A DNA stretch of 64,000 nt from Trichodesmium erythraeum GBRTRLIN201 (GTDB lineage: Bacteria; Cyanobacteriota; Cyanobacteriia; Cyanobacteriales; Microcoleaceae). Below, piece by piece: positions 1 through 64,000 of this stretch (positions are counted from its first letter, which is position 1; each line of letters opens with the position of its first letter). Location: positions 139,516 through 203,515 of the forward strand of contig JAGGDU010000046.1 in NCBI GenBank assembly GCA_018457135.1, read 5' to 3'. A program made the translations under genes and the position numbers. The notes beneath the pieces were generated by a model that was not told the origin of the DNA, searched no databases, and saw nothing but the letters and a program-made list of their open reading frames with translations.

Positions 1-1343
1 CTCGCCAACAAGTTTTGTTGGAAGTGCAAATACCTCTAGCTTTACCTACTATACTTGCTGGTACGAACCAAGCCATTTTATTAGCCTTATCGATGTCAGT
101 TGTCACCTCAATGATTGGAGTAGAGGGATTAGGACAAATGGTATTACAAGGTTTAGGACGTTTGAATGTGGGACTAGCGGCAATAGGGGGCTTAGGTATT
201 GTATTAATTGCTATAATGTTAGACCGTATTACTCAAGGTGTTAGTCAAGGTAATATTCAGTCTTGGCAAGACCGTGGTCCTATCGGTTGGTGGCGGTCTC
301 GTAAGTTTTTCAAACATCATAAAACAACTTTAGGGATAAGTATTCTGCTTGCCTTGTTAGTTGGTGTGACAGGTTGGCAATTAATGTCTCAAAAAAATAT
401 CAAGTCAACTGAGCATCTACTGCCAGGGGAAGGAGTAGTGGTGCGTCCAACTTCTGGCTTAGAAACCTACGGTATATTCACCACAGAAATTGTGAATATT
501 GGACTGGAAAAATTAGGATATGAGATAAGAGGTGAAAAGCAACTGAATGTTCCAGCAATGCATCTGGCTGTTAGCAATGGAGATTTAGATTTTGCTGGAA
601 CCCATTGGGAAGCTAGCCATCAAGAATTTTTTGACAATAATGGTGGGGAAGAAAAATTAGAACGGCTAGGAACTCTGATTTCTAATTCTACTATGGGGTA
701 TCAGATAGATAAAAAAACAGCAGATAAGTACAATATTACTAATATATCACAACTTAAAGAACCAAAAATTGCTAAACTTTTTGACTCTGATGGTGATGGT
801 AAGGCAAATTTAATTGGTTGTACTGCTGGTTGGTCGTGCGAAAGAGTCATAAATCATCATTTAGAGGTTTATGGACTTGAAGATACTGTTGAGCAAATTC
901 AAGGAAATTATTCTTCTTTGTTGGCAGATATTTTAGTTCGTTATCGTCAAGGAAAACCAATTTTATTTTTTGCTTGGAAACCCCATTGGTTTTCTTCTAT
1001 TTTAAGAGAAGGAGAAAATGTAGAATGGTTGAGTGTTCCTTTTACATCTTTGGTAGGAACTATGGAAAACTTCACGGAAAAAGATACTTTATTTAATGAT
1101 AAAAATATCGGTTTTCCTATTGATAATGTCAGGATATTAGCTAATAAGAAATTCTTGAAGGCTAACCCAGTTGCTAAACGTTTATTTGAACAGATTGAGA
1201 TTCCTTTAGAGGATGTTAGTATTGAACAGGAAAAAGTAAAAAATGGAGAAAATAAACCTATTGATATTCGCCATCATGCTGAGGAATGGATAGTTAATCA
1301 TCAAGGGTTATTTGATAGTTGGTTAGAAATAGCAAAAAGTTAA
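1..1343 (+). CDS. Glycine betaine/proline ABC transporter, permease-substrate-binding fusion (3' part)
   Basis: The reading frame is open from the left edge, so the gene begins outside the window. The TTG at 15 is internal, because in-frame codons upstream of it continue a ProW-like sequence. The first ~75 visible residues ([15 protein letters not shown], then hydrophobic segments) match the end of a ProW/OpuAB-type permease. A membrane segment near residues 105-125 ([16 protein letters not shown]) leads into a periplasmic ProX/OpuAC-like binding domain (~140-442) with [18 protein letters not shown] and [12 protein letters not shown]. This is known architecture for OpuA-type osmoprotectant importers, in which the binding domain is tethered to the permease. 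The ATPase gene is presumably upstream. The substrate (betaine, proline or another compatible solute) is inferred. Confidence 0.85.
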
Positions 1344-1851
1344 ATTTTAGTGTTAGTTTGTTGATAAGTTTGTTAGAGATTATTTATTGTTAAATTTATG
1401 ACTTAAGTAGTCACGGTCTAGGTTTTTAGAATAAGTCGTTATTTTTAACAATAGATAGCTAGAAAAAATGAGACTTACACAGAGAATATGAAACTATAGA
1501 TCATTTGTAGGGGTTAACTTCTATTAACTCCTACAATATATTTTGATTAAGCCTAATTTCTAAAAAAATCGGGGTTTTTTTTAGCTACCCCACTTAAGTC
1601 GTAAAACATTAACATCCTGCTGTACAATAACTATACAATTACGGAATTCAGTAGGTAAAATCTGGTAATGCCATTCAAAGATATTTGCTTCTTGCTTCAA
1701 CTACCGGAGGTTGGCTTTGTCGAGTTCACAAGCATAAATTCAGATAAAGGCTACCAGATAAGTTTGATTAATTTCCCTATACTGAGATTACAAGGGTTTT
1801 ATATCAGCTTAAGTGAATAAACATTAGTAAATCAACAATAGTTAACTAACC
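1344..1851. other. Intergenic region with a possible gene remnant
   Basis: No convincing gene. On the minus strand, 1581-1700 encodes a 39-residue open segment (contains IFEWHYQILPTEFRNC and ends LRLKWGS) that reads like the C-terminus of a real protein. It is cut off by a stop just upstream. I cannot name the family, and it may be chance. Confidence 0.4.
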
Positions 1852-2433
1852 TCAACTTCTAGCAGCATTTTTTTGAACAATTTCTTCTAATTGTTTGCGA
1901 GTAATACAACGGCGTTCAGAACAATAAGCCATTAAATTAACACCATTCATCATTCGCACTGTATTAATTCGTACCCGAAAATCATCAGTCAAAAACCAAC
2001 AACGTTCTTGTCCTTGATTTTTTTCATATTCTGTGTCAATTGTTAAGACTCCATCGTTGGTAAAATGATATCTACTCACTACAGGAATACTTTCAATATA
2101 ACCACGATTACGCAAAAATTTTCCAGTTCTACCTGTTTGAGAATCAGGAATATCAACTAGAATAGCACTATAATTTGGGTTAGGTTCACCATGATCTAAA
2201 TTATCTTGCCAGTTAAAACTTGCACCACCTTTTGCTAAAGCTGGGTTGACTTTTTGCTGTTCACAAACTTTGATAACTTTGGGGTCATCTTTTGTTAAAA
2301 CTTTGACAAGTATATTAGATTTTCCTGATTCATCTTGAGCAGAATCAAAATGATGAACAGTACGTTGAGAAAACCATGTTCCCTCGCTTTTGAGAAAAAA
2401 ATCCATCATTGTCATTGGTGGTTTTAACTTCAT
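1852..2433 (-). CDS. CpcS/CpeS-family phycobiliprotein (bilin) lyase
   Basis: The 193-residue protein has the opening typical of CpcS/CpeS chromophore lyases: a short N-terminus, MDFFLKSEGTWFSQRTVHHF, then a lipocalin-like all-beta body with FRVRINTVRMMNGVNLMAYC near the C-terminus. The family attaches phycocyanobilin or phycoerythrobilin to a conserved Cys of phycobiliprotein subunits during phycobilisome assembly in the cytosol. Length is normal for the family. The ATG start is preceded by a purine-rich stretch (AAGAGTAAAAA on the coding strand). No phycobiliprotein genes lie nearby, so the cognate subunit cannot be read from context. CpcS, CpcU and CpeS are not separable by eye. Confidence 0.85.
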   Translation of the reverse strand: MKLKPPMTMMDFFLKSEGTWFSQRTVHHFDSAQDESGKSNILVKVLTKDDPKVIKVCEQQKVNPALAKGGASFNWQDNLDHGEPNPNYSAILVDIPDSQTGRTGKFLRNRGYIESIPVVSRYHFTNDGVLTIDTEYEKNQGQERCWFLTDDFRVRINTVRMMNGVNLMAYCSERRCITRKQLEEIVQKNAARS

Positions 2434-2808
2434 TTTTTACTCTTAAAGTTTTATTGACAAATGTCAGATTTTTAGTTAAGAAAATTAACAAAAATCTAGT
2501 TGAAAGTTATAAGATTATAGGATAAATCTAATGGAGGCTTTTGAGTAGATAATTAACGAATCTATATATATCAAAGTTATCAAAATATATCTCAAATCTG
2601 AAAAGTATTGCTAAATATTCTTGAAAGGAGAGAGGAAAGAATAGGGAGACGTAAAAATGAGATGTCAGATATTCACCCTTTTATTATAATCATTAAAAAT
2701 ATTACTTAATTTTATTGATTATTTAATAGATGAAGTGTTAAATAAGTGCCATATTATTTTTGGTAACTTATATGATCTACTGTAAATAAAAAAATATTTT
2801 TAGCCAAA
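2434..2808. other. Intergenic region
   Basis: AT-rich divergent spacer between the bilin lyase and the pentapeptide gene. It should hold both promoters. No convincing motif or ORF seen. Confidence 0.5.
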
Positions 2809-3645
2809 ATGCAGTTTCAATCAGCTACAGAAATTATTCAAGCTTATCAGCAAGATAAAAATCTTATTGCTAGTAATTTAGAAGGTATAGATATTAGTGA
2901 AATTGAACTATATGAAGTTAATCTGAGCAAAAGTAATTTACGACAAGCTAAGTTACATAATACTATTCTTATTGGAGCTAACTTAATTGAAGCTGACTTG
3001 AGTGGAGTTAACCTTAAAGGTGCTGATTTACGTGGAGCTAACCTTCAAGGTGCGAACTTGAATGGGGCAGATTTAACTAATACTTATTTGAATAGAGCTG
3101 AACTACAAAATGCTAATTTTACTAACGCTAATTTAGAAGGTGCTAAATTACAGGTAGCATACTATGATAGTTACACTGTTTGGCCTGAAGGATTTCCTTA
3201 CAAAAAATCAGGTGCAGTTGGACCTGGGGCGAACTTAAGCGGAGCTTTCTTAAATACAGCTGATCTTAAAGGTGCTGACTTACGGGGTGCAAATTTGCGA
3301 GGTTCTTATCTGAGTGGTGCTGACTTACGGGGTGCAAATTTGCAAGGTGCGGCTTTGAGCGGGGCAAATATGAAGGGGGCTTTTTTGATAGGTGCTAACT
3401 TGCGTGATGCTCTCCTGAATGCTGTGGAGCTGGAAGGGGCAGATTTGCGAGCGGCTGATTTAACGGGGGCAAGTTTCAATAATGTTATTAGTATTGCTGG
3501 AGTTGATTTTACTCTAGCGCAGGGATTGAGTGATGATGTTAGGGGTATGTTATGTGCATATCCAGGTAAAGATTTGGGTACTTGGAATTCTTTTACTCGC
3601 ACTAATACACAGAGTAGTTTATTATCCCACTTAACTGATCTGTGA
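2809..3645 (+). CDS. Pentapeptide-repeat protein
   Basis: 278 residues made largely of A(N/D)LXX pentapeptides. One block spans about residues 25-110 (SNLRQAKL..., GADLRGANLQ...) and a second about 145-225 (GANLSGAFLN..., GADLRGANLR...). The blocks are separated by a non-repeat insert near residues 115-140 (YDSYTVWPEGFPYKKSGA). Such repeats fold as a right-handed quadrilateral beta-helix. The N-terminal ~20 residues and the last ~45 are non-repetitive. There is no signal peptide or membrane segment, so it is probably cytosolic. Pentapeptide proteins are abundant in cyanobacteria and most lack a known function. Antisense ORFs across this gene are repeat artefacts. Confidence 0.9.
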   Translation: MQFQSATEIIQAYQQDKNLIASNLEGIDISEIELYEVNLSKSNLRQAKLHNTILIGANLIEADLSGVNLKGADLRGANLQGANLNGADLTNTYLNRAELQNANFTNANLEGAKLQVAYYDSYTVWPEGFPYKKSGAVGPGANLSGAFLNTADLKGADLRGANLRGSYLSGADLRGANLQGAALSGANMKGAFLIGANLRDALLNAVELEGADLRAADLTGASFNNVISIAGVDFTLAQGLSDDVRGMLCAYPGKDLGTWNSFTRTNTQSSLLSHLTDL

Positions 3646-4054
3646 CTAGTTAGAAAACTAGGGTTAAATTTGAGGTTGATAGTTTAGAATTCTGGGTACT
3701 AATCATACTACAATCTAATATATCTTCTATGGTTAGGGTTGATTGCACTTTATAATTATGAATTGTGTATTATGTGCTAAATCACCCTTGCTTCAAAAGT
3801 CTAGGTCTTGGTAATTAATTTGGCAGCTCTATCTCTGGTGTGTGAGAGCTCTAGACCAAGGCGACATAAGTAATAAAGAAGTTATAATAGATTTTATAAG
3901 AATATAAGGATATGCCCTTACAAGATAGCTTTCTACTGAGTATTGCTGACAAATATTTAGCTCTTAAATTGTGTCAATTATTATAGTAAATCGCGATCGC
4001 TACTTAAATATACTTTTTCCTCAAAAAAGACTAACAAAAAAGACTAAATGGGTT
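3646..4054. other. Intergenic region between convergent genes
   Basis: AT-rich spacer between the convergent pentapeptide and methyltransferase-HIT genes. It contains a HIP1-like GCGATCGC around 3993. No gene or clear terminator recognised. Confidence 0.5.
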
Positions 4055-4924
4055 TTATACTTTGCCTCTCCTCTTTGGAACAACAGACCTCATTCCCCCT
4101 TTAGTTCCTAACTCGTTCTTTTGATATCTAGGAATAACGTGAATATTAGTATGCATCATTTTTTGTCCTCCAGCATGATTAACGTTAATTCCTATATTAA
4201 ATCCGTCAGGTTGATATTTTTCCTGTAAAATCTTCTGTACTTGATTTACCATTAACCAACATTCTAACTGGTCATTTATAGGCAATTCAAAATAATTTTC
4301 CTGGTGAAGTTTGGGAATAATTAATGTATGGCCTTTTGTGACTGGGTAACCGTCAAGTATTGCATAAGCTTTTGCTGATTCTGTAATTAATTGTAGATTT
4401 TTACGAGGATTACAAAATAAGCATTTGTTCTCTGAATTTTTTTGCTGATTATAATGAGTATATTCATAAATTTCACGAAGTTCATCAGTATAAATAGATT
4501 TAAAAGGTAAATTAACTAAACACTGATAAGTTGGTTTTTTGTGTATGTAATGTTCTCGAAAACCTTCTCCTTTCAAACCTCTTCTCACAGCATAATAAGC
4601 TTTTCCTTCAGAGTTTAATAACTGGGAAATTTGCATCAACACTTCGATTTGTGGTTGTTCAAATAAGACGTTTAAGACATAAAAACAAAGGATAGTATCA
4701 AATTTTCCCTGGGGATATTCTGGAAAATAATAAGGGTCGTAACCAATAATATCAAAGCCTTTTTTTTGTAGTAGTTTAACGTCTTTACCGAGACCACAGC
4801 CAAAATCAAGAATTTTACCTACTAGCAAGTTTTGTTTTAGTATTACTTGAGTTGGAAATGAGATAAATTTACGGTCTATAGCTGTAAGGTGGGTATATTG
4901 GTTTGGTTGTTTATTGGTAAACAT
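4055..4924 (-). CDS. SAM-dependent methyltransferase / HIT-domain fusion protein
   Basis: 289 residues with two domains. Residues ~35-115 form a class I methyltransferase core with SAM motif I (ILDFGCGLGKD) and a post-I acidic segment (GYDPYYFPEYPQGKFDTILCFYVLN). Residues ~168-280 form a HIT (histidine-triad) domain starting CLFCNPRKN and ending GGQKMMHTNIHVIPRY. HIT enzymes are nucleotide hydrolases or transferases that use an H-x-H-x-H-x-x motif whose middle His is the nucleophile. Here the middle position reads Asn (H-T-N-I-H-V-I), which may abolish or change that chemistry. Fusion of these two domains suggests a role in nucleotide or small-molecule modification, but no substrate can be named. 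Confidence 0.8.
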   Translation of the reverse strand: MFTNKQPNQYTHLTAIDRKFISFPTQVILKQNLLVGKILDFGCGLGKDVKLLQKKGFDIIGYDPYYFPEYPQGKFDTILCFYVLNVLFEQPQIEVLMQISQLLNSEGKAYYAVRRGLKGEGFREHYIHKKPTYQCLVNLPFKSIYTDELREIYEYTHYNQQKNSENKCLFCNPRKNLQLITESAKAYAILDGYPVTKGHTLIIPKLHQENYFELPINDQLECWLMVNQVQKILQEKYQPDGFNIGINVNHAGGQKMMHTNIHVIPRYQKNELGTKGGMRSVVPKRRGKV

Positions 4925-7293
4925 TGGTATGGAGAGGTTAGGGAGTAGGGAAATTAGGTAAAATAGGATTTTTAACAGGATTTTTTAAGTTTGGGGCTTT
5001 TAGGAGTTAACTTACCCCTAGGCTTTCCCGGGAGAGGTAGGGAGGTTGTATTCAATGTCCCTAGAAAGAAGCAAACATCAGAATAATTAAGATTAGCTTA
5101 AACTGAGTTTTGCAAGAAGGTTTTTCAATTTTCGTTAATTACTTAAGTTTTTGAAGTGCTATTAATGCTGTTTTAGCATAACATTAATTCATGGGAATTA
5201 GTGTAATATATCTTGCTTAGTGGGTAAAAAAGTTTTACTTATAACCTTAAATATTCTTGACTTATTAAACTGTGAAGATGGGGAGCATAAGCAACTTCTT
5301 CAGGGAGGCTATACCCGAGTTCAAGTAGACTAGAATGGGTTTTACTTTTACTCTAAAAGGAATTTGTATTTAAAGCTATGGGGGTAGTTTTAATTGTTGC
5401 CAATTTATATTGGTGACAATACTTGTATTCAGGAAGCAAAATTTTAATTATCTTTGCCAAAATGATTATTTTTATAAGTAAATTATAAGTATGTTTTCTA
5501 GCTGTTTTAATTTGAGGTTTTGCATTTAATTTCTCCCCTTTGTTTTATAAATAGGTTTTATAAATAGGTTTGATAAATAGTTTGTATTTTAACTTAGAGC
5601 GATCGCTATATTTTAGATAAATATTTTAGATAAAATTATGCTGGGGCTACAATTTTATTTGGTATCAATTTCCTCAAGTATAATTACAGATAGTATTTTA
5701 ATAATTAAATTATATCTTGTCAAAAAAACTAATGTCTTTTTTGCTAAATTTATGTCATAAATTTTTGATGATTATTCCTAAAATTTTTCAGAGATTGAGG
5801 ATAGAATTTTTGATTTTTTTTCACTTCTATTCTTAGTCTTTTAATGGGATTAATTTGGGAAAAATAAGAGGATTAAAATAGTAATATGTTATCATAAAAA
5901 ACTCATTTTTCTAAAACATTCTAAAAGCAAATATTTTGGTTTTTTTTACAGGATTATTTCATAAAATTATAGATTTTTTTACTGTTGATACTGTTTTATT
6001 TTTTCACAAATAAACAGCTTTAATTTTTGATTTTTATTGAATTTTATCCCAAATTTTTAAGAGTGATTTTATAGTTTATGCCCATTGACTGATACCACTT
6101 TTAACTACTCTCAATATTAGGCATCTTCTTCTCTAATAATTGCTTTTCAAAGCGTAACCCAGATTTATAAAACTAATATCAGTGCGTAAAGATTAATGAT
6201 ATTGGTGTTTATTATTTTTGAGTACAAAGTTTTCTTAAAAACGAATTGCTCTGTGAGAGGAAAATATGATGGGGTAACCCTTACAGTAGCTACAGTTAGA
6301 AAGATAACTTTTTTGAGCTTGATATCGCTAAAAACTTTAGTTAGCAATAGTTATTCCTATAACTTGGCACTGTGAATATCTATTACTTTGATTTTTATGG
6401 GAATAGTAATAAAATTTTGTCTCTTAATTATAAGTAAATATATTATATAAGATTAGACGAAAATTGGCTGGGAAGTTAAATATTATTTTCTTTTCAGAAC
6501 TATTAACTATATTAATTTCAGTTTTTTTACAAAAAAATTATAGTTTTGATACTGTTGACACCAATTAGGTTCTTATTAAATGTTTTAGTTATGTTAGATT
6601 CTGTAATATTAAAATCACTATTCTTTCTCACATTTTGTTTGTGCTGTGATTTTTGATTATAGGTTTACCAAACAATTAGATTTTTTCAATAAAATAATGT
6701 ATGTCTTACCACTAGGCAAATAGGAGATTTGAAAGTTAATTAAAAATTAACTATATTTATTCAAAACTACGGATAAATAGGAATATTATAGCAGTATGAG
6801 TAGTTTAGAAAACTATGTAAATAAGTAACTTAGAGTTCCAAGATATTTGAAGCTTGAGTCTGAGATGAGTTAAAGAGTATAGTCCCTAGTCTTTAGTGAA
6901 AGAGGAAGCTAGCCCCAAACCTTATGCAATTCAATTTTACGGGTAAGTTTGGGTAACTTTAGTAGAGGGCACAGAAATTTATAAATGCTCAAACTCCATC
7001 AGAACTTACTTCTAACTTTTGACTTCCCTCCCCTTACAGAAAAGGTAGCAAGTTCAATTTATTGTCACTAGAGAAAAATTGTATCCTTTGAAACCTCATT
7101 AAATCTCAGATATGTTATTAGCATTAGTTAAGCAACAATAGATATAAATATTCTCTGACAACAAAGACTAGCCCTATTTTTAGGAGGGTTAAAATTAAAT
7201 TACGTGTAGCCCTATAGTAGCTTCCCTACTAATAATTTTTGATTAAGTTTGGGAGCAAATTACAAAATATATAAATAATTCAGAGGTTAAGCC
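4925..7293. other. Long intergenic region (2.4 kb) without recognisable genes
   Basis: Very AT-rich with many stops in all frames. A 60-codon open frame on the minus strand (6165-6347) has no recognisable content and is not called. Contains a short tandem repeat (5542-5580) and isolated GCGATCGC sites. Confidence 0.6.
5542..5580. repeat. 13-bp tandem repeat, three copies
   Basis: Three head-to-tail copies of GTTTTATAAATAG (5542-5554, 5555-5567, 5568-5580). The third differs at one base. It is probably a slippage product in AT-rich spacer. Confidence 0.8.
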
Positions 7294-8019
7294 ATGACTA
7301 ACATTCTCAAGTCTCGTCTAAATAAAGAACAAACCACTGCTTGGTTACGAGGACTAATGACTATTGCTTATGCAGATGGAAAGCTTGATGCTACAGAAAA
7401 GGATTTATTTGACCACTTTAGTCATGATGAGTTTGCTTCAGAAATTGAAATCTCAGAACTCCAAACTATTAGCCCAGATGAGCTAGCTAAGATTTTTAGG
7501 TATGATTCCAGCATAGCAGAAAACTTTATGAGAACTGCTGTAATGGTGGCTTTGGCAGATGGGGTTTACTCTAGTATTGAGGATGAAGTACTTCATAAAT
7601 ATTGTGAAGCCTTGGGACTAAAGGTTAAGGCTTTAGAAGCGCTGCGAAAGAATTTGGAACAAGCTAAGGAAGAAGCGGAAAATTATGACCTTAAAGGTTG
7701 GTTAGAAGGGACAGAAGATACTAATAATTCTGTTATTGCCCATGATCCTGAGCATGATAGAACTATACTCGCTCCAATTAAAGATTGGCTGGATAATTGG
7801 GAGATTAATGACTCAAAAGTGGCTCACATGGTTTGTAAAATGATTCCGTCTGAATGTCCATTTGAGCGAGATGTTGTGATTTTTGGTAAGAAAGTAGCCC
7901 ATATTCCAGCTATGTGCAAACTTAACCCGGTTTATGATCAGTTGGTTGGTTTGCGCTTCCGTGCTTTGTCTTATTTGGCAGATGAATGTAAAGAAGATAT
8001 TTCTAAGTATTATCAGTAA
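7294..8019 (+). CDS. TerB-like protein with C-terminal Mo-dependent nitrogenase-associated domain
   Basis: 241 residues. The N-terminal ~120 residues resemble TerB/DjlA-like helical domains (AYADGKLDATEKDLF, then VALADGVYSSIEDEVL). Each half has the acidic 'ADG' turn seen in this metal-linked fold. The C-terminal ~85 residues (PIKDWLDNWEINDSKVA, CPFERDVVIFGKK, CKLNPVYDQLVGLRFRALSY) match the small cyanobacterial domain catalogued in Pfam as 'Mo-dependent nitrogenase C-terminus' (Mo-nitro_C). Despite that name, the domain is not part of NifD or NifK, and its function is not established to my knowledge. The gene stands alone, 27 kb from nifB. The start ATG has an upstream AGAGGTTAAGCC. Confidence 0.8.
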   Translation: MTNILKSRLNKEQTTAWLRGLMTIAYADGKLDATEKDLFDHFSHDEFASEIEISELQTISPDELAKIFRYDSSIAENFMRTAVMVALADGVYSSIEDEVLHKYCEALGLKVKALEALRKNLEQAKEEAENYDLKGWLEGTEDTNNSVIAHDPEHDRTILAPIKDWLDNWEINDSKVAHMVCKMIPSECPFERDVVIFGKKVAHIPAMCKLNPVYDQLVGLRFRALSYLADECKEDISKYYQ

Positions 8020-8369
8020 ATATTGTTAGAAGGTGGAGGGTAGAGAGTAGAGAATAGGGAATAGGAGGTAATTACAGAAGATTTTAATTATATAAAATAC
8101 AAATATTAATGATAAGATTTTTGTATGGTAGACGTCTTCCATGATAACTCTACCTCCCCTAAGATAAAGTCTTCTGTAAAATTTAAAAGACAATTTGAAA
8201 ATCTTATAAGTTAATGACTTTGTTTTTTCCTACTCTTTACTCCCTGAGTTTAAAAAATGATTATTGGTCTGATGAAAAAATTTCAAAACTGATAACAAAA
8301 TATTTTTTCTTATTCTCTAGTTTTGTCCTGTTGCCTTAATTATTTTTTTCTTTCTCTTTAATACTTATT
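8020..8369. other. Intergenic region upstream of obgE
   Basis: About 350 bp, AT-rich. Presumably contains the obgE promoter. No specific site recognised. Confidence 0.5.
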
Positions 8370-9428
8370 ATGCAATTCATTGACCAAGCAGAAATTCAAG
8401 TAGAAGCTGGTAAAGGTGGCGATGGCATGGTTGCCTTTCGTCGTGAAAAGTTTGTGCCGGCAGGAGGGCCTGCGGGTGGTAATGGTGGTCGTGGGGGTTC
8501 TGTTGTTTTAGTGGCGGTTGCTAATTTGCAAACTTTGTTAGATTTTAAGTTTCAGCGTGTGTTTAAGGCGGAAAATGGCAAGCGCGGGGGGCCGAAAAAT
8601 ATGACTGGGGCCGGAGGAAGCGATCGCTTAATTGAAGTGCCTCCTGGTACTATGATTTATGATAGGGAAACTGAAGAATTATTGGGAGACTTAGTGAAAC
8701 CGGGGCAAACTTGTTGTGTGGCTCAAGGTGGTAAGGGTGGTTTGGGAAATAAACATTTTCTCAGTAATAGTAACCGCGCTCCTGAATATGCTTTGCCTGG
8801 GTTGGACGGTGAAGTCAGAATGTTGAGGTTAGAGTTGAAGTTACTGGCTGAGGTGGGAATTATTGGTTTGCCTAATGCGGGAAAGTCTACTTTAATTGCT
8901 GCTCTTTCTGCAGCTCGTCCAAAAATTGCTGACTATCCTTTTACTACTTTGGTACCAAATTTGGGGGTTGTGAGAAAACCCACGGGAGATGGTACTGTTT
9001 TTGCTGATATTCCAGGTTTAATTGAAGGTGCTTCTGCTGGTTTGGGTTTGGGGCATGAGTTTTTGAGGCACATTGAGCGGACTCGGTTATTGTTACATTT
9101 GGTTGATATTACGGATGTTGATCCGGTGGAGAATTTTGAGACTATTCAAAATGAGTTAGAAGTTTATGGGCGAAGTTTGGAGGATAAGCGGCAAGTTTTG
9201 GCTTTAAATAAGGTTGATGCGGTTGATGTGAAGGGTGCAGAAATACAAGAGTTGGTGAATAGGTTTAGGGAGATAAGTGGGGGAAAGGTTTTTCTAATTT
9301 CTGCTGTTGCGGGTATTGGTTTGGAGGAGTTGATGCAGGAAATTTGGGGGTTGTTGGAGATGGAGGAAGAGGTTAAGTCTTCGGAGCTAACCCCCACACC
9401 TCCTTTAGTTTCTAGGGAAGAAAGTTGA
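8370..9428 (+). CDS. obgE: Obg family GTPase (ObgE/CgtA)
   Basis: 352 residues. The glycine-rich Obg domain occupies ~1-158 ([32 protein letters not shown]). It is followed by a Ras-like G domain with G1 GLPNAGKST (~166-174), G3 [11 protein letters not shown] and G4 NKVD. The short C-terminus, ending [10 protein letters not shown], is variable in the family. Obg is an essential ribosome-associated GTPase acting in large-subunit maturation and the stringent or stress response. Length and motifs are complete. It converges with the pseudopilin gene on the other strand, with an 88-bp gap between stop codons. Confidence 0.96.
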
Positions 9429-9516
9429 GTTTCTCCTGTTTTTGCAGGGGATGGTTTTTTTCAGAAGATAGTAATGGAAGTTGGGTTTGACTACTGTTGT
9501 ACCCAACCTACAAATT

Positions 9517-10128
9517 CTAATAGCAATATTTTTCATCTTTGGGTTTAGGTTGATCTTTTGATATTCGCATTTTTCCTAAAAGGGTAGAAACCAATACACA
9601 GCGTTTTGCTTTACCTCCACTCTGAAGAGATAAAGTGAGACGTCCTAACTGACCGTTGACATGACCTTTGTGGTTAAATTGCACCCTCCATATATTGCTT
9701 GAAGGGTATTTACTTGAGGGGTATTTGTACAGGGTTGTTTCATCATCTACTTGTACAAATGAGTTTAGGTTTTCCCAGTTAGCTTTTTCAGGCTCAACCG
9801 TTGCCTGGTGAACTGCCCATTTAATTGTTTTGCCTTGTTCTTGTTGAAAACTTGCTTGCCAGGTCGTTTTATGTTGGATAGCTTTTGTCTGTGCAGTTTT
9901 AATTATTTGATATGCCCTGTTATTGGAAGCACGAAGGCGTTGGTTGTTGATCAAAGCACTCCAGCCAGGAGCAGCGATCGCTGCCAGAGCACCTATCATT
10001 GAAACTGTAATCATTAATTCTATCATACTAAATCCTGCTTTTTCTGGCTTTAGTAACTTTTCTGATAGACTCCGATGAATTTTTTTAACAATAGTTGATT
10101 TTAAAGATAGTGATGCATTTCTTTTCAC
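9517..10128 (-). CDS. Type IV pilin-like (GspH/FimT-type) prepilin
   Basis: 203 residues. A basic leader of ~32 residues ends in a prepilin peptidase site (KAG|FSMIELMITVSMIGALAAI), with Glu at +5 and a ~20-residue hydrophobic helix. The beta-rich C-terminal domain (RLTLSLQSGGKAKRCVLVST, ending KYCY) resembles GspH-type minor pseudopilins. It shares the post-helix signature GW-A-L-I-N-QR-R--N with the gene at 10704-11414, so the two are probably paralogues. It is the most downstream member of the minus-strand hps-like block, 575 bp after its neighbour. A role as a minor pilin in secretion or gliding is inferred. Confidence 0.85.
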   Translation of the reverse strand: MKRNASLSLKSTIVKKIHRSLSEKLLKPEKAGFSMIELMITVSMIGALAAIAAPGWSALINNQRLRASNNRAYQIIKTAQTKAIQHKTTWQASFQQEQGKTIKWAVHQATVEPEKANWENLNSFVQVDDETTLYKYPSSKYPSSNIWRVQFNHKGHVNGQLGRLTLSLQSGGKAKRCVLVSTLLGKMRISKDQPKPKDEKYCY

Positions 10129-10703
10129 TTTGACCCCGATATTCTAATATTTATTTATTTGATTTGAAGTTATTATTTTAGTAATTAAAAATTTTATGTC
10201 AAACATAGAATATGGTGATATCAAACAAACTTTTAAAAAAATTGCTATGCTTAAATTTGATATTTATAAAGACTATTTATTAATATAAATCTATTCTTAA
10301 CTAATTTCTGTGGTTTATCTAATTATTTTTACTGCCCTCAGTAGAATAGCGCTACTTTCGAGAAATAGTAGGATATCTATTTACAATTATATACCTTTTA
10401 AAACCCTTCTTAAAAGTGTTCTTAAAAAATGTTCAAATTCCCCATATCTCCATCTCCCCAGTTTATATACAAAATATTAAGTAACTAACGTCTTAGAAAT
10501 TAAGGGATAAATATTTTTTTGCTTTTTGCCCATCCTAAATCCTCTTTTCCCTACTTCCTACTGCCGAAAACCCTCAATATTATGTACTTCATAATTTGGG
10601 AAAAAAGGTGATGTTTTTGAAGACAAAAAAAACTGCCCTGTCGTTAGCCGGAGGTGGTATTGACAAAGCAGTCGTTTTGTGGTAAATTTCAGCTAAAGTT
10701 AAA
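10129..10703. other. Intergenic region between two pseudopilin genes
   Basis: About 575 bp, AT-rich, with no gene. Around 10625-10680 imperfect inverted sequences (AAAACTGCCCTG / CAAAGCAGTCGTTTT) could form a weak terminator-like hairpin for the upstream minus-strand gene. If so, the last pseudopilin is transcribed separately. Confidence 0.4.
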
Positions 10704-11414
10704 TTATGGGCATCCTTCTCCTTTACTTGAATTAAACTCTCCCTCTTCTATTCTCATGCTACCTAAGATAGTTTCAATAATTACGCATCGTTTAAAAGCA
10801 TCCTCCTTTGCCGTAGAAACACTAACAGCAAAAGGCAGTTCTTGGGGTAGTTCTTGGTCATCTACTTCTACTGCGCCTAAATTGTCAAACTGAATTACAC
10901 CATCTTCATCGTCTTTATAAGCTTTACAATTACCATCATCATCTTTAGTTTCACATTCTTTTACAGATAACTTAACCATTCCTGGCTTAATTTCACCATT
11001 AGCCCTTAAAGAATTCCATAAAAAACCATCAGAACCATCAGCATCGTTCTTAGGATAAGTTTCGCTAGGAGGATCCTCATCATCCCCAGGAGGATCATAA
11101 ATAACAAACCTTGGTGGATCGTTATAAGGTTTATTTGTGTCAGGATCTTTTTCATCATTGTAGCGGAATTGAAGTCTTTTCTTTACCTTCGTTGACTTAG
11201 CATCACTTTGTGCTGCCCTTAAGGCTTGAAGGACCCCATTATTAACTGTGCGGGTGCGTTGTCTATTGATAAAAGCATTCCAGCCGGGGAGAGCGATCGT
11301 GCTCAATATTCCTATGATCAGCACTACGAATATTAATTCTATTATAGTAAAACCTGTAGTAGATGTTTTTGGCTGGTTTCGTAGTAACGTTTTAAATAAA
11401 TTCAGAGGTTTCAT
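10704..11414 (-). CDS. Pseudopilin, HpsD-like position (GspH/FimT-type)
   Basis: 236 residues with a prepilin signal (TTG|FTIIELIFVVLIIGILSTI) after a ~20-residue leader, Glu+5, and a hydrophobic helix, then a long acidic loop region (DPPGDDEDPPSE) and a C-terminal GspH-like strand segment (KRCVIIETILGSMRI). It is 62 bp downstream of the hpsC-like gene and follows hpsA, hpsB and hpsC in order. By synteny with the hps locus described in Nostoc punctiforme it could be HpsD. That locus is needed for hormogonium polysaccharide secretion and motility. The symbol is withheld because sequence alone does not decide it. Confidence 0.8.
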   Translation of the reverse strand: MKPLNLFKTLLRNQPKTSTTGFTIIELIFVVLIIGILSTIALPGWNAFINRQRTRTVNNGVLQALRAAQSDAKSTKVKKRLQFRYNDEKDPDTNKPYNDPPRFVIYDPPGDDEDPPSETYPKNDADGSDGFLWNSLRANGEIKPGMVKLSVKECETKDDDGNCKAYKDDEDGVIQFDNLGAVEVDDQELPQELPFAVSVSTAKEDAFKRCVIIETILGSMRIEEGEFNSSKGEGCP

Positions 11415-11476
11415 ATTAGTTTTTTATCTAGATAGTCTGAAAATCTTTTTGATTTTTTGTGGTATTTATACTCGTA

Positions 11477-12493
11477 CTATTCCCCAAAGCCACTACGCGG
11501 TCCCACTTGTGCAGTTGCTTTTGGACAATATGGAGATTTTTTATACGTTGGAGGAGTTGTCGAATTGTCTTCTATGCAACTGAAGCCATCTCGACGGCGG
11601 CGCATAGCATTACCTAGAATTGTGACTCTAGCTAGCGTTTTACCTTTTGCTAATTCTGTTTGCTTTATTTCAGAGTCTTTTGTATAGTCACTTGCCGAGT
11701 CTAGGGTAAAGTCTTCTATGTAATTTACTAATACAACCGGGCTGTTACTGTAGTCTTCACCTTCTTTTTTAGTCCAGCCAGTAGGATTACTGTTATCATA
11801 GGAAGTGTAGCCCAAGTCTCGTTTAAATTTCTTTTTACTTCCTGAGCATTCTTCTGAGCGACCGTCAGTACCACAGAAATAGTTACCCCAATAATCTTTT
11901 ACCCCATCCTGTATTTCAAACCTAGCTATGCGCTTGGGGCAACTACTACCAGATGGCTGACACCAGATGCTATTCTTATCCTGCTCTTCTATTAAATAAT
12001 AAATAACTAACGACTGGACAAAGCCGTCGTCACACTTATTTTCATCTGCCGGACAATTAATAGACGTATCCTTATCGTCAATAGGTATAGAATGTTCTAT
12101 AAACTTTCGCTTCCAGAAAACAAGGATAGGGTCTTTGTCCTCATCCTCAGAGTGCGGTAGTTGCTTAATAAAATCATCATAGCTAGGGATAGGAGGAGTT
12201 TTGCCTGGTTCTCCAACATAGTCAGGCTCATAAACATAAAACGCTTGACTCATATCCTGAGCAATATAGCTAATAGCCGTTTGTAGCTCCTGCTCACTGT
12301 TAGCCTTTGCCTGCTCCCCCACATCTCGGTTGAGCATATCTACGGCAAAGGTCAATATTGGTACAATAATTATGCTCGCCACAGCTGTTGCTACTAGCAG
12401 TTCAGTCATTGTGAAACCACTTGTTAAATTGCTGGCTTTTTGTAGCTTGCTATTTGATAGGGCTTTTATTAGTAGTTTTTGCAAGTTGTACAT
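11477..12493 (-). CDS. hpsC: Pseudopilin, HpsC-like
   Basis: The chosen ATG gives 338 residues with a leader followed by TSG|FTMTELLVATAVASIIIVPIL, a prepilin cleavage and methylation signal with Glu+5. The large Cys-containing C-terminal domain (WCQPSGSSCPKR, NYFCGTDGRSEEC, CIEDNSTTPP) fits PilW/HpsC-type minor pilins. An upstream TTG (12598) would extend the frame into the end of hpsB by 52 bp. The ATG at 12493, with a TGGAA purine stretch before it, gives a sensible leader length and a 53-bp gap, so I prefer it. Immediate linkage to the hpsB- and hpsA-like genes supports the name. Confidence 0.75.
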   Translation of the reverse strand: MYNLQKLLIKALSNSKLQKASNLTSGFTMTELLVATAVASIIIVPILTFAVDMLNRDVGEQAKANSEQELQTAISYIAQDMSQAFYVYEPDYVGEPGKTPPIPSYDDFIKQLPHSEDEDKDPILVFWKRKFIEHSIPIDDKDTSINCPADENKCDDGFVQSLVIYYLIEEQDKNSIWCQPSGSSCPKRIARFEIQDGVKDYWGNYFCGTDGRSEECSGSKKKFKRDLGYTSYDNSNPTGWTKKEGEDYSNSPVVLVNYIEDFTLDSASDYTKDSEIKQTELAKGKTLARVTILGNAMRRRRDGFSCIEDNSTTPPTYKKSPYCPKATAQVGPRSGFGE

Positions 12494-12546
12494 TGTAAAT
12501 ACATTTCCAAACTTTTTAAGAGTTATTATCCGTGTTAGTCGTCTTT

Positions 12547-13278
12547 TTATTCTGTGCCACAATGTTTTTCTGAGTGTTTGTCTTTCACGCGATCGCAAAT
12601 ATTTTTAAATGAACCATAGAGTTTCTTTGGAGCTATCTCTGTTGTTGTTTTAAACAGTGCCCTTTCTTTATCGCCATATCTAGTAGCCAACCCTGCATTA
12701 TTAGAATAAGTCGATATGGTCTCATTCAACAGCTCAAACCCTTCGACGCCCCCACCCCTATAAACCCACACAAATAATTCGTAGCCATACTCAGGTTTCT
12801 CGTAATCCCCATGAAACCCTACAGCATATACAATCATATCTGTCAACCCTTTGCAGTCACCTCCGTCTCCTCCATCAACGCAGTATAAGTTGGAAGCAAC
12901 TCCAAGGTGATTTACAGCTGTTTTACAATACTTCTTTGGGTTTAGTTTTTTGAGGTCTAGATCTTTGCAGTCTAGCTCTGTTGGAACCTTTACCCCTTGA
13001 ACTGTGCTCCATCCCTCTGGATCAGTGAGAGCTATTTTTGGAGGCTCTATATCCCCTTGCCTCACAGCATCAATATAACTCCTGGCCGCTTGCGTCGCCA
13101 GTTCGACCCGTCGTGCCTGCACCCGCCTCCCCACTGATAAAGCAACAACCGGAGCAATAGCGCTCATTGTTGTCGCTACGAGAACCATCGCCACCAACCC
13201 TTCCAGGATAGTGTAACCTGAATTAGGATTAGTTTGTTGCCATTTTAGGATTTTTTGCTGAATTTGTTGTTTATTCAT
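12547..13278 (-). CDS. hpsB: Pseudopilin, HpsB-like
   Basis: 243 residues. A short leader precedes NSG|YTILEGLVAMVLVATTMSAI, a prepilin signal with the conserved Glu and hydrophobic helix, then ARRVELATQAARSYIDAVRQ, typical of HpsB/PilV-like minor pilins. The following segment has paired cysteines (LDCKDLDLKK, KKYCKTA, LYCVDGGDGGDCKG). It lies between hpsA and hpsC on the same strand. The family is linked to export of the polysaccharide that gliding filaments need; minor pilins are thought to prime or gate the type IV pilus-like apparatus. The GAGGGAGCT ribosome-binding site stands just before the ATG. Confidence 0.78.
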   Translation of the reverse strand: MNKQQIQQKILKWQQTNPNSGYTILEGLVAMVLVATTMSAIAPVVALSVGRRVQARRVELATQAARSYIDAVRQGDIEPPKIALTDPEGWSTVQGVKVPTELDCKDLDLKKLNPKKYCKTAVNHLGVASNLYCVDGGDGGDCKGLTDMIVYAVGFHGDYEKPEYGYELFVWVYRGGGVEGFELLNETISTYSNNAGLATRYGDKERALFKTTTEIAPKKLYGSFKNICDRVKDKHSEKHCGTE

Positions 13279-13722
13279 AGCTCCCTCATAAAACTGATAT
13301 AAAACCTCATAACAAGTAACATTTTTATGTTTACTTCCTACCTTGGCTGAGACCGCCGGCGGTTACTCACCCACAAGTATTAATACTCAAGTATACCCCA
13401 TTTTTTTCAATTAATGCTTGCATATCTACGGGGTCTATAGAAACTCGACGGTTAGGGCCATCATAAGCCCTGAGATTCAATAGCATATCTTTAACATCAC
13501 CACACCTACTTTTTTGATTTAATTATATTTTGCCAAATATTGCAGAAAGAGGTAATAGGATAGATAGAAAATTTTAAGGATAAGACTCACGAAGAAACCG
13601 GGTTGATCAAATAAATTTTGTGGTTTAAACAACAACAACTATGGGAATAAACCCGGTTCCTTATTTGGGTGCGTGAGCCTTGAAATCTTGACCTCTACAA
13701 GATGTCTATTGATTTTTAGGTT
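13279..13722. other. Intergenic region between hpsA and hpsB
   Basis: 444 bp on the minus-strand path from hpsA to hpsB. Contains a 12-bp palindrome ACCGCCGGCGGT near 13350 and a large stem-loop (13582-13681) just after the hpsA stop. This spacing suggests that hpsB, hpsC and the following pseudopilin may have their own promoter. Confidence 0.55.
13582..13681 (-). terminator. Nested inverted repeat after hpsA
   Basis: Outer arms AAGACTCACG (13582-13591) and CGTGAGCCTT (13672-13681) enclose inner arms GAAACCGGGTT and AACCCGGTTCC. It sits ~40 bp downstream of the hpsA stop. It may act as a terminator or attenuator, or be a cyanobacterial repeat of the 'AAACCGGGTT' kind. A related arm sequence appears at 54748-54806. 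Confidence 0.55.
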
Positions 13723-16700
13723 TTATTTTGTCGATTTGTCACAGAATGCCTCGGGACGATAACCATCAGGAGTCGCGTTTTCAACAAAATTGCCATCGTC
13801 GTCTATGACTTTAGAACACAACAAAGTTTTTACCCACCTATCATCGAAACTTACTTCCCGATAATACCTGTCTGGTTTACCACTTGAGTCTTCCCCGCTC
13901 AGTAGTTGAGAAAAGTAGTCGGGGGGCTGAGATAACAAACCTACATCATATCCCCAGTTACGATCAGGTGGTAGGAAGTATCCCACCCTAGAGCCCCTTT
14001 TATCAATTACGTAGTTGTTGATTTTATAGGAACCCGGATATCCAAAATCGGTGGATACTTTATCCAAAAGATGTGGATAAGGTGCAGTAGCATAGGCACT
14101 ACGACTTAATTGCATGAAACTACCAGTGATCTTGGCAGTAAAGTTGTTGTTCTTGTCTTTTGCCCAGTTTTCTAGGAAACGAGGCAAGTTTTGTAAACCA
14201 CCATTGCTTTCTCCAGGACGAGGTGGCACGTCACCAGAGCCTACTATTAAGTTAAATATAGTATCTCCAGAAGCTCGGGTTAGCCACCTTGGCCCATTGT
14301 TTAGAGTTGTGTTATTCTCGCTTGGTAGTGTGGCTTGAGTCTCTTCAGGTGTTTCTGTTGGTAGATAGTTTTGTAGAACAGGTATTAGTAAAGGTTGTTG
14401 AACTGTTACTTCCTGCAAATAAGCCAAAGGATATTGGTTGCCATAGTTGTGATCATTTGGGTTGTTGCTGTGTGGCACAGGAGGATTGCTAGAAGAAGTT
14501 CTGAACCAGAGAGCATTTTCAGCTAGCCTAGGTAGGCTACCGCCGCTGTAGGGGAAAACATTCACCAGCTCATTATTATTTATTCCTATTGGAATTGGTA
14601 AACTACTGTCTAATATTAACTCGTTATTTGTATTCCGAGCAAACGCTACACGTCTTGGGTAACGGCGATCCTCAGCCTCTAGTGGGGGGCGAGCTGTTGT
14701 GCCTGCAACTAAATTATTGACACTTGTTCCAACTAGTTCAGATCCTTTCTCATCACTATTGACAGCATTGTTACCCACAAACCAATCACCAGGCCCACAA
14801 GAAAACACAGTAGGTTTACGACAGATCTCCATTACATACTCTGGGAAATTTCCACGTCGCTGAACAGGCGTCACATAATTATTGAAGTAAGAACTATTGA
14901 CAGCAGGACCATTATTATTAGTCGCGTAATTCTTATCTGTTCGAGCCCCAGTTCCTGTAATATCAGCACCGCTACTCAGGCCATTGGTAACAAAATTGTT
15001 CTCATAGAAACCATTTAACATCCGAGCGCCAGCAACAGTAACATCGCTGGCTGAGACGTTGGTATTTGTGTTTTGTCTGTCGCCGTCTAGGTCAAAGTTT
15101 AATGCTGTTTCGTCAAACGGCCCTCCTACAGGGTATCCTACTTTGAGGGGGCTACCAGCATTATTTCTCAGATCAAAATCTCCTTCATCACGAAAACCCG
15201 TACGAAAACCTTCAGATAACAAAGTAATGGCATCTGACACCACAGTTGCGGGACGCCAACTATCTCCTTGTGTGCACTTAGGAAGCCTAGGATCTCCAGG
15301 ACGACAAGCAAAATTAGGATTTATCTTATTTTTAGTGCGAGTATAGAAATTACTCCAGTTAGATGTTAACTCGTCATTAAACTCCTCTTGAGTATGAAGA
15401 TTAAAATTACCTTTAATATACACTGGCAAATTAGTGACTAAGGTTAAACCCTTTTCTTTTACTACATCGGACAGTTTCTTAACGCCATCATCATTTTGGC
15501 CATCGTTATTATTATCATTTCTAGCTAGACGCTCACCATTGATCAACATTATGCCATTAGGTCGTCGAGTCGGATCTAACTTATAGTCTGTGGGACTTAA
15601 AGCCTTAGTCCTGTCCTCATCTATGCCTGTTCCTTCACTATTTTGAGATCGATCGCTCCTATCTGGCAAAGCATCATCCCGACTAGCATAAATAATACCG
15701 CTATATGGGAGTAAATATTCTTTTTTTAGTCCCGTTGATACCTCACTAGGAATTGCGCTACCAAAAGAAGATATACTTTGATTTCTCATTTGACCTAAGT
15801 CCAATTGAGTCAAGCGAATTTCCAGAGGTTGCCGCTCCTCTAAGGGCAGGTTATATTCTGCTTTTAATTGGGCTGGTTCAGCTAGAGTGCTATTAAGGGT
15901 AAAAGTCTCGTCAACATTAGGGGTACTGACGTTATCCGCATGTATAGCTTTTATTTGTCTGGCATCCAATAGAGTTACTTCTTTAATTACACCATCAGCA
16001 ATAGTTACTCCAGGGGAAGGACTGTTAGTTGAAGTCAATGTGCCGTCTAATATATCCAAAGAACAGAGAGTAGAATCTATTGCTGCTTGTTCTGCTAAAG
16101 TGAGTTCGTTACCATTAGACAACCTTCTTAAAGCTTTTCGCAGAGGCTCGTTAGCAAACCTGCCATTTGGAAAAACCATGTTTGCTTGTGTTCCCAGTTC
16201 AGATGGGCTTGTTCCGGAAAACAAACCTGTAGTTGCGTCAAAACTAGCAGTCGTTGGTCTACTTGTTTTTGGTGGTGGGTAAACCACACCGTTGTTTGAG
16301 TTACCATCTGGTGCTGCACCAAACCCTACGTCTGGTAACGGCGATAGGTTTTTTGCTGTTTTCCTGCTTGTTGGGTCGTAGTAACTACTAATACAAGCAA
16401 TAGGAGCTTGTTCGTTGTCTGTAGAATCAGATCTTTGGTCAATGGGGTCTCGTGCGTAGTGATACAACACTGTTGCACGCATTATCAGATCTCCTTTGGC
16501 ATACTGGGGAGTATCTGGGTCAATTGTCGGAAGTTGAGAGGGATATAAAGATGTATCTAGAGGCCAATTTGGGCCTTGAGATGGAAGCGTAACACTGTTC
16601 ACTTTAGCCCCAGGACTAGGCGACATTGGCATAGTATCTGGCCAGACAACTGTATATTGTTCAGTCTGAGGAGTTGCTGGGTCATCATAGGGGTTTCCTG

Positions 16701-18570
16701 GAGGTGGCGGCAGAAAAGAATTCTGGCGCTTATAAACTCCTGCTCCTGTAATTATACGTAAGCCACCAACGCCCTCTAAAGCATCTTCAGGCACTTGCGC
16801 CGCCGCCTTTTCCCAAAAGCCACCCCGATCTGTAGAACCCACATCAGGTAGTTCTGTGACGCGAGGTTTACGGGTACGAAGAGGATCATTGATTTGGTTT
16901 CCATCATCATCAAGCCATTTTCCACCTGTTTCTTGTGGATAAAAGACAAACTTAGAATCATTTGGGCTGGAGACGTCTTTAGAATCATCCCACCATTCAA
17001 CTGGCAGGTTATTTCCTACAAGTATACGTTCTCCCAAAAAATTCTCTGGGCGATCATCTTGTTGATCATCTGGTTTCCTTGCTTTTAGTTGATCATTTTT
17101 GAGAGACAATTTAGTTTCAGCGTCTGTTGGCAGTATCCATTTATCTGGTGGTTTAAGTGTATTACCACTATTTTCAGGAGTATCTGTCGGATCATATACA
17201 TCAGATGGGCTTACTTCTGCAAAAGTTACTCTTCTGGTTCTATCGCGGAAGTAAAGACCTATTATCTCGCGACGTATTTCTTTCTCCCTATCTTCGTCAC
17301 CTTCTTTTCCTTCCTTCTTAAGCTGCTTCTCTACTTGGCTTTTAACTATTTCAGGGTCTTGTGTTTTATTTTTGTCCACTTGATCGTCAACCATAACCTC
17401 AATACGCTTACTGTATGCGTTGTTGTTATACATTGCCTCAAAAGCATTGTTATTCACAGACTGATCTGTAGTGGTAATTTTGTCTGTTGTTACAGTTACC
17501 CCTTGGCCCTGAAATAAATCTACCTCTACGTCGTTTCTCTCGTCTTTATTACTTGACATTCCATTAACAACGTTTCCCCCAACAATGATCTTGCTATTTT
17601 CTGCTTGATAGAAGCAAGACTCATTACTACTTACTTGATATAAGCGTAAAGCGTTCTCAAAAGGAGAAACTACTAAGTTACTGTTTGTTACAATTCTCCC
17701 ATTCAGACGAAAAGCCGGACCTGGAGATATTTCCAAATCATCTTGATATACCACAGCATTGTTGCTCAGAGGAACTCTTTTCCAGTCCTCTTGATATTCC
17801 AGAGCAGTAATAGATGGGTTTGTTTTATTTTCCTGTATAGGAACAGCCACTGTGTAGACAAAAAAACTTTTGATGAAATCACCTGTTGCTGTGTTTTTAT
17901 ACCAGCCATTCCCTGTTGAGCTTAAGTCTCCAGAGCAGTCTTCCTTTTGCAGTGTTCCTACAGCTACTGGCGGAGTTCTTGCTTGTAAAGGTGTTTTCGC
18001 CCTCTTGTCAAGGGGAGTCTTGAGATATATGCCATATATTACATAATGATCATCGTCTCCATCTCCATTTGTGTCAAAAGGAAACCTCCACGCAGTTGTG
18101 ATCTCATCTTCCGTTTTAGGATCGTTATCGTTGTAAGTCACCTTTAAGCGCCTTTCATCTGGAAACTTATACCTCTGATCAATGGCATCACTTAAATATG
18201 CGTCAACTCCTCGCTCACTAGGTGTTTGCCCCCTTGGTAAAGTAGGATCTTCCCTCAATAAATACTGAAGTTTAGCCTCCGCCCTATCAAGAGCAGGAGC
18301 AGCTAAACTCAGGGCTTCTTGGCTTGCTGTAACTTTGCTAACTTGTTCAGCTCGATCAAAAGACCGCAGTAATATAGCTGAAGTCAGTAATACTACTGCC
18401 AACATTACCATTGTAGCTGTTGGGAGCACAAACCCTGCATTAAAAAGGTTACCATTAACTTGTTTGCCTGGAGCGATCGCCCTGACAAACCCCTTAGCCA
18501 GTAGCCTTAGTTGTCTTCTTATCTTTGTGAGTCTACTATTGATATTTTTTAAAATACGATGGTAATACAT
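13723..18570 (-). CDS. hpsA: HpsA-like giant surface/secretion protein
   Basis: 1615 residues. A basic N-terminus precedes a single pilin-like hydrophobic helix (about residues 45-70: NAGFVLPTATMVMLAVVLLT) and a heptad-like segment (QEALSLAAPALDRAEAKLQYLL). The rest is a very large, Asn/Asp/Pro-rich, membrane-free ectodomain with scattered Cys. This matches HpsA, defined in Nostoc punctiforme hormogonia as required for motility-linked polysaccharide. Size and the adjacent pseudopilins and glycosyltransferases agree. The C-terminus ends with paired cysteines (LLCSKVIDDDG, EAFCDKSTK). No enzymatic motif is visible. Many antisense open frames in this gene are shadows. Confidence 0.85.
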   Translation of the reverse strand: MYYHRILKNINSRLTKIRRQLRLLAKGFVRAIAPGKQVNGNLFNAGFVLPTATMVMLAVVLLTSAILLRSFDRAEQVSKVTASQEALSLAAPALDRAEAKLQYLLREDPTLPRGQTPSERGVDAYLSDAIDQRYKFPDERRLKVTYNDNDPKTEDEITTAWRFPFDTNGDGDDDHYVIYGIYLKTPLDKRAKTPLQARTPPVAVGTLQKEDCSGDLSSTGNGWYKNTATGDFIKSFFVYTVAVPIQENKTNPSITALEYQEDWKRVPLSNNAVVYQDDLEISPGPAFRLNGRIVTNSNLVVSPFENALRLYQVSSNESCFYQAENSKIIVGGNVVNGMSSNKDERNDVEVDLFQGQGVTVTTDKITTTDQSVNNNAFEAMYNNNAYSKRIEVMVDDQVDKNKTQDPEIVKSQVEKQLKKEGKEGDEDREKEIRREIIGLYFRDRTRRVTFAEVSPSDVYDPTDTPENSGNTLKPPDKWILPTDAETKLSLKNDQLKARKPDDQQDDRPENFLGERILVGNNLPVEWWDDSKDVSSPNDSKFVFYPQETGGKWLDDDGNQINDPLRTRKPRVTELPDVGSTDRGGFWEKAAAQVPEDALEGVGGLRIITGAGVYKRQNSFLPPPPGNPYDDPATPQTEQYTVVWPDTMPMSPSPGAKVNSVTLPSQGPNWPLDTSLYPSQLPTIDPDTPQYAKGDLIMRATVLYHYARDPIDQRSDSTDNEQAPIACISSYYDPTSRKTAKNLSPLPDVGFGAAPDGNSNNGVVYPPPKTSRPTTASFDATTGLFSGTSPSELGTQANMVFPNGRFANEPLRKALRRLSNGNELTLAEQAAIDSTLCSLDILDGTLTSTNSPSPGVTIADGVIKEVTLLDARQIKAIHADNVSTPNVDETFTLNSTLAEPAQLKAEYNLPLEERQPLEIRLTQLDLGQMRNQSISSFGSAIPSEVSTGLKKEYLLPYSGIIYASRDDALPDRSDRSQNSEGTGIDEDRTKALSPTDYKLDPTRRPNGIMLINGERLARNDNNNDGQNDDGVKKLSDVVKEKGLTLVTNLPVYIKGNFNLHTQEEFNDELTSNWSNFYTRTKNKINPNFACRPGDPRLPKCTQGDSWRPATVVSDAITLLSEGFRTGFRDEGDFDLRNNAGSPLKVGYPVGGPFDETALNFDLDGDRQNTNTNVSASDVTVAGARMLNGFYENNFVTNGLSSGADITGTGARTDKNYATNNNGPAVNSSYFNNYVTPVQRRGNFPEYVMEICRKPTVFSCGPGDWFVGNNAVNSDEKGSELVGTSVNNLVAGTTARPPLEAEDRRYPRRVAFARNTNNELILDSSLPIPIGINNNELVNVFPYSGGSLPRLAENALWFRTSSSNPPVPHSNNPNDHNYGNQYPLAYLQEVTVQQPLLIPVLQNYLPTETPEETQATLPSENNTTLNNGPRWLTRASGDTIFNLIVGSGDVPPRPGESNGGLQNLPRFLENWAKDKNNNFTAKITGSFMQLSRSAYATAPYPHLLDKVSTDFGYPGSYKINNYVIDKRGSRVGYFLPPDRNWGYDVGLLSQPPDYFSQLLSGEDSSGKPDRYYREVSFDDRWVKTLLCSKVIDDDGNFVENATPDGYRPEAFCDKSTK

Positions 18571-18913
18571 AGGCTCTTACTTAATATTTAATATTCTTGG
18601 TATTACCTAATAAGATTTGTTATTAGGAACTCAAGCCATTACTTTTCATATTGCCCATATTGACTAAAAAAATTACACTGCCATAACAAATTGACTTAAA
18701 TTAATATTTTAGCTTGACTAGGTCTAGATTTTTTTCCTCTCCCTGAATTAAAAACAGAAGCAGGCTATTGAAATAGAGCCAAAGCTTAGGGAGAGCAACC
18801 TACTACCCATGAGACGAGGCAAAATATTTAATAAAAGTAGACTCCTTGAACATTGGATCCTAATTTCATCCTCCGCCCCAGGAGTTGACACCGAGAAGTA
18901 TGTCAATATAGTC
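18571..18913. other. Intergenic region upstream of hpsA
   Basis: 343 bp between the minus-strand sulfotransferase and hpsA. Probably holds the hpsA promoter. No confident site seen. A somewhat GC-richer stretch at 18840-18900 has no match I recognise. Confidence 0.45.
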
Positions 18914-19765
18914 CTATGATTTTAATAATTCTAAGTTAAACCCAGAAATATTATCCAATATATATTGCTTCTGAGATTCATCAAAGATTTTATTGAACTT
19001 GTCAGAACCAAATTTTTTAATTTCCTGACTAACTGTTCTCCCCCCTTTCTCTGAACTTAAAAACGTAGCAGCTTGACTGTAACTTGTGATCATCGTTTCA
19101 TCAAACTCTAGAGATAGAAAATTACATACCCTCTTGATCATAGCAGAAGTATTTGTAACAAGCTCGTCATAACTCAGCAAAATATGATTAGATTTCTGAG
19201 AATACTTCATACTAATTTCTATTGACTCCTTCCATCTTTCTAGGCAGCGGTTTATGTCCCATGCCCCATACCATTCTTGAGGATATTTATGAGTCACTTC
19301 ATACAAAGAAGCTACCACATCAGAACCATTTCTTAAAAGATGGATCATTCTAGCTTCAGGTAACATCTTTTCTATGTAGTCTAAATAAAGCAAATGGTCC
19401 GGTGTTTTTTCTAGCCACAGACTCTTACCTTCTTCTACAGTTAAAATATTTAAGACCTTAATAAAACTACGAGTATATAAATCTATAAAATCTAGAATGG
19501 GAATTTTAGGAAAATATTTTAACATTTCTGGGCGATTAATTTGATTTTTAAAGTATTGATTTAAATGTGGTTTTAAACGCCGGGAAATTAATCCAAATTT
19601 TTTTCGCTTAGGCTCATACTTAGCTACTCCATAGAGAAAAAACTTAGTTTCAGGAAAAGAAGCTATTTCAGGATGAGTTGCCAATATACTTTGTAATAAT
19701 GTTGTCCCAGAACGAGGACATCCAAAAATAAAAATAGGTGCTTGAAGTTTTGGTTTCATAATCAC
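18914..19765 (-). CDS. Sulfotransferase family protein
   Basis: 283 residues. The N-terminal 5'-phosphosulfate-binding loop is clear (IFIFGCPRSGTTLLQSILAT, ~12-31). The 3'-phosphate-binding region follows (EARMIHLLRNGSDVVASLYE), with WLEKTPDHLLY between them. This matches the PAPS-dependent sulfotransferase fold (Sulfotransfer_1/3), transferring sulfate from PAPS to a hydroxyl, often on glycans. There is no signal peptide or membrane helix. Its position inside a glycosyltransferase and hpsA block suggests, but does not prove, that the exported polysaccharide or a lipid-linked precursor is sulfated. The neighbour at 20896-21678 is a second, damaged family member. Confidence 0.88.
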   Translation of the reverse strand: MIMKPKLQAPIFIFGCPRSGTTLLQSILATHPEIASFPETKFFLYGVAKYEPKRKKFGLISRRLKPHLNQYFKNQINRPEMLKYFPKIPILDFIDLYTRSFIKVLNILTVEEGKSLWLEKTPDHLLYLDYIEKMLPEARMIHLLRNGSDVVASLYEVTHKYPQEWYGAWDINRCLERWKESIEISMKYSQKSNHILLSYDELVTNTSAMIKRVCNFLSLEFDETMITSYSQAATFLSSEKGGRTVSQEIKKFGSDKFNKIFDESQKQYILDNISGFNLELLKS

Positions 19766-19820
19766 CTTTTAATTAATGAAAAATTATAAACGCAAAAATC
19801 AAAATATTCTCCATTTTTTC

Positions 19821-20756
19821 TTATTTATTAAACCAGACCTGTACAAAATAACCCCAACTACGCCAAATACGACACCTAGTTGTTAATCGTACTCTACTTT
19901 GTGGCCAAAATTGTGCAATAACTCTTTTTAAATTAAGTAAATTCCACAAACTTTCTAGATATTCACGAGTTATGGACTTACCTATTATCTGATCAGCGAT
20001 CGCATCAGACCGGCCTTGCCAATAACTGCGACTCAACAACCATTTAGCATTAATTCTTTCCTTCGGTACCCAATGCTGCACAGACGCTTTAGGGTTGTAA
20101 TAAAACTTCCCACCAAATTGTTCTAAAGTTAAATTTAGTAATAACTCTTCTTGGGATAATAGTTTTTTTCCTTGACGGCCTAACTTTTCATTAAAACCCC
20201 CCACATTTTTGAGAGACTCCTTGGTATATGCCATATTTGCCCCATAGGGAAATTTATTTGTTTTAAACCACTTAGGTTGTGAGCCATAGTCAAGTACAGT
20301 AAAAAAATCCTCCATAGTTTTATCTATCCAGTCTGGTTTAGGAATTTCCCATAACCCATAAATAGGTCCACCAACACATACTGGAGATGGTTTAACCGTT
20401 GTAAAACTATCTAATATCGACTCTAACCATTCCTCACAAGGAATAGCATCATCATCTAAATATGCAACATATTTACCTTTGGCCAGACTTAAACCTAAAT
20501 TACGAGCCCTTGACAGTCCCAGTACTGGTTCATATATATAACGAAAATTAGAATAGTTTTCTTGATAGCGATCGCCTATTTCTTTAGTATTATCCTCAGA
20601 AACATTATCTATAATTAAAACTTCAAAATTTTGATTAGGAAAAGACTGTTTTACCAGTCCTTCTAAAGCTAAAATCAACCTATCAGCTCTATTATGAGTG
20701 CATATAACCACAGAAACTATTGGTTGAATATTTTTTTGAATTTCAATTGAAGACAT
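19821..20756 (-). CDS. Glycosyltransferase family 2
   Basis: 311 residues with a GT-A fold. The nucleotide-binding start is VSVVICTHNRADRLILALEG (~14-33), then VLIIDNVSEDNT. The metal-binding motif is DDD in KYVAYLDDDAIPCEEW, and a downstream acceptor region follows (GGFNEKLGRQGKKLLSQEEL). The C-terminal ~60 residues are basic and lack clear transmembrane helices. GT2 enzymes transfer sugars from nucleotide-sugar donors. The hps-like neighbourhood points to synthesis of the motility polysaccharide. It may correspond to one of the hps glycosyltransferases, but which one cannot be read from sequence. Confidence 0.88.
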   Translation of the reverse strand: MSSIEIQKNIQPIVSVVICTHNRADRLILALEGLVKQSFPNQNFEVLIIDNVSEDNTKEIGDRYQENYSNFRYIYEPVLGLSRARNLGLSLAKGKYVAYLDDDAIPCEEWLESILDSFTTVKPSPVCVGGPIYGLWEIPKPDWIDKTMEDFFTVLDYGSQPKWFKTNKFPYGANMAYTKESLKNVGGFNEKLGRQGKKLLSQEELLLNLTLEQFGGKFYYNPKASVQHWVPKERINAKWLLSRSYWQGRSDAIADQIIGKSITREYLESLWNLLNLKRVIAQFWPQSRVRLTTRCRIWRSWGYFVQVWFNK

Positions 20757-20895
20757 AAATAGTCTAATAAAACTTTTTTCTAGCAGTTTATAAATTGATC
20801 AAGCATGAAGCCATAGAGCAGTAGAGAAAACATCAAAATAAATAGATATTAATAGTTAAAACTTATTATTTACCAATCAAATTAAGCCAAACTAG

Positions 20896-21678
20896 CTAGT
20901 AGCTATTTAAGCTATTATCCTTAATAAAATGTGCGTACTTACTTTTTTTAATTGCTTGAATTAACTCCTCATAATTTTCTACCATTTTTGAAAGATCTAA
21001 TGGCATTAACTTGACCAGATTAGTTTTCACAGGATTTGAGGGTAAATTAAATAATTCTAGAACTTTATCTACAGTTTTTTGATGACATTCCCTGTCAAGC
21101 AGATTCTCCTCATATGTAATACTAATGTGGGGTATTTTCTTCAGTAATTTCTTTTCATACTCTCCCAGTTCTTCGCTATATTGAATCCTTTGAAATACTT
21201 CTTCAATTTCTACCAATATCGGTTTGTACTCCAGTTCACCTTCACAAGAACGGTGGTGAAATTTTTGTTTCAGGCTAGCATTAATATTAGATAGGGCATG
21301 AGCCACTAAATTACTACGAGTTAAATAAATAAACTTATAACCATTTTCATATAGACTAAATAAAAACTTCTCTGGATCGGAAATAGGTTGCACATCTCTA
21401 ACTTGATAACTCAAAAGTTTAAAACCATAAACTCTAGATTTACAACGCAAAGCACATAAGTCTATATAACTACGAGGAAATAAAAGACGATCGTGTAATA
21501 TTTCATAATCACAATGAACTTTATCTTGACTATTTAAGAGGTTTACTAACAGCGTACTACCAGAACGCCCCCTGCCAAAAATTACAAATTTATTTGATGG
21601 TCAAAGTGGTTTTTGCCATAGATATAATCCATAATTACCTATTTCTTTTACGTAACGTTTAAATGCAGATAAACTCAT
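20896..21678 (-). pseudogene. Sulfotransferase gene interrupted by an in-frame TGA
   Basis: From ATG 21678 the frame reads MSLSAFKRYVKEIGNYGLYL..., then a TGA at 21603-21601 (codon 26), and then continues in the same frame with KFVIFGRGRSGSTLLVNLLN, an intact PAPS-binding loop, to a stop at 20896. Without the stop the protein would be 260 residues. The first possible start after the TGA is a TTG at 21450, which would remove the PAPS loop, so a shortened product should be inactive. No frameshift is needed to reconstruct the rest (YGFKLLSYQVRDV, FIYLTRSNLVAHALS). This is a recent nonsense allele, a sequencing error or readthrough. The original codon was probably TGG or CGA. Confidence 0.8.
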
Positions 21679-21706
21679 GTATCTTCCCTAACTGTACAAG
21701 AATTAT

Positions 21707-22756
21707 TTAAGAATAGAAGTTGACAATATTTTCATAAGTTTCTATAGTCTGCTGACCTAATATCGACCATTCTAACTGTTCTAAATTAGCCTGTGGCGAT
21801 CGCCCCTGCTCCAAAGCCCACTCCAAACCTAACTTTAAAACCTCTGTTGTTAACTCCCCTTGATATAATTTTAACCAATTTTGTCCTACCTGTTCCTGTA
21901 ATTCTGCCATCCCTCCCTCCTCAGGTACCAACACAGGACAATTAAAAGAAAGAGCCAATAATGTGCTACCTGAATTTAAAATCTCTTGAAACGGTAAAAC
22001 AACTAAACTTGCAGCCTTAAAATATGTTTGTAACTGTTCATCGGGTATATACCCAAACTTTAACCTCACAGCAAAATCATTTCCTGCTGCCTCAGATATC
22101 TGAGCACCAAGCTCTGGAACTTCTAGCTTACCTGCCACTAACAACATCCAATTTGTGGGCGCCAACTCTCGAAAAATTCTGACCAAATGAGGCACATTTT
22201 TGTAGCAGTCAATGTAACCCAGAAACAAAAGTAAATGGTACTCAGAAGGAATATCTAAATTAGCTCTAGCTGTCTCACAACTTATACTATTAGGGTAAAA
22301 CTCTCGATAATGGCCATGAGGAATAATTGTATGGGGGCGATCGCTCAAATATGTCCATGTCGACATAGCCCACTCTTTGCTTGCTTGACAATGACTGATA
22401 CAACCGTCTACCCGCTTAACGAACTCTGACTGAAACCATGCGGCTAATTGAGGATGTAGTAAACTGTGAGGCCGTCGGTCGTGAATTGTCCAAATAATCT
22501 TTGTTCCTCTAGCCCTAACCCAGTCTATTGCCAAGAGCATAGCTATAGCCCGCAAAGCTGCTACAGCTCGGTTTGGGTGACGCACAATAGTTTCCATTGC
22601 CCAATGAAGATGAAAAATATGGTATTCTTGGCGCAAAAGCTTGCTGAGAGAAAACTCTGTCACCGTAACCCCTTGTTTAACTATTTGAGAATATAACAGC
22701 CAGTTATAGGGATTTTTATGCTTCGTTTTAAATGCTGGCCAAGCAATAACTTTCAT
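21707..22756 (-). CDS. Glycosyltransferase, group 1 / GT4-like
   Basis: 349 residues with GT-B organisation. The N-terminal domain has the acceptor-side strand FHLHWAMETIVRHPNRAV and WTIHDRRPHS. The C-terminal donor domain has LLLFLGYIDCYKNVPHLVRI, LKFGYIPDEQLQTYFKAASL, and the glycine and acidic positions FQEILNSGSTLLALSFNCPV typical of Glycos_transf_1. It is probably cytosolic and membrane-associated, acting on the polysaccharide made by this locus. It lies 66 bp downstream of the hpsE-like gene on the same strand and 28 bp before the interrupted sulfotransferase. Confidence 0.85.
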   Translation of the reverse strand: MKVIAWPAFKTKHKNPYNWLLYSQIVKQGVTVTEFSLSKLLRQEYHIFHLHWAMETIVRHPNRAVAALRAIAMLLAIDWVRARGTKIIWTIHDRRPHSLLHPQLAAWFQSEFVKRVDGCISHCQASKEWAMSTWTYLSDRPHTIIPHGHYREFYPNSISCETARANLDIPSEYHLLLFLGYIDCYKNVPHLVRIFRELAPTNWMLLVAGKLEVPELGAQISEAAGNDFAVRLKFGYIPDEQLQTYFKAASLVVLPFQEILNSGSTLLALSFNCPVLVPEEGGMAELQEQVGQNWLKLYQGELTTEVLKLGLEWALEQGRSPQANLEQLEWSILGQQTIETYENIVNFYS

Positions 22757-22822
22757 CTAAATTTAAATTAACTAATATTTGTATTTGAGTAATTTCATTC
22801 AAACTACCCTAGATGCTATGGC

Positions 22823-23791
22823 TTAATATTGATTTTTTTCTAAATCTGCGAAATAACCATTTTTCCACAGATAAAAAGGACTAATTAAACTATTAATATA
22901 TAACTCTAATTCACAAGCTGCTACTAGATCTGTTCCTAACTTTAAATTATATTTAAGTAAATGACAGATAATTTTCCGAGTATCATTAGCCATATAAGCC
23001 AATAAAACTAATTGTTTTAACCAAGACTTAACCCCTAACATTCGAGTTACATAACGACTCAAACCAATACCACAGAAAAAACTAATTAAATAATCTTTTT
23101 CCAATCTATTTTTAGGAATTTTGTGAGTTACCTCCATGCTCGGATTATACCAAATTTCCCAACCTGCTTGTTGAATATAACCAATAGTTTCTGTATCCTC
23201 ACCTGTTAACATTGAACCTGGTTTTCTACCACTCAAAATACAGTGCTTTGGAACACTTTCTAACCAAGCTTTCTTCCGAATTACTAATCCTGCGGACGGA
23301 GGTATTACTTTTGATTTAGGTTTATATAGTAATGGTTTACCCCCCCTTTCAGTAATAGCAAAAAATGGTTGAATTCGATTAAAATTAGGAGGTAATTTTC
23401 CCTCAAAATCTCCATGTATTTGACTAGCATAAGCACCTGCTTTGGGATATTTTTGAGCAAACTCATAAGCTGCTGCAACCCAATTTTCTGCAGGAATATT
23501 ATCATCATCTAGAAAACCAATTAAAGGAGAAATTGCTACTTGAACAGCCTTTTTTCTAGCAAAACCTGCTCCTTGTTTCTCCTCAAAAAAATATTTTAAT
23601 CTATTTTCTTGATGCCAGTTTTTTTGATATTCTCTAATGACTTGTTCTGTATTATCTTGGCTGTTATTGTCTACAACAATTACTTCCCACGATAATTTCT
23701 CTGTATTGATTTGAGAATTTAGTTTTTCTAGAACTAATGGTAATTTTTCTGCGCCATTGTAAGTAGGAATTGCAATAGTAAAATCAATCAT
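22823..23791 (-). CDS. hpsE: HpsE-like glycosyltransferase (GT2)
   Basis: 322 residues, GT2 fold. The opening is FTIAIPTYNGAEKLPLVLEK with VIVVDNNSQDNTEQV. The metal-binding segment is LIGFLDDDNIPAENW, with later GEDTETIGYIQQAGWEIWYN. The start closely resembles proteins annotated HpsE in filamentous cyanobacteria (short N-terminus, INTEKLSWEVIVVDNNS). It is the most upstream gene of the minus-strand block, with hpsA and the pseudopilins downstream. The likely role is assembly of the hormogonium or gliding polysaccharide. The name rests on remembered similarity and context. Confidence 0.68.
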   Translation of the reverse strand: MIDFTIAIPTYNGAEKLPLVLEKLNSQINTEKLSWEVIVVDNNSQDNTEQVIREYQKNWHQENRLKYFFEEKQGAGFARKKAVQVAISPLIGFLDDDNIPAENWVAAAYEFAQKYPKAGAYASQIHGDFEGKLPPNFNRIQPFFAITERGGKPLLYKPKSKVIPPSAGLVIRKKAWLESVPKHCILSGRKPGSMLTGEDTETIGYIQQAGWEIWYNPSMEVTHKIPKNRLEKDYLISFFCGIGLSRYVTRMLGVKSWLKQLVLLAYMANDTRKIICHLLKYNLKLGTDLVAACELELYINSLISPFYLWKNGYFADLEKNQY

Positions 23792-24713
23792 AATTGTCTA
23801 TTTTCAATATTTAAGTAATTGTATCATTGAAAACCTATTAAACTAATACAATAATAGTATATTTTCGTAAACTACTAATTCAATATAGAGCTTTTTAGGA
23901 AAAACCAAAGCTTGATAATTTTTGATTAAGCAAACTTGATATCTTCCCCACCCCAAGACAATAGCTATGGCAACAGTATTCTAGTTAAATTGAAATTGTA
24001 TAGTTAAAATCCCTAAAAACAAAATTTTCTTTTCCAGAACTTAATTTTTAGAAGTCTTCAATAATACTCATTCTCAAAACTTTTGAACTTAGCACTTTGA
24101 ATAGAGGTAAGGACTTTATATCTAACAGATTTAGGTCTTTAAAAGCAGGGGAAAAATAAACCTCAATAAAATTAATATTCTCCCAGCTCACAATTATCAA
24201 AAAAGTTATTCGGTCTAGTGTATTAATTACTTAATCATTGAAGTTTTACCTAAGCATAAAATTAATACATAGGAATTAATATCATACCAAAGATAAAAAA
24301 AATAATCTTATAATAATCAGGATAAACTAAGAAAATATAATCAGATTTTCCTTTCATTAAAAAAGGAACATTCAAGGGAACATAATAATGTTTAAACTAT
24401 TTATTTTGACCCCTAAGTACTTTTTCCTAACTTAACAGTAGCAGCCATTCATCAAAGAGTCAAATCCTGATATTTCTGGCATAAAATATATACAATTGAC
24501 TTATATAAAGCTCCCTTTAGATCAATTGCCGATGAGATAAAAAATTAAAATCCCTAGCAGTTATCTCCAGCAATAACCTAATATTTAAAGACAAGTTAAA
24601 ATAGACATTGATCCCCTGTTTTAACAACTTTTAGAATCTATGGGACTTTAGTCCGTGAAGAGTCAAAGTTGATAATAACAGGGCTAAATTAGACCGTTAC
24701 AGGAACAGAAACA
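23792..24713. other. Intergenic region between rpmB and hpsE-like gene
   Basis: 922 bp, AT-rich, with no ORF of substance. It must contain the promoter of the minus-strand polysaccharide block. The rpmB-proximal end carries a stem-loop (24614-24683). Confidence 0.5.
24614..24683 (-). terminator. Stem-loop downstream of rpmB
   Basis: Near-perfect inverted arms CCCTGTTTTAACAACTTT (from 24614) and AAAGTTGATAATAACAGGG (to 24683), with an inner GGAC-TTTA-GTCC hairpin at ~24642-24653. It lies 30 bp beyond the rpmB stop and could end the rpmB transcript. It lacks a strong U-run. Confidence 0.55.
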
Positions 24714-24950
24714 TTAAAACTTATTCAAGTCAATACCAGCTTGTTTGGCCATAGCTTGTATGCCTTTGCTTTGTAAAGTTTTGATAGCTTTGGTAGATAA
24801 TTTTAGCTTCACCCACTTCTTACCTTGTGGCCACCACACTTTTTTCCACTGGAGATTTGCGTGTTGTAATTTGTGGGTACGAATATGGGAGTGAGAAACT
24901 GAATAGCCATTATTAGCTTTTTTTCCAGTTAATTGACACTTACGACTCAT
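24714..24950 (-). CDS. rpmB: 50S ribosomal protein L28
   Basis: 78 residues. Begins [20 protein letters not shown], with [20 protein letters not shown] and an ending typical of bacterial L28. It is a small basic structural protein of the large ribosomal subunit. Length is normal. It stands alone, with spacers of 0.9 kb and 0.8 kb on either side. A possible ribosome-binding AGGATC lies before the ATG. Confidence 0.97.
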
Positions 24951-25719
24951 GGTGTGATCCTAATAATTTAATGACAATATTTCTATTGTATAGGGCTTTA
25001 ACTATTACTGATTTGGTAACATTTAGTGATGTAAATTGATATATACCGATATGGCATACTAATCAAGCTTAACTGATTGTAGTATAATTAGATAATAAAA
25101 GTAGTTTGTAGTGTGAAGCTAGCCCACTAAGTAATTTAATTCCTGATAGCTTCTCTAAACGCCTGGCCATATAATTCAACTTCTGTGAGCGCCGCTCCAC
25201 CAAGGCGATGTAAGTACTTAAAAGCATCTACAAATTTTTACAGTAGGCATTGGGAGATACCGCCTCAGTAAATTAATTTCACTATGTATCGTTAATAATT
25301 ATTAGTACTCAAAGTATGGGGAAATAAGATATCAAAAATATTATCGAAAATGTCATCGAAAAATTTAGCTTAAAGCCAAGAGCTTCATAGATAAATATAT
25401 TAGTCATTAGTCCTGGGTGCGGAGTCCAAGACAAAAAATTAATGTACAAGGTTAAAGTAAACTATCCCTATCGTCCTGGTGGAAGGGAAGCAAGAGGAGA
25501 AGGTAAAGCAGTCTGAGAGAGCGCGGAGCTTTGGGATAGGAAAACATTAACCTGTAAAGGGGCTTTGGCTCCCAAGAAATTCTCCCATGGCTAATAGCTG
25601 GGGAGGACATTAATGTAATGTAGAGCTTCTCCCGAAAGTACCTCAAGGTAAACTGCTTGTCCCCGCCCTATGCTTAGACTGCTAGATAGAATTTTCAGCC
25701 CCAAAAGACTTAGTAAAAT
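24951..25719. other. Intergenic region with a GC-richer island
   Basis: 769 bp between htpG and rpmB, with no recognisable gene. About 25440-25690 is clearly richer in G+C than the surrounding spacer and has short inverted repeats (TCTCCC...GGGGAGGA around 25585-25608). It could be a structured RNA or a mobile-element remnant. The open frame 25452-25646 (minus) is not convincing. Confidence 0.4.
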
Positions 25720-27729
25720 CTAGACTGCATGTTCTGTTAATTTAGTCAATACTTTATTAGACCGTTCGATAAATTCTTTCATCCCCTCAGCACCAAAACC
25801 TTTCTGTGCTATTAGGGCTAAATCATAAACATGATAACAAATTTCTTTTGCTAATTCTGCTGATGGAGATTCTCCACTGCCTTGAATAATACTACCCTGA
25901 TTAATATTAGCAAGATTCTGAATTAGCGGGTGGGCTGTATTAACTAACAAAACGTGGTCTTCGGGAAATTCTGTTTTTTCCTGTTGGAATAAAGCTGTCA
26001 TGTCCCGTAGCCTTCGCATTGCTTCTGGTAATAATACTATTGCTGGAGGAGTAGTTTTGGCATCTTCTGATTTTAATGCCTGAGCTTTAACATTTACTTT
26101 TGGTTTATTGAGGGCTTTTTCAAATAACTCTTTAATTTGTTCGCTGCGAGTTTTATTAGTAGTTGGGTCAACTATTTCGGATTGATTTTCTTTATCAATT
26201 AAAGTATCATCTAAATCTGAATCAACCCTAGAAAATTTAACATCTTGATATTCTCTTTCTAGGAAGCTAATAAAGTGAGTATCTATGAAAGAGTCAAGGA
26301 ATAAAACTTCTAACCCTTGGTTTTTATGTAGCTCTACATAAGTTGCTTGAGATGCTGGTTCAGTACAATAATAAACCCGGTTTTCATGACGTTCTTTATT
26401 ACGTTCTAAATATTCTTTGAGAGTTGTGTAATAAAAACCTTGTTGGTCAGTATTTTTAACTTCAGAAGTTTCTGGAGCTACTTCTTGCCAAACATCTTCT
26501 CCTTCTGCTTGTACTTCTACTGCTGGTTTAGCTTCAGTTTCAGTTGTTTCCTCTTTATTTAATTGGGCTGTAGTGCGGAAAATTACAATATCTTCTACTT
26601 GCTTTTTAAACTTATCATCATTGAGGGCACCAAACTTAACAAATGTACCAACATCTTGCCAACCACTAATATATTTATCCCGCTCATCACGATAAAGTTC
26701 TTTGAGGCGATCGCCTACTTTTTTAGCTATATAATCTGCAATTCTCCTAACAGTTCTATTGCTTAATAAAGAACTCCGAGAAACATTTAAAGGAATATCT
26801 GTACTATCAATTACTCCTCGTAATGGCATTAAAAATTTAGGAATAATTTCCTCACAATGGTCAGTAACAAATACTTGATTACAGAACAATTTAATATTGC
26901 CTTGAGTAACATCTACATCTGGCTTTAATTTAGGAAAATAAAGAATGCCATTAACAATAAAAGGGTAATCAGTATTAAGATGAACCCATAAAAGAGGATC
27001 TTCTTGAAAAGGATAAAGATGACGATATAATTCTAAATAATCATCTTTAGTCACATTCTGAGTAGACTCTCGCCATATTGCTTTATGTTTATTAACTTCT
27101 TCACCCTCAAATTTGATGGGCACTGGCATAAAATCACAGTAAGTCTTAATTAACTGATTTATGCGAGTAGATTCAATATATTCTTTTTCTTCATCTTGGA
27201 GGGTTAAGGTAATAGTTGTACCTCGTTCTGTACGAGTTGAATTTGATATTTCAAATTCAGGAGAACCGTCACAACTCCAATGAACAGCTTGGGCTCCTTC
27301 TTGATAGGAAAGGGTGTCAATTTCTACCTTTTTGGCTACCATAAAAGAGGAGTAAAAACCCAAACCAAAATGACCGATAATGGCGTCATTCTCACTACCT
27401 TTATATTTTTCTATAAATTCTTCGGCACTAGAAAAAGCAACTTGATTAATGTATTTTTTAATCTCATCGGTAGTCATACCAATACCATTATCGGTAATGG
27501 AAATACTTTGATTATCTTTATCTATTTTGATTTCTATTTCTGGGTTAGTAACATCACCACTATACTCTCCAGTTCTAGCCACCATTTTTAGTTTGGCAAT
27601 AGCATCTACACCATTAGATACTAATTCTCTTAAGAAAATTTCATGGTCGGTATAAAGAGATTTTTTGATAATTGGGAAGATATTTTCAGTATGAATACTG
27701 ATTTGACCTTTTTCTAGTGTTGTAGCCAT
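25720..27729 (-). CDS. htpG: Chaperone HtpG (Hsp90)
   Basis: 669 residues. The N-terminal GHKL ATPase domain carries the Bergerat-fold motifs: FLRELVSNGVDAI, DNGIGM (~80) and the lid glycine motif IGHFGLGFYSSFMVA. The middle domain includes LPLNVSRSSLLSNRTVRRIA. The C-terminal dimerisation domain ends in TKLTEHAV without the eukaryotic EEVD tail. Hsp90 folds clients in an ATP-driven cycle in the cytosol; in cyanobacteria it is linked to heat tolerance and phycobilisome assembly. An acidic/Glu-rich insert around residues 385-420 (EETTETEAKPAVEVQAEGED) is longer than in E. coli HtpG. Confidence 0.97.
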   Translation of the reverse strand: MATTLEKGQISIHTENIFPIIKKSLYTDHEIFLRELVSNGVDAIAKLKMVARTGEYSGDVTNPEIEIKIDKDNQSISITDNGIGMTTDEIKKYINQVAFSSAEEFIEKYKGSENDAIIGHFGLGFYSSFMVAKKVEIDTLSYQEGAQAVHWSCDGSPEFEISNSTRTERGTTITLTLQDEEKEYIESTRINQLIKTYCDFMPVPIKFEGEEVNKHKAIWRESTQNVTKDDYLELYRHLYPFQEDPLLWVHLNTDYPFIVNGILYFPKLKPDVDVTQGNIKLFCNQVFVTDHCEEIIPKFLMPLRGVIDSTDIPLNVSRSSLLSNRTVRRIADYIAKKVGDRLKELYRDERDKYISGWQDVGTFVKFGALNDDKFKKQVEDIVIFRTTAQLNKEETTETEAKPAVEVQAEGEDVWQEVAPETSEVKNTDQQGFYYTTLKEYLERNKERHENRVYYCTEPASQATYVELHKNQGLEVLFLDSFIDTHFISFLEREYQDVKFSRVDSDLDDTLIDKENQSEIVDPTTNKTRSEQIKELFEKALNKPKVNVKAQALKSEDAKTTPPAIVLLPEAMRRLRDMTALFQQEKTEFPEDHVLLVNTAHPLIQNLANINQGSIIQGSGESPSAELAKEICYHVYDLALIAQKGFGAEGMKEFIERSNKVLTKLTEHAV

Positions 27730-29879
27730 AGTTTATCTATTTTATCTAGTTGAACATTGTAAGTCTTCAGCTATTAGCTATTAGTTATTAATTTTTCATC
27801 ATACCAAAAGGGAATTATCCTTCAAGGAGTGGAGTATAATGAAATTGGACATTTGATTACCTTAGTAAGTTATTACATTCGATTATTTGGTGGCTATTTC
27901 CAGGTAATTCCATAAGGGAAATGCTAATAGCTAAAAGCTTACCTCAATACTATTTTATGATTGTGATTTATGGAGTGTTTTTTTTAAACAGGGATTGTAC
28001 CAAATATCTGATTCGGATTTCACTACCTAGGAAACTATACTATAATAGGTAGTGGTTTGAAATAACTAAATATTTTTATAAGTATTTAAATTAATTAATT
28101 TCATATCTACAGGACCTAAACAAAGACACTAAATATATTTACGGCAAATAGAGCAATACCTAGCTATTTTTTTTGTGCGATCGCGCTCTATTGAGCAAAA
28201 ACTTTTCCTAAGCATTTAGCTATCAGCTATCATACCCAGAGTTATTTTATTCTAATTTATGACTCGTTGTGCATTAACAAAAATATGTTTTTTATAAATA
28301 AAATAGATGAATCAATTTATCAAAGATAGTAAAACCTTAATTTGATTATAGAATGAAACTTGAGAATAATACTGTACTTTTATAGTAATCTTTAATTGGG
28401 TATGATTAAGTAATAAAACTTTGCTCTCAAATCAAGTCTAAAACTACAAAAATATATGTGTTAATCACAACCATAAGTAACTAGTTTTTTGAGAAATTTA
28501 ATAGGTAATTTTTATTAAATTCTTGTTATTTTAAAAAAAGTAATTTATCTTTAATATTTAGTTCTAAAAATAAAATTATCACGGAATCAAATGAGGTCGA
28601 ATTAAATGATAACTTAATTAGATTTTATATCTTTTTACTAATAGTGTGATTACGATTTATGATGGGCTAGGACGGGATTTACTGGGGAAAGCTAAATTTA
28701 TTTTAGAATCTATTGAAGTAATTGATAGCAGTCGAAGCAAAGATTATGATTTAATGATTTAAAAACCATTTAGGAAAGATTATATCTTATCCTTATAGCA
28801 TAGCTATGACTGAAGACAAAAATTTATTAGTGCTATTGATGGTGGAATGAGTATTATCAAGTAAGTTTTATATTTAAGGTTAGTAGTAATATTATTAATA
28901 TTTAGTTATATAGAAGAAAAGAAACTGGGGATATAAAAGTAAAAATAGGTGCTCAAAAGGAGATAATCCCAAAATACTAGATTTAGAACAATTTCTTTGA
29001 ATTTGTCCACATTTTAGGGACGCATTTATAGAATGTTTCTCAAAAAGAAACAGCACCCTTTCATTTTCTCCTGAATTAAATAAAGCTGCCACATAGAAAA
29101 TTAATGGGATTATTAATTATTATAGTTTTCCGAGTAAGAATGAAACATTTTTGTAGCCAAAAATATTTTACAGCAACAAAACCTCGTCTCAATTTAAACC
29201 AGAAAGACTATATTTTTAGTTCCTTAGATGAGATTGTTTAATGATACTTAATCATCAATTATCAATATTCTGCACTGAATTCAAAACTATACTTACTATT
29301 AAAAGGGCTTATACTCTATTAGTATTTGAAAGTGCTGCTATTAGAAAAAAACTATTATAAACACTTATTATTAGAAGTTAGTTATAATAAATTGAAAAAG
29401 GTTGTTAGGTGGTAACCTTAATGAAGTTAGTTTAACTGATAGCTGATAAACAAAGACAAAATAAGACTTCAATTTATAACATAAAAATTAGTAAAAATTT
29501 GTAGCTTGGTTAAATATTTATACTAAACGAATTCTCTTTAATTTATCTTGATGAGGAGTCGAATTATCAGAGAAATATTAAGTATAAATACTGACTGAAT
29601 TGTTAACCCCTATTGACCACTATAATTTTATTTTAAGTTTTGATTTTTGAGTTTTGATTTTTGAGTTTTGATTTTTGAGTTTTGACTTTTAAATTTTGAC
29701 TTGTATTTTAATACTATATTTTGTCGTGCTTAATTGAGGTGATATGGAGATTTGGTATAATACAAAACCGACAACAATGGTTATGAGTAAGTCCTGTAAC
29801 AAAAAAAACCACCAAAACAAGATATAAATCTCATCTGGTGGTCAAAAAATAAGGAGTAACCATGGAAAAAAAGAAAATT
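27730..29879. other. Long intergenic region (2.1 kb)
   Basis: AT-rich spacer between htpG and nifT. There is one short open segment on the plus strand (28646-28762, containing YDGLGRDLLGKAKFILESI) that could be a gene scrap of unknown family, and a 14-bp tandem repeat at 29637-29692. Nothing else supportable seen. Confidence 0.5.
29637..29692. repeat. 14-bp tandem repeat, ~4 copies
   Basis: Units GTTTTGATTTTTGA at 29637, 29651 and 29665 are identical. A fourth at 29679 diverges. It sits ~190 bp downstream of the nifT stop. Confidence 0.85.
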
Positions 29880-30080
29880 TTAGTCTAATCTCTTAGCTTC
29901 TATTGTTGTGGGTAATTTTTCTGGTTGGTCTTTAGGGATAGATAATTCCCAACCATTTCCTAAAGTTAAAATTTTATTGTCTCCCTCAATTTTTTGTGAG
30001 ACAACTTCTTCTTCCAAGTCTTTCTTAGCAACATAAACTTCTAATTTTCCTGCTTCATTATTGCGTAACATTACTTTCAT
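29880..30080 (-). CDS. nifT: NifT/FixU family nitrogen-fixation protein
   Basis: 66 residues. MKVMLRNNEAGKLEVYVAKK, DLEEEVVS, LGNGWELSIP and a C-terminus ending EAKRLD match the small NifT/FixU family at its usual length. NifT is found in many nif clusters; its function is poorly defined and mutants usually have a mild or no phenotype. Its ATG overlaps the nifZ stop by four bases (ATGA), indicating translational coupling. It is the last gene of the minus-strand nif arm. Confidence 0.88.
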   Translation of the reverse strand: MKVMLRNNEAGKLEVYVAKKDLEEEVVSQKIEGDNKILTLGNGWELSIPKDQPEKLPTTIEAKRLD

Positions 30081-30349
30081 GAGTAGTTTTCCTCCACAAG
30101 TTCAATTTCATTTTGACGACAACCGATAACCATTCCTTTTTTGATGAAATGCACTGAATAAATATAAAATTTTTGTAAGAAGGTACCGATACCACAAATA
30201 TAACCGACCTCTCCTCCTTCCAAAAGAATGTCACCTCGGTTTTTTCCGGGGAAAGTACCATCATTACGAACTAGTTTAGAAACCCTGACTTTTTGTTCGA
30301 GCTCAAATGCAGGGGGTCCATCTAATTCTATAAATTCATCTGCTTTCAT
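30077..30349 (-). CDS. nifZ: NifZ family protein
   Basis: 90 residues. The family core is visible: FELEQKVRVSKLVRNDGTFP, GDILLEGGEVGYICGIGTFL and QKFYIYSVHFIKKGMVIGCR. NifZ assists formation of the second P-cluster in the MoFe protein (established in Azotobacter). It is coupled to nifT by a 4-bp overlap. An overlapping +1 frame (30058-30264) is a shadow. The AGCGAGGTAACTAA upstream of the ATG provides a plausible ribosome-binding site. Confidence 0.88.
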   Translation of the reverse strand: MKADEFIELDGPPAFELEQKVRVSKLVRNDGTFPGKNRGDILLEGGEVGYICGIGTFLQKFYIYSVHFIKKGMVIGCRQNEIELVEENYS

Positions 30350-31741
30350 TTAGTTACCTCGCTGATACTGATAAATTTACTATTTTTTCTACAATTTTTA
30401 ATTGACACTAGATTAAGCTAAAGTCAGAAGGTGCGAAGTCAGAAGGCGCGAAGTTAAATTCCCAACTACGTTCCTTCCTTAAGAGGCACGAGAATGTTTT
30501 AACTGCCCTAGCTACTGCTATATTATCTGCATCATCTGCAGCCGTTATCATAATTTTTTTTACATAAAAAAGTAACATCTCATTCTGAATTATTACATAT
30601 TCATGTTTGGAAAAAAAGTAGCGATCGCTGCTATTTTAGTTATCAGTTATCAGTTAATACTGTCTGCTGCTTTATCAAATTAGTACAAAACGTCACCTTT
30701 GCTCACTGAATGTTTAATTTTTGCTTCTTTTGAGGCCAATAGGCCTGATCATCCATAGGCATTGACGGTCTAGCCGAGAGTACCTTTTACTTTAATACTT
30801 GCCTTTAAATCTCAAGATATTAATAAGGGACACCTTCGACAATTATAAATTCTCAGATTTTATAGCAAATATTAAGGGTGAGCGCAGCTATAGCAAGTAT
30901 TGGAAAATGGGAAAAACCATTCAGCCAAGAGAGTTTTTTGCCTTTGGTTAATTTTAAAAATGATCAGCTTAGTTGAAATCATTTCAAAATTGTTTTAATA
31001 GTACAGTAAAAACATTGTTGTAATGGTATTGCAAAAACTTACCATAACCATTCTCTATGTTCAGTCTTTTTAGCTTGAGTAATAAACTGTTTTTGTAGCG
31101 AGGGAGTTAACAGACTTCTTCTCTACTAACTTGTGTTTCTGACAGAACGCTAGAGTCTCATTCCAGACAATACGAACCAAACCATGAGCGGGCTTTGTAT
31201 TCTCAGTATTTTTACTCTATTGTTGCATAGATATAATGCTTAAATATAGGGACTAATAATGTGAGTTTTTAACTCAAATTTAGGGTAACTTATTGTATTC
31301 AAATAAAATCAACTAAAAAGTAGCCTGATACGCAGACGAAACAATAGAGAGCTAATTTTTTTTGTAAAAATTCCTCTAAGTTTACGGTCATGCCGAACTG
31401 CAGCATTCGATAAACTTAACCCCCAGTGATCAAAATATCTGTTATTCTCTGCGTGTTAAGCCATCAGAGTTTTTTTGCTTATGGTATTGTAGTTAGAGTT
31501 TTGTTAGGCATAGATTTCATGTATATGTGAAGGCAAGTTGCTTGGTGGAGTCTCCTTTTTCAGCTATAGTAGTTGCTAAGGTGCTTAGGATATTCTCGTC
31601 ACTGCTCTAATTTAATCTGTAACTGCCAAAAGATTTTGATGATTTACAAGATGGGATAAAATTTTTCTGGCATCAAGGGTTATAAGAGTAATAATAGTTA
31701 CTATATTATATAGTATAGTGTATAATTATTTTTTGATTAAT
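30350..31741. other. Intergenic region holding a decayed IS200/IS605 TnpB
   Basis: 1.4 kb between the DUF2949 gene and nifZ. In Anabaena-type clusters nifV sits between nifP and nifZ. No nifV is present here; the space holds a TnpB remnant instead. A 14-bp direct repeat (AGTCAGAAGGTGCGA / AGTCAGAAGGCGCGA) lies at ~30423-30451. Confidence 0.55.
30685..31250 (-). pseudogene. Decayed IS200/IS605-family TnpB (OrfB) remnant
   Basis: Translated on the minus strand, 31080-31200 reads GLVRIVWNETLAFCQKHK, matching the helix-turn-helix start of IS605 OrfB proteins. After a frame change, AKKTEHREWL and FAIPLQQC follow (~31015-31075). Further on, 30690-30840 reads NCRRCP, DLKASIKVKGTLG, TVNAYG, interrupted by stops, resembling the zinc-finger and C-terminal part. 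The catalytic core is missing or unreadable. No functional element remains. Confidence 0.62.
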
Positions 31742-31942
31742 TCAATACCCTAACCAATCAAAAATTTGCTGGAGTTGATGAAGAGAAATCATACCCAACT
31801 TCCAGAGAACCATTGGTAGAGGACCGCAAGAAGTTTCACTATGTTTCCGTGCTACAGAAATTGCTGCTGGGGAAAGAGCTAGTTCTTCCTGCAAAAAATT
31901 AATTAATAGATTAGTTGTGCTATCGCCTTCCATAGTTACCAT
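31742..31942 (-). CDS. DUF2949 family small protein
   Basis: 66 residues. The C-terminal motif LPMVLWKLGMISLHQLQQIF ending DWLGY matches DUF2949, a cyanobacterial family of unknown function; the N-terminal half (LLINFLQEELALSPAAISVA) is helical. An internal Met at position 4 is an alternative start. It lies among nif genes on the same strand, although DUF2949 proteins are not confined to diazotrophs, so a nif role is only suggested by position. Confidence 0.75.
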   Translation of the reverse strand: MVTMEGDSTTNLLINFLQEELALSPAAISVARKHSETSCGPLPMVLWKLGMISLHQLQQIFDWLGY

Positions 31943-32686
31943 CCTTAAGTTTTAAATTAAAGGTAATAGAGCAAGAAAATAAATCTGTATCTATTACCAG
32001 TAGGTATTTTTTATTGATATACTCCCGAGGTTACGCTGACGCGACTACCCGGGTTCATTCATCCAAGGAAACCCTGAGAACTTTTTTAACTAATTCTGAT
32101 TCTGATAATGCTTCTCCTTGAATTGAGGTATAATAATTGTCTTACTATTTTGATCGGGCTTATTGAAGTTATCCATAGTAGTTTGTAGTCTTTGGATAAC
32201 ATTTGATTAAACCTTAGAGTCTACTGACTTATGCTCACAAAATTACTTTTTAGTCTGTGTTAGGTTTGCTAGTTGAAAAGTATCTCACACAATATAACCA
32301 TTGATTATGTTTGGATGCTGATCCTTTTGTATGATTATTGGTTGATCATTGTTATCTTTTTTTCTAGCATCCTGTATTTGTATTCAAAATTCAGGGATAT
32401 TCTGATAAATTGAATCTACTGGCACTATTGAAATATGAAAAGGAGAAGTGTTTACTGGTTTTAGCCTTCTTTCAAACTAGTATAATGTTTTTGCTAAAAG
32501 GTAATTGTATTAATTAATAGCAAATTATAACTTTTGACTTTTTTTTGTTTGAGCTCGTCCTATATTTCAGTAGCATTTTAGAATAGACTATGATGTCAAG
32601 ATTGGTATTCTATACTTGACATCAATTTTCATTTTGATGCAGAATTACAAATTACAGTACAGAATTTCCGGTCGCAGGCGTAAAAA
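31943..32686. other. Intergenic region
   Basis: 744 bp between the small nif-associated gene and the DUF2949 gene. AT-rich, no ORF or recognisable remnant seen. Confidence 0.45.
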
Positions 32687-32965
32687 TTAATAGTTGTATT
32701 TAGGAAAAACTTCAGTGTTCCAACATCTTTCTAACCAGTCTACTAATTCTGCCTGAGGAGCAAGAAATTGCTTAATAGTGCTTTGGAGCAGAATAGCATC
32801 GGTGCAGTTGTTGACTTCTACTAATAAATCACCATTGTGAGTACACCAACTATTAATCCTTAGCTCTTGTAAGCGATGGTGAATAAACCAGCGGTCTATT
32901 TGAGAAAGATTCACGATTTTAGTCAGATATTTGGCATGAGGGTTAAAATTATGACTATTAAACAT
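32687..32965 (-). CDS. Small conserved nif-associated hypothetical protein (downstream of nifP)
   Basis: 92 residues. Begins [20 protein letters not shown], with [20 protein letters not shown] and ending FPKYNY. No named domain is recognised. Its start overlaps the nifP stop by 8 bp, so it is almost certainly co-translated with nifP. A small gene in the same position follows nifP in Anabaena-type nif clusters, which supports it being real. Possible roles (regulation of, or partner to, the acetyltransferase) are speculation. Confidence 0.75.
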
Positions 32966-33824
32966 TATTATTTTTCCTTGTCTCGCCTATAAGAGTTTGT
33001 AATTTTTCTTCAAGTTGCTGAATTTTCTCAACTAAAGCACGAGTTGCGGTAGCTTCAGTATCTGGGAATTTTCCATGATCGAGAACTTCAGTCCGTTCGC
33101 TAGATTTTGATACGACTCTACCAGGTATACCAACAACGGTGCAGTCAGAAGGAACATGACGCAATACAATGGAACCAGCACCGATACGAACGTTATTACC
33201 AATATTGATATTTCCTAATACTTTGGCACCAGCACCAACTACAACATTTGTACCAATAGTAGGATGGCGTTTACCAATTTCTTTTCCTGTACCACCAAGA
33301 GTGACACCCTGATAAATTAATGAGTAATCTCCAACAATTGCTGTTTCACCAATAACCACTCCCATACCATGATCTATAAATACTCCCTGTCCAATTTGTG
33401 CTCCTGGGTGAATTTCTATTCCTGTGAAGAATCGTCCGAAATGAGAAATCAATCTTGGAATTAAAGGTATTTTGTGATAGTGCAATTTATGAGCAAGACG
33501 GTACAATAATAAAGCGTGCAAACCTGGATAGCAACATAAGACTTCTATCCAGTTCCGTGCTGCTGGGTCTCGCTCGAAAATTATCTGAAAATCTGTTAAA
33601 ATTGTCTCTATTTCAGGAAATATAAAATATTTGTACCAAAATCTATGAAAACAAGAAGAGGAAGAAAGCTCTCTATTAGATTCTGATATTAGATTTTCTT
33701 GAGAAACTTCAGTCTCTACCGTTGGTTTGTTTTGAGACCTCAAGTTACCTTGGTATTTTTGCAAGGTAGAATTGTGAGTTGTATTAGGTAAGGTGCGGAT
33801 ATTGTCAGTCAGTAAGGTGGTCAT
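32958..33824 (-). CDS. nifP: Serine O-acetyltransferase of the nif cluster (NifP/CysE)
   Basis: 288 residues. A ~65-residue Ser/Asn-rich N-terminal extension of low conservation precedes the CysE helical region ([20 protein letters not shown]) and the left-handed hexapeptide beta-helix ([52 protein letters not shown]). The enzyme makes O-acetylserine from serine and acetyl-CoA. NifP is the copy thought to boost cysteine supply for nitrogenase Fe-S clusters. The His in IDHGMG and the HP pairs typical of the active site are present. It diverges from nifB across a 1.2 kb region with shared repeats, suggesting common control. Confidence 0.9.
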
Positions 33825-34019
33825 TTCATTTATCAGTTATCAGTGGTCAGTTATCGGTATCTGCAATAATAGGGAGGTTTGAGATGTTATTTCTTGCTCA
33901 TGAATCAAATAAAGGATTTCGTATTTAACAAGAATATTTGCTTTTTAATGTTTATATCAAGTCCATGGAAAACTACTGAGAAATATTTATTGCTCAGTGT
34001 TTATTAGATTTATTAGGTT

Positions 34020-34228
34020 TGTACTCAAAGCTTTTAAATCTTGATGGGAAAGGTATTACAGATATGTTTTAAATATATTTTGGGGTATATGTGCTAGTAT
34101 TTTTTGTGGTATGTACAAGTATTTATTAAACGATGTACTAGCATTTTTGTACTCAAGCTTAATACTTCTATTTCAGGAGGTTGCGAGGATTTAAGTAGAG
34201 TTTTCTCCTAAACTTAAACTTGTACTCA
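34020..34228 (-). promoter_or_regulatory. TGAGTACA motif, three copies upstream of nifP
   Basis: On the plus strand the octamer appears as TGTACTCA at 34020-34027, 34148-34155 and 34221-34228, with flanks TT before and A after (TTGTACTCAA in all three). The distance to the nifP ATG is ~200-400 bp. A near copy (TGTACTAG) lies at 34134. Confidence 0.8.
34081..34094 (-). promoter_or_regulatory. TACCCCA motif upstream of nifP
   Basis: On the minus strand the sequence reads GCACATATACCCCA. It differs at 2 of 14 positions from the middle nifB-side copy (ATACATATACCCCA). It lies 257 bp upstream of the nifP start. Confidence 0.7.
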
Positions 34229-34602
34229 ACTTTAGTTTAACTCATAACTCTAGTAAAAATATGGAAAAAAATCTTAAAATTATCTGCTTAATTCTGAAAA
34301 AACTGCTAAGTTAATTACAGAAAGTAAAAACTTGTAGTTGAGGTTTTATAAGGATAAAATAAGTAAGAGTTGGGCAATAGCTTAAAAATTATATGGTTTG
34401 GCGATATGAGACAGGACAGAAAAAGGAGAGCTTGGCCTCAGCTATGAGCTAAATATGCAGGAGCTATATATATTGTTATTGGGTAAGTCCCGGGGTTTAG
34501 TTGTTAATTTAGAATATTTTGAGATATTGTTTGTTCTCAACAGTAGCCAAAAAAAGATATATCGTATACAGTAATAAAAGATTGAGTAAAATAAGTAGTG
34601 TA

Positions 34603-34812
34603 TGAGTACAGAAGTGTAGAGAAAGAAAGGGTAGTAAAAAGAGAGCAAAATAACTAATATATATGACTTATAGCATGAGTACATACACTACTGTACCATT
34701 ACCCCATAAATACATATACCCCACTTAAAAAATACAAGTACCTATACCCCAAAAAAAAAATTTAGATACCTTGAGATAATTGGAATCACTGAATTAGAAG
34801 CATCTGAGTACA
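34603..34812 (+). promoter_or_regulatory. TGAGTACA motif, three copies upstream of nifB
   Basis: Exact copies at 34603-34610, 34676-34683 and 34805-34812, about 200-415 bp upstream of the nifB ATG. The spacings mirror those on the nifP side (span 210 bp versus 209 bp). Confidence 0.8.
34693..34751 (+). promoter_or_regulatory. Three direct copies of a 14-bp TACCCCA motif upstream of nifB
   Basis: GTACCATTACCCCA (34693), ATACATATACCCCA (34710) and GTACCTATACCCCA (34738). The last copy ends 267 bp before the nifB ATG, close to the 257 bp seen for the single nifP copy. Confidence 0.8.
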
Positions 34813-35017
34813 AAATTAATTATCATAATAAACACTAACCACGATTTTTCAAAAGGTAAGGCTCAAACCCGGTGATATAAGAAGTATAACACTATAACGC
34901 CGGACACCTAATTCACTGATAGAACACTGCCAATGTTCAAGTCAATAGAAAAAGTGTATCGACGCGAGTAATCCGTCACCCACGGCGATAGCTAGTATAA
35001 TAAGAGTGGAAACCTAG

Positions 35018-36487
35018 ATGTTACAGCCAACAGAAGTATCTTCCCAACCAACAGTAAACAGCTTCGCAAACATGATAGCAACTCCAGAAAAACAACCTGG
35101 TGATTGCGCGTCAAAGGGTTGCGGAAGCAACGAACAAGAAGTTGCCTCCAGTATTCAAGAGCGCATTGCTAATCATCCTTGTTATAGTCAAGAAGCGCAT
35201 CACCACTATGCAAGGATGCACGCTCCAGTTGCACCAGCTTGCAACATTCAATGTAATTTCTGTAACCGGAAATACGACTGTGCCAATGAAAGTCGTCCCG
35301 GTGTAGTCAGTGAACTGCTAACTCCTGAAGAAGCAGCTCACAAAGCTCTAGTAATTGCTGGAAAAATTCCGCAAATGACAGTGATGGGTATTGCTGGCCC
35401 TGGCGACCCATTAGCGAACCCAGAAAAAACATTTCGTACTTTTGAGCTTGTAGCTGAGAAAGCTCCAGATATCAAGCTTTGCTTGTCAACCAATGGTCTA
35501 GCTTTACCTGATCATATAGATCGGATTAAAGCATTAAATATTGACCACGTTACTATAACAATTAATATGGTTGACCCTGAAATCGGGGTAAAGATTTATC
35601 CTTGGGTTCACTACAAACGGAAGCGCTATAGAGGAATTGAGGGAGTCAAAATTCTGCATCAAAAGCAAATGGAAGCTTTAGACTTGCTCAGAGAAGCTGA
35701 TGTTCTCTGCAAAGTTAACTCAGTGATGATTCCTGGTATTAATGACAAACACCTAGAAGAAGTTAATAGGGTTGTTCGCTCGAAGGGTGCATTCATTCAT
35801 AACATTATGCCTCTAATTTCTTCACCAGAACATGGTACTTACTTCGGTTTAAATGGTCAACGTGGCCCAACTACTGAAGAACTAAAAGAATTACAAGACA
35901 AATGTGATGTTGGTGGTATGAACATGATGCGTCACTGTCGTCAATGTCGTGCAGATGCAGTTGGTCTTTTAGGTGAAGACCGTAGTAAGGAATTCACAAA
36001 AGAAGCGATCATGGAAATGACTCCAGAGTATGATCTACAAAAGCGCAAAGAATTTCATGCTGGCATTGAAGGTTTCCGCAGTAAACTAGTAAAGGCTAAG
36101 GCTTCAGGTCAAACTACTGAAAAAGTTGCCGAAGCTGGTCCGCCCATACTACTGGCAGTAGCAAGTAAGGGTAACGGATTAGTTAATCAGCACTTTGGTC
36201 ATGCTAAAGAGTTTATGATCTATGAAGTAGATGGTGTGAAAGCTAGATTTATTGCTCACCGGAAAGTTGACCACTATTGTCTAGGTGGTTATGGTGAAGA
36301 AGGAAGTCTGGAGAATATCATCAAGGCAATTTCTGATTGTAAAGCTGTTTTTGTTTCTAAAATTGGTGAGAGTCCAAAGGAAAAGGTACGCAATGCAGGA
36401 CTAAAGGTGGTTGAAACTTACGATGTAATTGAAACAGTTGCTTTAGATTTCTATAAGCAATTCATCGGACAACTACAAGTAGCATAG
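35018..36487 (+). CDS. nifB: FeMo-cofactor biosynthesis radical-SAM protein NifB
   Basis: 489 residues. The radical-SAM motif CNIQCNFC gives cysteines at 75, 79 and 82, followed by [16 protein letters not shown]. The SAM domain spans ~65-330, and a C-terminal NifX/NafY-like domain (~370-480: [32 protein letters not shown]) is fused to it. NifB fuses [4Fe-4S] units with a SAM-derived carbide to make NifB-co, the FeMo-co precursor. An N-terminal Cys cluster ([10 protein letters not shown]) is also present. It heads the plus-strand nif arm and diverges from nifP. The ATG at 35018 has GAGTGGA upstream. Confidence 0.97.
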
Positions 36488-36997
36488 GTAATGAGTTAAA
36501 CTATTACTAGCTAATGTATTTTCTGCAATTCTTGCGTTTCCCAATGCTTTTAATATCAAGTCCGGTAATGTTGTTAGTGTATAAAATCAGGTGGTAACAA
36601 TAGGAATTATGCATAAGTGCCTTTTGCATTTGTGCCACCAAAGTCTAATTATTTCACCGGACATGATATAACAAGTTGATTTCTTGAATAGATATATTCA
36701 AAAATAGTCAAAGAATAAGACTAAGCTGGGAAATTATTGGCTTTAGTGGTTTAAACCCTACTTGTAAAGATTGCTGTAGCAATTTTTAGCTTCAATCTCC
36801 AAATTTATAAAAGCTAGTAGAGTTAGTCAGAAAGCGATAATATCAGAAGTTACGCACCTCAAGAAGAAACCAAGTTTATTGCCTTGATAGAAATTTCATC
36901 AATAAAATAGGTTTTTGCGTAGTTTATAAATATTTGACTACTGTTTTATCTTTACTAGTTCTTACTTACAACCATCACCTCAAATTTTTAGTCAGCT
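36488..36997. other. Intergenic region nifB-nifS, without fdxN
   Basis: 510 bp. In most cyanobacterial clusters the small ferredoxin gene fdxN lies between nifB and nifS. No ferredoxin-like frame with CxxCxxC is visible here. The space instead holds an inverted-repeat element (36553-36669). Confidence 0.65.
36553..36669. repeat. 117-bp inverted-repeat element between nifB and nifS
   Basis: Terminal arms ATATCAAGTCCGGT (36553-36566) and ACCGGACATGATAT (36656-36669) are complementary at 13 of 14 positions. Inside are GGTGG...CCACC and ATGCA...TGCAT arms. It could be a MITE or REP-like element, or form a folded 3' end for nifB mRNA. Confidence 0.65.
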
Positions 36998-38200
36998 ATG
37001 CAACAAACTATTTATCTAGACAACAACGCTACCACTAAAGTTGATGAGGCAGTGTTAGAGGAAATGCTGCCTTACCTGAGTCAGTTTTATGGTAATCCCT
37101 CTAGTATGCACACTTTTGGCGGAAAAGTTGGTAAGGCTACGAGAAAAGCGCGATCGCAAGTAGCAGCTTTACTCAACGCCGAAGATACAGAAATTATTTT
37201 TACCAGTTGTGGTACTGAGGGTGATAATGCTGCTATTCGAGCTGCTCTTACTGCTCAACCTAATAAACGGCATATTATTACTACTCAAGTAGAACACCCA
37301 GCAGTTTTGAGTCTCTGTAAGTATTTGGAGAAGCAGGGGTATACAGTTACTTATCTATCAGTAGATAGCCAGGGAATGATAGATTTAACTGAACTGGAAG
37401 CTGCTATTACAGGTAATACTGCTCTAGTTTCAGTTATGTATGCCAATAATGAAACAGGGGTAGTTTTCCCCATAGAGAAAATTGGGCAGATAGCTAAAGA
37501 ATATGGTGCGCTGTTCCATGTTGATGGGGTACAAGCAGTAGGAAAAGTGCCTTTAGATATGAAAAATAGCACTATAGATATGTTAGCTTTGTCTGGTCAT
37601 AAGTTGCATGCACCTAAGGGTATTGCTGCTTTGTATGTGCGCCGCGGTACTCGCTTCCGTCCGTTATTAATTGGGGGACATCAGGAACGAGGTCGCCGTG
37701 CGGGGACTGAAAATGTACCTGGTATTATTGCTCTGGGTAAAGCCTGTGAGTTGGCAAAGGAGCATTTGGCACATATTGACAAGGAACGGGAACTGCGCGA
37801 TTTGTTAGAAAATGGTATTTTGAATACTATTCCTGATTGTGCTGTTAATGGTCATCTTATTCAAAGGTTGCCTAATACTACTAATATTGGTTTCAAGTAT
37901 ATTGAGGGAGAAGCAATATTGCTGCATTTGAGCCATTATGGTATCTGTGCTTCTTCAGGTTCGGCTTGCACTTCTGGATCTCTTGAGCCTTCACACGTTT
38001 TGCGGGCAATGGGTCTGCCGTATACAGTTTTACATGGTTCAATTCGTTTTTCTCTATCACGTTATACAACTCGCCAAGAAGTTGAGGAAGTACTGGCGGT
38101 GATGCCGAGCATAGCAGAACGTTTGCGTGCTTTATCTCCCTTTAAGAACGATCAAGCTGATTGGTTGCAAGAGCGACAACAAGCAACTGTATCCTCCTAA
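36998..38200 (+). CDS. nifS: Cysteine desulfurase NifS
   Basis: 400 residues. Aminotransferase class V fold with the PLP-binding Lys in LALSGHKLHAPKG (~200), the His/Asp region (NNETGVVFPIE, FHVDGVQAVGKV) and the catalytic Cys loop CASSGSACTSGSLEPSHVL (~325). It releases sulfur from cysteine as a persulfide for Fe-S assembly on NifU. Starts QQTIYLDNNATTKVDEAVLE, typical of the family. It lies downstream of nifB and upstream of nifU, with sizeable gaps on both sides. Confidence 0.97.
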   Translation: MQQTIYLDNNATTKVDEAVLEEMLPYLSQFYGNPSSMHTFGGKVGKATRKARSQVAALLNAEDTEIIFTSCGTEGDNAAIRAALTAQPNKRHIITTQVEHPAVLSLCKYLEKQGYTVTYLSVDSQGMIDLTELEAAITGNTALVSVMYANNETGVVFPIEKIGQIAKEYGALFHVDGVQAVGKVPLDMKNSTIDMLALSGHKLHAPKGIAALYVRRGTRFRPLLIGGHQERGRRAGTENVPGIIALGKACELAKEHLAHIDKERELRDLLENGILNTIPDCAVNGHLIQRLPNTTNIGFKYIEGEAILLHLSHYGICASSGSACTSGSLEPSHVLRAMGLPYTVLHGSIRFSLSRYTTRQEVEEVLAVMPSIAERLRALSPFKNDQADWLQERQQATVSS

Positions 38201-38637
38201 GATTTATCCTTTTTTAAGGATTGCTACACTTGATGTTGACACTACACTTTGTAGTAAAAGTAACAGAAAAGCTTGGTTGATTAAGTAACAATAATTGTAG
38301 AGGTAAAAAAGGGGTGTAAATCACGCTATAAACTCACAAAATTGTATTAAATTCAACAAAAAAAATATTTCCTAGCCTAGAATATAAGAATATAAGAATA
38401 TAATTTCTAGGAGTAGTAAGTAATTTTGATGCCAATCATTTAAAAGTTATAAAATTTTAGGAAAAAATAAGGTAAAAAGGGGTTGCTTGATTCTAAAAAA
38501 TGTGTAATACTAATAATATCAAGTTTAACCCACTTCTTAAAATTAATAAGTTACTACTCTACTAACTGGGTATTAAACTTCAAGAAAAAGCAGAATTTTT
38601 CATCAGTAAAATTAGGGTGTTCTAAACAATAAAAGCT
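38201..38637. other. Intergenic region nifS-nifU
   Basis: 437 bp, AT-rich, no gene. A short AATATAAG direct repeat occurs around 38390-38403. A separate nifU promoter is possible; no specific site recognised. Confidence 0.45.
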
Positions 38638-39513
38638 ATGTGGGAATATACTGAAAAGGTAATGGATTTGTTCTATAACCCCCAAAACCAAGGAACTATT
38701 ACAGACAAAAAAGAGGGGGAAAAGATAGTTAGTGGTGAAGTAGGAAGTATAGCCTGTGGAGATGCTTTAAGTCTACACCTCAAAGTAAATGAAGCCTCCG
38801 GTGAAATATTAGATGCCAAATTTCAAACCTTTGGCTGTGCAAGTGCGATAGCTTCATCTTCTGCCCTAACAGCAATGCTCAAAGGCAAAACCATAGACGA
38901 AGCCATGAATATTAAAAACCAGGATATTGCCGGATACCTGGGAGGGCTGCCAGAAGAAAAAATGCACTGTTCAGTCATGGGAGAGGAAGCATTAGAAGCG
39001 GCAATATTTAAGTACAAAGGTATTGAAGTAGAAGTTCACGAAGAAGACGACGAAGGATCATTAGTTTGTAGTTGTTTTGCGATAACAGAAAACAAGATTA
39101 AGCGAGTTATTTTGGAAAACAATCTCAAAACAGCGGAAGAAGTAACAAACTATGTCAAAGCTGGTGGTGGTTGTGGTTCTTGTCTGGCAGATATTGATGA
39201 TCTCGTCGCATCGGTTTATGAAGCGCCAGACACTACAACGCAACAAATTCCTACAACTACTAAACCAGCAACCAACCTGACAAACTTGCAAAAAATTACA
39301 TTAATTCAGCAAGTATTACAACAAGAGGTGAGGCCAGTTCTCGCCGAAGATGGAGGAGATGTTGAGTTATTCGATGTAGATGGCGATCGCGTGCTAGTCA
39401 AACTCAAAGGAGCTTGTGGTTCTTGCAGTAATGTGCTAGTAACGCTAAAAGGAGCGATCGAAGCTACATTAAAAGAACGAGTTAGTGAAAGTCTTGTAGT
39501 AGAAGCGGTATAA
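38638..39513 (+). CDS. nifU: Fe-S cluster scaffold protein NifU
   Basis: 291 residues with the full three-domain NifU layout. An IscU-like N-terminal domain (~1-130) has cysteines in GSIACGDALS, FQTFGCASAIA and EKMHCSVMG. A central [2Fe-2S] domain follows (LVCSCFAITENKI, GGGCGSCLADI). The C-terminal Nfu domain (~215-291) carries KGACGSCSNVL. It assembles [4Fe-4S] clusters with NifS for NifH and NifDK. A Thr/Gln-rich linker (TTTQQIPTTTKPATN) separates the central and Nfu domains. All key Cys are present. Confidence 0.96.
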   Translation: MWEYTEKVMDLFYNPQNQGTITDKKEGEKIVSGEVGSIACGDALSLHLKVNEASGEILDAKFQTFGCASAIASSSALTAMLKGKTIDEAMNIKNQDIAGYLGGLPEEKMHCSVMGEEALEAAIFKYKGIEVEVHEEDDEGSLVCSCFAITENKIKRVILENNLKTAEEVTNYVKAGGGCGSCLADIDDLVASVYEAPDTTTQQIPTTTKPATNLTNLQKITLIQQVLQQEVRPVLAEDGGDVELFDVDGDRVLVKLKGACGSCSNVLVTLKGAIEATLKERVSESLVVEAV

Positions 39514-40753
<1,240 letters not shown>

Positions 40754-40776
40754 GCTTAAAATCTTTGAGCACAAAA

Positions 40777-40802
40777 GTGGGGATGTACAAAATACACCCC
40801 AT
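40777..40802 (+). promoter_or_regulatory. Stem-loop in the nifH-nifD spacer
   Basis: GTGGGG-A-TGTA (40777-40787) pairs with TACACCCCAT (40793-40802) with one bulged A and a CAAAA loop. Stem-loops at this position are known in cyanobacterial nifHDK transcripts and are thought to stabilise the abundant nifH mRNA. A second inverted repeat, TAGGGG (40845) / CCCCTA (40881), lies farther on. Confidence 0.7.
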
Positions 40803-40941
40803 CTAAAAAAAACAATTAGTGATGAGTTTTTCTTAATTAATTTGTAGGGGTAGATTTTGTATATACTCAAAAGGTAACTGCCCCTATTAATACAAAACTC
40901 AAATACCAAAATATTCAAATATCCGAAAGGAGATATGTAAC

Positions 40942-42399
40942 ATGGCATCTGAAAAGATTGAACAGAATAAACAGTTAATTCAAGAAGTCTTAGACGCTTA
41001 TCCCGCGAAAGCTGCTAAGAGACGGAAAAAGCACCTTAACGTAATCGAAGAAAAAGGAGCTGACTGTGGCGTTAAGTCTAACGTAAAATCAGTTCCTGGT
41101 GTAATGACAACTCGTGGTTGTGCATTTGCTGGAGCGAAAGGTGTGGTTTGGGGTCCTGTTAAGGACATGGTTCACATTAGTCACGGTCCTGTTGGTTGCG
41201 GTTACTACTCTTGGGCAGGTCGTCGTAACTACTATAACGGTGTAACTGGTGTTGATACTTTCGGTACAATGCAATTCACCTCAGATTTCCAAGAGAGAGA
41301 TATTGTTTTTGGTGGAGACAAAAAGCTCGCCAAAATTATGAACGAAATTGAAGAGTTATTCCCTCTGAATGCTGGTATCACAATTGAATCTGAATGTCCA
41401 GTAGGTCTAATTGGTGATGACATTGAAGCGGTAGCGAAAAAAGCTAGCAAAGAACTCAATAAGCCAGTTGTACCAGTACGTTGCGAAGGTTTCCGTGGTG
41501 TTTCTCAGTCATTAGGTCACCACATTGCTAACGACACAGTGCGTGACTGGGTATACGAACCTTCTGCTAAAGTTACTAACGAAGAAATTGGTTTTGAGAA
41601 GACTCCTTATGACGTATCCTTAATTGCTGATTACAACATCGGTGGTGACGGTTGGAGTTCTCGTTTGTTATTAGATGAAATTGGCTTAAGAGTTGTTAGC
41701 CAAGCAACAGGTGACGGTACTTATAACGAAGTATTCATGGCTCCTAGGGTGAACTTAAACCTCATCCACTGCTATCGTTCTATGAACTATATCTGCCGTT
41801 ACATGGAAGAAGAGTATGGTATACCTTGGGTTGAGTTCAACTTCTTCGGTCCTAGTCAAATTGCTAAGTCTCTCCGGAAGATTGCTTCTTTCTTTGATGA
41901 CAAAATCAAGGAAAACACAGAAAAAGTAATTGCTAGATATCAAGAACAAGCTGATGCAGTAATTGCTAAGTATCGTCCTCGTTTAGAAGGCAAGAAAGTA
42001 ATGATGATGGTTGGTGGTCTCCGTCCACGTCACATTATTCCTGCTTTTGACGATTTAGGAATGGAAGTTATTGGTACTGGTTATGAATTTGGTCACGGTG
42101 ACGACTACAAGCGTACTGCTGACTATGCTCAAGAAGGTACTCTAATCTATGATGACGTTAGTGGCTACGAATTTGAAGAATTTGCTAAGAAATTAAAGCC
42201 AGATTTAATTGCTTCTGGTATTAAAGAGAAGTATGTTTTCCAGAAGATGGGTATGCCATTCCGTCAAATGCACTCTTGGGATTATTCTGGTCCTTATCAC
42301 GGTTATGACGGATTCGCTATCTTCGCTCGTGACATGGATCTAGCTCTCAATAGCCCAACTTGGAACTTAATCAAAGCTCCTTGGAAGCAAGCTAAGTAG
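40942..42399 (+). CDS. nifD: Nitrogenase MoFe protein alpha chain NifD
   Basis: 485 residues, uninterrupted: no nifD excision element, unlike many heterocyst formers. P-cluster cysteines are seen in [24 protein letters not shown] and [12 protein letters not shown]. The FeMo-co ligand Cys is in [11 protein letters not shown] and the homocitrate-side His in [16 protein letters not shown]. Together with NifK it forms the heterotetramer that reduces N2. The start has a strong GAAAGGAGATATG upstream. It is 188 bp from nifH and 224 bp before nifK. Confidence 0.99.
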
Positions 42400-42623
42400 A
42401 ACCAGCCGCTACGCGGAAGTTATAGATTTAAAAGTTAAAAGTTAAAAGTATTAATTTAACCTTTTGGCTTTGAAGATCAATTTAGGAATGGAAATGGGGT
42501 AATGCTATTATTGCTACGGCAACCCCAATACACAAACAAAAGATTTGACTGGGAATTGGGAGTTAGAAGTTGTATTTCTTTCTTCCCCCTTCCTTCTGAA
42601 GAATACTATAGAGGATAAACACC

Positions 42624-44162
42624 ATGAGTCAGAATGTAGACAAAATTAAAGATCACTTTCAACTTTTCCAAGAGCCAGAATACCAAGAAATGTTCGCTCG
42701 GAAAAGAGAATTTGAAGGCGGTGCTTCCAAAGAAGAAATAGAAAGAGTTCGTGAGTGGACAAAAAGTTGGGAATATCGTGAGAAGAACTTTGCTCGTGAG
42801 GCTCTAACTATCAACCCTGCTAAAGCTTGTCAGCCTTTAGGTGCAATATTTGCAGCTGCAGGTTTTGAAGGAACTCTTCCTTTTGTACATGGTTCTCAAG
42901 GATGTGTTGCTTACTTCCGTTCTCACTTAACTCGTAACTACAAAGAACCATTCCAAGCGGTTTCCTCTTCTATGACTGAAGATGCTGCTGTATTTGGTGG
43001 TCTGAAAAATATGATTGATGGTTTGGCAAACTCTTATGCTTTGTACAAGCCTAAAATGATTGCTCTTTGCACCACTTGTATGGCAGAGGTAATTGGAGAT
43101 GACTTGGGTTCATTCATTACCAACTCCAAAAATGAAGGTGCAGTACCTCAAGATTTCCCAGTTCCTTTTGCTCACACTCCTAGCTTTGTTGGTTCTCATA
43201 TCACAGGCTATGACAATATGCTCAAGGGTATCCTAATAGCTCTTACTGACGGTAAGAAGACAGAAACTGATAATGGAAAAATCAACTTTATCCCTGGTTT
43301 CGACCCTTACATTGGCAACATCCGGGATTTAAAGAATATTCTGTCTTTAATGGATGTTCCTAGCACTGTTTTAGCTGACAACGCTGAGAGTTTTGATTCT
43401 CCTAACTTGGGTGAATTCAAGATGTACAATGGTGGTACAACTCTAGAAGAAGCGGGTGATTCCATCAATGCTAAAGCTACTATTTCCTTCCAAAAATACA
43501 GCACTCCTAAGACTCTAGAGTACCTGAAACAAGAAGGTGGTCAAAAAACAGCTACATACCGCCCTATTGGTGTTCGTGGTACAGATGAGTTCTTAATGGC
43601 TTTGTCTGAATTGACTGGTAAGGCTATTCCTGAAGAGTTAGAAATTGAGCGTGGTCGTGTAGTTGATGCTATCACTGACTCTCAAGCTTGGTTGCACGGT
43701 AAGCGTATTGCTATCTACGGTGATCCTGACCATGTATTGGGCTTGTTGAATTTCACTCTAGAATTAGGTATGCAACCAGTTCACGTTGTTGTAAATAACG
43801 GTAACGTTGCTGGTTTTGAAGAAGAAGCTAAGGAATTGTTAGCTAATGATCCTAATGGCAAAGAAGCTACAGTTTGGATCGGTAAGGACTTATGGCACTT
43901 ACGTTCATTGTTGGATACTGAGCCAGTTGATTTGTTAATTGGTAACTCATACGGTAAGTTCCTACAACGTGACACTGGTACTCCATTAGTACGTATTGGC
44001 TATCCTATTTTCGACCGCCATCACCAACACCGTTATTCTATCTTAGGATATAAGGGAGCATTCAACCTCATCAACTGGATCGTTAATACTATCCTTGATG
44101 AATTAGACCGTGGTAGCATGGATCTAGGTGTTAACGATACATCTTTTGACTTGGTTCGTTAA
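42624..44162 (+). CDS. nifK: Nitrogenase MoFe protein beta chain NifK
   Basis: 512 residues. The N-terminal NifK-specific extension ([20 protein letters not shown]) precedes the P-cluster cysteine segments [34 protein letters not shown] and [12 protein letters not shown]. The Ser P-cluster ligand region and a conserved C-terminus ([20 protein letters not shown]) follow. Complete at normal length. It ends the nifHDK unit, followed at 58 bp by a strong terminator-like hairpin. Confidence 0.99.
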
Positions 44163-44220
44163 GCGATCGCCACAAAAAAAGTCAGTGTTAGTTATATTAG
44201 TGGCACTGGCTATTTCAATA

Positions 44221-44255
44221 AAGGAGGTAAAGTTACAAGTTTCCCTCCTTTTTTT
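44221..44255 (+). terminator. Rho-independent terminator after nifK
   Basis: Arms AAGGAGGTAAA (44221-44231) and TTTCCCTCCTT (44240-44250) pair with one mismatch and are followed directly by a T-run to 44255. It marks the end of the nifHDK transcript. Confidence 0.85.
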
Positions 44256-44575
44256 ATATCCTTCTACTTTATTTGCAGATTTGTCTGTTTTGGATATATT
44301 CTCGTTTCATTGAGCAGCAGACGCACTATTTTAGCAACAGTCCAGTCGGCTACTTGATACGGCATAAATTCAAACTATATAATGGATTTAGTAGTCTGTC
44401 GTCCGCACTCTTTTAGATGTGTCAATTCATTACTAAAATCTATTTGTTAGGTTTCGTTACTTAACCCAACCGACAAAATGCTAACCTTTATACAAAAATC
44501 ATAATAAAAATTTGTCATTCTAAGATTAAATACTCCATCCCCGCCCCATAGTAGTTAATAAAGAGACTTAATAAC
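44256..44575. other. Intergenic region upstream of nifEN
   Basis: 320 bp after the nifK terminator, so nifEN should have its own promoter here. No specific operator recognised. Confidence 0.5.
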
Positions 44576-47386
44576 ATGGCTATGATAACCCCAGGCAAAG
44601 TTGCCGAACTTTTAAATGAGCCAGGTTGCGAACACAACCATCAAAAAAATAACGGAGATAAAAAACAGAAAGGCTGCCAGCAACAAGCAGCACCCGGAGC
44701 TGCTCAAGGGGGTTGTGCCTTTGATGGTGCTAGTATTGCTCTAGTTCCAATTACAGATGCAGCTCACCTGGTTCACGGTCCTTTAGGTTGTTCTGGTAAC
44801 TCCTGGGGAGCTCGTGGAAGTCTTTCCTCCAGTTCCCATCTATACAAAATGGGTTTCACCACTGATATGGGTGAAAATGACATTATTATGGGCGGAGAGA
44901 AAAAATTATTGAGGGCGATCGCTGAATTAAAAAAACGTTATCAACCTCCTGCTATATTTGTCTATGCCACCTGTGTTACTGCTTTAATTGGAGATGACCT
45001 AGAAACAGTTTGTAAAGTCGCTACTAAAAAATTAGAAATTCCGGTCATTCCCGTTAACTCTCCTGGTTTCATCGGTAGCAAAAATCTGGGTAACCGGGTT
45101 GGCGCAGAAGCATTATTAGACCATGTAGTAGGTACGGCAGAACCTGAATTTACTACACCTTATGACATAAACCTAATTGGGGAATATAATATTGCTGGGG
45201 AAATGTGGGCAATGTTACCCCTGTTTGAAAAAGTTGGCATTCGGGTATTGTCAAAAATCACGGGAGATGCTACTTACAAAGAAGTTTGTTATGCCCACCG
45301 TGCCAAACTCAACGTTATGATCTGCTCTAAAGCTATGATCAATATGGCACGAAAAATGGAGGAAGAATATGGCATTCCTTACATTGAAGAATCATTTTAT
45401 GGTGTTGCTGATATTAATAACTGCCTCCGGAATATTGCTGCCAAAATTGGGGATGCTGGCCTGCAAGAACGGACAGAAAAACTGATCGCTGAAGAAACAA
45501 CTATTCTTGAAGAAATATTAGAACCCTATCGCCAACGTCTAAAAGGTAAAAAAGTTGTACTCTACACAGGTGGGGTGAAAAGTTGGTCTATTATTTCGGC
45601 AGCTAAAGATTTAGAGATGGATGTGGTTGCTACTAGCACCAAGAAAAGTACAGAAGAGGATAAGGCTAAAATCAAAAAGTTGCTCGGTAAAGATGGTATT
45701 TTGCTAGAAAAAGGTAATGCCGAAATACTCTTAAAAGTAATTGCCGAGACTAAAGCTGATATGCTTATAGCAGGTGGTCGTAACCAGTATACTGCTCTCA
45801 AAGCCCGAATTCCCTTTTTACACATTAACCAAGAACGTCATCATCCCTACGCCGGATATCATGGGATGATAGAAATGGCTAAAGAATTAGATGAAGCTCT
45901 CTATAGTCCGGTTTGGGAACAGGTGAGACAACCGGCACCTTGGTTAGAGGCATGTCAGTTAGATGATGTTTTGGCTGTTGAAACTTTACCAAGTTTAACT
46001 AATATTCCACCAACAACAGTCAATTTTCATAAACAATCATTATCCACAAATCCTCTGAAACTCAGTCAACCTTTGGGTGCGGCTTTAGCATACTTAGGAA
46101 TTAATGGGATGATGCCAATGTTCCACGGTACTCAAGGTTGTACTGCTTTTGCTAAGGTATTATTGGTGAATCACTTCCAGGAAGCTATTCCCTTGTCTAC
46201 TACTGCTATGAGTGAAGTGACAACTATTTTGGGAGGGGAGGATAACATTGATAAAGCGCTGCTGACTCAGCTTGAGAAGTCAAAACCAAAGGTAATTGGT
46301 TTGTTGACTACTGGTTTAACTGAAACCAGAGGGGATGACATGGAGCGTATTCTTAAGAAATTTAGGGAAGAGCATCCAGAATTAGATGGGTTCCCCATAT
46401 TAAATGTTTCTAGTCCAGATTATAAGGGTTCTGCTCAGGACGGTTTTGCTACTACAGTAGAATGTATAGTAGGTTATGATTATGGGGAGCCTATTCCCAA
46501 AGAAATTAAAAAACCTTTGATTACAATTTTAGCTGGTTCTTGTCTTGCTCCTGGAGATGTCCAGGAAATCAAGGATATTGTAGAAGATTTTGGGTTCATT
46601 CCAATAGTTGTACCGGACTTATCTCAGTCTTTGGACGGGCATTTAATTGATGATATTTATAGTGCTACAAGCTCAGGTGGTACCACAATAGAGGATTTGC
46701 GTAATTTACGTCACTCATCTTTCACCTTTGCTATTGGGGAAAGTATGCGAAATGCAGCTATAATTTTGCAAGAAAAATTTGGTACTCAATATCAAGTGTT
46801 CTCTCGGTTGACTGGTTTGGGTGCTGTAGATAGTTTCATGTTAAAATTGTCTCAGCTAATTGTATCTCGAATTGATCCTCATCTTGACAAAGGCTGTGAA
46901 GTTCCTGAGAAATACCTACGCCAACGCCGTCAGTTACAGGATGCGATGTTGGATACTCACTTCTATTTTGGGCATAAGCAAGTATCTATTGCCCTGGAAC
47001 CAGATTTACTTTGGGCAACAAGTTGGTTTGTGCGAGAAATGGGGGGAGATATTCATTCTGCTGTCACAACTACGCGATCGCCGTTACTTGAAAAATTACC
47101 TACGGAAAATGTGATAGTTGGGGACTTGGGAGATTTAGAAGAAGTGGCAGCAGGTTCGGATTTACTAATTACCAATTCTCGTGGTAAGATAATATCTGAG
47201 AAGTTAAATATTGATCTCTATCGGATGGGAATGCCAATTTACGATCGCCTTGGTAATGGTCAACGTTGTTCTGTTGGTTACCGTGGTACAATGAATTTAT
47301 TATTTGATATTGGTAATATTTTCCTAGAGCAAGAGGAATCAAAAATTCACACCAATGATTATTCATTATTAAGTACTCAGGCATAA
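44576..47386 (+). CDS. nifEN: Fused FeMo-cofactor scaffold NifEN
   Basis: 936 residues in one frame. The NifE half is ~1-455: the N-terminal Cys/His-rich tail is followed by GGCAFDGASIALVPITDAAH, GPLGCSGNSWGARGS and YATCVTALIGDDL. A ~35-residue linker (~455-490) precedes the NifN half (KLSQPLGAALAYLGING, FHGTQGCTAFAKVLLVNHF, TTGLTETRGDDM). NifEN is the heterotetrameric scaffold on which NifB-co is matured to FeMo-co. Most cyanobacteria encode nifE and nifN separately; a comparable fusion is known in vnfEN of Anabaena variabilis. No stop or frameshift separates the halves. It follows a terminator and precedes nifX. Confidence 0.95.
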   Translation: MAMITPGKVAELLNEPGCEHNHQKNNGDKKQKGCQQQAAPGAAQGGCAFDGASIALVPITDAAHLVHGPLGCSGNSWGARGSLSSSSHLYKMGFTTDMGENDIIMGGEKKLLRAIAELKKRYQPPAIFVYATCVTALIGDDLETVCKVATKKLEIPVIPVNSPGFIGSKNLGNRVGAEALLDHVVGTAEPEFTTPYDINLIGEYNIAGEMWAMLPLFEKVGIRVLSKITGDATYKEVCYAHRAKLNVMICSKAMINMARKMEEEYGIPYIEESFYGVADINNCLRNIAAKIGDAGLQERTEKLIAEETTILEEILEPYRQRLKGKKVVLYTGGVKSWSIISAAKDLEMDVVATSTKKSTEEDKAKIKKLLGKDGILLEKGNAEILLKVIAETKADMLIAGGRNQYTALKARIPFLHINQERHHPYAGYHGMIEMAKELDEALYSPVWEQVRQPAPWLEACQLDDVLAVETLPSLTNIPPTTVNFHKQSLSTNPLKLSQPLGAALAYLGINGMMPMFHGTQGCTAFAKVLLVNHFQEAIPLSTTAMSEVTTILGGEDNIDKALLTQLEKSKPKVIGLLTTGLTETRGDDMERILKKFREEHPELDGFPILNVSSPDYKGSAQDGFATTVECIVGYDYGEPIPKEIKKPLITILAGSCLAPGDVQEIKDIVEDFGFIPIVVPDLSQSLDGHLIDDIYSATSSGGTTIEDLRNLRHSSFTFAIGESMRNAAIILQEKFGTQYQVFSRLTGLGAVDSFMLKLSQLIVSRIDPHLDKGCEVPEKYLRQRRQLQDAMLDTHFYFGHKQVSIALEPDLLWATSWFVREMGGDIHSAVTTTRSPLLEKLPTENVIVGDLGDLEEVAAGSDLLITNSRGKIISEKLNIDLYRMGMPIYDRLGNGQRCSVGYRGTMNLLFDIGNIFLEQEESKIHTNDYSLLSTQA

Positions 47387-47574
47387 ATAAATGAATCTTT
47401 GGCATTCAGGCTGAGTTAAACTAATAGTTTGACAAGATAAAAAATTGGAACAAATTTTAACAATTGCCTGATTTTGCCGTTTATTTTAGTCTGTGAACCC
47501 ACAAGCTTGTTATCAAGGGCTAATAGTTTTTTTCTATTAGTTTTTGGTACATACAATAAGGAGAAAAAGTAACA

Positions 47575-47994
47575 ATGAAAGTTGCATTTGCCACAACTGA
47601 TTTTATTCATATAGATGGTCACTTTGGTTCTGCCAAACAAATGGCATTGTATGAAATAAATGACACAGGATATCAAGCTCTAGAACCCATGACTTTTGGT
47701 GGTAATTTAGAGCAAGATGCTTCCAAGCAAGATAAACTAGAAAAACTTCATGCCAAGGTTGAAGCTTTGCTCGACTGCACGATCGTTTATGTGCTAGAAA
47801 TTGGTGGACCGGCAGCAGGTCGTTTAATTAATAAAAAAGTTACTCCAATGAAGTCAACTTCAGAAGAACAAACAATTGCTGAAGTCCTTGATAAATTGGT
47901 ACAAACATTAAAAGGCAATCCCCCCCCTTGGTTAAGGAAAGCTTTACAAAAATCTTCTGAATCTGACTTAGAAGCTGCACTTGAAGAGGTATAA
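47575..47994 (+). CDS. nifX: FeMo-cofactor carrier protein NifX
   Basis: 139 residues. NifX/NafY fold: MKVAFATTDFIHIDGHFGSA, YEINDTGYQALEPMTFGG, then IVYVLEIGGPAAGRLINKKV. It binds NifB-co or VK-cluster and passes it to NifEN. The C-terminal helix (GNPPPWLRKALQKSSES) is typical. The ribosome-binding site AATAAGGAGAAAAAG precedes the ATG. It lies 188 bp after nifEN, and its stop is 5 bp before the DUF269 start. Confidence 0.95.
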   Translation: MKVAFATTDFIHIDGHFGSAKQMALYEINDTGYQALEPMTFGGNLEQDASKQDKLEKLHAKVEALLDCTIVYVLEIGGPAAGRLINKKVTPMKSTSEEQTIAEVLDKLVQTLKGNPPPWLRKALQKSSESDLEAALEEV

Positions 47995-47998
47995 AACT

Positions 47999-48469
47999 AT
48001 GACAGTTCAAACAGAAACAACAACAACAACTGACATTTATTCTGCACCTTTTATTAAGGAATTAATTAGATCAATTCAAGCTCAGGACTCCTATGGAGTA
48101 TATAAATCTTGGTCTCCCGAATTAATTCTTAAGCCTTACATTGTTAGCAAGCAAGAAAAGCGCCAGATTTCTACTGATGAAGAAGTCAACCCCATGACTT
48201 TGGCTCGAATTAAGTTATTCTACAATGCAATAGCTACTAGCATTGAATTAGAAACTAATGAAATTATGCAAGTAGTTGTTAATATCAACCATGAAGGATT
48301 TGGTTGGGCTTTGGTATTTTGCGGTCGTCTTTTGGTGGTTGCTAGAACTTTACGAGATGCTCAACGTTTTGGGTTTACTTCTCTAGAAAAAATGGAAGAT
48401 GAAGGAGAAAAAATGGCTAAAGCTGGCATTGAGTTGGCGAAAAAATATAAAGAAGTTTGTAAACTATAA
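47999..48469 (+). CDS. NifX-associated nitrogen-fixation protein (DUF269)
   Basis: 156 residues from the ATG at 47999 (MTVQTETTTTTDIYSAPFIK). A TTG at 47981 would add six residues and overlap nifX. The ATG with GAAGAGG upstream is preferred. The family core is PFIKELIRSIQAQDSYGVYK, then NINHEGFGWALVFCGRLLVV. DUF269 genes always accompany nifX; the molecular role is undefined. The DUF683 gene that often follows it in Anabaena-type clusters is not found in the 205-bp gap before nifW. Confidence 0.88.
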   Translation: MTVQTETTTTTDIYSAPFIKELIRSIQAQDSYGVYKSWSPELILKPYIVSKQEKRQISTDEEVNPMTLARIKLFYNAIATSIELETNEIMQVVVNINHEGFGWALVFCGRLLVVARTLRDAQRFGFTSLEKMEDEGEKMAKAGIELAKKYKEVCKL

Positions 48470-48673
48470 AAAATTAAGCTTTTCCTGAGTTTGAGAGGTA
48501 AATTATATAAATATTCTGTGAATATTTAACAGCCTCTATATAGGAAAATATGACAATTTTTGTTGTTCTCAAAAATCTCCAACTCAATTAAAGTTGGCAA
48601 CATTTATTGTTATTTTTATCTCTCATTATTAATGAGAAATATCCACTATTAAATAACACTGAGGTTCATCATC

Positions 48674-48985
48674 ATGAAAACATTAAAAAATTTCAACGAA
48701 CTAGTAGATGCAGAAGACTTTCTCAATTTTTTTGAAATTCCTTTTGACCAAACAACTGTAAATGTAAATCGCCTCCATATATTAAAAGTTTTCTCTTCAG
48801 CAATTGCAGAAGTTGACGAAAACACTAAACTGACTGAAACAGAAAAAATAACTGCATATAAAGCAGGATTAGAATCAGCTTATAAAACTTTTTTGACATC
48901 TAATGCTCAAGAACAAAAAGTATTTCCAGTCTTTCAAAAAGAACACAAAGATGTGGTTAAATTAACAGAAATTAGTGCTGAGTAA
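48674..48985 (+). CDS. nifW: Nitrogenase-stabilizing/protective protein NifW
   Basis: 103 residues. Family pattern LKNFNELVDAEDFLNFFEIP, FDQTTVNVNRLHILKVFSSA and a C-terminal VFPVFQKEHKDVVKL. NifW binds the MoFe protein and is implicated in its maturation or protection from oxygen. Length is normal. The 205-bp spacer before it carries two small hairpins (CCAACT..AGTTGG and CTCATT..AATGAG). No ribosome-binding site stronger than GAGG upstream of the ATG. Confidence 0.92.
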   Translation: MKTLKNFNELVDAEDFLNFFEIPFDQTTVNVNRLHILKVFSSAIAEVDENTKLTETEKITAYKAGLESAYKTFLTSNAQEQKVFPVFQKEHKDVVKLTEISAE

Positions 48986-49059
48986 GGAGAAAACTTTCAC
49001 GAATAGATAAAGTTAATTGCCTCCAGCCCTTTTAAGGGGATCAAAAAATAAATTTTGGG

Positions 49060-49165
49060 TTCAAGTCTCCCTATTGCTGGAGGTACTATTAATTAATAAC
49101 TGAAATGATACTCCCAGGCTTTGGAGAGGAACCACAGCAGTGACTCAAGTCAACAACAGCTCTGG
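49060..49165 (+). repeat. Damaged duplicate of the hesA 5' region
   Basis: 49060-49165 repeats 49186-49345 with an internal gap. The part before GAAATGAT is offset by 132 bp, and the part from CTCCC(A/G)GGCTTTGGAGAGG is offset by 180 bp. The upstream copy therefore lacks 48 bp, lying between two AAATGAT words of the intact copy, a sign of deletion between short direct repeats. Its reading frame meets a TGA after 12 codons (CAGCAGTGA against CAACGA in hesA). Confidence 0.85.
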
Positions 49166-49236
49166 TCAAAGGAAATTTTGGATTTTAAGTTTCCTTATTG
49201 CTAGGGGTACTGAATAACTGATAAGTAATAACTGAA

Positions 49237-50058
49237 ATGATCTCCAACCTTACACCAAAAGAATTAGAACGTTATAGTCGTCAAATGATGCTCCCGGGCT
49301 TTGGAGAGGAAGCACAGCAACGACTCAAGTCAACAACAGCAGTAGTAACTGGAGTTGGTGGCTTAGGTGGCACGGTAGCATTGTATTTAGCAGTAGCAGG
49401 TATCGGGAAATTAATTTTAGTCCGAGGTGGAGAACTACGGCTTGATGACATGAACCGTCAAATCTTGATGACAGACGACTGGGTGGGTAAAGTCCGAGTA
49501 GACAAAGCAAAGGAAACTCTATCTGCCATTAACCCAGATATTGAAATTGAAGCAGTTCCCGAATATGTTACGGCTGAAAATGTCGACCCATTGGTACAGT
49601 CTGCTGATATTGCTATAGACTGTGCCCACAACTTTGACGAACGGAATTTACTGAATGCTGCCTGTGTACGTTGGCGCAAACCAATGGTGGAAGCTGCCAT
49701 GAATAGTATGGAAGCTTATTTAACCACCATAGATCCTGGTAAAACTCCTTGTTTGTCTTGTCTGTTCCCAGAAAAACCACAGTGGGACAGACGTGGGTTC
49801 GGAGTATTGGGGATAGTTTCTGGAACTTTAGCTTGTCTAGCAGCTTCAGAAGCTATCAAACAGATTACAGGATTTAGTAAACCCTTGTGGTCACAACTGC
49901 TAACAATGAATTTGGATAGCATGGAATTTGCTAAACTTCGCCCCTACCATGACCCCAACTGTCAGGTTTGCGGTTCTCTCAGTAGAGAATTAGTAGCTGA
50001 CTCTATAGCTATTAAGAATAATTTTACGACAGAAATGATCACAACAAACAGTTTATAG
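49237..50058 (+). CDS. hesA: HesA, ThiF/MoeB-family adenylyltransferase of the nif cluster
   Basis: 273 residues. ThiF/MoeB/E1-like fold: the start is ELERYSRQMMLPGFGEEAQQ, the nucleotide-binding loop is TGVGGLGGTVALYLAVAGIG, then ILMTDDWVGKVRVDKAKE. Zn-binding CxxC pairs are present (PCLSCLFPEK and CQVCGSL). HesA is found in the nif cluster of cyanobacteria with hesB and fdxH. By homology it may adenylate a sulfur-carrier or activate molybdate, but its exact role is unsettled. A duplicated, broken copy of its 5' end lies just upstream. Confidence 0.93.
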   Translation: MISNLTPKELERYSRQMMLPGFGEEAQQRLKSTTAVVTGVGGLGGTVALYLAVAGIGKLILVRGGELRLDDMNRQILMTDDWVGKVRVDKAKETLSAINPDIEIEAVPEYVTAENVDPLVQSADIAIDCAHNFDERNLLNAACVRWRKPMVEAAMNSMEAYLTTIDPGKTPCLSCLFPEKPQWDRRGFGVLGIVSGTLACLAASEAIKQITGFSKPLWSQLLTMNLDSMEFAKLRPYHDPNCQVCGSLSRELVADSIAIKNNFTTEMITTNSL

Positions 50059-50366
50059 TTAGACCTTTGGTTTAAGTTATAAATAAGGAATTAATATATA
50101 CGGCAAGTTTAAAATATTTTAGGGTGTACGTTCGCGACAGCGATGTGCAGTAAGATCAGACTGACACTGAGGCGATAACTTTCAAAATTCAGGGTGCACT
50201 TGTATGAGCAATACAATCAGTTTAAGTGTTAGTCTGATTTACCTATAGCCTCTTAAAGTAACATTTTTCCTGACAATACTAAATTCACTAAGCCAGACAA
50301 GAGACGGGTGTCGCCTATCTGGATAATTATTTTATCGGTAAGTATAAATTACTTTTCCTAAAGATT
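50059..50366. promoter_or_regulatory. hesA-hesB spacer with a long RNA hairpin
   Basis: 308 bp without a gene. AGATCAGACTGACACT (50153-50168) and AGTGTTAGTCTGATTT (50225-50240) can form a 16-bp RNA stem with two G-U pairs around a 56-nt loop. Function is unknown; it may be a processing site or attenuator between hesA and hesB. Confidence 0.6.
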
Positions 50367-50717
50367 ATGACTCTGAGTTTAACAGAAAAAGCTGCTTCTC
50401 AACTGACAAAGTTCCTGCAAGACTCAAATCAAGGCATCCGCATCTCTGTTGTGGATGGAGGTTGCAGTGGCTATCAATATTCCTTGAATATTGCTAATGC
50501 TCCTAAGACAGATGACTTGCTCCTTGAAAAAGATCAGTTACGAATATTTATAGATCCTAAAAGCGCGCCTTTATTAGAAGGAGTTGTAGTTGACTACATA
50601 GAAAGTCTCACAGAAGGCGGTTTAAAGTTTATTAACCCCAACGCCACAGAAACTTGTAGTTGCGGAAAATCTTTCCAGGCAGGTAGCTGCACCCCCACAG
50701 CAGTACCTTGCAGTTAA
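50367..50717 (+). CDS. hesB: HesB/IscA-type Fe-S carrier protein of the nif cluster
   Basis: 116 residues. A-type carrier fold with the three ligand cysteines: Cys in VVDGGCSGYQYSLNI (~35) and the C-terminal CxC in ETCSCGKSFQ (~100). LTEKAASQLTKFLQDSNQGI begins the protein. The tail after CSCGKSF is a little extended and adds two more cysteines (GSCTPTAVPCS). It is likely to carry Fe or Fe-S for nitrogenase maturation. It stands between hesA and fdxH as in other cyanobacterial nif clusters. Confidence 0.93.
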   Translation: MTLSLTEKAASQLTKFLQDSNQGIRISVVDGGCSGYQYSLNIANAPKTDDLLLEKDQLRIFIDPKSAPLLEGVVVDYIESLTEGGLKFINPNATETCSCGKSFQAGSCTPTAVPCS

Positions 50718-50834
50718 TATAGTTTTTAGCACTTAGTAATCACATTTAGCAAGTAAATCTTGTTAAAGTTGATAGCTGATAGCTGATAGCTCATTCACAC
50801 AATTTTTCATTAAACAAAAAGGAGAATAAAACCA

Positions 50835-51149
50835 ATGACTACTTATAAAGTAAGATTAATCAAAGGCAAGAAAAACAAACCCCCAGAAATGGATGTCACC
50901 ATCGATGTTGATGAGGATACCTATATACTAGATGCTGCCGACGAAGCAGGCATAGATTTACCTGTTTCTTGCCGTGCTGGAGCTTGCTCTAGCTGCACTG
51001 GTAGATTAGTTGAAGGTGAAATAGATCAAGAAGACCAAAACTTCTTAGATGACGAAGTGATGGAAAAAGGCTTCCTATTAATGTGTGTTACTTATCCTCG
51101 TTCTGATTGCACTATCAAAACTCACCAAGAGGCTTATTTACCTGTGTAA
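50835..51149 (+). CDS. fdxH: [2Fe-2S] ferredoxin FdxH
   Basis: 104 residues. Plant-type [2Fe-2S] ferredoxin with cysteines in [18 protein letters not shown] (C-x4-C-x2-C) and the distal Cys in [29 protein letters not shown] is the FdxH-like N-terminal region. In Anabaena FdxH is the electron donor to nitrogenase reductase. Strong ribosome-binding site AAAAAGGAGAATAA. It is the last gene of the plus-strand nif arm and is followed by a perfect palindrome. Confidence 0.93.
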
Positions 51150-51174
51150 TAACACTTGTCAATAATTATTATCT

Positions 51175-51200
51175 TAGGGACGTTCCATGGAACGTCCCTA
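51175..51200 (+). terminator. 26-bp perfect palindrome after fdxH
   Basis: Two 13-bp arms, TAGGGACGTTCCA and its exact complement, meet with no loop, 26 bp beyond the fdxH stop; a TTTTT follows 6 bp later. It may be the fdxH terminator or a REP-like repeat. Confidence 0.75.
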
Positions 51201-51348
51201 TTAAGTTTTTAGCCGCTCAAATCTTTTTGACAACAGGAGCGATCGCTCTTTTCTGATTTAGAGGTAACTCTGCCCAAGTTATATTATGTCTGGTTAAATA
51301 ATTAGATTTTAGTGCCAGGAAGACAGAAGTTTTTTCCTCTGCCTGACG

Positions 51349-52029
51349 TCATTTTACTATGACTTGTCTCTTTCGGGATAAAAGAGCAATAACAAAGGTG
51401 CTTACTATTCCTATAAGTAATGATGGTTCTGGTGTTGATTTATTATCAATCTTTGAGCCTTGGATAATATTATCAATTCCTGTATTAATTTTCCCTCCAT
51501 CTACAGTAGTCCAGCGAATAGAACTAATTTCTTCACTAGCAAGTATTCCTAAAAATCTTACAGTTGTTGGGTCTTGATTTAGCACAAAAGTATCAAGGAG
51601 ATTATTAGCACCAAAAACATTGACTGTTGCTGGACCATAAGTATTAAGATAAGTATCAAATCCTACTGCTTCCGTAGGTGTACCAAATTCCACTGTAAAA
51701 TCTTCATCACCGGTAGCAGTAATTATACTACTAGTAGTTATAGGAACACCGTAATTAGTATATCCAGGGGAAGAAACCCATACATTGGGATATCGTGCAC
51801 CAGTATGGCCTATATATGTATTGCCATTACTAACAAAGGATGACAAAGGCCGATTTTTTAGTGAGAAAGCCTCAAAATCTTCTATTAAAGTTGTATCTGT
51901 TAATGCATCAAAAGCATTAACATCAGTGAAAAACATTGTACTAGCATAAGCATTTCCAGCAGTAGCAGCTGTGAAAATTAACCCTCCAGCAACTATTGAT
52001 AATTTCCCAAATATAGTTCCAATGTTCAT
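51349..52029 (-). CDS. PEP-CTERM sorting domain protein
   Basis: 226 residues. The N-terminal signal peptide (LSIVAGGLIFTAATAGNAYA, cleaved after AYA, ~30) leads into a beta-rich exported domain with no enzymatic motif seen (FEAFSLKNRPLSSF, VEFGTPTEAVGFDTYLNTYG). It ends with the PEP-CTERM signal: TPEPSLLIGIVSTFVIALLS, then RKRQ. These tags direct proteins to exosortase-mediated sorting to the cell surface, usually with exopolysaccharide. The substrate is unknown. It converges with fdxH. Confidence 0.88.
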   Translation of the reverse strand: MNIGTIFGKLSIVAGGLIFTAATAGNAYASTMFFTDVNAFDALTDTTLIEDFEAFSLKNRPLSSFVSNGNTYIGHTGARYPNVWVSSPGYTNYGVPITTSSIITATGDEDFTVEFGTPTEAVGFDTYLNTYGPATVNVFGANNLLDTFVLNQDPTTVRFLGILASEEISSIRWTTVDGGKINTGIDNIIQGSKIDNKSTPEPSLLIGIVSTFVIALLSRKRQVIVK

Positions 52030-53247
52030 ATTATTTATTCCTTGTAGATTGTAGTATTATGAAGTAGAAGTTTGGTATGACTTAGCTTCATAAGTTTACT
52101 ACCCTGATTCTATGAGAAATAATCATATTATAGTTCAGTTTTTTTTCAAAGAGAACAAAGGTGAAGAATATTCTGACCTATTTCTTCATTTCATAAAAAA
52201 GGTGAAAATATTATTCACTTTTCACCATAAAACAAAAAATATGGTTGAGTAAATTTCAATTTAAAACGACTAAAAATTTAAGTAAATATTTCGCCTAATA
52301 TATAGTCCTTTTAGCTCCATTTGAAATAAATAAATCAAGTATAATTAGTCTACATTTTATATACAGTAATTTCTTAATTTGTAAAGTCAAAATATTCAAT
52401 ACTTCCTAAAACCCAAAAATTTCAAGAGAAAATAATAGGGAGACAAGATGAGCTCCGGTGAATCTACAGCATTAAGTTTTTGAGTAAGCAGTTTCTCATA
52501 CTATTTCTCTGTAATAATGCTGTAATAATACCCTTAATAATTATTACCGGAATAAGTATTTTGCTAATAGTTATTATCCTTTGTTAAAGGCGACTTTATG
52601 GATAAATGGTATCAGTACCAAAATTGTAGAGAAAACATTAATCTTTGATGCTCAAGCCTTAAAGCCTGAAAGTATTGCACACAATATGTGATAATTATAG
52701 ATAAAATATTACTTTTCAGAACTGAGGCAGAAGCGATCGCTAATTTTTTTGAGTTGCAAATTGGAGAAATTTAACCTAGATTTCGCCTCCGTATTGGAAT
52801 TAGATATTTTATTATTTTATCGTTACTAAATAATATATTTTTCAAGTAATATCTATCATAAAAAAAACTAATTATAGTATTAAAAATTCAATATAAAAGT
52901 ACGCGATATATAGTGTTATTGGGTAATTCATGATTACATATAAACTTTAGAAAAAATATCTATAATCTCATGATTAAAAACCTTTAATAATACAAACAGT
53001 TCTCAACAACGCAGGTTTAGACTACAAATTATAACTAGAAAATGGAAAAATATCAGCTTCCTAATCTAGGGGCAATTTATCAAGTTAATTCAGTATCTAC
53101 AGCCCTATTTACTACTTTTTTAATAGTACCGTTGAAAATATTATGAAGGCTAATATTTATATTGAAGATTCTAATATAACATTGTTTTATCGTGGAATTT
53201 TAACAGAAAAAAATCTACAATATTAATAACTTTGAGAAAACTTAAAC
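52030..53247. other. Intergenic region between PEP-CTERM gene and modA
   Basis: 1.2 kb, AT-rich, no supportable gene. It should hold the promoters of both divergent genes. No molybdate-responsive motif (Moco riboswitch or ModE site) was recognised. Confidence 0.45.
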
Positions 53248-54078
53248 ATGGGAATAATAGACATGAAAAAAAGCGCGATCGCTACCTTCAAATTTATAGC
53301 CATACTTACTTCTTTATTAATAATTAGTTGTAGCCCAAACACCAATAATTCATATTCTCAGCTTACCACTTCCAGAATCAACTTAACAATTTCAGCAGCA
53401 GCTAGTCTCAAAGATGCAATGGCAGAGATTAAACCTATCTATGAACAAAAAAAGCCTGATATTTCTTTAACATTAAACTTAGCTTCTTCCGGCTCTCTAC
53501 GACAACAAATTGAACAAGGTGCCCCAGTAGATTTATTCATCTCTGCATCTCCTTCCCACATGAATATGTTGCAAGAAAAAGGTCTCATAATAGATAAAAG
53601 CCTTCGTGACTTACTCAAAAATAAAATGGTGTTAATAGTTCCCCAAGAAAATACAGCTTCAATTAACACCTTTCAAGATTTAACAAAAGACACTATTAAG
53701 ACAATATCTATTGGTGAACCAAAAAGTGTTCCTGCAGGAAAATATGGTCAAGAAATTTTGAGTTATCTAGGTGTTTATGAAACAGTAAAACCGAAAATAG
53801 TTTTTGCTAAAAATGTGCGTCAAATCGTCAATTATGTAACAACAGGAAATGTTGATGCTGGAATTGTTTATCAGACAGATACTAAGGATTCAAGCCGAGC
53901 AAAAATTGTTGCTAATGCACCGGAAAAATCTCATACACCAATAGTATATCCTATGGCAATAATTAAAGATAGTAAAAACATTGAAGCTGCTAAACAACTA
54001 GAAGAATTTATATTAACCCCAGAGGCAAAAGCTGTATTTGAAAAATATGGCTTTATTACACTAAACAACGATGATTAA
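53248..54078 (+). CDS. modA: Molybdate ABC transporter, substrate-binding lipoprotein ModA
   Basis: 276 residues (an ATG at 53263 giving MKKSAIAT is an equally good start). A lipobox LLIISC at ~28 marks a lipoprotein. The binding domain has SAAASLKDAMAEIKPIYEQK, LASSGSLRQQIEQGAPVDLF and GNVDAGIVYQTD, typical of ModA. It captures molybdate (possibly tungstate) outside the cell and delivers it to the ModB channel. It lies near the end of the nif cluster, where Mo demand is explained by nitrogenase. Confidence 0.93.
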   Translation: MGIIDMKKSAIATFKFIAILTSLLIISCSPNTNNSYSQLTTSRINLTISAAASLKDAMAEIKPIYEQKKPDISLTLNLASSGSLRQQIEQGAPVDLFISASPSHMNMLQEKGLIIDKSLRDLLKNKMVLIVPQENTASINTFQDLTKDTIKTISIGEPKSVPAGKYGQEILSYLGVYETVKPKIVFAKNVRQIVNYVTTGNVDAGIVYQTDTKDSSRAKIVANAPEKSHTPIVYPMAIIKDSKNIEAAKQLEEFILTPEAKAVFEKYGFITLNNDD

Positions 54079-54083
54079 TTTAG

Positions 54084-54532
54084 ATAAAAGTTGCCATTCC
54101 TCCAGAAGTTTTCGGACATCTTTTACCTTTATTTATTCGTAGTGTTCCTGGAGTAATTTTTACAGGAGTTCCTCCATATTCATTATGGAAAAATCCTCCA
54201 GCTATTGGATGCATTCCTCCTCATAGTAGCGACTCTGGTGCGTTTTTATTGGCAGAATGTTTTAGGTGTAAAATCTAACTTTACTTAAAGATGTAAAGGG
54301 ACCTTACAAGAAAAACCCTAATACCAAGAAAGATGCAAGCTTGATCTCAGAAATTTCCACAAAGGAAGTCAGAGAAAGTAATTTTGCAACCTTACCATTT
54401 GAAAGGGTTTTGTTAGATTTGCTTGATTATTTCCAACAAATAAGCCAAGTTCAAATTGTTGATAGTTTTAACCCCGATAATATTACTGCTGCAGTGAATG
54501 GTGAACACATAGGTACCATTGTTCATCGCTAA
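54084..54532 (+). pseudogene. Decayed molybdenum-storage protein subunit (MosB-like) remnant
   Basis: Two open pieces: frame A (54084-54278) with VIFTGVPPYSLWKNPPAIG, IPPHSSDSGAFLLAECFRCK, then a stop; and, after a frame change near 54272, frame B to 54532 with KDVKGPYKKNPNTKKDASLI, FERVLLDLLD, VQIVDSFNPDNITAAVNGEH, IGTIVHR. From memory, the beta subunit of Azotobacter molybdenum-storage protein has MPPYKLW, IPPYRTDAGCFLLAEQFGCK, YTANPKTSKDATFI, LDLLQSAQHVREVQVV and NGLVPGNLTRALAGEHVGTI at the same spacing. The N-terminal half is missing. MoSto stores Mo as polyoxomolybdate; its place between modA and modBC is functionally coherent. Confidence 0.75.
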
Positions 54533-55237
54533 AAAATTCTCACAAATATAATCCCAATGCTGTCAGAACTTACGTCAAGCATTTGTATATTCTACATTTT
54601 GTTTTTTGTAGAAGTAATTCATATAAACCTTTGCCATGAAAAACAGAAATTATCCCTACAGGTAGCACTGTGGAATATTCCTAGCTCTGGAAAATCATTA
54701 ATTTTATTGTATCATCGTAAAATTTGGTAATGCATATCTAAATATAGAAACCGGGTTTATATGTGTAGATATTATTTTTATAATATATCTAATATAAATC
54801 CGGTTTTTTATCAGTCTTCAAAGTTACTGAATTTGAGAACACTTATACTATCAGTTTCAATAGTAACGACTGCTATTAGAGTTAATTATATCATATTCTG
54901 GTAATTAATTATAAATAAAATTATTCTTTTGAGACCCTTCACTGAATGTCCCTATTTTTTTTTCTATAGGAATAAAATACTCCTCTATCCTGTAGTAAAA
55001 AAAACAGTTTATTGAATGAAAAAAGATAGAAAATAAACCTAGTTGTAGAAAGTAACTCCAGATGAAGACTAAAACTATTACGGAAATAATTGCAATGCAC
55101 CAGTATCAAAATAACTACCTTGATAAAATTTATTGACATCAAATATTTTCATTTTTCCAGAAAATTAATACACAGGAAACATCAACCAAGGGTTGTTTAT
55201 CACACTTAAAAACTACCCTTTATTAAAAATAATAATA
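54533..55237. other. Intergenic region before modBC
   Basis: Mostly AT-rich. Contains the inverted repeat at 54748-54806. No gene recognised. The 67-codon minus-strand frame at 54939-55142 is not convincing. Confidence 0.45.
54748..54806. repeat. Inverted repeat with AAACCGGGTTT core
   Basis: AAACCGGGTTTATAT (54748-54762) pairs with ATATAAATCCGGTTT (54792-54806) with one mismatch, followed by a T-run (to 54809). It could end transcription from the modA/mosB remnant side. The core resembles the arms at 13582-13681. Confidence 0.65.
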
Positions 55238-57124
55238 ATGAACTTAGACCTCTCCCCTGCTTGGATTTCCCTAAAAACTGCAACAGTAACTACAATAATC
55301 ACCTTTTTTCTCGGCATTGCTACAGCACGTTGGATGCTAGGATATCGTGGTAAAAACAAAGGACTAATTGATGCTATATTAACATCCCCTCTAGTATTGC
55401 CTCCAACCGTCACAGGTTTTCTCTTACTATTATTGCTAGGTAGAAACGGTCCTGTTGGTCATTTACTCTCCTCAATGGGGATAACATTAATTTTTACTTG
55501 GCCTGCCACCGTAATAGCAGCTACAGTAGTCTCATTTCCCCTAATGTACAAAACATCACTAGCAGCTTTTAATCAAATTGATACCAGTTTGCTTGCTTGT
55601 GCCAGAACTTTAGGAGCTTCAGAATGGCGAGTATTTTGGCGAATTTTGTTACCTTTAGCAAAACCAGGAATAATTGCCGGAGCATTATTAGCTTTTGCTA
55701 GATCCCTGGGGGAGTTTGGGGCAACTTTAATGCTAGCAGGAAGCATTCCCGGCAAAACTGAAACTATTCCCATCGCTATTTTCTTTGCTTCTGAAGGTGG
55801 AAATATGAAAGAAGCACTTATTTGGGTGTTAGTCATTTTAGCCATATCTCTTGGGGTGATAACTGGTGTCAACTTTTGGTCAGAATCTCAAATCAAAAAG
55901 CGCATAGTACAAAAAACAGAAAAGCAAATTATTGATGTGCGCTCTATAACTCAAGTTCAACCTCAACCTTTTCTACTCAACTCCCGCAGCCAGTCACAAA
56001 GTCTATTTGTAGATATTCAAAAGCAACTTCACGGATTCATGTTAGATGTTGCTTTCAGCGCTAATAACAAACCAGTGGGGTTATTAGGAGGTTCTGGTGC
56101 TGGCAAAAGTATGATTCTGCGTTGCATTGCTGGCTTAGAAAATCCCACTCAAGGACGCATAGTTTTAAATGGGCGAGTATTATTCGATGCAAAACTGAAA
56201 ATTGATTTACCTAGTCGCGATCGCCATGTTGGTTATCTATTTCAAAACTACGCTCTCTTTCCCCATCTAACTGTAGCTGAAAATATTGCTTTTGGTTTGC
56301 CCAAAGGTTTGTCATCAAGTGATATTCAACAAAAAGTACAAACCCATCTTTTAGCAGTGCAGTTACCAGGATATGAAAAACGATATCCTGGAGAACTTTC
56401 CGGAGGTCAGCAACAAAGGGTAGCTTTAGCACGAGCATTAGCAAGTCAACCAGAAGCTTTATTATTAGATGAAGCTTTTTCCGCATTAGATACCCACCTA
56501 AGACATCAAATTGAAACATTAGTTCTTAGCACCCTAGAAAATTATCAAGGAGTAACTTTACTAGTAACTCACAACTTAGAGGAAGCTTATCGCATTTGCC
56601 AACATCTATTAGTAGTTGATGATGGACTTATTCTTACTCATGGCCTCAAACAAGACATTTTTGAATATTCTACCAGTGTGAGAGTTGCTCAATTAACTGG
56701 TTGTAAGAACTTTTCTCAAGTCTTAATTATAGACGATCATAAAATTGAAGCTGTTGAATGGGGATGTAGTCTTGAGGTCGCCGAACCCATTCCAGAGTAT
56801 TTCTCTCACGTTGGTATTCGTGCTCACCAGATTACTTTTATGGAGGAAGCAAACCAACCGAATACTTTCCCCTGTTGGTTAGCAGCAACCAGTGAAACTC
56901 AGCATCGGATGACTTTATATTTGAAATTATATCAACCTGCACTAAATTCTTTTGACTATCATTTGCAAGCAGAAGTATTCAAGGAAAAATGGTATCAAAT
57001 TAAAAATAATCCTTTTCCTTGGCAGGTTTGTCTGCACCCTTTCCGTTTATTGTTACTAGAAGATACCTATCGAAATCATATGTTAACTGGTACATTGAAG
57101 TCTTCCCAGAAATTGTTCTGGTAA
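55238..57124 (+). CDS. modBC: Fused molybdate transporter permease-ATPase ModBC
   Basis: 628 residues from the ATG at 55238 (MNLDLSPAWISLKTATVTTI); a TTG at 55193 would add 15. ModB occupies ~1-225: hydrophobic helices and the EAA-like loop ACARTLGASEWRVFWRILLP. ModC follows: Walker A GGSGAGKSMILRC (~283-290), Q-loop FQNYALFPHLTVAENIAFG, signature LSGGQQQRVALARAL (~386) and Walker B ALLLDEAFSAL. The C-terminal ~150 residues form a regulatory region without a clear Mop repeat. The fusion is the usual cyanobacterial form. It pairs with modA, 1.16 kb upstream. Confidence 0.93.
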   Translation: MNLDLSPAWISLKTATVTTIITFFLGIATARWMLGYRGKNKGLIDAILTSPLVLPPTVTGFLLLLLLGRNGPVGHLLSSMGITLIFTWPATVIAATVVSFPLMYKTSLAAFNQIDTSLLACARTLGASEWRVFWRILLPLAKPGIIAGALLAFARSLGEFGATLMLAGSIPGKTETIPIAIFFASEGGNMKEALIWVLVILAISLGVITGVNFWSESQIKKRIVQKTEKQIIDVRSITQVQPQPFLLNSRSQSQSLFVDIQKQLHGFMLDVAFSANNKPVGLLGGSGAGKSMILRCIAGLENPTQGRIVLNGRVLFDAKLKIDLPSRDRHVGYLFQNYALFPHLTVAENIAFGLPKGLSSSDIQQKVQTHLLAVQLPGYEKRYPGELSGGQQQRVALARALASQPEALLLDEAFSALDTHLRHQIETLVLSTLENYQGVTLLVTHNLEEAYRICQHLLVVDDGLILTHGLKQDIFEYSTSVRVAQLTGCKNFSQVLIIDDHKIEAVEWGCSLEVAEPIPEYFSHVGIRAHQITFMEEANQPNTFPCWLAATSETQHRMTLYLKLYQPALNSFDYHLQAEVFKEKWYQIKNNPFPWQVCLHPFRLLLLEDTYRNHMLTGTLKSSQKLFW

Positions 57125-57379
57125 AACGTCAAATCAAATTCCTGAAGCATCGGCTATGAAATACTAAAGCACGAATATTTTTTCCCCGGACCAAGACAGA
57201 AAAAGCTATTGATCTAATTTTTTTGTCACTATGGGTAAACTTGTAAATTCTGATATCACAGGCAAGTTTGTACCCATGCCGAACAACGATAGGAACTAGA
57301 TCAAAGTTTTTCCCATTAAGGTTTTCGTTATTTTTCTAGGGGAAAAGTTCTGGTATAAAATCAACCAAACTTTCCTTTA

Positions 57380-57703
57380 ACACTTTCAATAATACTGGCT
57401 CGCTTAAATGAAACTTTGGGACAATTATTAATTAAATAGGAATGTAAATTAGTAGAGTTTAATAGGGAAGAAAACCACGTCCATATTTGGTTTAAGTATC
57501 ATCCAAACGTTACATTAAGCAGGCTAGTTAATAACATTAAAACGTCGAGAAGCAGAAAACGAAGGAAAGAATTCGTAAAACAAATTAACAATATTTACTG
57601 GAAAGATGTTCTTGGGAAAAGTTCTTATTTTATTGCTTCTTGTGGCGAAGTAACAATTTATACTTTGAAAAAGTACATTAAGAATCAAAAAAAACCAGAA
57701 TAA
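57380..57703 (+). pseudogene. IS200/IS605-family TnpA remnant
   Basis: A 108-codon frame, N-terminally truncated and broken by one TAG at 57437, reads LARLNETLGQLL, CKLVEFNREENHVHIWF (the HUH metal motif H-V-H), LSRLVNNIKTSRSRKRR, YFIASCGEVTIYTLKKYIKN (the catalytic Tyr followed by I-x-N-Q) and a stop at 57701. This is the C-terminal two-thirds of a Y1 transposase. The N-terminal strand and ends are not identifiable. Inactive. Confidence 0.82.
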
Positions 57704-57963
57704 TATTGTCAATACACAGGACATCAACCCCCATTAATTGGCCGTCGATTTATTTCAAACCAAATCAAAGATTATGGTATGAGGCTTCTCCACAATTTAG
57801 CTAAAAAATATCGTCAACAGTGTGTTTCGTAGCTTGAGCCCGTGGCCATCACATTTGCTTAAAATCCAGAGTATTTTAACCTCTGGACGCATCAAAATTG
57901 TTGTTAAGATTATTTAAGGAAAAACTGACTAAAATCAAATTGTTTTGACAAAAAACAGTAAAT

Positions 57964-58896
57964 ATGACAGAAGACAAAGAAAAATTGATAAGAATTGCCG
58001 TTGTCGGAGATATTCACAATCAATGGGAACCTGAAGATGAAATAGCCCTCAAATATCTGGGAGTTGATTTAGTACTATTTGTCGGAGACTTTGGTAATGA
58101 AGCAGTAGAAATTGTCAGGGAAATTGCTGCTCTTGACATACCTAAAGCAGCTGTTTTCGGTAATCACGACGCCTGGTATACTGCAACTTCTTGGGGTAGA
58201 GAAAAATGTCCTTATGACCTAACTCAAGAAGATAGGGTTCAAGAGCAAATAGATTTATTTGGAGAAGCCCATGTAGGTTATAGTAAATTGGACTTTCCAG
58301 ATTTCAACCTGACAGTAGTGGGGACTCGCCCTTTTAGTTGGGGAGGTCCAAAATGGAAATATCAAGATTTTTATCAAAAACGGTTTGGAGTTAATAGTTT
58401 TGAGGAATCTACTGACTTAATGCTAAAAGCCATAGAAAGTGCCCTCCATGAAAATGTGATTTTTCTTGGCCATAATGGTCCAACTGGTTTAGGAAATGCT
58501 CCCGAAGATCCGGTGGGTCGTGATTGGAAACCTATCGGTGGGGATTTTGGCGATCCAGACTTTACTGATGCAATAATAGAATCCCGTAAGTTGGGTAAAA
58601 ACATTCCTCTGGTTGCCTTTGGTCACATGCACCATAAATTACGCCATACTGATAAGCAGTTACGTAAGTGTGTTGATCTGGATGCTGAAGGGACTTTGTA
58701 TTTGAATGCAGCAAGTGTACCACGGATTATTGATAATGAAGGCCACAAAAGACGAAATTTCTCAATTGTATCTATAGAAGCAGGTGTTGTTTCTCAAGTA
58801 GCTTTGGTTTGGGTTGGCCATGACTTGACAGTAATTTCTGAAAAAATTTTATATTACCCAGCAAAATCTGTTTTTGATCCTGCACAAGTGCTATAA
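57964..58896 (+). CDS. Metallophosphoesterase (TIGR04168-like, cyanobacterial)
   Basis: 310 residues. Calcineurin-like phosphoesterase with the ordered metal motifs GDIHNQW (~15), LFVGDFGNE (~38), VFGNHDAWY (~60), FLGHNGPTG (~165) and FGHMHHKLR (~215). This is a conserved family in cyanobacteria and plastids (often annotated TIGR04168) with no assigned substrate. There is no signal peptide. The start is MTEDKEKLIRIAVVGDIHNQ. No operon partners: it is flanked by the TnpA remnant and tRNA-Ser. Confidence 0.9.
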   Translation: MTEDKEKLIRIAVVGDIHNQWEPEDEIALKYLGVDLVLFVGDFGNEAVEIVREIAALDIPKAAVFGNHDAWYTATSWGREKCPYDLTQEDRVQEQIDLFGEAHVGYSKLDFPDFNLTVVGTRPFSWGGPKWKYQDFYQKRFGVNSFEESTDLMLKAIESALHENVIFLGHNGPTGLGNAPEDPVGRDWKPIGGDFGDPDFTDAIIESRKLGKNIPLVAFGHMHHKLRHTDKQLRKCVDLDAEGTLYLNAASVPRIIDNEGHKRRNFSIVSIEAGVVSQVALVWVGHDLTVISEKILYYPAKSVFDPAQVL

Positions 58897-59005
58897 TAAA
58901 TATTAGTCAAAATATTATGAATGTCCAAGCTTATTTGGTCAAAAATTCTATATAATTTATTTTTGGCTATCTTTAGCTTTATGGCTTTAATTTTTGGCTG
59001 ATTGA

Positions 59006-59090
59006 GGAGAGGTGGCAGAGTGGTCGAATGCGCTCGACTTGAAATCGAGTGAGGCGAGAGTCTCCGTGGGTTCGAATCCCACCCTCTCCG
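59006..59090 (+). tRNA. tRNA-Ser (UGA anticodon)
   Basis: 85-nt cloverleaf. Acceptor GGAGAGG pairs with CCTCTCC, discriminator G. The anticodon stem CTCGA/TCGAG encloses loop CTTGAAA, giving anticodon UGA, which reads UCA/UCN. A long variable arm and a T-loop (GTTCGAATCC) are present, as expected for a class II serine tRNA. CCA is not encoded. A T-run follows directly and may terminate it. A minus-strand frame over it is spurious. Confidence 0.95.
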
Positions 59091-59094
59091 TTTT

Positions 59095-59500
59095 TTTTAT
59101 GATGTAATTTACCCCATGTTCTAGGTTTACCAAAACCGATGAATCCTGGTTTTCCATTCTTCTTCACCGTAAATTTTGATCCCTGTAGAATCTACTATCA
59201 AATGAATCCCTTCTGTTATTGGCATAACTGGTATCACTATATTTAATTTCGGGGACTCTAAGGGATATCAGTCCTATTTCATGCTCAGGTAAATCTAATC
59301 CCATCAAGTGAAAGATAGATTCTATAAATCTTTGTTTTTGTCGTCCTGGGAGTCCAAATAAACAACTCGAATGCTCTTCGAGATCTAATCTTCTTTTGAT
59401 TGACCCACTCCCACTGCTTTATTACCTTATAGGGTGAGCCCATATATCAAAGTACCTCTTTGTTTTAAGGAAGTATGATACTCCGACCAGTTACTAAGAC
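59095..59500 (-). pseudogene. Decayed IS5-like transposase
   Basis: Minus-strand pieces in shifting frames: NWSEYHTSLKQRGTLIYG (~59440-59497), QRFIESIFHLMGLDLP (~59300-59350), IHLIVDSTGIKIYGEEEWKT (the VDSTG-K-YG-EW block around 59150-59210) and RTWGKLH (~59098-59120). These are the landmarks of IS5/IS1031-type DDE transposases in the right order. There are several frameshifts. The fragment stops within a few bases of the tRNA-Ser 3' end. Confidence 0.75.
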
Positions 59501-59685
59501 CTTACTTGGACTTTGATTTGGACTTAGACTTGGACTTAAACTTACTTATATTTACTTTTATGCCATGTACTGTCATTTTTACACTATGGGCATCCGCAGT
59601 GCAACAAAGCAAATAACCTGAGTAAATTTTCATTTAACTGTCAAGTCCCCTGAAAATTCTTATCAGTGGGATAGACTCCTTTAAT

Positions 59686-61215
59686 TTATTTTTGACTTAA
59701 ACCATACTTATCTCTCAAAGTATTTCTTGCCTGCTCTCGGTCATCAAAATGAATTTTTTCTGTACCGAGAATTTGATAATCTTCGTGACCTTTTCCAGCT
59801 ATTAATACCCCATCTCCAGACTGAGCTTCCATAATAGCAGTACGAATAGCTTCAGCGCGATCGCTGATAACCAAAGGCTTAACTTCTGGGGATATTCCCT
59901 CCAATATATCCTGTAAAATTCTTTCGGGATCTTCAGTGCGAGGGTTATCAGAACTCACCACAGCTAAATCTGATAACTCAGCAGCAATTTTACCCATTTT
60001 GGGTCGCTTAGTACGATCACGATCGCCTCCACAACCAAACACACAAATCATGCGACCAGGAATAAAAGGTCGGGCTGCCTTTAACAAATTCTCTAAACTA
60101 TCAGGAGTATGAGCATAATCAACAATTACACTTACATCCTGGCCCTCAGTAACCTGTACCCTTTCCATACGACCAGGTACTCCCGGAAAATCTGATAACT
60201 GAGTAACCACCATTGACAAATCTAAACCTAAATGCAACGTCGTCCCTACCGCAGCCAACATATTAGATAAATTGTACTGCCCTACCAATGGCAAACTAAA
60301 AATCATCTCCCCCTTGGGAGTATGCAGCATCCCCTTAACTCCTGTCGGCTTATATTCCAAATCTGATGCCCATAAATCTGTAGAAGTATCACTCGTGCTA
60401 TAACTCCAAACCTTTTCTGACTCTAGTCTGGCAATTAACTTTTGGCCATAAGGATCATCAGCATTAACTATCGCCCGACCCTTGAGATAGTCAGAACTAA
60501 AAAGCCGTGCTTTAGCTTCAAAGTAATCATCCATATCTTTGTGATAGTCCAAATGGTCTTGCGTCAAATTTGTAAATACCGCCACCTCATAAGTACAACC
60601 CCAAACTCGTTTTTGATCTAGAGAATGGGAACTAACTTCCATGATTCCATATTTACTCCCTGCTGCTAATGCTTGTGCTAGTTGATTTTGTAATTCCACT
60701 GGGAAAGATGTGGTGTAAGCTGCCGTTTTTTGAAATCCTGGCCAACGCATATAAAGAGTACCAAATAAAGCGGTAGGTAGTTGAGCATTATTCAAGATAA
60801 ATTCGACTAAATGAGTAGTAGTCGTTTTGCCATTAGTACCAGTGATGCCAACCATTTTCATTTTTTGCCCAGGGTAGTCATAGAAAGCAGCAGCAATTTC
60901 TGGGCAGGTTTGGCTCATATCCGCAACTGGAATAACACACTCATTTTTAGCTGGATGTTTTGTTGCTGCCGAGACTGAAACTATAGCTCCCACTGCGCCA
61001 TTAGCGATCGCACTTTTCCAGAAATCTCCCCCATCAACACGGGTGCCTGGCATTCCTAAAAATAAATCCCCTGTTTGACAAGCATGTGAATTTGTCGCCA
61101 AACCTTTGATTTCTGTTTCTAAAGCTTGGTAATTATTAGTCAGTGAAATACTTGAAACTTTTGCTAATAATTCTCTCAATTTCATATTAGGAACTCCAAT
61201 AGTTTTTGTAGTCAT
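59686..61215 (-). CDS. murE: UDP-MurNAc-L-Ala-D-Glu: meso-diaminopimelate ligase MurE
   Basis: 509 residues. ATP loop GITGTNGKTTTTH (~125), the lysine region and the meso-DAP-type DNPR motif in VSSDNPRTEDPE (~415), consistent with diaminopimelate specificity. It ligates mDAP to the peptidoglycan precursor in the cytosol. The ATG at 61215 gives MTTKTIGVPNMKLRELLAKV; an internal ATG 10 codons on is an alternative, since most family members begin near MKLREL. The 5' end and leader are duplicated just upstream. Confidence 0.96.
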   Translation of the reverse strand: MTTKTIGVPNMKLRELLAKVSSISLTNNYQALETEIKGLATNSHACQTGDLFLGMPGTRVDGGDFWKSAIANGAVGAIVSVSAATKHPAKNECVIPVADMSQTCPEIAAAFYDYPGQKMKMVGITGTNGKTTTTHLVEFILNNAQLPTALFGTLYMRWPGFQKTAAYTTSFPVELQNQLAQALAAGSKYGIMEVSSHSLDQKRVWGCTYEVAVFTNLTQDHLDYHKDMDDYFEAKARLFSSDYLKGRAIVNADDPYGQKLIARLESEKVWSYSTSDTSTDLWASDLEYKPTGVKGMLHTPKGEMIFSLPLVGQYNLSNMLAAVGTTLHLGLDLSMVVTQLSDFPGVPGRMERVQVTEGQDVSVIVDYAHTPDSLENLLKAARPFIPGRMICVFGCGGDRDRTKRPKMGKIAAELSDLAVVSSDNPRTEDPERILQDILEGISPEVKPLVISDRAEAIRTAIMEAQSGDGVLIAGKGHEDYQILGTEKIHFDDREQARNTLRDKYGLSQK

Positions 61216-61378
61216 ACCAATTCACCTTAAAGATATCACAATTTGATTTCTGTTTCTAAAGCTTGGTAATTATTAGTCAGTGAAATACTTGAAACTTTTG
61301 CTAATAATTCTCTCAATTTCATATTAGGAACTCCAATAGTTTTTGTAGTCATACCAATTCACTTTAAAGATATCACAA
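61105..61378 (-). repeat. 137-bp tandem duplication of the murE 5' end and leader
   Basis: 61105-61241 and 61242-61378 are head-to-tail copies, nearly identical (for example CACCTTAAAG against CACTTTAAAG, with a few differences at the outer edge). The unit includes the first ~37 murE codons, the start codon and ~25 bp upstream. The outer copy creates a short open frame ahead of murE. Confidence 0.92.
61236..61352 (-). other. 38-codon upstream ORF copied from the murE start
   Basis: ATG at 61352 reads MTTKTIGVPNMKLRELLAKV and onward exactly as murE for 37 residues, then one Leu and TGA at 61236, 20 bp before the real murE ATG. It carries the same start context as murE (AAGTGAATTGGT versus AGGTGAATTGGT), so it is probably translated if transcribed from a promoter farther upstream. 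The peptide has no likely activity. Confidence 0.6.
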
Positions 61379-61624
61379 ATAGTGTCTCACTTGAAAAGCT
61401 CAAATAATTTTCTAAAGTTACTGTCAAATCAAAGTTATAAACTTGTGAGATCTTAATGCATGACTTAAGAATTTCCAATACATGACTTCCGTTTACTGAG
61501 TGCTAACTGCTTCAAATATCTACCATTTATATCATATCTCTTTGAATACCCACCCCACCGTCTGTGGAAAAATTTTAGCCAATTGGGAACTGGGAGCAAT
61601 TGATGTAAGAAAAATATTTTTATT

Positions 61625-61770
61625 AGAGTTGTTTCCTATGGGAAAGTTAAAAGTATTCAAAAATTTATAGGGTAAATTTTTCATGATTAAAATTCTGAAA
61701 AACACCTTTAAACCTAAACTTACTTGTTTTAAGTTTTAGCCATTTTTGGGGCTTAATTCCCAACAACTCT
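61625..61770 (-). repeat. MITE-like element, copy 1 (inverted orientation)
   Basis: 146 bp bounded by AGAGTTGTT and AACAACTCT inverted termini. Near its right end the complement of AATTAAGCCCCAAAAATGGC appears, the same block that opens copies 2 and 3. It lies downstream of the glutaredoxin-like gene. Confidence 0.75.
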
Positions 61771-61884
61771 ATTGTAGCTAATTAATCAGACTTGATATTA
61801 CACTTTCTTGATATTAAACTTTTGATTTATTCAACAAATGACCCTGAATAATCATTAAGATTTTTTGTCATCCATAGCAAAAAA
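61771..61884. other. Short spacer between MITE-like copy 1 and glutaredoxin-like gene
   Basis: AT-rich, nothing recognised. Confidence 0.4.
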
Positions 61885-62160
61885 TTACAAATATTTTTGT
61901 AACATTTGTTGCAATTTTCTCACCGGCATTCGAGGAGAGGGACGTGGTATAAGCTTTTCAGTTGTTGTATCTGTCTGAGATACACAAAGTACAGGTACTT
62001 CATATTGATAAGCTTGAAACCAGTCATCACGGGTGGTAATATCTCTAACCTCTAGCTTAAATTGACAGGGGTTTTCGGGGTCTTTCAGTATTTCTTCAAG
62101 TTTTTCTTGAAGTCCTTCACAAAGGTGACAGCCTGGTTTGCTGTATAGTATCAGGTTCAT
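61885..62160 (-). CDS. Glutaredoxin-family (thioredoxin-fold) small protein
   Basis: 91 residues. NLILYSKPGCHLCEGLQEKL carries a CHLC active-site motif instead of the usual CPYC, with the family's cis-Pro segment YEVPVLCVSQ (~53-62). This fits the glutaredoxin-like / DUF836-type family common in cyanobacteria, likely a cytosolic thiol oxidoreductase of unknown partner. The C-terminal PRMPVRKLQQMLQKYL helix is typical. The gene is bracketed by MITE-like copies, with one beginning 30 bp upstream of its start codon. Confidence 0.85.
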   Translation of the reverse strand: MNLILYSKPGCHLCEGLQEKLEEILKDPENPCQFKLEVRDITTRDDWFQAYQYEVPVLCVSQTDTTTEKLIPRPSPRMPVRKLQQMLQKYL

Positions 62161-62189
62161 AATTTACTAAAAATTTTGAAAAATCTATT

Positions 62190-62331
62190 AGAGTTGTTGG
62201 GAATTAAACAAAAAAAATGGCTAAAACCCAAAACAAGTTCATGTTTAAGCATGCTTTGAAGAATTAAAATACTCAAAACCATCAAGAGTAAACTTTTGAG
62301 CATTTTTAATTTTCTCACATCAAGCAACTCT
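62190..62331 (+). repeat. MITE-like element, copy 2
   Basis: 142 bp starting AGAGTTGTTGGGAATTAA and ending GCAACTCT, with internal AATGGCTAAAACCCAAAA. It lies directly upstream of the glutaredoxin-like gene, so it probably contains or displaces part of its promoter. Confidence 0.8.
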
Positions 62332-62351
62332 GTTATATTTATTTAATTACC

Positions 62352-62495
62352 AGAGTTGTTGAGAATTAACCCACAAAAAATGGCTAAAACCCAAAATCAA
62401 TCTAGGTTTAAGCATGAAGATTGAGTATTAAAATAATGAAAAGCTTATAGAGTAAGCTTTTGAGGCTCTTTAATTTTCCCACACCAAACAACTCT
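62352..62495 (+). repeat. MITE-like element, copy 3
   Basis: 144 bp starting AGAGTTGTTGAGAATTAA and ending AACAACTCT, in the same orientation as copy 2 and 20 bp beyond it. Internal blocks AATGGCTAAAACCCAAAA and GTTTAAGCATG are shared with copy 2. Confidence 0.8.
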
Positions 62496-63771
62496 ATTAT
62501 ATAATCCTTATTTTAAATTCATACTTTTTCCATTTATTGAATCTTCCGATAAAATGCAGAAACTGTCTGAGTCATCATATAAAAAAATCCTTAGTTGGGA
62601 AACTCCCTAGTCACGTCCTTGTTTTTTTAACCATAAAAAAATTAGTTATCACTCCAGTTTTTTCTAGAAAAGAAGCGATCGCCATAGTCAAAAAAGACAT
62701 ATTGAACATCCCTCCCAATTAAAAAACCCTCAAATATACTTCTTAGCTTGCTGAGATTATGTATCCAAGGTATAGATGTAACTACTATAGCTATTTGTGC
62801 TAAAAATTTACTTATTTTTTATTCAAAGTATCAACAATATCCCCAAAGGCACTAGTTGTAGTATAAACATCTCAAATAATTACCAAAAACAAACCTTATG
62901 TAGCTATACCGCCTAAGTTTTGGGTATTTACTCTTCCTGAATATATCTTTGCAATTATCTATTAGATTTTCCATTTTTTCTAAGACTCCTTCACCTGTTT
63001 ATCTTTGAAATAGTAATCAAGTTCAGTACTCAAGCATCTTATATAATAGACCTACCAACAATTTTTCAAATCCTACATAGTAATAGTAAATAGGTATGAA
63101 CAACAAGAGCAAGGGTAAAATATATTCCCATTGACCCCACCCAAAGATTCAAATAACTACAGATTTTTCAAATCTAGTTAGAAACCGTTACTCTTAAATT
63201 TCTTTACTTTAATTATATTTGCTTTTGGCGGAGCATTCCCTCAACGAAGAGCTGGGAGCCACTTAAATTTAGAAGTAATTAACTTATTATTTTCGTTTTC
63301 TCTAAGACCTTATTTTTAATATTTAACTTAATTTCATAATACAGCAGTAGTTTAGCAATTCAAACTAGCTTGGTCAAGAATATTAGGTTTAGCTTAAAAA
63401 TACCGAATTAAAATCCAACTTTGGCTAAATTATCACTAATTTTATCATTCTACTCAAATTACCAAAAATGATATTTTGACCAAAAAAAACAAGGTCTCAA
63501 GCCTACTTTTTAAGATTCGGAAAAAAAATAAACTTCAGTATTTTAATCTTAATACTGAACACTGCATTATACTTAGTAATTAATAACTAAAACTACTTTA
63601 AATAGATAATATAAAGATTGTAACACAAAATCTTATCTATGGCAAAGGTTGTAATTTTTTTAAATACCCTCTTACTAAAATTGATTTGGTATAATGCATT
63701 CATAAATGTCTTAATTTAAAAGACTTAGTTCCTCACAAACTTTTCCATTATTAAAAGAGGTTTAATAATAT
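62496..63771. other. Long intergenic region
   Basis: 1.3 kb, AT-rich. The 61-codon plus-strand frame at 62537-62722 is not convincing (TTG start, low complexity). No gene recognised. Confidence 0.5.
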
Positions 63772-64000
63772 ATGAAGTTGAATTTATGGCCAAATCATCC
63801 TTTTTTCAGATATTCGCTCTTTTTTTACTTACTCTTATCTATCAGTACAATCACTGTTAGTTGTACTTCAATTTTACCTCCGCTATTACCTGAACCAGAC
63901 CCACAGAATCCCACTAATCTCTATTCTAGCGAGCCTTTACAGGTAGCAGTGCTGCCTTGGCAAAGTCCCGAAGGGCAGCAAGAAAAATTACAACCTTTAG
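63772..64000 (+). CDS. Lipoprotein, possibly PhnD-like phosphonate/phosphate substrate-binding protein (5' part)
   Basis: 76 residues before the right edge. Begins MKLNLWPNHPFFRYSLFFYL with a hydrophobic stretch and a lipobox (TITVSC|TS, ~30), then a proline-rich linker (ILPPLLPEPDPQNP) and LQVAVLPWQSPEGQQEKLQP. A strand of the form VAVLPWQSPE after the linker resembles the start of the mature domain of PhnD-type binding proteins. Most of the gene is outside the window, so the class is tentative. The ribosome-binding site AAAAGAGG precedes the ATG. Confidence 0.6.
   Translation, partial: MKLNLWPNHPFFRYSLFFYLLLSISTITVSCTSILPPLLPEPDPQNPTNLYSSEPLQVAVLPWQSPEGQQEKLQPL

Follow-up and report, generated by a model that had tools for sequence, protein, structure and literature searches.

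Comparison with described CnfR-dependent promoters

CnfR is the master activator of nitrogen fixation in cyanobacteria and has been a component in attempts to transfer nif clusters to non-fixing phototrophs. For A. variabilis ATCC 29413 one study describes three TGAGTATA motifs together with an extended -10 element upstream of nifB1 and nifB2 (PMC4284476). Three conserved cis elements upstream of these two genes are thought to bind CnfR, and the loss of one or two of them cuts the expression of nifB1 by 50-75%, as stated in a paper from 2021 (PMC8510180). In L. boryana, CnfR-dependent divergent nifB/nifP promoters containing motifs I-IX have been reported (PMC5943405), the element going back to Tsujimoto et al. 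2016 as cited in PMC5943405 and PMC8510180. In Nodularia spumigena CCY9414 a transcription start site has been mapped 296 nt upstream of nifB (PMC3610870).

The window analysed here, which is the whole stretch of 64,000 nucleotides from Trichodesmium erythraeum GBRTRLIN201, resembles L. boryana in that nifP and nifB are divergent, a multi-motif element precedes both genes, CnfR is encoded, and the host is a non-heterocystous filamentous species. However, cnfR is part of the nif cluster in L. boryana, whereas it is found on another contig here. Besides the octamers described below, the nifP and nifB halves of the locus have further blocks in common. In the 2016 study of Tsujimoto and coworkers the element is reportedly located 76 bp ahead of the nifB and nifP start sites. 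With A. variabilis the locus has three TGAGTAYA words before nifB in common, along with another conserved motif and an extended -10 element. The printed word of A. variabilis is TGAGTATA but here it is TGAGTACA (seven of eight letters), and the relatives mostly have the C. In addition, the module of A. variabilis has been described for nifB, and a single region serves nifZ2 and nifB2 there, whereas here one complete module precedes nifP and another one precedes nifB. Three elements before nifB and also before nifP, the octamer word, an adjacent predicted extended -10 without an obvious -35 element, and an encoded CnfR are thus all found in this genome. CnfR control regions are known as a kind, and the Trichodesmium locus is very likely a further member of it.

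Arrangement of the sites between nifP and nifB

The six copies of TGAGTACA listed in a preliminary description of this DNA were all recovered as exact matches (Table 1). Every copy reads toward its own gene, as had been stated, and the two sets, given as about 210 bp long, span 209 and 210 bp. Only one other copy had been noted in the window, at 6219, which is present and solitary; a second one at 32838 had been overlooked. This stray copy is located within a small ORF of 92 aa (32687-32965, minus strand). The ORF directly follows nifP, is kept there across Nostocales and others, and has no Pfam match. The window contains eight copies compared to 1.8 +/- 1.3 in shuffled sequences, and none of 100 shuffles reached eight, which agrees with the claim of a density far above chance. 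The genome-wide count, which had been proposed as a check, resulted in 151 copies in 7.22 Mb (241 contigs), or one per 47.8 kb. With one copy per 132 bp the nifP-nifB spacer is 362-fold denser than the whole genome, and TGAGTAYA pairs at both spacings are present nowhere else in it. A literature search for TGAGTACA in combination with nif returned nothing relevant.

Table 1. Features of the nifP and nifB promoter regions, with positions in the window.
Feature	Position	Strand	Basis
nifP, serine acetyltransferase-like with hexapeptide repeats, at the head of the leftward unit	32958..33824	-	Pfam PF00132
nifP predicted extended -10, TGATATAAA, 68 bp from site 3 start	33951..33959	-	conserved offset
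nifP module TAATAAACACT, 21 bp from site 3 start	33996..34006	-	half alignment
nifP module site 3, TGAGTACA, 128 bp past site 2	34020..34027	-	match, spacing
nifP module, block of 49 bp within the site 2-3 spacer, including AAAAAATAC and TATACCCCAAAA	34080..34128	-	half alignment
nifP module site 2, TGAGTACA, 73 bp past site 1	34148..34155	-	match, spacing
nifP module site 1, TGAGTACA	34221..34228	-	exact match
nifB module site 1, TGAGTACA	34603..34610	+	exact match; kept in relatives
nifB module site 2, TGAGTACA, 73 bp past site 1	34676..34683	+	match, spacing, relatives
nifB module, block of 49 bp within the site 2-3 spacer, ATAAATAC..AAAAAATAC..TATACCCCAAAA	34706..34754	+	alignment of nifB and nifP halves, six genomes
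nifB module site 3, TGAGTACA, 129 bp past site 2	34805..34812	+	match, spacing, relatives
nifB module TAATAAACACT, 21 bp from site 3 start	34826..34836	+	identical and at equal distance in the nifP module
nifB predicted extended -10, TGATATAAG, 68 bp from site 3 start	34873..34881	+	offset conserved across triplets
nifB, at the head of the rightward nif cluster	35018..36487	+	Radical_SAM, Nitro_FeMo-Co; TIGR01290

The name nifP was assigned by position and literature. In each module the three sites are in direct orientation, and the gaps are nearly identical (73/128 bp for nifP, 73/129 bp for nifB). Behind site 3 there is a TAAT/AATAAACACT stretch, and in both modules an extended -10 of the form TGATATAA begins 68 bp from the start of this site. 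By eye, neither the nifP nor the nifB promoter has an obvious -35 element, and TTGACA is absent at the -35 distance. Transcription would be expected to start near 34888-34893 (plus strand) for nifB and near 33939-33944 (minus strand) for nifP.

Two further ORFs in the window seem to be products of gene fusions. At 44576-47386 nifE and nifN are apparently fused into an ORF of 936 aa with two Oxidored_nitro domains. The other ORF, of 643 aa (55193-57124), combines a molybdate-type ABC permease with its ATPase (modBC) and is located downstream from a modA-like gene (53248).

Distribution of the triplet in cyanobacteria

The strict triplet was found at 70 places in 46 of 386 cyanobacterial genomes, while the same pattern written backwards, which served as control, gave no triplet in any of them. 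NifB is encoded in 72 and a CnfR homologue in 73 of the 386 genomes. All 46 genomes with a triplet have both nifB and CnfR, and the triplet is missing from all 314 genomes that lack nifB; the hypergeometric chance of such a confinement to nifB genomes is about 3e-40 if relatedness is ignored. Most triplets precede nifB (35 places) or nifP (30 places), and one is located before the gene that follows a lost nifP. Three of the remaining places are before another operon, and the last one, on contig C3 of genome G105, was discarded as a coding tandem repeat.

Degenerate forms extend this distribution. With gaps of 60-94 and 100-144 bp permitted and at most three mismatches in total, a triplet is present upstream of nifB in 71 of 81 loci, which comprise the window and NifB relatives drawn from 80 named cyanobacterial contigs. 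Another 25 loci from 24 nifB-bearing genomes were searched, most of which do not have a strict triplet by nifB, and 19 of them contain a degenerate triplet which was not equalled in any of 40 shuffles. The sites are also conserved in the close relatives, where the preliminary description had expected its reading to fail if it were wrong. The distance from site 3 to the extended -10 is 66-69 bp in nearly all of the 112 distinct triplets, and exactly 68 bp in 86 of these. Placed on genome G284, which probably belongs to this strain of N. spumigena, the mapped transcription start site of nifB is 88 bp past the start of site 3 and about 12 bp past the predicted -10.

CnfR as probable reader of the sites

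The genome encodes one intact CnfR of 530 aa (G000:C30:48636-50225), on contig C30, whereas the nif cluster is on contig C46. Its N-terminus contains ferredoxin-like Cys motifs, with ferredoxins as best PDB matches, and an XRE DNA-binding domain (HTH_3, residues 479-514) is located at the C-terminus. The suggestion that one regulator controls both nifP and nifB is best explained by CnfR, given the element known from the literature and the phylum-wide co-occurrence of the triplet with nifB, nifP, and CnfR. The six sites are therefore probably two CnfR modules to which CnfR binds directly, as judged from sequence comparison.

Other genomes contain partial CnfR-like proteins. In the nif-bearing genome G129 only the C-terminal half (residues 270-528) is matched, about 2 kb from the nifP element (G129:C6:715767-716546), and this cnfR may be broken or misassembled. 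The members of one family (G002, G066, G298, and G207) encode a CnfR-like protein that matches only residues ~85-444 and does not have the ferredoxin and helix-turn-helix parts. In G002 a partial radical SAM protein resembling NifB is encoded at a distance of about 15 kb from it (G002:C1:3392461 and 3407668), which is likewise the case in G066 and G298, and no triplet is present. This family possibly represents a separate system built on a CnfR core.

In another reading the triplet is a nif-specific operator on which CnfR has only an indirect effect, and the factor that binds would be, for example, ChlR, a nif-linked sigma factor, or some unknown protein. CnfR co-occurs with the triplet exactly as the nif genes do, and in this respect it is therefore indistinguishable from any other factor that tracks nif. 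Direct binding by CnfR is also only "thought to be" the case in the 2021 paper (PMC8510180). However, CnfR together with a nif fragment is enough for the production of nif proteins in Synechocystis 6803, which is devoid of nif genes (PMC5943405), so that no further diazotroph-specific protein is needed, and CnfR itself carries an XRE DNA-binding domain. Thus, a different factor seems unlikely to be the reader of the sites.

Much less can be said for the global nitrogen regulator NtcA. The nif genes are nitrogen-controlled, as are NtcA-activated promoters of cyanobacteria, and GTAC resembles the half-sites of NtcA. NtcA sites have the consensus GTAN8TAC and are centred near -41.5, but this consensus is absent from 33600-35100, and instead of a single palindrome there are three non-palindromic direct repeats with fixed long spacing over about 210 bp. 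In addition, NtcA occurs in all cyanobacteria according to PMC3898017, whereas triplets are found only in genomes with nif genes. An NtcA site was rejected because of the missing consensus and this phyletic confinement, and binding of NtcA to the region is very improbable.

Two promoter modules instead of one symmetric unit

The preliminary description had presented the six copies as a symmetric layout. It is true that two triplets face each other as mirror images. They do not form a single functional unit, however, as the distance between them varies among the relatives. In Nostocales, nifP and nifB are kilobases apart or on separate contigs, and each gene has its own triplet. A single palindromic unit across both genes was thus ruled out by the variable distance and by the distant location of nifP and nifB in many genomes. 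Because each triplet faces its own gene, has nearly identical spacing, and is followed by its own extended -10, the region very likely contains two independent and divergent copies of a nif promoter module that responds to CnfR, of which nifP and nifB have one each.

Alternatively, the symmetry might be the remnant of a recent inverted duplication of the promoter, in which the repeats themselves have no function. Both halves can indeed be aligned end to end in the same order. However, in six Trichodesmium/Okeania-type genomes the orthologous halves are 75-93% identical to each other, compared to 61-70% between nifB and nifP halves, which rules out a recent duplication as well as concerted evolution. 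Only the shared words and spacings are retained between the nifB and nifP halves, while the flanks have diverged; the halves are therefore independent modules with the same grammar and neither a fresh duplication nor a palindrome. Words and spacings are also retained in deeply diverged cyanobacteria, in which the promoters are often kilobases apart, and a functionless duplicate is as implausible as an NtcA site. Finally, chance clustering of an AT-rich 8-mer, which the 69% A+T content of the spacer might favour, is refuted by the Poisson probability of ~3e-14 for six copies in 793 bp (~3e-10 when corrected for all windows of the same size) and by the empty backwards control, and can be dismissed for all practical purposes.

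Spacing of the sites and a possible mode of binding

In same-strand pairs, the distance between sites 1 and 2 is 70-75 bp, with a few cases at 80-84 bp. The distances between sites 2 and 3 fall into two classes only, 114-119 and 125-129 bp, with none at 120-124 bp, and the two classes are about one helical turn apart. Mapped onto the NifB tree, the class has switched at least five times. Among the nearest relatives, this spacer shows separate deletions of ~10-11 bp, in nifP of Okeania SIO2B3/SIO3B5 and in nifB of Microcoleaceae MO_207.B10. With the four spacer clusters, no significant absolute helical phase was obtained (P = 0.13), and the best-fit period is 9.05 or 10.65 depending on the weighting. 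Therefore, only the one-turn step between the classes is claimed here. This step suggests that the sites face the same way, and thus that those of a CnfR module share one face of the DNA. A description of the one-turn spacing rule for sites 2 and 3 was not found in the open literature.

The following mode of action is likely. When oxygen is low and nitrogen is short, CnfR with its N-terminal 2x[4Fe-4S] ferredoxin-like part and its C-terminal XRE helix-turn-helix would occupy the sites. The CnfR molecules would then share one side of the helix and would jointly wrap or loop the ~200 bp, and they would either bring RNA polymerase to the extended -10 or remodel it there.

A third candidate target operon in heterocyst formers

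In Nostocales, the triplet is also found before an operon encoding a membrane protein of ~137 aa, proteins of 87, 103, and 111 aa, a luciferase-like monooxygenase (PF00296), and a protein of 123 aa. With 0-3 mismatches it is present in 29 of 30 loci of heterocyst formers, mostly with gaps of 70-74/116 bp. The observation refers to the loci L173-L202 (e.g. L173:505-700 and L183:139-332), L129, L132, and L133. The operon is often located 10-15 kb from cnfR. Beside homologues of the 87-aa protein outside Nostocales the element was not found among those checked, including the one in the Trichodesmium genome itself (G000:C179). Late induction, like that of nif, has been reported for the patB-alr2524 region of Anabaena 7120 (PMC3141674), and this region appears to hold the same operon. 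From the triplets we infer that CnfR may control the luciferase-like operon in heterocyst formers. As a third target it was not found described in the open literature. Taken as one proposal, a helically phased three-site CnfR module, whose spacers change only by about a whole turn and which controls a non-nif luciferase-like operon in heterocyst formers in addition, has in our opinion an even chance of being correct.

Significance

The grammar of the module consists of three direct sites separated by 70-75 and then by 114-119 or 125-129 bp, followed by 68 bp to an extended -10. Because such a promoter grammar is precise and extends across the phylum, targets of CnfR can be found by sequence. 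It yields clean predictions on the binding mode of CnfR, and it indicates a target operon outside nif in heterocyst formers. If this is true, the CnfR regulon would be extended to a new function in nitrogen-fixing cells.
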